31,396 nt of DNA from Isohypsibius dastychi. Its lineage: Eukaryota; Tardigrada; Eutardigrada; Parachela; Isohypsibiidae. The notes below the pieces were generated by a model. That model saw only the letters and a list, made by a program, of their open reading frames with translations. It did not search any database and was not told the DNA's origin. The position numbers and the translations under genes were made by a program. How positions within the stretch are numbered: position 1 is the stretch's first letter; each line of letters begins with the position of its first letter. Positions 1-31,396 of the stretch are shown one piece after another. The DNA is taken from the NCBI GenBank assembly GCA_034696485.1, contig JAQIWT010000152.1, forward strand, positions 1 to 31,396. The letters run 5' to 3'.

Positions 1-2742
1 ATGGCTCTGCGTTGCTTCACCTTCAGCCGCCCCTTACGCACGCCATCCTATGCAGATGACAGCGAGTGATACTTTCGTATCAACCTCACCGATTTCCTAA
101 TAACCGCTCTGTTCAATCAAATGATGCCTAAAAGACAACTGCTAATCGATAATATTCACTCGGATTCAGTTTTATTTTGAAATTGGTTCTCGTACGTCAG
201 GAAGAACGGGAGGCCCCATCATTATTTCCGACCACACTTCCACTTGACCTTCCCTACCATTTGACAAAACTGATTAAAGGGGTCAGTGGCCCGACTTCGA
301 AGCAGCATTTAGCAAATCATCCATCATTACCATCACTCGGCTCCCTCAGTTAATCGGTACATGAATACACGGTGAGCTCAAGGTAGAGGCTCATCTGTGG
401 GTATCTTAGTGATATACTGTAGTACATTAGGTGACACAATTGAGTCGTGTGCTGTGACCTCGAGTAACGGAAATCTTAAAGGTATTCTTCTAGCCCTGAA
501 TGTCGGTTTGCAAAACAAACTTACCGAAGTCGATTGGGAGAGATTTCTTCCTTGCTTCTGGATGATACTCAAGCGACTTTGTTGTGCACGAACAAGACGC
601 TGGACGAAAGAGAGATGGCTGTAGGATGGGAGGTTGTTCTCTTTTCTGTAGTGAAATGGACAAGTGACGGCGACGGCGATGGCGGGGTGAGCGGTGGCAG
701 GTTTTGGCATTCCTGTGGTATTCATGGAGAATATGGTGTGAAAGCACAGTTCAATAGCTGACTTTTGTAAGCGTTGTGTCAGTTGGTAATCTTCCAGTAT
801 GATATCCGAATTGCGGGCGCCGTCAGAGTTATACTTGCTGGAATATGGACACGCGCAATAAGCTCCCATAGCGGTTTTAACCTACAGTCAGATTGCATCT
901 GGTGAGAAGTGGGAAGCCATCAGTTGATTACCAAACAGTCATGCATGTTCCATTCGACACTAATTTTTTGCAAATGCAACAGCTGCATGTCTTATGCAAT
1001 TCCTTTCGCAACTACGACACATGTACCCACTTGTTCACCTGACCTGCCATTCTCATCCCTGTTGACATGAAATTCAGCATTTGTCCATTTTGAGAATGTC
1101 GGCATACATAGCACTGCGCTGTTAATCAATCGCTTTGTGTGAAAAGGTCATGCGAACGAGAAGGGCAACATCTAATTATGTATATCTATGTCATGTACAT
1201 CTGAGGTTTTGACGAAAATTACAGTGAATTTTAATTCAGTCCAGTGCCATTAAAGGCTGCACTGATCGTCAGTTGAACGGCAACAACAACAACAACAAGG
1301 AGCCGGATGTCAAACACGAAACTGATCATGGATACTTGTCTTCTTTTACACCGTGAACAGTGCCTGCCTGTAAGTGAGCATATGCATATGGATCGATCGA
1401 ACTGGCTTGACCGGCATAACTAGCGATTCCTTTGACGTCAAAAGAATGATCGATACTTGAGCTGTCAATATTATGGTGGCCAATTTCAAACCTGATAATT
1501 TTGCTTACCTGATAATTTCCGTATTTTCCAATCAACAGCACCATCAAGCAAGAAACAACACCGTGGTAAGAGATATGGACAGGTACAACGGTGACAAGCG
1601 TGATTTCGCCCAATGGAAAAAAGTTGAAAGTCTCTCGACATCCGCGCACAAAAACGTGAAGGAACAATCCGATTAAATGATTTCGTCGGGAGCGCGGCAC
1701 GGCATGGCGGCAAAGTGGAGCAGACCTTCTTGGCGATTCTGCAGAGATCAATAATTGTGCGGCATGTCGTACACAGGTTTAATGCCTCACGTCACGAAAT
1801 CTAGTTACAGCATGCTACTGTAAACCCGGCGTTTATATCAGCGCAAAATTCAGTATAACACAAAGACTGAGCCAGTTGGTTCGATTTCAAAACAGCTCTC
1901 CATCGAGTTACCCGGGGAGCTCAAAATATAATTCAAAGCGAACCGTGGATAGATTCAAAATAATGGTATTTGTAGTCAGTGAAATATCTTTCTAGTCATG
2001 GTATAGCTTCGGACTCTCTTCGCACGTGTGAAAGGTTGCGGTCCTCAACACGAGGCATTTTTGCAAAATACCTCACTTGTAAAGTCGACCCTCATTTCAG
2101 TGCATAACTGGATTCGATTTGCCTCGGATTTACCGCACCAAATACATATGTTTCTAATTTCCATGCACGAAACTTGAAAAATAAGTTCAGATAAAAGCGG
2201 CAGATAGATGTGGCAAAAAATTACGATCCAAGTCGGAACAACTTTTGCGACAAAGTGGGCAGTTTTATCGGTATTTAAGTGGATGAGATTAGAATACGGT
2301 CTTTTCCTTGATGACGTTGCATTTTCGCTTTAACCACCATACCTGAGGTACATGCGTTCACTGTTCAAAAAATTGTACAGGCGTGATGGCCTTAGTGACT
2401 TGGTTTTGATCGAGGTTCTGAAGGCCGAAAGGTCAACTCTTTATTGACACCGCTTCTCGAATCTCAACTGAACCGCAGATAAAAAAAGAACAGAAAAACA
2501 CGACCGACCTTCTGTCCGTTGGTGACTAGAATCAAAGGTTGCGACCAGTGACACTGGATCAGCAAACATATTAAAACGAGCAACAAGAGGAACACAAGCC
2601 CAACTCAACGGGGCAATACAGGAATGATAAAACAAAAAAGACCACCCAAAATCATTCACCATGGATCTATAAACAAATCCCGTCGCTCGAGCAAATCTTC
2701 CCAAATTATTCTACAAAAACTGAGTTTCAATGTCAGGCACTC
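1..2742. other. Region downstream of PDE7
   Basis: No supported gene. Contains a (CAA)6 run at 1281-1298 and the exon-like pair noted at 1326-1509. An open frame of 163 codons (minus, 378-869) shows no domain. The far left edge (1-70) is GC-richer and open for 22 codons on the plus strand, so an exon of another gene could be cut by the window edge. Confidence 0.5.
1326..1509 (-). other. Exon-like pair of unknown gene (weak)
   Basis: On the minus strand a frame ending …LMVLLIGKYGNYQ meets a strong donor CAG|gtaagc (exon end 1509). The next acceptor (tcacttacag, exon start 1367) continues in the same phase with AGTVHGVKEDKYP and a TGA at 1326-1328. The whole stretch is also open without splicing. 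Protein family not recognised; it may be chance. Confidence 0.15.
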
Positions 2743-2748
2743 TTTATT
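2743..2748 (-). terminator. Poly(A) signal AATAAA of PDE7, overlapping its stop codon
   Basis: AATAAA on the minus strand; the TAA stop (2744-2746) lies inside it, so the predicted 3' untranslated region is only the usual 10-30 bases before cleavage. A second AATAAA at 2440-2445 (minus) could serve longer transcripts. Confidence 0.5.
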
Positions 2749-4372
2749 CAAAATTCTCGCTGTTTGAAGATATTCCGGATACCATGTGAGTCGGAGTTTG
2801 ACATCCTAAAACCGAAATCGGTGAACTATTCGATTGCTCAACTTTCTAACGAAAGACGTACCAGGGGAAGAGTCCTGGGCAGACCGTCTGCCAGAAGATA
2901 AGTCGCGACTCCGGCGCCCTTCGCCACCCACAGAGGATGCTGACAGCGAATGATGTAGTCTGGAAAACACAGACCGATTAGCGCAACCCTAATTTCACAT
3001 ACAAATCAGACAGCCACTATCACTGCATGTAGTCTGGCGACAATTTTGGCAACAGTTCAAACCACGTCCAGGTTCACCTTCTGGCATAACAGATTCAACT
3101 CAATCTGCCATTTCTCCCAGAGAAAAAGGGTGAAGACACGCATTGAGTGAAAAAAGTATCCAAAGTTATCTCAAGACTCCAGTAGTACCATACATACCCT
3201 TTAAGGAAGTCACGATGAGCTGACTCCATGACATTTACTGGCTCACTACCCCTCCTCCTCTTTAGCTGCTCCTTCTTTGGTGGATGGACATCCTCATCCT
3301 CTGTGTCCTCGTGACTGAGCCGTAGTCCGAATGGCGGCGTTATCGGGTCCGATCTTCTCCTTATCTGTAGGCGTTCAGCATTTACTCCACCGGGGATCAA
3401 TGAAAAGAAGGGTGGCATCGAGCCACGCTTCTCTTGAGTATGAGTATGTGGCCGTCTCATGGATGAGAGAGGGGAAATATCCACTTGGTCCTGCTCATCT
3501 TCTTCCTTGATATTCCGCTGAAAGTACTTGGGTCCACGATCGTTCCAGTCAAAGTACAGCGTTGCTTCCCCAGGTGATTCATCTGCATTCTCCTTGTCCT
3601 CCTCACATTCTGACTGAACTAGTGATTGGGTCGGACTAGTTTCTTCCAGAGTCTAGTAATGTTCCATTTAGAGTTAGTGACCAGCAAAGTTACGAGTCGC
3701 ACACCAAACTTACACTACATTCCTCAGGCTCCTCGAGATGCGATTCTCTTCTAGTTCTATCATCTTCACTATCATCCCGAGCAAACACTGGTCCAATATC
3801 ATTCTCCGTTTCCGAGTCGGTTTCTGCTGTGACAGCAGAAGAGATGCGACTAACTTCGGCATCACAAGTTAGCGATGTTATCCGCGACATTCTCGGGGCA
3901 ATATCCTCGGTACTCCACGATGGACCAGGATGCTCCATTGAGCGATGATAAACTGGCTCAGCAGAGAAGCTAACTCGATCGACGAATGGATTACCGGATG
4001 TAGAGAAGCGAACCAGAGTTTCTGAGAAGACCGAATGCCGTCGACTCCGTGGGTCATTGAGATGCTCACGATGCAGACTCGTTCTGAAAACCAATTAGTC
4101 AAGTCACTGACAAAACCAAAAAGGTCAATCTCTTACTTTGCTCGCTTGTCGTGAATCGATAAGGGCAAGCTATGCCTTCTTTTATTACCGCTAGTAGCAG
4201 AAGATGTTGAGAGTGATCGTCGTCCAAATGAATGGAATAGCGGAAGTGTCACTGGGGGCAGCTCAGATGTCCAAGCTTTAACCTCCGACTCCATCTCCGA
4301 TCCCATTCGTGAGACAGCGGGCGACTTGGCGGATGACAGTTTTGAGGCACCGGCTTCTCTGTCGGCGTATTC
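2744..4372 (-). CDS. pde7: PDE7 exons 7-11 (long C-terminal extension)
   Basis: Exons 4137-4372, 3714-4083, 3198-3652, 2862-2959 and 2744-2805 encode about 405 residues rich in Ser, Glu, Asp and Arg, with patches such as [32 protein letters not shown] and RRSRDLSS that resemble phosphorylation sites of basophilic kinases. Splice borders: acceptors tgtttaag, ttggttttcag, attactag, gtgttttccag and cggttttag; donors AAA|gtaaga, AGT|gtaagt, AAAGG|gtatgt and CCTG|gtacgt. The phases chain without a break. No domain is recognised. If intron 9 is retained, the frame instead runs on to a TGA at 3095-3097. Confidence 0.75.
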
Positions 4373-7300
4373 CTTAAACATGTCGTGTCTGAAAAGATGA
4401 GTACACACATGGGACACAGAACACAATATACCTGCGCCAGTTTGGTCCACTTGATCATGTTGATATCGAGATTCCTCATCAAGTCCGTGCTGAGCGTGCT
4501 TGGCAAAAAGGTCTTCCATTCTCGAAAGAGCGGCTCAACCACATACTGAATAAATCCAACTTGAATTCGGGGCAGATTATTGGTCTTGCGATCACAGATG
4601 GCCGTGACGGGGAGTTTGAGCCGGCGTTCACGGTCGCCCTGCTTGAAGAACTCGTATACAACACGCTGTGACCAGATGCGGCTGATGGCCCATGGACGGC
4701 ATGGATTGTTGATATCGGCGCATTTGAGTATGATTTGCAGAATGAAATGTCGATCGGACTGAGTTTGGAGAATTTGCTCAAATGGCTTTTCTCTGTTGAG
4801 CTGCTGAAAGCGCGCAATGAGATCAGGTTGGCGGGTAATGTCCGTGGCAAGAATCATTGTCTTCATCGTCTCTTCAATCTCAACCAACTGCTCCGCCTAC
4901 AAACACATCTGAATCAGTTTCAACTGATGATTTCTTAAGGAAGGTAGAATATACCGGCAAATGGTCAAGCAAGCCTGACTGTCTGAGCAAACAGATGGAT
5001 GTCCTCCAATGGTGATTCTCAAGGACTGACTTATTATGATACAAAGCTGCCAGATAATTGCGAGTTCCAACCAGAAAGGGCTGATTGACACCTGGATGGT
5101 CGACATCATGTCCAGCGGCAGCTAACAATGCCGACATAATCTCCAACTTGGAAAGGCTCTTTCGTATTTGTGGCTGACACATTAAGCAGTGAAGTGCCTG
5201 AGTGACATCAGCAGCGTGGATAGAATTGTGAAAAGGGTTGGTGCTATGATAACTCGACTCCAGGAGACCTATTAACCATCAAACCGATATCAGGCACTGT
5301 GATAATCTTCAAAACAGTACCGTATTACTAACCGAAACATTTCATGAGCTTCAAGTGGTCCAAGTGGAAATGCTGTACAAGGCCATATTCCTCGAAGAGA
5401 TGTACACCCAAATGAAAGAGCGCCCTCCCATTGGTTAAATGGTCCAAGGTGAATGTATTAAAGTTCCAACTACCAACATGCTGAAGAAGGCATGTGGCGG
5501 GACCTTGATACGTCTCATCAACTAACACTCCATTTTCAGGCTTGGTGAATTTGAAGCGTGACCGACGACGCTGATAATTCTTGTGCAGACTGAAGAAACG
5601 TCCAGAGATCACAGCCCGGCCTGCAAAAACACACGACAAAAGTAAATCATACACGTTTTCAAGAAACAATCTTATCAGAATTCGGAAAACAAAATGGAGA
5701 GACCGGCGACTCAGTCTGTTAAAGCGCTGATAACAGCAGTCAAGGCCTTCAGTGGAAGGCATTTTGTGGGTCTGAACTGAGAATACAGATAAGGCAGATT
5801 CCGACAGCTCTCCTCACAAATTAGAAAAAGTCGAAGGAAATGCAAATCGAATAAGGAGCGGAAGCAAATTGCAGTTTGTTAGCTGGCCTCGCTTCACCAA
5901 CCGGCTCCGTGTTAACACATGACTGAACGGGGGGCCCACAGCCGCCAAAAAGATAAGCACCAGTTTTCGATTGCAACTTCTCAAAAAAGATTTTACTGTT
6001 TCCCACAAATGGGATAATGTAAGAAGAATGTGCAATGAAATCATCACCCGGAATGAAACACATTAACACGAACTATCAGTCAATAAGACTCATATTCAGA
6101 TTTTGGCCAAAAGCAAATGTACAAGCTGTATATCCCTCCTCCACTAAGGACACTACGCAACAGTTCATAACTAAATCCAGACAATATCATACTTTTCCCA
6201 AACATTCGAGAAACCAGAGATCCTAAGAGTGACCAGTCCTTGCCCGTAGTTTTCAGTATCGCTAACGTAGATGAAATTCCAGCTATTTGTAACAATGTCC
6301 GTACCTCGGTCCATCACACAGTGAATACGATCTTTCTAAATAACGAGCAATTTGGAACCACAAAAGCAAGTCATGCCAACATTGATAAATGGAAAAACAC
6401 ACTACGCAACAGTTCAACGAACAAGCTCATCTGCATCGCGGGAAAATGGATGCTATCCTCAACCGTAACAGTCTGACAACTTGACAAGTAAGGCGGGCGA
6501 GCGAGACGAGAGGACGGACTCCCGTTTGAGGAACACCATCGCATCGCATTCGCACCACCACGCGCCAAGCCCAACATCGAAAAAAACCAAAACACTTTAC
6601 CATGCAGTCGCGAAATCGATAAAACACTAGCGTTATCGAACTTCTTAGCGACTGAACGCGAAAACGGGAGAGATACTCCAAGATGTGCGAAGTGCAAACA
6701 AAGTTTGACCATTTACCCACTAAGTATGAAACGTAATTGCGGGGAACTAAAGTAAAATTATCTACCAAAACCAGACAACACAAATGCCGCCTCAATCATG
6801 TGGTCCATTTACAATCACGAATTAAAATGACCTCATTTCAATAAAAACACACAAAGAGTCAGTTCTTGAGACCATCCCACTGGTGCCACATCGGGAGCAC
6901 CCGATTTTCGAAATGCCAAGCACAAGCTAGAATCTGGAACTTCACTAAGTCCACCAAGCCTGTCATCAATATGCTAACAGCTGACTACAGTCCGCTTTTG
7001 ATGTACAGTTCATGCAGAGTAGGACACGCAAAAAATCATCCACATCAGCAAAAGAATCATGTCACTCGGTTCTTCTTTAAGCACTTGAAAGGAATCCCTA
7101 ATATTACATCAGAAAAAATAATTTCCGGCAGCGATCATTCCAATCAACATCAGTCATTTCAAGTTCAATCAGTATGGCGAGGAATACGTATTGATTTTAA
7201 GAACAATGTCAAAATATTTTTCAGGATAAGTCAGCACCAGAAATGTCAGTAGGACGGCAAGGGGGTATCAACCGATAAACCTACATGGGGCTAAGAACTA

Positions 7301-10300
7301 AAAATATTTTCGTGGAGCTGGCCACATGTGCTGACTAATGTGGGACTAGCGGTAAAAAAACCGCTCACACTCATTACGGCTCACGGAGCCAAAACGTTAT
7401 CGATTTTAAAATATAACATTATGTTCATGTTATTTCTAGTCATTGGGGTCATATTTCAATATGAGGCCAAGGATCTGGGGCCAAAACGAGGCCATGGTCG
7501 CAGGTAGGTCGCTCCGCGAAATACACCCAAGAAGGCAGCTGCAAACTTCCCAGATACATAAACAGACGAAAGATTAATCCGACGAAGTGCAGCACCTGAT
7601 CAGTTTCTTTCTCAAACATTTGAGAAGAAAGCTTGATTAATTCGTACAAATATGACTTTTTGATGTCATTTCTCGTTACTTATCTCAAGATTAAGATGTA
7701 AACATAAAATTCACATGTGGCAACAAATATTTCAAAAACAGTTTCTGCTGAATAGAAAATAATACGACAGTTGCATAACCCATTGTCCGAAGTGCGCAAA
7801 ATATCCGAAATATACGGTGACGACCTCCGACTGTCGCATAACAAGAGCAGGACTTTGCTAGGTTATATAAACACGACTACTTTACAGACAATCTAGCTCA
7901 AGCAATATGCACACACATGAGTTTCAAATTTCTACGACACCGTAACCCAGTCTTCCTAGCTCCTTCCAAGGCTGTAGATATTTCTACAGCCTTGGTTCCT
8001 TCGCTAGATCCCTCTGCTTATGTCTTGTCACTGTCAGCCACAAATTCATCCCGCATTTTTCAGTGGAGACTGCTACACAAAATAATCCTGGGTTTGAGAA
8101 GGTGCCATAAGTTGCAAGAAAGATACGCGAAAGACACACGCGAAAGATTTGGATAGAAAATGAGACAACCCGCTTTGAAAAAATTGCCTACGAGAATTCC
8201 ATGAAGCAGTTCCTTATACAATTTTCAGTTCACAAAAAAAGCTAGCTGCCCTGAATTTCGTTACTCAAGAATATGTTCGGTTTTTCTCACATTTTGTATG
8301 AAGGTCTACCAAATCGACAAGCGGAAGTAAAAAAGCAAATGCTGGAGAAAGCTGAGATTGTCGCCAACTGATACGCAATATTAGGAACAATGTATAGACT
8401 CAAATTGCGATGGGATCTCTCTTACCTTTATTTTGAACTTCCTCGGAGATGCTGAGTTGTGAGGTTAGCTTCTCTTCAACAAGCGATTCCAGCGCCGAAG
8501 GGAAATTTGGTATATCTTCGTCCACATCTTCCACATCAAGCGAAGAGGATGATGGAATGAACATATCCCCTGAAAAGGCCACAAGATAAACCATCATGCT
8601 TATTATTTCCGAAAACACTCCTTTGACTTGACTCGAAAAAGGTATACGTCCAGCAAAACACGTTTTGCTTCGCACGTGAACCTTATCATAATCTAATCAG
8701 CAAACGGGTCTCATTTTGGCTTTTGCATGCTGTTCGACGCAGACAAGACTTGTGCCGACTTGAAGGTATTTCGCAAGTTTGCAGATCTACAACCGCCTAC
8801 TTTGCAAAGTAAAACGAGCGTCATTTGCTGGCCTACTTGCATTGCGTGAACGTCTGCTGTTAACTCTGCTGACAGACAAGATTATTTACGCCATCGGCAG
8901 TTTCTTTCGGCATCTAAGCTCGCTGACGAATGCATTCTTCACATTTTTAAAACGACACATTTCTTTTTAAAAGGCCCAAAGAAAGTTATCAAAACTGTGC
9001 AACTCCTAGGGTCCGGCCCCTGTCTTCGTCACCGACGTTCGTTCTACAGTACATCTCTGTGAAATAACCCCGCCCAGATGTATCCTACACGACTAACAAG
9101 TGTGCTAGGAAATCTTCCCGAATCCCACCAGTCAGCGATCTGAACATTTTCGCGAGTTATAAGGTCATGATCAGTTGTGGAGCGCTCACATCCTAGTAGG
9201 TTTGGGCTTGCTAAGCCAATCACATGCAAACTGTGAATAACATCGATCAGATACAGGGCAATTCGCAAAGCGTCTTCAGCTTATTTCCATATGCTACTTA
9301 TGATAGAAGTCAGTTACATTTCCCACGAAGTCAAAACATCACCGCATAATACAAATGAAACCACCAGAATCTCAATCTCAGTGATGACCTTTGGCTCTGA
9401 GCACACGCTACAGAACGAGCTTCAGTCACCACGTTCAACAGTTAGTCTAGTATATCAATATCCCTTAACCGAAGTAGTGTCCACAGTCCTCACCTCGTAT
9501 CCGAATTTCGAGTATTCCATCGCAATTCCTCGAGAGGTATGCTGTTGGCCGCGAAATGGCCTGCAAAAAAGAACAGGCTAAGTTAGGTGAAAGCCAACAG
9601 ATTCATTTTGTTCAGAAATCGGGATGAGCGGTGAGTCGCTACACAACTTTTGGATAAAATCGTGGGTACAAGATTGCATGTGGCAAGGGTATGCCACAAG
9701 GTATATTAGAGATATTATAATTTTCTTAATGCCCACGCAATCTTAGCATCAGCACCGAACAAAAAACGACGCGCAACAGGAAGACAGTTGATACTGACAG
9801 GGGAACCGAATCGGTCCAAGGTAGCATATTCAAGTTCATCTAGTAAGATTCAGTTAACCAATCAACATGGCGGCAGCTTCTAGTGCTACACTCTACATCA
9901 CACTTGGATGACATGACATGAGCGAAATCGGTGATCTTACCACGGTGACAGGAGGGACAACTACGAACGCGCTTTCAATCCCTACGAAACCATAAATCCA
10001 TGACAATCGTACTACTGTACGATCCAAGGTAACTGAAGTACATAATAACAACGGAGAATGATACAACTTGCAATGATGTGGATAGCTCATCGTGGGCACC
10101 ATTATCCTACTCTTTTTTTCGCGCATACCTTCATCTAGAAATTTTGGAACATGACATTTTTCCAAAACTGCCATTCAGAAAGGGGTGCCTGCCTCTTACA
10201 AGTGGCGCCACCAACAGAACACTCTAGTAGGAAAGCCATCATGCATCAAACTCGCCGGCACAAGTACACGAAGAACCACAACAAAAAATCCACATTGCTT

Positions 10301-12810
10301 GCACGTTGTGACTACTGTATCTAAAAAACCAGCCAAAACATGAGAAAGCAACTCAACGACATACATGCTCAATGGATGATCAAAAGATAATCATTGTTAG
10401 TTCAAACTTTCTATATACAGGTAGTAGATGAGGATAGTTAAAAGGTTGTCTCCTGTAACCCTGACATCGATGACGACCTCGATAGAATAGCAATGACGTA
10501 CAGTACCGGTACTATATATGAAGCCTGTTTCGTTCACATGCGAGTTAGAGGAAGTAAAGTTAGAGACCGAAGCAATGGAGCCCCGTATTCATCAAACACC
10601 AGTAAAATAAATGAATCACCAATTCCAACCGAAACTGAAAGACTAAATGTAACCCAAATTTGTAAACATGGTTCACTTTCATGGGTAGCTGAGCAATCTC
10701 TACGAACATCTTTGTGGGAGAAAGAACGAATGATATTCTTCACGATTATTGCTCCAATTCCAAGGGGAGAGAGGACCCGAACAGTCTTACCGCGTTTTCT
10801 GGTTCTCGACCTGCGCTTGCGCTAAAGTTTTCTTCAAAATCTGCGTTGCGCTTACGCTTGCGCTATCCAGATTTTGCCGTTTTAGCTGTGCGCTAACGCT
10901 TTCGAGAAAAATACTGAAAAAGCGATTTCAATCAAATCAAGAGCGCGCTCTTCTCAGCTTCTCGCAGCTGGGCAAGTGAATCGATGTTAACATGGCAAAA
11001 CAGTTGATTCTCAAAGTTCACATCCGTAGTTTGCAATCTCCGAAGGTTCAAAATTATACCGGCAACGTTAAAAAGAACGAGCGAGCCGCAATCTCAGTCC
11101 TTACATACCCCGCTCTCGACACAATTCACTTAATACCTAGTATTAGTACCCGTATTCATTTGTTTTTAAACCGGAAATAACGATTTCCGTTGCGCCAAAA
11201 TTTCAAAAAATAGCGTTGCGCTTAGATAAAAAAGCCGTCGCGCTTGCGTTGCGTTTTTCTCACGTTTGGCGCTCAAACTGCGCTCAAAAAACGCAGAAAA
11301 GCGCAGAAAGCCGTTAGGAAAACGCGGTAAGACTGGTCCCGAACCATGATCCAGGCGAGCGACTCAACTACACACACCAGCCCTGTCCACGATCCACTAA
11401 GTAACAGTATCCTGCTTTTCTTCCCATGATTCCCGCTCGCAAAAAATCTAACCCACATACAGTAGTGCAACAACTGATTCGTGAGACGAACTATTCAATT
11501 TTTCTCCGTCGAGGACAATAGCGCTCTTCAAAAAGTGACGGTCGGCTAACAATGAAACTCGGTACACATAATCAAAGACGCTAGTTACTGAGGAGAAGTT
11601 CCCTTCAAATATCTGTCATCAGTTCAACTTCAAATGATAATCAACAATGCTAGATGTGCCAGACATGATTTCTTCCAAAATATCCTGAGTGGAACCAGGA
11701 CAGTCCACCAGTTCCGCCTAATTCAACTCGACAAGAAAGTCCATCTTTTGGTTCCTGCAGCCCATGCTGCCGCAGCCATTTCTTACTCGACAACAGAAAA
11801 CTTATTAAGTGAAAATAAAACAAAAAAACCGTAGGCACCATATATAAAAACGTGCACCCATTTCAAGTCAGGTACCAAAAGGATAATACCGTAAATCTGC
11901 AGTTCAACATATACAGTTAGAAAAACTGACAAGTCCCATCAGAAGGCCAGCTAAAAAAAGGTTCAAAGGGCCAGCTAATCCATCGCCTTGAAACTAAACA
12001 GCTCTCAGACAAATCTACGAAAAAAAGAAGATACAAGAGAGCGAAACAGCAAAAAGATTAAAAACGGCAAATCCGAATCATGAATGTCATTCAAGCTTTT
12101 GGTTTCTCTCATTCTCCCATAAAAAAGAACCACTTTCTGCTTACACTGATGTCCACACACAGTAGCTCATATTGTAACGCTGCAACGACAGCAGCTACTA
12201 AGCCTTCACTAGAACCTTCGTTCACCTGCCATCTTATTCCCACATTCATTCCCTTTTCAAGTGCCTACTTGATCGAGAGACTTGACTTACCAGCCAAGCA
12301 TCTCAAAAAAATTAAACGGCTACTTTGTCCTGCCACTCAACATCGACATACCACTTGCGCAATTTTCATCTTTCCATGTCAGCTGAAACTTTCGCTTATT
12401 TCTGAAGATTTGTTACCAAGAAAAGATGCCGACTGAGATCAAATGTCAAAAAATACTGCAGTCGAAAGATAAGAATAACCAGAATGCAGAAAACAGCATG
12501 TCAGGTCAGGTCATGAGAAATCAGTACAAGTAACTACTTAACTAACAAAATTCATTTCGCATGTTTGAAAAATTGATAAAATACACACATTACCGCAAGT
12601 TAATCTTTATCATAAAAAAAGCGATCGAGTCAAATTTACCTGTTCTGTGGTGAGCTGTCCTTGAGCAAAAGTGGATTGAGTAGATGAGCGTTCGTAGGAA
12701 GATGCAGGAGCCGAAACAGGCCTCCATTCTTCATCTCCTTCTTGTGTCCTGGTTCGGGTGCGCGTTCTTCTCCCACCACGAAATGCCAGACTGCCCGTGA
12801 AGGGAATCAT
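2744..12810 (-). CDS. pde7: PDE7-type cAMP-specific 3',5'-cyclic phosphodiesterase, 11 exons
   Basis: Hydrolyses cAMP to 5'-AMP. Exons in transcript order: 12640-12810, 9494-9560, 8426-8569, 5333-5620, 4955-5268, 4432-4896, 4137-4372, 3714-4083, 3198-3652, 2862-2959, 2744-2805. Phases agree throughout, giving 889 residues plus TAA. The catalytic domain (about residues 200-470) reads [30 protein letters not shown] (His237 and His241), [14 protein letters not shown] (HD motif, 277-278), [21 protein letters not shown] (Asp389) and RIQVGF (invariant Gln440). This is closer to PDE7A/B as I remember them than to PDE4 or PDE8. Start ATG at 12810 is the first after an in-frame TGA (12883-12885). About 405 residues after the catalytic domain are Ser/Glu/Arg-rich and have no counterpart in human PDE7 (about 450-480 residues). 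Exon 1 is the least certain part. Confidence 0.92.
4432..5620 (-). CDS. pde7: PDE7 exons 4-6 (catalytic domain)
   Basis: Exons 5333-5620, 4955-5268 and 4432-4896, separated by introns of only 64 and 58 bases. They encode the whole HD-type phosphodiesterase domain, with all metal-binding residues (two His, the HD pair and the later Asp of KCADINNP) and the nucleotide-binding Gln of RIQVGF in place, so the enzyme should be active. The segment from [12 protein letters not shown] to ILATDITRQ is near-identical in pattern to PDE7. The domain ends MIKWTKLAQ at a donor CAG|gtatat. Confidence 0.95.
6150..6416. repeat. 18-base direct repeat pair
   Basis: ACACTACGCAACAGTTCA occurs at 6150-6167 and again at 6399-6416. 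No similarity was seen in the DNA around the copies, so the nature of the pair is unclear. Confidence 0.45.
7966..7995. repeat. Perfect 13-bp inverted repeat with 4-base loop
   Basis: CCAAGGCTGTAGA, loop TATT, then TCTACAGCCTTGG. A perfect 13-bp stem is unlikely by chance in one place. It is too short for a standard microRNA precursor. It may be a protein-binding palindrome, a recombination or transposon remnant, or an intronic RNA hairpin. Confidence 0.6.
8426..8569 (-). CDS. pde7: PDE7 exon 3 (acidic N-terminal segment)
   Basis: 144 bases, phase 1 to phase 1, acceptor ggccttttcag and donor AAAG|gtaaga. Encodes an acidic, Ser-rich stretch ([15 protein letters not shown]) and [15 protein letters not shown]. 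Its last base joins exon 4 to give [11 protein letters not shown]. The family is variable here. Confidence 0.82.
9494..9560 (-). CDS. pde7: PDE7 exon 2 (67 bases, conserved N-terminal motif)
   Basis: This short exon lies between a strong acceptor (ttcttttttgcag) and donor (GAG|gtgagg). It runs phase 0 to phase 1, exactly what its neighbours require. Its end plus the next exon read [12 protein letters not shown], which lines up with ALYIRMLGDVRV of human PDE7A. The PKA-inhibitor-like RRGAIS motif that precedes it in PDE7A is not kept; only AIS remains. The exon was found by phase and motif, since it is too short to stand out as an open frame. Confidence 0.8.
9561..12639 (-). other. PDE7 intron 1
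   Basis: A 3.1-kb intron holding the hAT-like element. Otherwise AT-rich single-copy-looking DNA, with a palindrome AGTACCGGTACT at 10506-10517. No further exon with consistent splice sites and phase was found. Confidence 0.7.
10782..11335. mobile_element. hAT-like non-autonomous DNA transposon, 554 bp
   Basis: Terminal inverted repeats of 18 identical bases start CAGTCTTACC (10782-10799 and 11318-11335). They are flanked by 8-base direct repeats GACCCGAA (10774-10781) and GTCCCGAA (11336-11343), one mismatch apart. CAG ends and an 8-bp target duplication are hAT hallmarks. There is no transposase frame. Clusters of GCGCTTGCG/GCGTTGCGCTTACGC motifs sit just inside both ends (10812-10823, 10842-10864, 10887-10904, 11213-11224, 11237-11253) and could be transposase binding sites. 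It lies in PDE7 intron 1. Confidence 0.8.
12640..12810 (-). CDS. pde7: PDE7 exon 1 (N-terminus, probable start)
   Basis: Encodes 57 residues from [10 protein letters not shown] to GQLTTEQ, with a basic stretch RRTRTRTRT, ending in a strong donor CAG|gtaaat in phase 0, which is what exon 2 needs. No conserved sequence identifies it. It is tied to PDE7 by phase, strand, position and absence of another candidate. If transcription starts further upstream, this exon could instead be internal or one of several alternative first exons. Confidence 0.6.
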
Positions 12811-13208
12811 TGATGAGGATGACGGGACAGGACGGCACTGCACTTTACTTGCCAAACCGACTTTCCAATATGATAATGCTCCTCACCCAACAACAACACA
12901 CATACTCAATCTCACGTAAACACCTTCCTCGGCATAATTCCCGAATCATCTGTAAAGAATAAATCCGAATGAATACACATATTACATCCTGGACCACACA
13001 ACGTGTGGATAAAGTGGAAGCTTAGAGCTCAACTCTCTCATTACTGCACCGAGCCAAGGGGTGAGAGAAACAGCAAGAAAGAAATCGGATAGGATCGTAT
13101 CCGAGTCGGACCGTCGAAAAACTTCAACACAGCCACAGCATGACTATCAAGGCGGAAGTGAATATGCTGCCCTGCTCGGCTCTCTTTCTTCCTCTTCTCC
13201 CTCGCGGT

Positions 13209-13218
13209 CTTATATGCC
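13209..13218 (-). promoter_or_regulatory. TATA-like element, possible PDE7 promoter
   Basis: GGCATATAAG on the minus strand, about 400 bases upstream of the ATG at 12810, inside a stretch (13170-13400) that is purine-rich on the coding strand. A start site about 30 bases downstream would fit. This is a motif-level guess only. Confidence 0.25.
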
Positions 13219-14587
13219 AGTGGTACAGTTGCGGATATAAGGATTTTCAAACTGTTTTTCTTCCTCCTTCCCTTCTATCCCACTCTGAGATTCAGCCCTC
13301 TCTGCCTGTTCACTCAATGTTGCTCCTTCTTGTCAACTACTCGATTCCACCCCCGAGATTTTTCGCTCTTCTTCCTCTTTTTACATCATGCGGATTACGT
13401 AAAGTAAAGAAACGGGGAAGAGAGAGCCTTTCTCTGAAACAGTAACTTGTATAATAAACATGAGACTGGAGGAATAGCTGAGGCATGGGAATGGCAAAGG
13501 GGGAAGGAAAGAGGACATTTCACGCGCGTGCTCATAAATCTGAATTATTCACTTCACACCCCAAGACCAACAGTATGCAGTGAAAAACATTCCAATGAAA
13601 AAAGCTACCTGCAGGACATTCGGCAGAAACAGTATATTCCTCGACCCGCTCCACCAACCCTAACCATATGCTCCTCGTCGACCCGCTCACAGAACATGAT
13701 TAGGGAGGGCAGTTCAAAGTTAATTTACTTAATTCTCAATATACAAAGATGAATATTGAAGGATGCTACTTTCGGACAACCGATTCAAAGTGAAACGCTA
13801 CTTCGGGCTGTAACGATCGAACGAACAGGATCACTCAAGTAAAACATCCTACAGAACAGTAGGTAGGAATTAAGGAGCAAGATGTAAGACGAGTCCGGAG
13901 TCCGGACATTCCACTATCCAGGCAGAAAACACAAAGATTTTAAAGCCTACGCCCAAACAGTCTACTGCTAGTTTTCGACTCATTAAGGTATCGTTCTTGG
14001 TCTCGCAGACAGTCCATTTGAAAATCCCTGACCCGTTAACTTAGAACAATATGCAAGTGCCCAAATGGATGGATTATGCTATGCAGCATTCGCCGAACCG
14101 CATCAAATAAAACCTCGATGGATACAAGAGAAGTCTGAATTCGGCATGACAAGGTTACTCTGTTATGTATATAATATCTACCCAAGCTGAAATTTGTGCG
14201 GTAAAACGGGGTTCCCGACCGTTCATCCTCCTGGGGAGGGTGTCACCTGATATGAAGCAACAAACAGCAGAAAGAACAGTCTCTCGTGTCTTTCATGAGA
14301 AAATTATACTTACAAGGAAGGTATACCGCTGATTAACGATTACCAATTTGCCATGAAACATTACCGACAGCCACGTCGGCTGGTGATTGTGAATATGGTT
14401 CTGACGGCGCACAGGGTCACGCGGCATGTTGAAAGAAATTAATAATTTGAGATTTGAAACACTAGAAATGAACAAACACTACGTAAGAAATCAAAGGGTC
14501 AAAATCTTTAAATAACCTTAGTCTGGGACGGGGGTGACATATTACTCCAGCAACGATACGAAACGAAATATGGTACGTATCGCGTAG

Positions 14588-14635
14588 AGCTGCTCATAGT
14601 GAGAGTAAAAGAGTTTATTCCCACTATGAGCTGCT
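14588..14635. repeat. 22-bp imperfect hairpin with 4-base loop
   Basis: The arms AGCTGCTCATAGTG and CACTATGAGCTGCT pair with one mismatch. After an A/C mismatch, GAGTAAA pairs with TTTATTC, leaving loop AGAG. A shorter stem, CGATACG…CGTATCG, lies just upstream (from about 14554). It lies between the two protein genes. It is near the lower size limit for a microRNA precursor and has no recognised seed. Confidence 0.5.
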
Positions 14636-16431
14636 GGATAAAATTAGGGAAGAGAGGGTTTTTAGGACCGAAAGACTCATCAATGTCCCAGTCGTGTACC
14701 TCGGGTCTTCGAGATCCGGCTCGGGTAAAAGAACATTCTCATTACCATGATTGAATGTATTTTAACCATTGGATATCCACAAAAAGAATTATCTTTAACA
14801 AGAAACTCCAAATTCAGTGACCCTCGGATTTCAGTCAAGAGACTCCCAAGCTACGGTTTTTGTTGCTCTCAACTAGAAACTCAATCCAAACCAAAAAAGA
14901 CAGTGAATACAAAATTTTTGACAAATAGTACCGGTCAGGTCACAATATAGCTCCTCACCGCAAGAAATGCTTTCAACTCAGCTCCCAGTTTGGAGGACGT
15001 CCTCACAGACACTCCAATCTTGTAGATTATCAAATTCAACTTCATACGGAGAAAACACAAAATATGTATAAGACATAAAAATGAGATGAAACACTAGAAC
15101 AGAAACTGTTGCAATATTCAAACTTGAAACGGAAAACTTGGAAGAATAAGAAACGCGAGCGAGCAGAGACAGATGTCATCATCGATATAAAATTGTATCC
15201 AAACGTAAAAGGAGGGGCGGAAGGAGATTTTCAACTCGAAAGTAGGTCATCTCATGAACTCCGAGTCTCCCAAACTCCAAAAGGGCGAGAAAGTGAGGAA
15301 CACACATGGAGAGACTTTTCTCAAGTCGAGTACGCTATCGACTTGTTCGAATAAGTCAGTCAATCCAGAGCTAGCTAGCTCGGCAAATATACATTCTCAA
15401 AGTTGTAGAGGGAAGATACCATTCGACTCGGCTCGTGCATATACACGAATGTAGGTCATCGATTGAACTCAATGCAACATCACCACACAACAAACACAAG
15501 TCTATAACCACCTAGCCTTTCATCCCGCAATAATCATTAGAAAAACCTGGTTGAACTATCAAATAACATTATAACGACCATGTTTGGACCATAAAACATG
15601 GCAAGTTGGCAACATTCCAAATAACGACTTGTCAATGTCATCGCGGCAAAAATTGAATTGTGATTTCGCCAAAAAAACGATATCGCGACCCAAAAAACAA
15701 CACAGTACTCACACATTTTTGCTATTAAAAAGACGTTTCGACCCAAAAGAAACAACTGTAAACCCATTTCGGAATGTTTTCATTTTGTTTGCAGGGTTAA
15801 GAATTATACGGAATGATAGCATAGGTGACTTTCACTCTGCGATCGCTAGTGAAAGTTCGGTACTATTTCACACACACGTTGTCTTTGCATCATGGATCAT
15901 TGAATTTAACTTCACGAAAATATTCACGAATGTTCAGAATCCCCAGCCGCATCACCAAATGATTCCCACCGAACCAACAAATTTCCCGAAGATCCCGAGT
16001 CAAATTCAAAATTTTCCGAACCAAATCAAAACAAAGATTTTCGGGATTTCCGGCTGTTTTTCCCGAACCGAAAATTTTCGAGGCGAGTCTGAATTCAAAA
16101 CGCCTAATTATTATTACAAACTAATCATCAAACTTTTCGGATCAATGAGCCTGCTGACAAATACATGTCAATTTTTATAGCAAACAAACAATATTTTTTC
16201 TGGGCCTCAGTGGTTCTTTTCTCTTAACTATGAAGTATAGAAAGTGTAAGGATATCAGGAAATGTTAACCAAACAGAAGTAAGCTAGAGATCAGTTCCAA
16301 ATAAAGCTTATACGAATTATTGCGTATTGCGTAACTTCAGATAACTTGAAAAAGTAAGGGAATTCGCAAAGGACACTGGGAAAACCTACCGAACTCCCAA
16401 ATCATCAACAACAGCAAATTCTCATTCTCAC

Positions 16432-16455
16432 CTGAAACGGATTCCTGCTGGTAAA
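16432..16455 (-). other. Possible 24-base microexon (alternative PDE7 5' exon)
   Basis: On the minus strand, acceptor gcatttcacag precedes 24 bases that end in donor CAG|gtgaga. Upstream, a strong donor AAAG|gtgagt (exon end at 16826) follows an acceptor-like ttatttcag. Together they could be 5' untranslated or alternative first exons of PDE7. There is no conserved protein sequence to support coding. Confidence 0.25.
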
Positions 16456-17870
16456 CTGTGAAATGCAGAGATGGAGACGAAGATGGGATTCACTCTCGAG
16501 GTGTGGTCCGCGTTCCTTCACGTTCCGTTCGATGTTCATAAGATCTCTTTCAGGGCATCAATCATGTTCTATGAAAGCATCCAAAATGTTTTGACATGTA
16601 CGGCCACGAAACGGACTCGAATATGGACATGGAAGTTTCCAGCGTTCCGATTTGACGAATCCCAATAACATTCACATGATAAGCACTCTGCGAGCTCCAA
16701 CTTCTGCTGAGGACACCACAGCCTCCAACCAACTTCCTTTATCCTTCAATCGAATCCAAATCTGCTGGAACAATAAAGATAGATTGAATCGGACAAGGCA
16801 GAAGCTACGTTCCATTTCTACTCACCTTTCACCAACTGCTGAAATAAGATGCAAGAGGATGAACAGAGCAGTTATCTCAATGCAACGCAAACTCACACGA
16901 TCACGATAAATAATCGTTTCACTCTCTCGTTCGTTTTACACCGAAGCAATAACAAATCGGGTAGCAACAAACCCGAACCAGTTGTCGAACGAAACTCAAA
17001 ACCTTGAATGTCAAAAAAAGGAAGGCAGACATGCAAAAACCACAACAATGGGTTCTTGACAGCAAAGGCGTAGGAGGCCCTGTTTGTTCATACCCCCCCC
17101 CCCCGTCCCTTGCGAGGGGTAGGGGACTTGAACAGTTCTAGCCGCTCTTCTTGGGCTCCTAAGATAAAAGCTGAAAAATACTCCTGGATACGGGACGAAT
17201 TTTGAATCTAGCAAATCTTCAGTACGCGAACTACCTGTCACATGGATAGCGAAATTGACCTCTTGTAAACGTTAAGATCATTAAGCCTGAACTTACGCTT
17301 GGGATACGTCTATCGGTATCGGGCGATGTTGGAGATTTTGCATTCTTATCGTAACTCAAAGATCGCGGTCCTCGACCGCGGGGACAGCTGACTGAGTTTT
17401 CTGATCTTGATCACAAAAAGAAGCCAGTGCTTTTGCGATCTAACGTATTATTTTGATGGGCGATCTACCGGCGAGCAACTTCATGCGGAGAGGTGGAATT
17501 TTCTGTGTACTGGGACCACATCTGGGTACTGTACTGGGTGAACTTCGACCTCTTCTGTTGTTCAAAAACAGTGAATGGTATTGATTGTTCATTGTATGAT
17601 CCAGTGTGAAAACAAAAGTAATGAGTAGTATTAGTGCTCAGTAAAAAAACATCAGCCATCTACTGTATAGTGGACGTTCAATAAAAACAAAACGTAAAGC
17701 GTCGAAAAACCAAACAGTTCAAAAGATGCGAAAATCTATAAACCGCATTCGAGAAACACTGACCACTTTGAGGCTATTCCTGAAGGAAAATGGAGAGAAA
17801 TCACAATAAAATGCTCAAAACAAAAGCCGGCGATCAGACTAATAATTAAAGTGAGCGATGTACAGTCAGA

Positions 17871-19149
17871 TCAATATGAGAGGATGCGCTTTTCGATGGC
17901 TTTCCGGCATATGGGGCATTCTGTGATGCGGTCACCGCACAACTGACACGTGCTATGGCCGCATAGAAATATCATGTTCTTTAACCGATCCATACATACA
18001 GGACACACGATCTGAAAACATTCCGTATTGCTCGTAGTATAACCAAAGAGAATCAACACAGGTGACCTTGTCTTTATAATCTTGCAATTGCTGCTGCATT
18101 TGGTTCATTTTCGAGAAGCTGTCAGAGTGGATAACACTCTGATTGCTGCCAACTTTCTGACTGTTGCCGTTGCTGTTAAAGTTGGATGGTTTGTAATTGT
18201 TCATATTCAAGTTCATCATGGCCGAATTCATGTTGTCGGGCGATAAAGTTGCCGTCGTCGACGTCGCTGGAATCGGCGATGCCGATGCTGTAATATGATG
18301 ATGGGGAGTCATATGGTCGAAGAATTAGATGTTGTATGTATAACTAACCGGAAGTGAGACAACAAGCGGCAAAAGATACAGTTCGCTCGATGGGTACTCG
18401 GCACTGGACGCACTTTTTCATGAGCGTACAGCACTGACTACATGAACACATGTGGCCACATGGCTGGAACAATACGCTTGCTTTCCGCTCTGAACACACC
18501 AAACACTCCTCGATTTTCGATCGAGACTCGACCATCTCCTAAAGAAGAAACTTTATTTTTTCACCAATAGACTAAAAAAGTATAGAACACGTATTTCGTA
18601 ATAACGTCCAGATTCGGGCTGTAGTATGGGACCTTCCCTTGTCCATGTTTTCAACCGAAACATGACTCCGTTTAAACATTATCTTGGTTGGTTTTTCTAG
18701 CTAAATAATCAATTGATAAGGATTCAAACAACTGAATGTCAACCGATCAAGACCAACGAGCAATGTGGCTGTTATTAGAATGTTCATTTCAAGACCTCCG
18801 AAGGTTTATTTCGAATTTTTCGAAGCAGTAATTGAGTGGTAAGTTTAATTCTGGACATTGCTCCAAAGAAAGCGACCAAATCTGCCGCGCGATTCAAAAC
18901 TTAATAACCCTACCAAAGAAAATCCTCCAAACCTATACCTCCCGTTAATACTTTTCATTTCACCTCCCACAAAAATGACTTACCCGACAAATGAGGCACT
19001 TTTTAACACGCGGGGCGCATAATGAACAGGTGACTACATGTCCGCATGGTGAGAATAAAGTGTCACGCATCTGATCCGAACAAACCAGGCAATCTTTGGG
19101 AGTTTCCGAATCTGACCGAGTGTATGAGTTGGAGGACAATCGTTCATCC
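17871..19149 (-). CDS. mib1: MIB exons 16-19: three RING fingers and C-terminus
   Basis: RING1 (exon 16, 18984-19149) reads [18 protein letters not shown] and ends KKCLICR. RING2 (exon 17, 18349-18538) reads [20 protein letters not shown] and ends KKCVQC. RING3 (exon 19, 17871-18011) reads [17 protein letters not shown] and ends [15 protein letters not shown], the family C-terminus; it carries the ligase activity in known MIBs. Exon 18 (18067-18287) encodes a low-complexity linker rich in Ser, Thr, Asn and Met, followed by the coiled-coil segment [14 protein letters not shown]. Its donor (AAG|gtcacc) is weak but is the only one that joins correctly to IVCPVC. Confidence 0.94.
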
Positions 19150-22100
19150 CTAAAAAATCAATCATATAACACACTGCACAAAATGACAATGAGATTCGAT
19201 GAGAAAGAAATCGATTCCTGAATTACTGGACGCATTTGAATGTCTGGGGGAATTTATATTTCTTTTCGTTTTGTAAAAGGAAATCGGTAGCAAAGGAAGA
19301 AAATAACAAGTTTCGAACGGTAGTGGCGTTACGTACCCTTTTTCAGTCTGACATTTACGAAGTGCTTTGCCGAGATTGGGATCAGGACAAAGGTCAAGTG
19401 GTGTTTGATTTTTCTTGTTTTTGAATTGTAGATCGGCACCATGTTGAACGAGAAAGGTGGCCAAAGAAGCGCTCACTTTGTTATCTGACCCTTGCGAGCC
19501 CAAGCCGAGTAGTAGCTGTTAATAAGATCAATGGTCTAATTCTGATTGCAGCAAATGGCTCTTAAAACAACAGTAACTTACAAATGGATTACCACCGCCC
19601 TGAATATCTTGCAGGTCTTGTAGCTGGCGAATCTGGGAAAGAGTATGACTTCTCAACGCTTCATGGAGCGGAGTATCACCGTCTTTATCCGCTATATTCA
19701 CATCACATCCTTCTCGCACCAAAAACTGTAAACAAAACCATGAATAAATCCGGGATAAAAATTGGTAGCTTTCACTGGCTTTCATCCAATCATTATGGTT
19801 TGATGAAATCTGACACCTTTTTTTCAACTCAGGACAACTAATTCGGATTCCACTTTAAATCTACCTTACCCGAACAATCTGGGTATGTTGACGTTCGACG
19901 GCTAAATGGAGAGCAGTCTGCTTATTGACGTTCTGGAGATTCATGTTGGCATGAGCATGCTTGACGAGGAGCTCAACCACTTCCAGGTGATTGTTCAAAC
20001 ATGCCAAATGTAACGCCGTATACCCATCGTCCTTCTGCTCATCAACCAGCCATGGCCGCGCCAATTTCCCCACCAATATTCGCATGGCGCTAAAAACACA
20101 CAAACTTTGTCAGAGAACAAGCGAAAAAATAACTCAAACATTGAGTAACAACACAAACTCAAAAGCTCGGCATTAATCTTCACACCATACGTAGGGTACG
20201 TACACGATGTCAACCTGGAAGGGCACCCAGAGGCACAGAAAAAATAGTGAGCAACATGATGACGAAGAATTAGCACGATATATAGAGTACCGTACATTTG
20301 ACCGAGAAAGAGACCCAACATCTAAAAAACCACGGACGCCAACTGGCAAGTTTATATCTGCGTTCCAAAACCTGTATATAAGAGCTTCGCTATCAAATCA
20401 ATTACGTATTGTAACGAAATTGCCAATTGCTTTAATGGTTTCGGTGATGCGACAATTGAATTTTGTAAAATTTGTCTGAACTTAATCTCATATATCCTTC
20501 CTGTACGCTGTCATAATCGAAATACCAAATTTACCATACTGCATTGTTCTGGACATATTAGGCCATTAGGTGGTTCTGCTTTAGACTTGGAGAACAAGAT
20601 GGAAAAGCTAAGTGTAGCTGTCAGGCTGCTATGGACGTTATAAAGTGATTTGAAAATTGCCGGTGGAAGTTTGTGTTTTCCTTGTATTGTCCCTTTCTTG
20701 GGTTCGCGATCGTGTCTGGGGAGAGGTTATTCTGACCAGATACAATACTACCACTACCAGCCCACCTCTTGCTCCCTTGAGGGCAGTATTTGTACAAAGA
20801 ACAGTCTCACAACAACTCCATCCATTTGATGTAAATTCTGTTCTCAAAACCGAGAAAAAAGAAATACGATTTCAATACACTGCGCTACTTTCCCTTCCGT
20901 TCAAAATTCGACCACCCTACGTAGTGACATTGACGAGTGCATAAACTGTATACCAATAATCCACATTCAACCATACATGCGTGATTCATTGACTTTCAGG
21001 ACTTTGCTTTTGTCCGAGGAACTGGCTCTAGAAATCTGCGCTTATTTACTCATTATTTTACTCGATTTTTCCACTTTCCCAAAAGGTCCTCAAATATATC
21101 ATCGGAGAGATCGATAGCGGAACCGTGAGATAAAAGAGGATATCAGTTTGAGACAGGCCAAGAGAGGAGCAAAGGTCTGATGAAAACAAGTAGTTAATCA
21201 TTTTATGCCATCGATCGGATCGCACTTTCAAATACCGACAGAAAACCCATTTTCGTTCTAGCTCGCCGCTCTGATCACCAAAAACGGGAATTTACCATCA
21301 CGCTTCAACATTTTAAACGGCGTGTATATGTTTTTCTACAACATATTCCTCCAAGACCTTCAAAGTCGGCGCTTCTCACACATTCATATACGTATACCGG
21401 TAAGTGAAAGTGATCCGATAATTTCGAAATATAAAACTCCGAATGTCTGCCGAGTTTGACAATGTCCAGCAGTTGACGGCTATCAATCAACATCATCAGC
21501 CCTGCTCCACCCTAAGCTAATTAGTCCAGTTTATTATTGAAATCCGACTGCGTTGAATCGCTCATGTTAGGAAAAGAATGATGCATTTCACGCCAGCTTT
21601 CCGAGATGAAAACTGGAATCCACATTTAATTTTTCATATTCAAAAACCGAATTATTTTAGCAGTTAGGCGTCATGTATCAAATACTTTCTTCAAGAAAAA
21701 TTGGCTCAATCGAGCCAGAGCTGGCTGGTAACTCTGCATGCTCAGCGAGACCTACCGGTCCGTCCAATACCCAAGTGAACCTTATTTCACCAGTTTATTT
21801 TTAACAACCAAACAAACTTTGTACTTCACGTGAAATGGAGCACATAAAGTACCTTAATATATTAAGTGAAAAGGTGGATAACACGGTTCAACGAACTTCT
21901 TCACATTGGTTGGCAACTGCCATTCTGACCAAAATGTGTGGGAAAGTTAAACAAAAAATCCCTAATTAACGAACAGTGTACGCATCTCACCTCGATATGG
22001 CAGGCCTTTTCCAGAGATCAATGTTATTATCAACATAATCGCAAAATTATCCTATAATATTATCTGTTGTTCTCGAATAGATGACTGACTCGATAGGTTC

Positions 22101-25100
22101 ATCTGCTTGCGGGTTTTGGTTAACCGAAATATGGCATGGTCACGGGAACCAACAATGGCAGCTTTCATGAAAATACGATAGCGATTTGTTGCAGAGTTTC
22201 ATATTTGGATTTATTCTACACTGAACCTTCTTGGCAGTCCAGCTAGCAGGGCTAATGGTAAAATGGAACCTGTAGAACGACTGGAAGGAAAAGGTACTGG
22301 ACTGCCAAGAAGGTTCAGTGTATTACATTTGTTACTCTGATTACCATTTATTATTTCGAGCGTATTTTTCAAAAATAATGATTTCAGTAGCAACCAGCTG
22401 CTCAACTTCAACTGCTCAAGTACCAATGTTTTTGTACAAATCGCAAAAACTCCATCAAACTTAAGAACTAGCTTAGACAATTTTACGGAGATCTTCAGAT
22501 CATCGGACATGGAATCACCAATTGAAGTTCTGATTGAGGACTGGACTGTGGAGATCAACGCAAAATGCGAACGGGTGAATTTCAAAGTGAAATGAAAGAC
22601 CTAAGACATGAATTTTGTTTTCAGAATTCTCTTGTTTGTAACATCAACCGATTACAGAAAACATGCCCTTCATTTCAATCAACTTTATGTTATACAGTTC
22701 AATCATTGGTTTTAAAGCTAACTGACCAAAGCCAAATCTATCGCTCAAAACTGCGATAAACGTACACTACCTTGAATTCATGTAAATGATTAAAATTAGA
22801 AAATAATCGTGGCTACGCTTGCTATCACGGCATTATTCCGTTCATATTTTCAGAATGAAAGAAGAGGCCGAGCGGCATGATGACCGACGATCCGAACCGT
22901 GGTACCGTCACAACGGAATAGCCCAGCCAGAATCCCAAAATAACCTCCCTTATCAATCACATCTAAATCTAGAGCTCCCGTTACAGTGCTCTCCATTCCA
23001 AGCGCCAGCCATGGCATCCGAAACTGATCTTGCACATTCTACTCTCAGACCAGCCTGTTGCGTCTCCCTCCTTCCCTCACTCTCGCTTTTTCTCACGCAC
23101 TCCTCTCCATTCCATCAAACTCCAAATCTGTCAATCTCAACATATGCTAGCCATATTTGGCGTTTGTTTCATCCAACTTGAAAGGATGGATGATGAGTGG
23201 AGAGAAGATGGGAGGGAAGTTGATGATCTGGTCTCATCTCGACTCAATAAAATCCCACCTCATCTTGTCTAGTCCAACTGGCATCTTCATAAAGTGCACC
23301 GGTCAGACGTTGGGGAGGTTTAGTCTACATTTTCATCATCCTCATCTTCTTCTTCTTCTTCTTCTTTACTGTTTCTTCAGCTGCTGTATCATATTTATCC
23401 TCCAGGCATCCATTTACGCGATCTCGCGGCCATTTCAGTTGGATTTAGTACTTGATGGTCTAGATTTGCAGCTCATTCAAAGGTCACCTATCTTGTACAC
23501 CGCTGTTCGCGGGAGACATTAGCCAGAACGAGCTCCGTGCTTCGTTATGATTCCATAGTGCTTAATTAAGTTTTGGCTATGGAATGTAAAGAAGTATGGA
23601 GCAAGTCTGGTTTGCAAAAGCTATGGAGGGATTGGAGTAACTTGGTGAAAAATCAGTCAAATAAAAGCTGTGTATTGTGATGTAGAGAGAGTAAGTTTTA
23701 ACTACTTTTCCAGTTCCTTCGTCTGGTCGTCGCAAAAAATGCAGTCGAAATACCGGGCTTTCACATGAAACACTTTTATGATAAGAGTATTAAAGGAACG
23801 AGAAATAGCTGAACGTTTTGAATGAAACTTTATAAGATCAATCTCTGACCAAAAATTCATCCAGCTAATGAAAACCATGACGTCCAGCCATTGTGGGTAA
23901 AGTAAGAGTCAAGGACTCAAAACGGGCTACCGGGAGACTTAGTTATCGAAAATGAAAATAAATCACAACATTTCTATATTTAGAAGAGTTCATGTACTAG
24001 TATTTGCTACCGTTTTCGGTTTAACTCTCGCAGTCCTCGAATTCTGCTGAAAAGAAGAGGGAGCAACAGGAAGAAGAGCAACTAAACTAGTCATTCGCCC
24101 CCTTAAGTCTCTGTTATTCACATTATGTGAGCCAGAACAGAATCCCATAACTTGGAACTAATATCGATACTACTGTATAAGACTACCTTATTTTAAAACT
24201 ATATCGCGCTGGGCGCTTCGTTTCACAGACAACCACCAATGAGGAATCGCTATCGCTGACCCACGTCCGTGCTGTTTCTTCATCTGACAAAGATAAATAT
24301 AGACGATATGACACTCGGTCAACTCTCTCCGAAATAACTTCCTAGAGAAGGCTAGAAGTGCCAAGCCTCTTTCCGCGAGATTGTTTGTGGGACAAGTATA
24401 TAGAACCAAGAGAAAAAAACAGAGATACTGCCAATGAATGGAATATGCATCAGCCTTTTTTGTCCAAATACCGCTCACTCACAAAACTTTGAAAACAATC
24501 GAAGAATTTTCAGGAGAGATGCTGAATGACATTAGATGCGATCCAAGCGTCGTGTGGACCAGGCTGAATGCCATCTAGTGGCTCAGTGATTCACGGTAGT
24601 TCTCGTCACTTTCAACCAGATCAAGGTCCGCACAGAGCACGAAAAAAATAAACAACCCATCAACTCGCTCTCCATGTCTGCGTACTCAAACTTTGATCAG
24701 TTTCGATGGAATAATGGTAGAAAAGTACGGATAAATATTATGCACAAATATTGCCTGTGAACCCGGCATGTGCTGATTACGTCCTAGTTGTAGTTTCAAT
24801 ACATTAAAGCAAACTATTATACTGTATCATTCAGTACATAACGCTAAAACTGTATCTTGCAACATATTACATTCGGAAATTTTAAGCCAGATTACTTATT
24901 TTATTGATTCACACTTCAATGGTAGCGAATTAAAATGTCCAGGTTGTAGAGATTTTGAAAAAGGTCAGGACGGACCATATACCGGTGAGTTTCCCCGGGA
25001 CGCATGGAATGACTGTGCAGTAATAGAAGAATTTTCACAGAAGTGGTTTTTATCCACATAACCAAAGACTTCAGCACGACCTGCAGAATATCGCGCACGC

Positions 25101-28100
25101 TTTTTCATAGGAAGAAAAAACAAGGAAATTCATTTGGGACGAGGCACGGTCAGGTAATTATGATTATGTTCAGATATGAACACACGGCATCGAAACAAAT
25201 AGAGCCATCTGACAACTGATTTTAATTATACTGTAGAATAAATCAAGAAAAAACTGAAAGAAACAGCCAAAAACAAATCTCCACCAAACTATCAACCCCA
25301 CAGAAGTCTTAAAAAAACGGAGAAGCTGCCCCCCCCCCCCCCACCCATCCCCAAACAAAAACCAAACAGCTGGTTGCCTTCTTTTAAAAACAAGTGATTC
25401 CATACGCAATGCACCTGAGGTGCAGTTCCCGTTTAAAAACCACTGTAGACAAACATATCACGGGATTCCTGAAGCTAAACCAGTTATGTCTTCTTCGTCG
25501 TCTCACATTTCGCACTTTAGTTCTTCACACTTGCAAATTCGATTTAACAAGATTTCCTTTTCAAGAAGGAAAGAGAGAGAGGGATAATATAACCTGAACA
25601 TTGTTACATAACGAAACATCCCATCCCCGTCGGCATCCTCCCCTGGTACCCTGACATGCCGTATAGCGATCAAAAAAAGAACACATGGCCAGACGGCCAC
25701 ATCACCAAGACTCGCAAGACTTGTCGCTATCACTTGCTTGTGTTTCTCCTCTTCCCTTTCTCAAGCTCGATTTAGACGTTGGCATTCGTCTAATCTCGAA
25801 ATTTATTTTGTCGCCAGAGGTTCCTTTTCAGTTTCTCCAACGAAGCGGTATTATTACGTTGTCCATGTCTACATGGTAACTCATCTTGATACCGTGACCT
25901 ACCGCGCCATCTTTACAACTGAGTCCGAAACATCTACCTGCTTCATCAAGAAAGAAACTATTGGAATGGGAGAAGAATCTGAATGGCAATTAGCTACCGA
26001 AGTCTCCAGCAAGTCAACTTCGACTACGAATGCATTATCAATGTATTACCTGGGCCTAGAAATCCGGCGGCTGTTATGCGACCATGAGAACTATCAGCGA
26101 AGTGCGCACCCCCCACCAACCCTAGTCGGTCGTGGCACCCGTAAACGAAACCGGTAACATTATGGAAAACATTGGGCACAAGGCCAGACCAAGGTTCAGT
26201 ATTCTTTATCCCCAACTTTAACGTATCTTGCCCGGCCCCTCTGTCTGCTACAGTATAGCAAAATGAGGAGCGAGAGGAAGCTTACATAATCATTTTTTAC
26301 TCGCTTCCATTCCAAGAGCAGCCAACACTGGGTCGATAAAGTGATACTTATGACGTGAACAGGTTCTCGTCTCTTCGATAAATTGAGAGAGGGAAAAAAG
26401 ACAGACGGGGTAAGGCAAGAGTGAGAAGAGAAGGAAAGGGAACAAGTCCAGAAAATCCTTACATCATCCCATCCTTTTCCTACAACATATTCCACCTTTT
26501 CCTTTCAGACCATCTCACTCTCTGCCAACATATGCATCTGCTGATTAACGGGCATCTTGACTATAGCTGTTTGTAGCCGGGCCAAATTGAACCTATAAAA
26601 CAATTGGTCCCCTTCAACCAGCTGTAGTCAGGCCCAAGACCCAGACATCATGACTATTATGGATTGACCTTGAAGGACATACATCCTTCCTTCCTTCCTC
26701 CTTCCCTTTTATCTGCTCGACCAAGACAACATCTTGACTACAGCGGCCCTGACCGACCAGATCAAATTCATGATCATTCACAAATCTGTGATCCTGTACA
26801 GGAAATGACAGAAAAGGTGAGGTAGGAAACCCGTTATCAAATCTAATAAGCATTTTGATAATTTTCCATAAACGATATGGTGACCTTCACAAAACATTTA
26901 CTTCGAGGAAGACAGTCGAAGAACTTGGCCTTCGAAGAAATTCTCTTCAGAAAAATACCCTGGAGAATATTTAAGCATTCAGTCTGCGAAAAAAAACCCG
27001 AACTCACGTAAAACCGAGTGCTGAGATTATGATTAATATCTGAAAATGTGAGATCGAGAGGGGTTCCCTGACCGAAAATCAACAATGACGCGTGGGAAAT
27101 CTGGAGGATTTTCATCCACACAATTTAAACATAGAAAGGGGTGTAAAACCAGAGAAACATTTCATGCTTCCACTGAGAACACGATGCATCCTGACAAGAA
27201 ACCGAAAGGAATCAAAAACATGTGGGTGCAACTTGGTATTATGGCTTTTCCGATAATTTGTCATCGTCTCAGTGAGACCCAAAAACTAACGCGACCCAAA
27301 CATACGACACTGTGGGAATTTCAAAAAATTCTCCTATCTTCCTATCTTCCGCTAGAGCTTTATCAATCCAACAACATTCGTACTTTAAGACTTACCTGGG
27401 ATTACCGCGAAGAGCGGCATGATGGAGAACGTTGAAGCCGTTGTTGTTGCATAAGGAGACATCAGCATCATGTTCGAGGAGAATGGCCAAAATGTCATCA
27501 CGCTTCTTGCTAACTGCATCATGTAACGGAGTATCACCTTCCGTATCCTAGGAAAGCAACAGAACCGATCGAGATAAAGAAACCAATAACAGAGAACTGC
27601 CAAATAAAACGTTTTGTTTATTCACAACTGATCAAGCAATTTTCGATTTTGTTTTGAAAAAGGTACTTGTAAACTGGGATGACATCCAAGTTGCAGAAGA
27701 GTGCGAACGACAGCGACATGGCCTTTATTGACGGCGATATGCAATGGTGTCTGCTTGCGATTATTACGAGCATTCATGTCAGCGGCTCCCACTTTAACCA
27801 ACAATTCGATAATCAAAGCCTCATCTCCGAATGCACCATGATGTAATGCCCGGTCCCCATCTTTATCCTACGCAACAACTAAATGTTCTGACCAGTGTCA
27901 TAGCAATATAAAAACAACACATCCAACCTCGATTTCCGGGTCGGCCTTCGATCGTAGAAGTGCATGCAGCACTTCTACATGTCCATTTTGAGCAGCGGCC
28001 TGCAATGCAGTGTGTCCAGAAAATATTCCGTTGATCTGCAAAAAATCGAAAACATATCAATGTTCGGATGCAAAAAAATTGGTACATTAAAAGGGAACAG

Positions 28101-30424
28101 TAAGAAAGCGACATTACTGCGATAAACCAGATCAATTCAAAGCTTCGAATTGTGCACAGTTTCAACGTTATATGAACCATCCGAGCTAAACCAGCATTAT
28201 CACCAGAATTCAAAACTCGTCTTTGTTGACCAACCTCAACGTCCGATCGCTTCAGCAGCTCTTCGCAACCCGGCAGATCGCCGGCTGCAGCAATCTTAAA
28301 GAGCTCTTCGTGAGCATCGCCGGTCAGCGGAGATTCATACAAGCGCTTCAACAGAGCTTTCAGTCGATCTAGATCACATCAAATAGTCACCCAGCACAAA
28401 ATACGTCGTGGTGAAAAATAAAACCTTGATTTCCAGTCATTCGAGTGACTAGCAATGGATTGTACGTCCAGGACGAGCCACAAACTTCAATCTTCAGATC
28501 ACCATCATTATACACCTGCAACACTCGACCCGGCTTCCCCAGCGACTAGAATACAAAGATGAAAACCAGCACAAACTAAATAAAAGTAACTACAACACGA
28601 GATATTGCAACCTACCGGAAGCATAGCATCAGCCCACTCGCCATGCCCACGTTGTAGAATCTTGACACGATCAACATCACCACATATCTCCACTACATCA
28701 CCGACTTGAAAACTGGAAAGCCCAAGGACTGTATCACCATGGTGTGAAGACATCCGGTTAGTTGGAAGAACAGCTTGAGGAGAAATCTTGGTGAGAACTG
28801 CTGGATTAAAAGTCCATCTAGAAACATATTCTATCTTAATCAATCACGAAATTTCATATAATAAATAAATTTAATGAAATAACTCTTGATGAGGAAAATT
28901 AGTCGACTCATCAACGAAATCTTTTTAATCTTTTTAAAAGCATTAGTTTGGTTTTTTGATTTTTGTAATTGAATTGAATGGGTAAATAACCTGTTTCCGC
29001 TTGGGTAGGAGACGACAATATCGTGATCCTCATCAATTCCAACTACCGTCCCTGTTGTTCCAAGACACTAAAATCAAAAACAATCTTGAAAATACAAGAG
29101 AACAATTAGTTCCAAAAAAAGAAGGATGATTCGGGCATGAAGCGAGATTATGGTCTAACTTAATCGTAAAGGATCCTTTCATATTCACCTCGAACATGCC
29201 TTCCGTCCAGCCGCCATGTCCATGTTGCAATGATTGCAAGATTTCAAGCTCGAGGTCGACATTAACTTGATCATTGACTGTAAAGGCGTGTATGCCCAAG
29301 CGTCCAGCGATATGTTCGCCCAAAGCAGGAAGATGATCTCTATAATAGCTTGGCCCTTTCCCTTCCTGGATGCATTTGATATCCGACATGCCTTCGAATC
29401 CAATACTATGAAATAAAATAATAGACGTGTCAACCAAATCCAGACGGAGAGATGTACCAACACACCGATAGAGATTCTTTCCGCCATGCTCCCATAAAAC
29501 ATAACCGGCACTTCTCGGACTGCCAGATGACCAATCCTGAAGCTCCGTTAATTTGCCACGTTTTCCATTTCCACCATCCTGATCTTCCCACTGCCAGTCA
29601 ACACCTTATGGACAATTTTTGCTTCTAAACCCCGTTAAATGGTTAAAATAAATGCACCTCACCCCGAACAATACGTGCACCAGGAAAGAGTCCTTTGGCT
29701 TTTTTCTTTTTGCTTTTAAATCTCGGTTCCATCAACACCCGTTCCGCGCTGGGAAAAACAGTGCGATGAAAGCGATGGCGAGGATTATGCTTGTCACCAT
29801 GATAGCAACTCGAACACAAGTCATAGTTGGGACATTCCGCACACTTCCACCTCAAGCCACATATTGGCGTTTGCCGACAAGAGTCACACATTGAGCCCTC
29901 ATGTTTCACACCTGCAAATGCAAGAAAGATGAACAGTGGCTAAAAGAAAATATTCCAGAGATCAAATTTCTACCTGTCGGACTGGTGTCAAATAGTCTGA
30001 GATCATAGAGGCCAGCGCAACGATAATTTGCTGCCGTTCCATTATCCCAAACAACAACAACTTCTTCAATCGACTCAAAATTACGAACAGTTCCAACATG
30101 ACCATCTCCCCCATCCTGATCTCCCCATTTCCAATCAGGGCCACGCACCTACAATAAACCAGCCACAATATAACGCTTCTAAATCGTTGCTAATCGTTGA
30201 ATGCTGGAAACCACACTAAAAGCGATGTTCTGCAACATGGGCTCGCTTCTGTTTCACAACAATTGCCAACACAATATTCACCAACAACATAACCGACACA
30301 GAAAATATCTCACCACTCTCGCTCCGATTCCGTCATGATGATGCAAAGCTGGACGCTGGTGAGTCGTAGATGAAGCCCGAGGAAGAGCAGCATTAGTAAT
30401 TGTGCATGCATCCATGATTGGCAT
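17871..30424 (-). CDS. mib1: Mind bomb E3 ubiquitin ligase (MIB1 type), 19 exons, complete
   Basis: RING-type E3 ligase that ubiquitinates Notch ligands (Delta/Jagged) in the signal-sending cell and so triggers their endocytosis. Exons in transcript order: 30314-30424, 29974-30148, 29663-29911, 29466-29604, 29189-29405, 28991-29067, 28616-28817, 28425-28545, 28235-28368, 27928-28035, 27667-27867, 27396-27547, 19870-20089, 19582-19725, 19337-19515, 18984-19149, 18349-18538, 18067-18287, 17871-18011. Every junction keeps phase, giving 3147 bases (1048 residues plus TGA), close to the 1006 of human MIB1. Domain order is the full MIB1 order: MIB/HERC2, ZZ, MIB/HERC2, MIB repeats, ankyrins, three RINGs; MIB2 lacks the third RING. 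Start chosen at the first ATG of the exon encoding MPIMDAC; a second ATG lies three codons on. The first ~30 residues are not conserved. Intron 12 (20090-27395) holds miR-1 and miR-133 on the other strand. No AATAAA was seen shortly downstream of the stop. Confidence 0.95.
19337..28368 (-). CDS. mib1: MIB exons 9-15: ankyrin-repeat region, split by the 7.3-kb intron
   Basis: Exons 28235-28368, 27928-28035, 27667-27867, 27396-27547, 19870-20089, 19582-19725 and 19337-19515. Repeated ankyrin signatures are visible: [131 protein letters not shown] and [14 protein letters not shown]. Exon 12 ends RGNP plus two bases and exon 13 resumes (S)[13 protein letters not shown], so intron 12 (27395 down to 20090) falls at RGNP/SAMR. 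Exons 9 and 10 end in weak donors (GAG|gttggt, GAG|gttgga), chosen because only they keep frame and conserved sequence. Confidence 0.92.
22217..22322. mobile_element. 106-bp perfect-inverted-repeat element (MITE-like)
   Basis: The 25 bases from 22217 (TACACTGAACC…) recur as an exact reverse complement at 22298-22322 (…GGTTCAGTGTA), around a 56-base centre without an open frame. Reading the outer TA on each side as a target duplication leaves arms starting CACTGAACC, a layout of Tc1/mariner-type miniature elements. The element lies in the microRNA-bearing intron, 1.2 kb upstream of miR-1. A long hairpin RNA gene is an alternative. Confidence 0.6.
23141..23146 (+). promoter_or_regulatory. CATATG E-box next to the CArG box
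   Basis: CATATG fits the CANNTG E-box and the form favoured by Twist. It lies five bases before the CArG box. A six-base motif is common by chance; its placement beside the CArG box and upstream of miR-1 is what makes it worth listing. Confidence 0.35.
23151..23160 (+). promoter_or_regulatory. CArG box (SRF site) upstream of miR-1
   Basis: CCATATTTGG is a perfect CC(A/T)6GG serum response factor site, about 370 bases upstream of the miR-1 hairpin. SRF control of miR-1 genes is established in vertebrate muscle; function here is inferred. Confidence 0.5.
23344..23367. repeat. CTT microsatellite
   Basis: About seven CTT/TTC units inside a pyrimidine-rich stretch 160 bases upstream of the miR-1 hairpin. 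Confidence 0.8.
23532..23602 (+). ncRNA. mir-1: miR-1 precursor hairpin
   Basis: The 3' arm at 23580-23601 matches all 22 bases of mature miR-1 as known from Drosophila (seed GGAATGT, tail AAGTATGGAG). The 5' arm (23532-23558) pairs with it: GCTCC with GGAGC at the base and TTCCATAG with CTATGGAA at the top, with a few internal mismatches and a ~18-base loop containing TTAATTAA. CCAGA (23523-23527) and TCTGG (23606-23610) extend the lower stem as expected of a Drosha substrate. miR-1 is the conserved muscle microRNA of bilaterians. It lies on the strand opposite to MIB, so it must come from its own transcript rather than from the MIB intron. Confidence 0.97.
23580..23601 (+). ncRNA. mir-1: mature miR-1 (3p arm)
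   Basis: This is the 22-base guide, with seed GGAATGT at guide positions 2-8. The final bases GGAG rather than GTAG match the arthropod form as I remember it. The position on the 3' arm is the same as in known miR-1 precursors. Confidence 0.95.
23974..23983 (+). promoter_or_regulatory. MEF2 consensus between miR-1 and miR-133
   Basis: CTATATTTAG is a perfect YTA(A/T)4TAR site. A MEF2-dependent enhancer between mir-1 and mir-133 is known in mouse, so both the motif and its position are meaningful, though function is not shown here. Another perfect match, TTATTTTTAA, lies far upstream at 21795-21804. Confidence 0.45.
25329..25342. repeat. Poly(C) tract, 14 C
   Basis: Homopolymer run in MIB intron 12. 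Similar runs are at 17093-17104 (12 C) and 30748-30757 (10 C), all C on the plus strand. Confidence 0.9.
26556..26632 (+). ncRNA. mir-133: miR-133 precursor hairpin
   Basis: The 3' arm at 26604-26625 matches mature miR-133 (TTGGTCCCC, then TTCAACCAGCTGT). The 5' arm CTTGACTATAGCTG (26556-26569) pairs with CAGCTGTAGTCAGG (26619-26632), and GGGCCAAATTG pairs with CAATTGGTCCC across a short loop. miR-133 is a second conserved muscle microRNA. It lies about 3 kb downstream of miR-1 on the same strand, so one primary transcript could carry both. Confidence 0.97.
26604..26625 (+). ncRNA. mir-133: mature miR-133 (3p arm)
   Basis: This is the 22-base guide, seed TGGTCCC, on the 3' arm as in known miR-133 genes. 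The exact 5' end may start at the T of 26604 or one base later; isoforms differing here are known in other animals. Confidence 0.94.
26685..26698. repeat. CCTT microsatellite
   Basis: CCTTCCTTCCTTCC, followed by more pyrimidines, 53 bases downstream of the miR-133 hairpin. Confidence 0.75.
28425..29604 (-). CDS. mib1: MIB exons 4-8: second MIB/HERC2 domain and MIB repeats
   Basis: Exons 29466-29604, 29189-29405, 28991-29067, 28616-28817 and 28425-28545. Exon 4 reads [17 protein letters not shown] and ends the second MIB/HERC2 domain with [13 protein letters not shown]. Exons 5-8 carry the paired MIB repeats, recognised by [51 protein letters not shown] and [10 protein letters not shown]. Together with the MIB/HERC2 domains these form the substrate-recognition half of the protein. 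Introns are 60, 121, 173 and 70 bases. All phases match. Confidence 0.93.
29663..29911 (-). CDS. mib1: MIB exon 3: ZZ zinc finger
   Basis: Begins [12 protein letters not shown]. Cys pairs in CDSC, CAEC, CSSC plus the His residues of [13 protein letters not shown] form a ZZ-type zinc finger (about residues 104-145). The exon ends GARIVRG, the start of the second MIB/HERC2 domain. Phase 1 at both ends; acceptor catttgcag. A Lys-rich stretch (KSKKKKAK) joins the two domains. Confidence 0.93.
29974..30424 (-). CDS. mib1: MIB exons 1-2: N-terminus and first MIB/HERC2 domain
   Basis: Exon 1 (30314-30424) gives 37 residues: a variable His/Ala/Thr-rich start, then GIGARV. Exon 2 (29974-30148) continues with [14 protein letters not shown] and [15 protein letters not shown], the signature of the MIB/HERC2 fold, which in mind bomb binds the Notch ligand tail. 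Donor CGAGAGTG|gtgaga and acceptor ttattgtag; intron 165 bases; exon 2 ends in phase 1. Confidence 0.93.
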
Positions 30425-31396
30425 CTTCTTTAACGCAAATAATGACCAACTATTCGAAGGCTCTCATCTCATCCCCAGCCAAACGTTATGAACATACATA
30501 TCGAAGAAGCATTTATGGAGTCAAAGAAAAAACAGATTCAAACAAACGATAATCCAGCTGAACAAAACTTAAAAGCACGAAACTCAAAACACAAAATGCT
30601 GAAAAATTGAGGCTGGAGCAAGGCAGTGTCTCGATACGCGACAGTTAAGCGGGGTGCTTCACAGCCTGGGATCGACTGATTAATCACGTCAATCAAATAA
30701 GCTACAAGCGTTCCACGAACCCTTGGCAGCCACAATACATCTTTGCACCCCCCCCCCACCCCTGGCCGCTAGGCTATACAAACTGACCGCCTCCGGCGAA
30801 GTGCGAACTTCTTCGAAGTGTGCTCAATCCTTGAATGTTCCACGATTTTTCACTGTTCAAGCTAAAAGCTGAAGAAAGCTCACAAAAAATGAAAATTAGT
30901 AATCGAAAAAATGAAATAATTTCTATAATTTACTGAGTAGTAATGCAAACAGATATTTGACTTGATTGAATATTGCAAACCGGAAGTTGAACGTAAACAA
31001 TGCACTTGCATGCATGAAGCGATTCGAGAAACAGGTTAGAGCTTTGGTTGTTAGAAATTTTAATTTGGGAAAAGATTTCAGCACATTGGAACGAAGGGGT
31101 GCACACTGGAATTCTCGAGCTTTCCAACTCAAAAAAAGTCCACTCTCGAGTATATCGATTTCAGTTTTTCTACAAGTACAGTTTTCTTCTAAAAGTGGTG
31201 GTTCCGAATTTTCTGCTACTCCCTCAGCAATCTCGAGATGACAATTGAAACGTCCCCTCGAAAGTTATGCAGGTCTTCGACCTGAGCTCCATGACGGGCT
31301 TTAGACACCGCAGATTCGCACCGAATACCCACTGCCGGAACGGGACAATTGCCAGCAAGCACCAAAGTGTGGCACCTCTCATTCCATAAAATTATG
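30425..31396. other. Region upstream of MIB
   Basis: Expected to hold the MIB promoter and 5' untranslated region. No TATA box was recognised. Contains a run of 10 C (30748-30757) and a small hairpin CAGGTC…GACCTG (31269-31283). On the minus strand a 52-codon frame near 31210-31370 begins like a signal peptide (MRGATLWCLLAIVPF) but has no other support. Confidence 0.5.

Follow-up and report, generated by a model that had tools for sequence, protein, structure and literature searches.

A mir-1/mir-133 cluster antisense within intron 12 of MIB1 in an apparent tardigrade genome

The window analysed here, a single stretch of 31,396 nucleotides from what appears to be a tardigrade, raises the question of why two muscle microRNAs should sit inside a gene for a ubiquitin ligase. 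Two hairpins of the mir-1 and mir-133 type lie in an intron of MIB1 (mind bomb 1). Is that intron the one that houses the pair in other animals, which transcript would they be made from, and what keeps them there? We argue that this is very probably the ancestral mir-1/mir-133 cluster at its old address, produced from an antisense primary transcript of its own rather than from MIB1 pre-mRNA. It must be noted that the nesting itself is already known, having been reported in 2008. What is new is a tardigrade-like record and a test of the intron site. The finding is a new branch on a known and very old linkage, and its interest is modest.

Two hairpins inside one MIB1 intron

Each mature sequence is identical to the printed mosquito sequence at all 22 bases; by calculation, about 4e-9 exact matches to such a 22-mer are expected by chance when both strands of 31.4 kb are counted. 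Both 3p sequences lie on the paired arm of their hairpins, and none of 200 shuffles folds as well as either hairpin. The mir-1 precursor scores above the RF00103 gathering score of 45.6 (E 2.2e-9). The mir-133 precursor covers the whole RF00446 model, with an E value of 1.7e-9 over 5.3 kb, but its 50.0 bits fall short of the curated 55.5. Rfam membership by cut-off is not claimed, and the name miR-133 is used on the strength of mature sequence, fold and location. The mature starts are 3,024 bp apart on the plus strand, with mir-1 first.

The MIB1 gene model is complete and has GT-AG at all introns. Its product combines the Pfam MIB_HERC2, ZZ, SH3_15, ankyrin and RING domains in one protein, and the solved MIB1 chains 4xi6 and 8v0e match residues 31-426 and 430-806. 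In a tree of 12 proteins, hand-picked from the 120 matches listed, it groups with two tardigrades. Both hairpins are antisense to MIB1 and inside the same intron, which interrupts the Ser codon of GNP-S-AMR. The remaining 17 introns of the gene are 55-445 bp long, and the host intron is about 100 times their median. The original prediction had described two proper hairpins with mature sequences matching base for base, antisense within intron 12 of MIB1. The searches and the 19-exon gene model place both hairpins there, and they agree with its coordinates, strand, spacing of about 3 kb, intron number and intron sizes. The span it gave, 23523..26632, takes in the hairpins, and the host intron extends from 20090 to 27395.

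Table 1. Features of the MIB1 locus and of its host intron (positions are those of the window)
Feature	Position	Strand	Details
MIB1 (mind bomb 1) E3 ubiquitin ligase gene	17871..30424	-	19 coding exons, 1048 aa + stop
MIB1 exon 13, acceptor side of host intron	19870..20089	-	gene model
MIB1 host intron 12	20090..27395	-	7,306 bp, phase 2, GTAAGT...TTTTAG
MIB1 exon 12, donor side of host intron	27396..27547	-	gene model
Candidate muscle control stretch, upstream of mir-1	22790..23160	+	consensus matches, Markov shuffles; lead only
MEF2-type site (candidate)	22790-22799	+	consensus match, upstream of mir-1
CArG (SRF-type) site (candidate)	23151-23160	+	consensus match, upstream of mir-1
mir-1 precursor hairpin	23526..23608	+	Rfam RF00103 56.2 bits; fold z -8.53
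Mature miR-1-3p, TGGAATGTAAAGAAGTATGGAG	23580..23601	+	22/22 = mosquito miR-1; 21/22 bases paired
mir-133 precursor hairpin	26558..26630	+	Rfam RF00446 50.0 bits (below cut-off), E 1.7e-9; fold z -5.84
Mature miR-133-3p, TTGGTCCCCTTCAACCAGCTGT	26604..26625	+	22/22 = mosquito miR-133; 19/22 bases paired

By exact pattern and by Rfam model, mir-1 and mir-133 are found once each across 30.4 Mb, where the model scans scored 66 of 2,814 and 59 of 5,160 first-look candidates. The genome search found one MIB1 locus. A review table lists two further miR-1 or miR-133 clusters in human, in contrast to the one copy found here. A miR-1 pattern with the ending GTATGTA has no match in this genome; the ending here is GGAG. 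Viral contigs gave 0 matches to either mature pattern. A COX1 family search aimed at identifying the species likewise had no match.

The intron site and its published occurrences

To ask whether the host intron is the one found in vertebrates, we used short predicted reading frames in the DNA of other animals, retrieved by a search with exon 12. A frame that reads through the donor leaves the MIB1 sequence at the intron. Among the 120 frames fetched (the best 120 of 160 matches, some of them possibly near-duplicates from one lineage), 109 leave MIB1 exactly at the host-intron site when the pattern is scored loosely, as GN-P-R plus variants such as GNLR, GNAR and GHPR. The other 11 comprise 5 that continue into S/G-A-M/V, 5 that end otherwise and 1 that was unscored. 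The 109 include 11 frames with full identity to squirrel MIB1 over 50 residues. R replaces S at the site in all of them, and 10 stop right after the R, as expected when AG|GTAA is read through. The intron thus falls at an identical site and in the same phase as in this apparent tardigrade. Judged by these frames, the host-intron site and phase are common to mammalian-type MIB1 and to many arthropod ones. The frames speak to site and phase alone, and what that intron contains in other animals is taken from the literature. This approach is a cheap test of intron homology when other animal genomes are not at hand.

The literature places the pair in this host repeatedly. A 2008 silkworm paper describes it antisense in MIB1 intron 12 of insects and vertebrates, with the honey bee and red flour beetle data marked as unpublished there (PMC2500172). 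Those two insects have the same pair, host, orientation and intron number as this apparent tardigrade. The vertebrate pair miR-1-2/miR-133a-1 (MIR133A1HG) is likewise antisense to MIB1, in the twelfth intron of the human gene (PMC13276959), and in fish the host is published as an intron of Mib1. Passages of a 2024 paper put the echinoderm miR-1 and miR-133 within a Mib1 intron too; the strand is not stated in them (PMC11076791). They give about 142 kb between the flanking Mib1 exons in sea urchin, compared to 7.3 kb here. The silkworm is different. In its assembly the pair sits between MIB1 and a neighbour, outside the intron (PMC2500172), whereas here it lies within an intron bounded by intact exons.

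The apparent tardigrade record extends a nesting of microRNAs in a host gene already described in insects, echinoderms and vertebrates; the independent reading frames add that the intron site and phase are themselves common to other animals. The original prediction had given intron 12 as the vertebrate location, held the two introns to be equivalent and regarded the linkage as very old. The human report bears out the first point and the codon and phase shared with all 11 squirrel-identical frames the second, while the cases published from insects, vertebrates, echinoderms and fish speak for the third.

Why the nesting persists

The original prediction took the nesting to be kept by shared regulation, but the published evidence on this is mixed and mostly against it. 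The explanation we favour, as slightly more likely than not, is inertia. A gene inside the intron of an important host can hardly be relocated with the host left intact. It therefore remains in place unless some rare event frees it, and this account requires no regulatory link with MIB1. Deletion of the mouse cluster is published as leaving mib1 expression and splicing unchanged, and in the human review table expression of the cluster is uncorrelated with MIB1. The linkage can also change, as the silkworm pair beside MIB1 attests (PMC2500172). Both mosquito tables list miR-1 and miR-133 on different contigs, although these are draft contigs and the separation is unproved. The size of the intron is an argument against inertia, since 7.3 kb among introns of 55-445 bp suggests content under selection. 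This objection is softened by the fact that the microRNA unit may be the sole target of that selection. Also counting against inertia is a report that MIB1 protein is stabilised by an antisense RNA from the human locus (PMC13276959).

One can instead imagine a scenario, close to the original prediction, where the cluster and MIB1 are coupled by shared enhancers, by antisense interference or by an antisense RNA acting on MIB1. The address is deeply conserved, both in the published cases and in the intron-site test, and the disproportion of the host intron would fit as well. A Notch link was proposed in 2008 (PMC2500172). The antisense RNA mentioned above was reported to bind MIB1 as well as stabilise it, in lung cancer cells (PMC13276959), and the authors of that mouse cluster deletion, a double knockout, think that neighbouring genes may have been affected when miR-1-2 alone was deleted. 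Against this stand the unchanged mouse mib1, the human cluster without MIB1 correlation and a silkworm pair that has left the intron (PMC2500172). We consider coupling rather unlikely.

Transcription of the pair and the rest of the intron

Only the plus strand carries the conserved mature letters and MIB1 is a minus-strand gene, so MIB1 pre-mRNA cannot yield them. It would have to be processed into sense intronic microRNAs that are the reverse complements of miR-1 and miR-133, a route we reject as coming from the wrong strand and regard as highly improbable. The minus strand of both hairpins does fold (z -6.97 and -2.52), beating most shuffles, of which 0 and 2 in 200 fold equally well, and it reaches Rfam scores of 39.0 and 34.8 bits, which are under the cut-offs. 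However, the complement of a good hairpin also folds, and the minus-strand scores are the lower ones for both hairpins. It is more improbable still that the nesting is an artefact of a chimeric or contaminant contig, for although this is a draft assembly of 1,648 contigs, the exons flanking the intron join in frame into a full-length protein that groups with tardigrades, and the arrangement equals the one published in other animals.

For the cluster's own antisense transcript we infer the following course. One primary transcript would start upstream of mir-1, somewhere between 20.1 and 23.5 kb in the intron, and would continue on the plus strand through both hairpins. Drosha and Dicer would then cut it to give miR-1-3p and miR-133-3p in muscle. 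An own promoter would drive the cluster, with MIB1 pre-mRNA processing not being the source. For the human cluster, the review table lists a start site independent of the host.

The part of the intron upstream of mir-1 contains a candidate muscle control stretch, bounded by its MEF2-type and CArG matches; the 800-bp span for the site statistics was picked after the sites were seen. E-box, GATA and Twist-type sites occur in the intron about as often as expected by chance. Perhaps the 7.3 kb intron is as a whole the control-and-transcription unit for the muscle microRNAs and has resisted the shrinkage that all other introns of the gene show, so that this compact gene may show the minimal ancestral control region. 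We offer this tentatively, as a possibility and not as our expectation. Because the other MIB1 introns are tiny, this one is at least a compact place to seek the ancestral muscle-microRNA control region.

The open frame of 181 codons at 25612-26157 on the plus strand was rejected as a coding sequence for want of a Pfam match, and 6 other open frames tested had no Pfam match either. Run with its default score, Tandem Repeats Finder reported no repeats in 19.8-27.6 kb, and ARAGORN reported no tRNA in the window. We also considered a second mir-133 copy at 26730-26744, where a 15-base stretch matches the base of the mir-133 stem except at a single position, and rejected it, as the region has no hairpin fold (z -1.73 for 91 bases and -2.01 for 131).

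The microRNA hairpins

Both hairpins lie inside intron 12 of MIB1, on the strand opposite the gene. Their mature sequences are exact, and agree with the mosquito miR-1 and miR-133 printed in PMC2834634 at 22 of 22 bases each. Two tables of that paper treat miR-133 differently, flagging it as predicted in one and giving it reads in the other. The mature starts are 3,024 bp apart, close to the 3 kb first noted. The fold of each is that of a proper hairpin, as claimed from the sequence. Folding z-scores are -8.53 for mir-1 and -5.84 for mir-133, with 0 of 200 shuffles equally good, and the predicted structures pair 21 of 22 mature bases in miR-1 and 19 of 22 in miR-133. The minus strand of each hairpin folds too (z -6.97 and -2.52, respectively), and these complements score under the Rfam cut-offs. 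Bidirectional microRNA output from both hairpins is possible but unsupported.

Each mature pattern (19 bases for miR-1, 21 for miR-133) has a single occurrence within the 30.4 Mb of source sequence searched. The Rfam models of both families match this locus alone there, with 66 of 2,814 first-look candidates scored in one search and 59 of 5,160 in the other. The base of the mir-133 stem, CATCTTGACTAYAGC at 26553-26567, is repeated with one change 177 bp downstream, at 26730-26744. Folding gave no hairpin at this second copy, which is either a partial-duplication remnant or chance.

Features of the microRNA locus and its host gene
Feature	Position	Strand	Details
MIB1	30424 to 17871	-	19 coding exons, complete, 1048 residues + stop
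MIB1 intron 12 (host)	27395 to 20090	-	7,306 bp, phase 2
mir-1 hairpin	23526-23608	+	Rfam 56.2 bits, over cut-off
mir-133 hairpin	26558-26630	+	Rfam 50.0 bits, E 1.7e-9, under cut-off of 55.5
Mature miR-1	23580-23601	+	
Mature miR-133	26604-26625	+	

The host gene

The MIB1 gene model comes from a frame-by-frame reading of the minus strand, and it bears out the antisense nesting in intron 12 that had been proposed. All introns have GT-AG splice sites. The protein has the Pfam domains MIB_HERC2, ZZ, SH3_15, ankyrin and RING, and solved MIB1 chains match its residues 31-426 and 430-806. Intron 12 interrupts GNP-S-AMR within its Ser codon (AG|C). It holds 78% of all MIB1 intron bases, whereas the other 17 introns are as small as the original prediction had them, at 55-445 bp (median 70). 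Intron 3 (29605-29662, 58 bp) has the acceptor CATAAG, an uncommon AAG 3' splice site.

The closest MIB1 proteins among the 120 matches listed are from Paramacrobiotus metropolitanus (72%), a eutardigrade, and Ramazzottius varieornatus (68%), also a tardigrade. Named arthropod MIB1 proteins among these 120 reach at most 66%. P0022, another protein in that list, has 68% over 86% of the query. A tree of 13 proteins, 12 of them picked from the 120 listed matches, joins the window protein to the two tardigrades with support of 100/100 and, less firmly, to Paramacrobiotus (85/74). The window is thus very probably tardigrade DNA.

One MIB1 locus was found in the assembly; all else that matched was partial, covering ankyrin, RING or SH3-like stretches. 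Outside it, contig C1479 (586-7384, plus strand) weakly resembles the Mib SH3-repeat region of MIB1 at three places (31-38%), perhaps in a MIB2-like gene or another gene with that domain. The minus strand also carries, downstream of MIB1, exons for a 3',5'-cyclic nucleotide phosphodiesterase (4249-5278). Two frames there correspond to positions 98-231 and 1-95 of the 238 in PDEase_I, and a 14-residue stretch looks PDE7-like.

The intron site in other animals

Genomic contigs of other animals give frames that leave exon 12 and continue as intron. The search among predicted proteins of roughly exon size used a profile of exon 12 ending at GNP. An intron that follows the AG of the Ser codon and opens with the usual GTAAGT would force the frame to read GNP-R-stop. 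Among the best 120 of 160 matches, 109 frames have GN(P)R or a near variant at the site; 73 end there and 36 continue with unrelated residues. The exceptions are five frames that continue into S/G-A-M/V, five that terminate otherwise and one unscored. All 11 frames identical to squirrel MIB1 over 50 residues have R at the site, and 10 then end. Named frames with the pattern include ants, lice, weevil, mayfly, butterfly and kissing bug. The P0169 frame is 92% like the window and is probably from another tardigrade. The exon-12 frame pattern directly supports the predicted homology with the vertebrate intron: site and phase are common to the window animal and mammalian-type MIB1, the microRNA content being known here for the window intron alone. 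In the MIB1 frames of four other proteins (P0217, P0226, P0228 and P0230) SLQ passes directly into exon 12 and the exit is at ALRG, two residues early. Intron 11 appears to be lost, and the end of exon 12 shifted or replaced, in some lineage.

The nesting of miR-1/miR-133 in MIB1 was already published in 2008, in a silkworm paper that places the pair antisense in MIB1 intron 12 of insects and vertebrates (PMC2500172). Accounts place miR-1, together with miR-133, inside a Mib1 intron in echinoderms (PMC11076791) and name Mib1 as the host in fish (PMC4177693). The human host is given as the twelfth intron (PMC13276959), the vertebrate position named in the original prediction. The original prediction is correct in all checkable details. 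No tardigrade account of the nesting was found in the open literature searched, which does not take in the 2011 tardigrade microRNA study.

Transcription and persistence of the nesting

The conserved mature letters occur only on the strand opposite MIB1, so the MIB1 pre-mRNA cannot be their source. Judging from the strand, they would need a primary transcript that runs antisense to MIB1 from a start of its own.

We argue that inertia explains the facts with less: a gene trapped in the intron of an important gene, plus selection on the microRNA unit itself. That the host intron is long where the others are tiny agrees with selection acting on what the unit itself contains. Mouse and human data weigh against shared regulation with MIB1, proposed in the original prediction as what holds the cluster in place: mib1 expression and splicing are described as unaffected by the mouse cluster deletion (PMC3777988), and a table in PMC7369991 has the human start as host-independent, without correlation with MIB1. 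Two published statements favour a link of some kind. The mouse authors think that genes nearby may have been affected when miR-1-2 was deleted singly in earlier work (PMC3777988), and a human antisense RNA of the locus is reported, in lung cancer cells, to bind MIB1 protein and make it more stable (PMC13276959).

The mouse cluster promoter is described as having an SRF site (PMC3777988). Three MEF2-type sites occur in the window, all within the host intron, and two CArG sites, one of them within it. The 800 bp upstream of mir-1 contain one site of each type. In 5,000 Markov shuffles of this 800-bp stretch, a span chosen, like the contrasted motifs, only after the sites were known, CArG appeared in 4.0%, MEF2 in 4.1% and both in 0.1%. 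Because of that choice, and because five other motif classes have no clear excess, these candidate control sites are a lead and no more. CAACATATGC, a Twist-type E-box with its surrounding bases, is present upstream of each hairpin (23138-23147 and 26526-26535). The frequency of CATATG in the host intron is at chance level.
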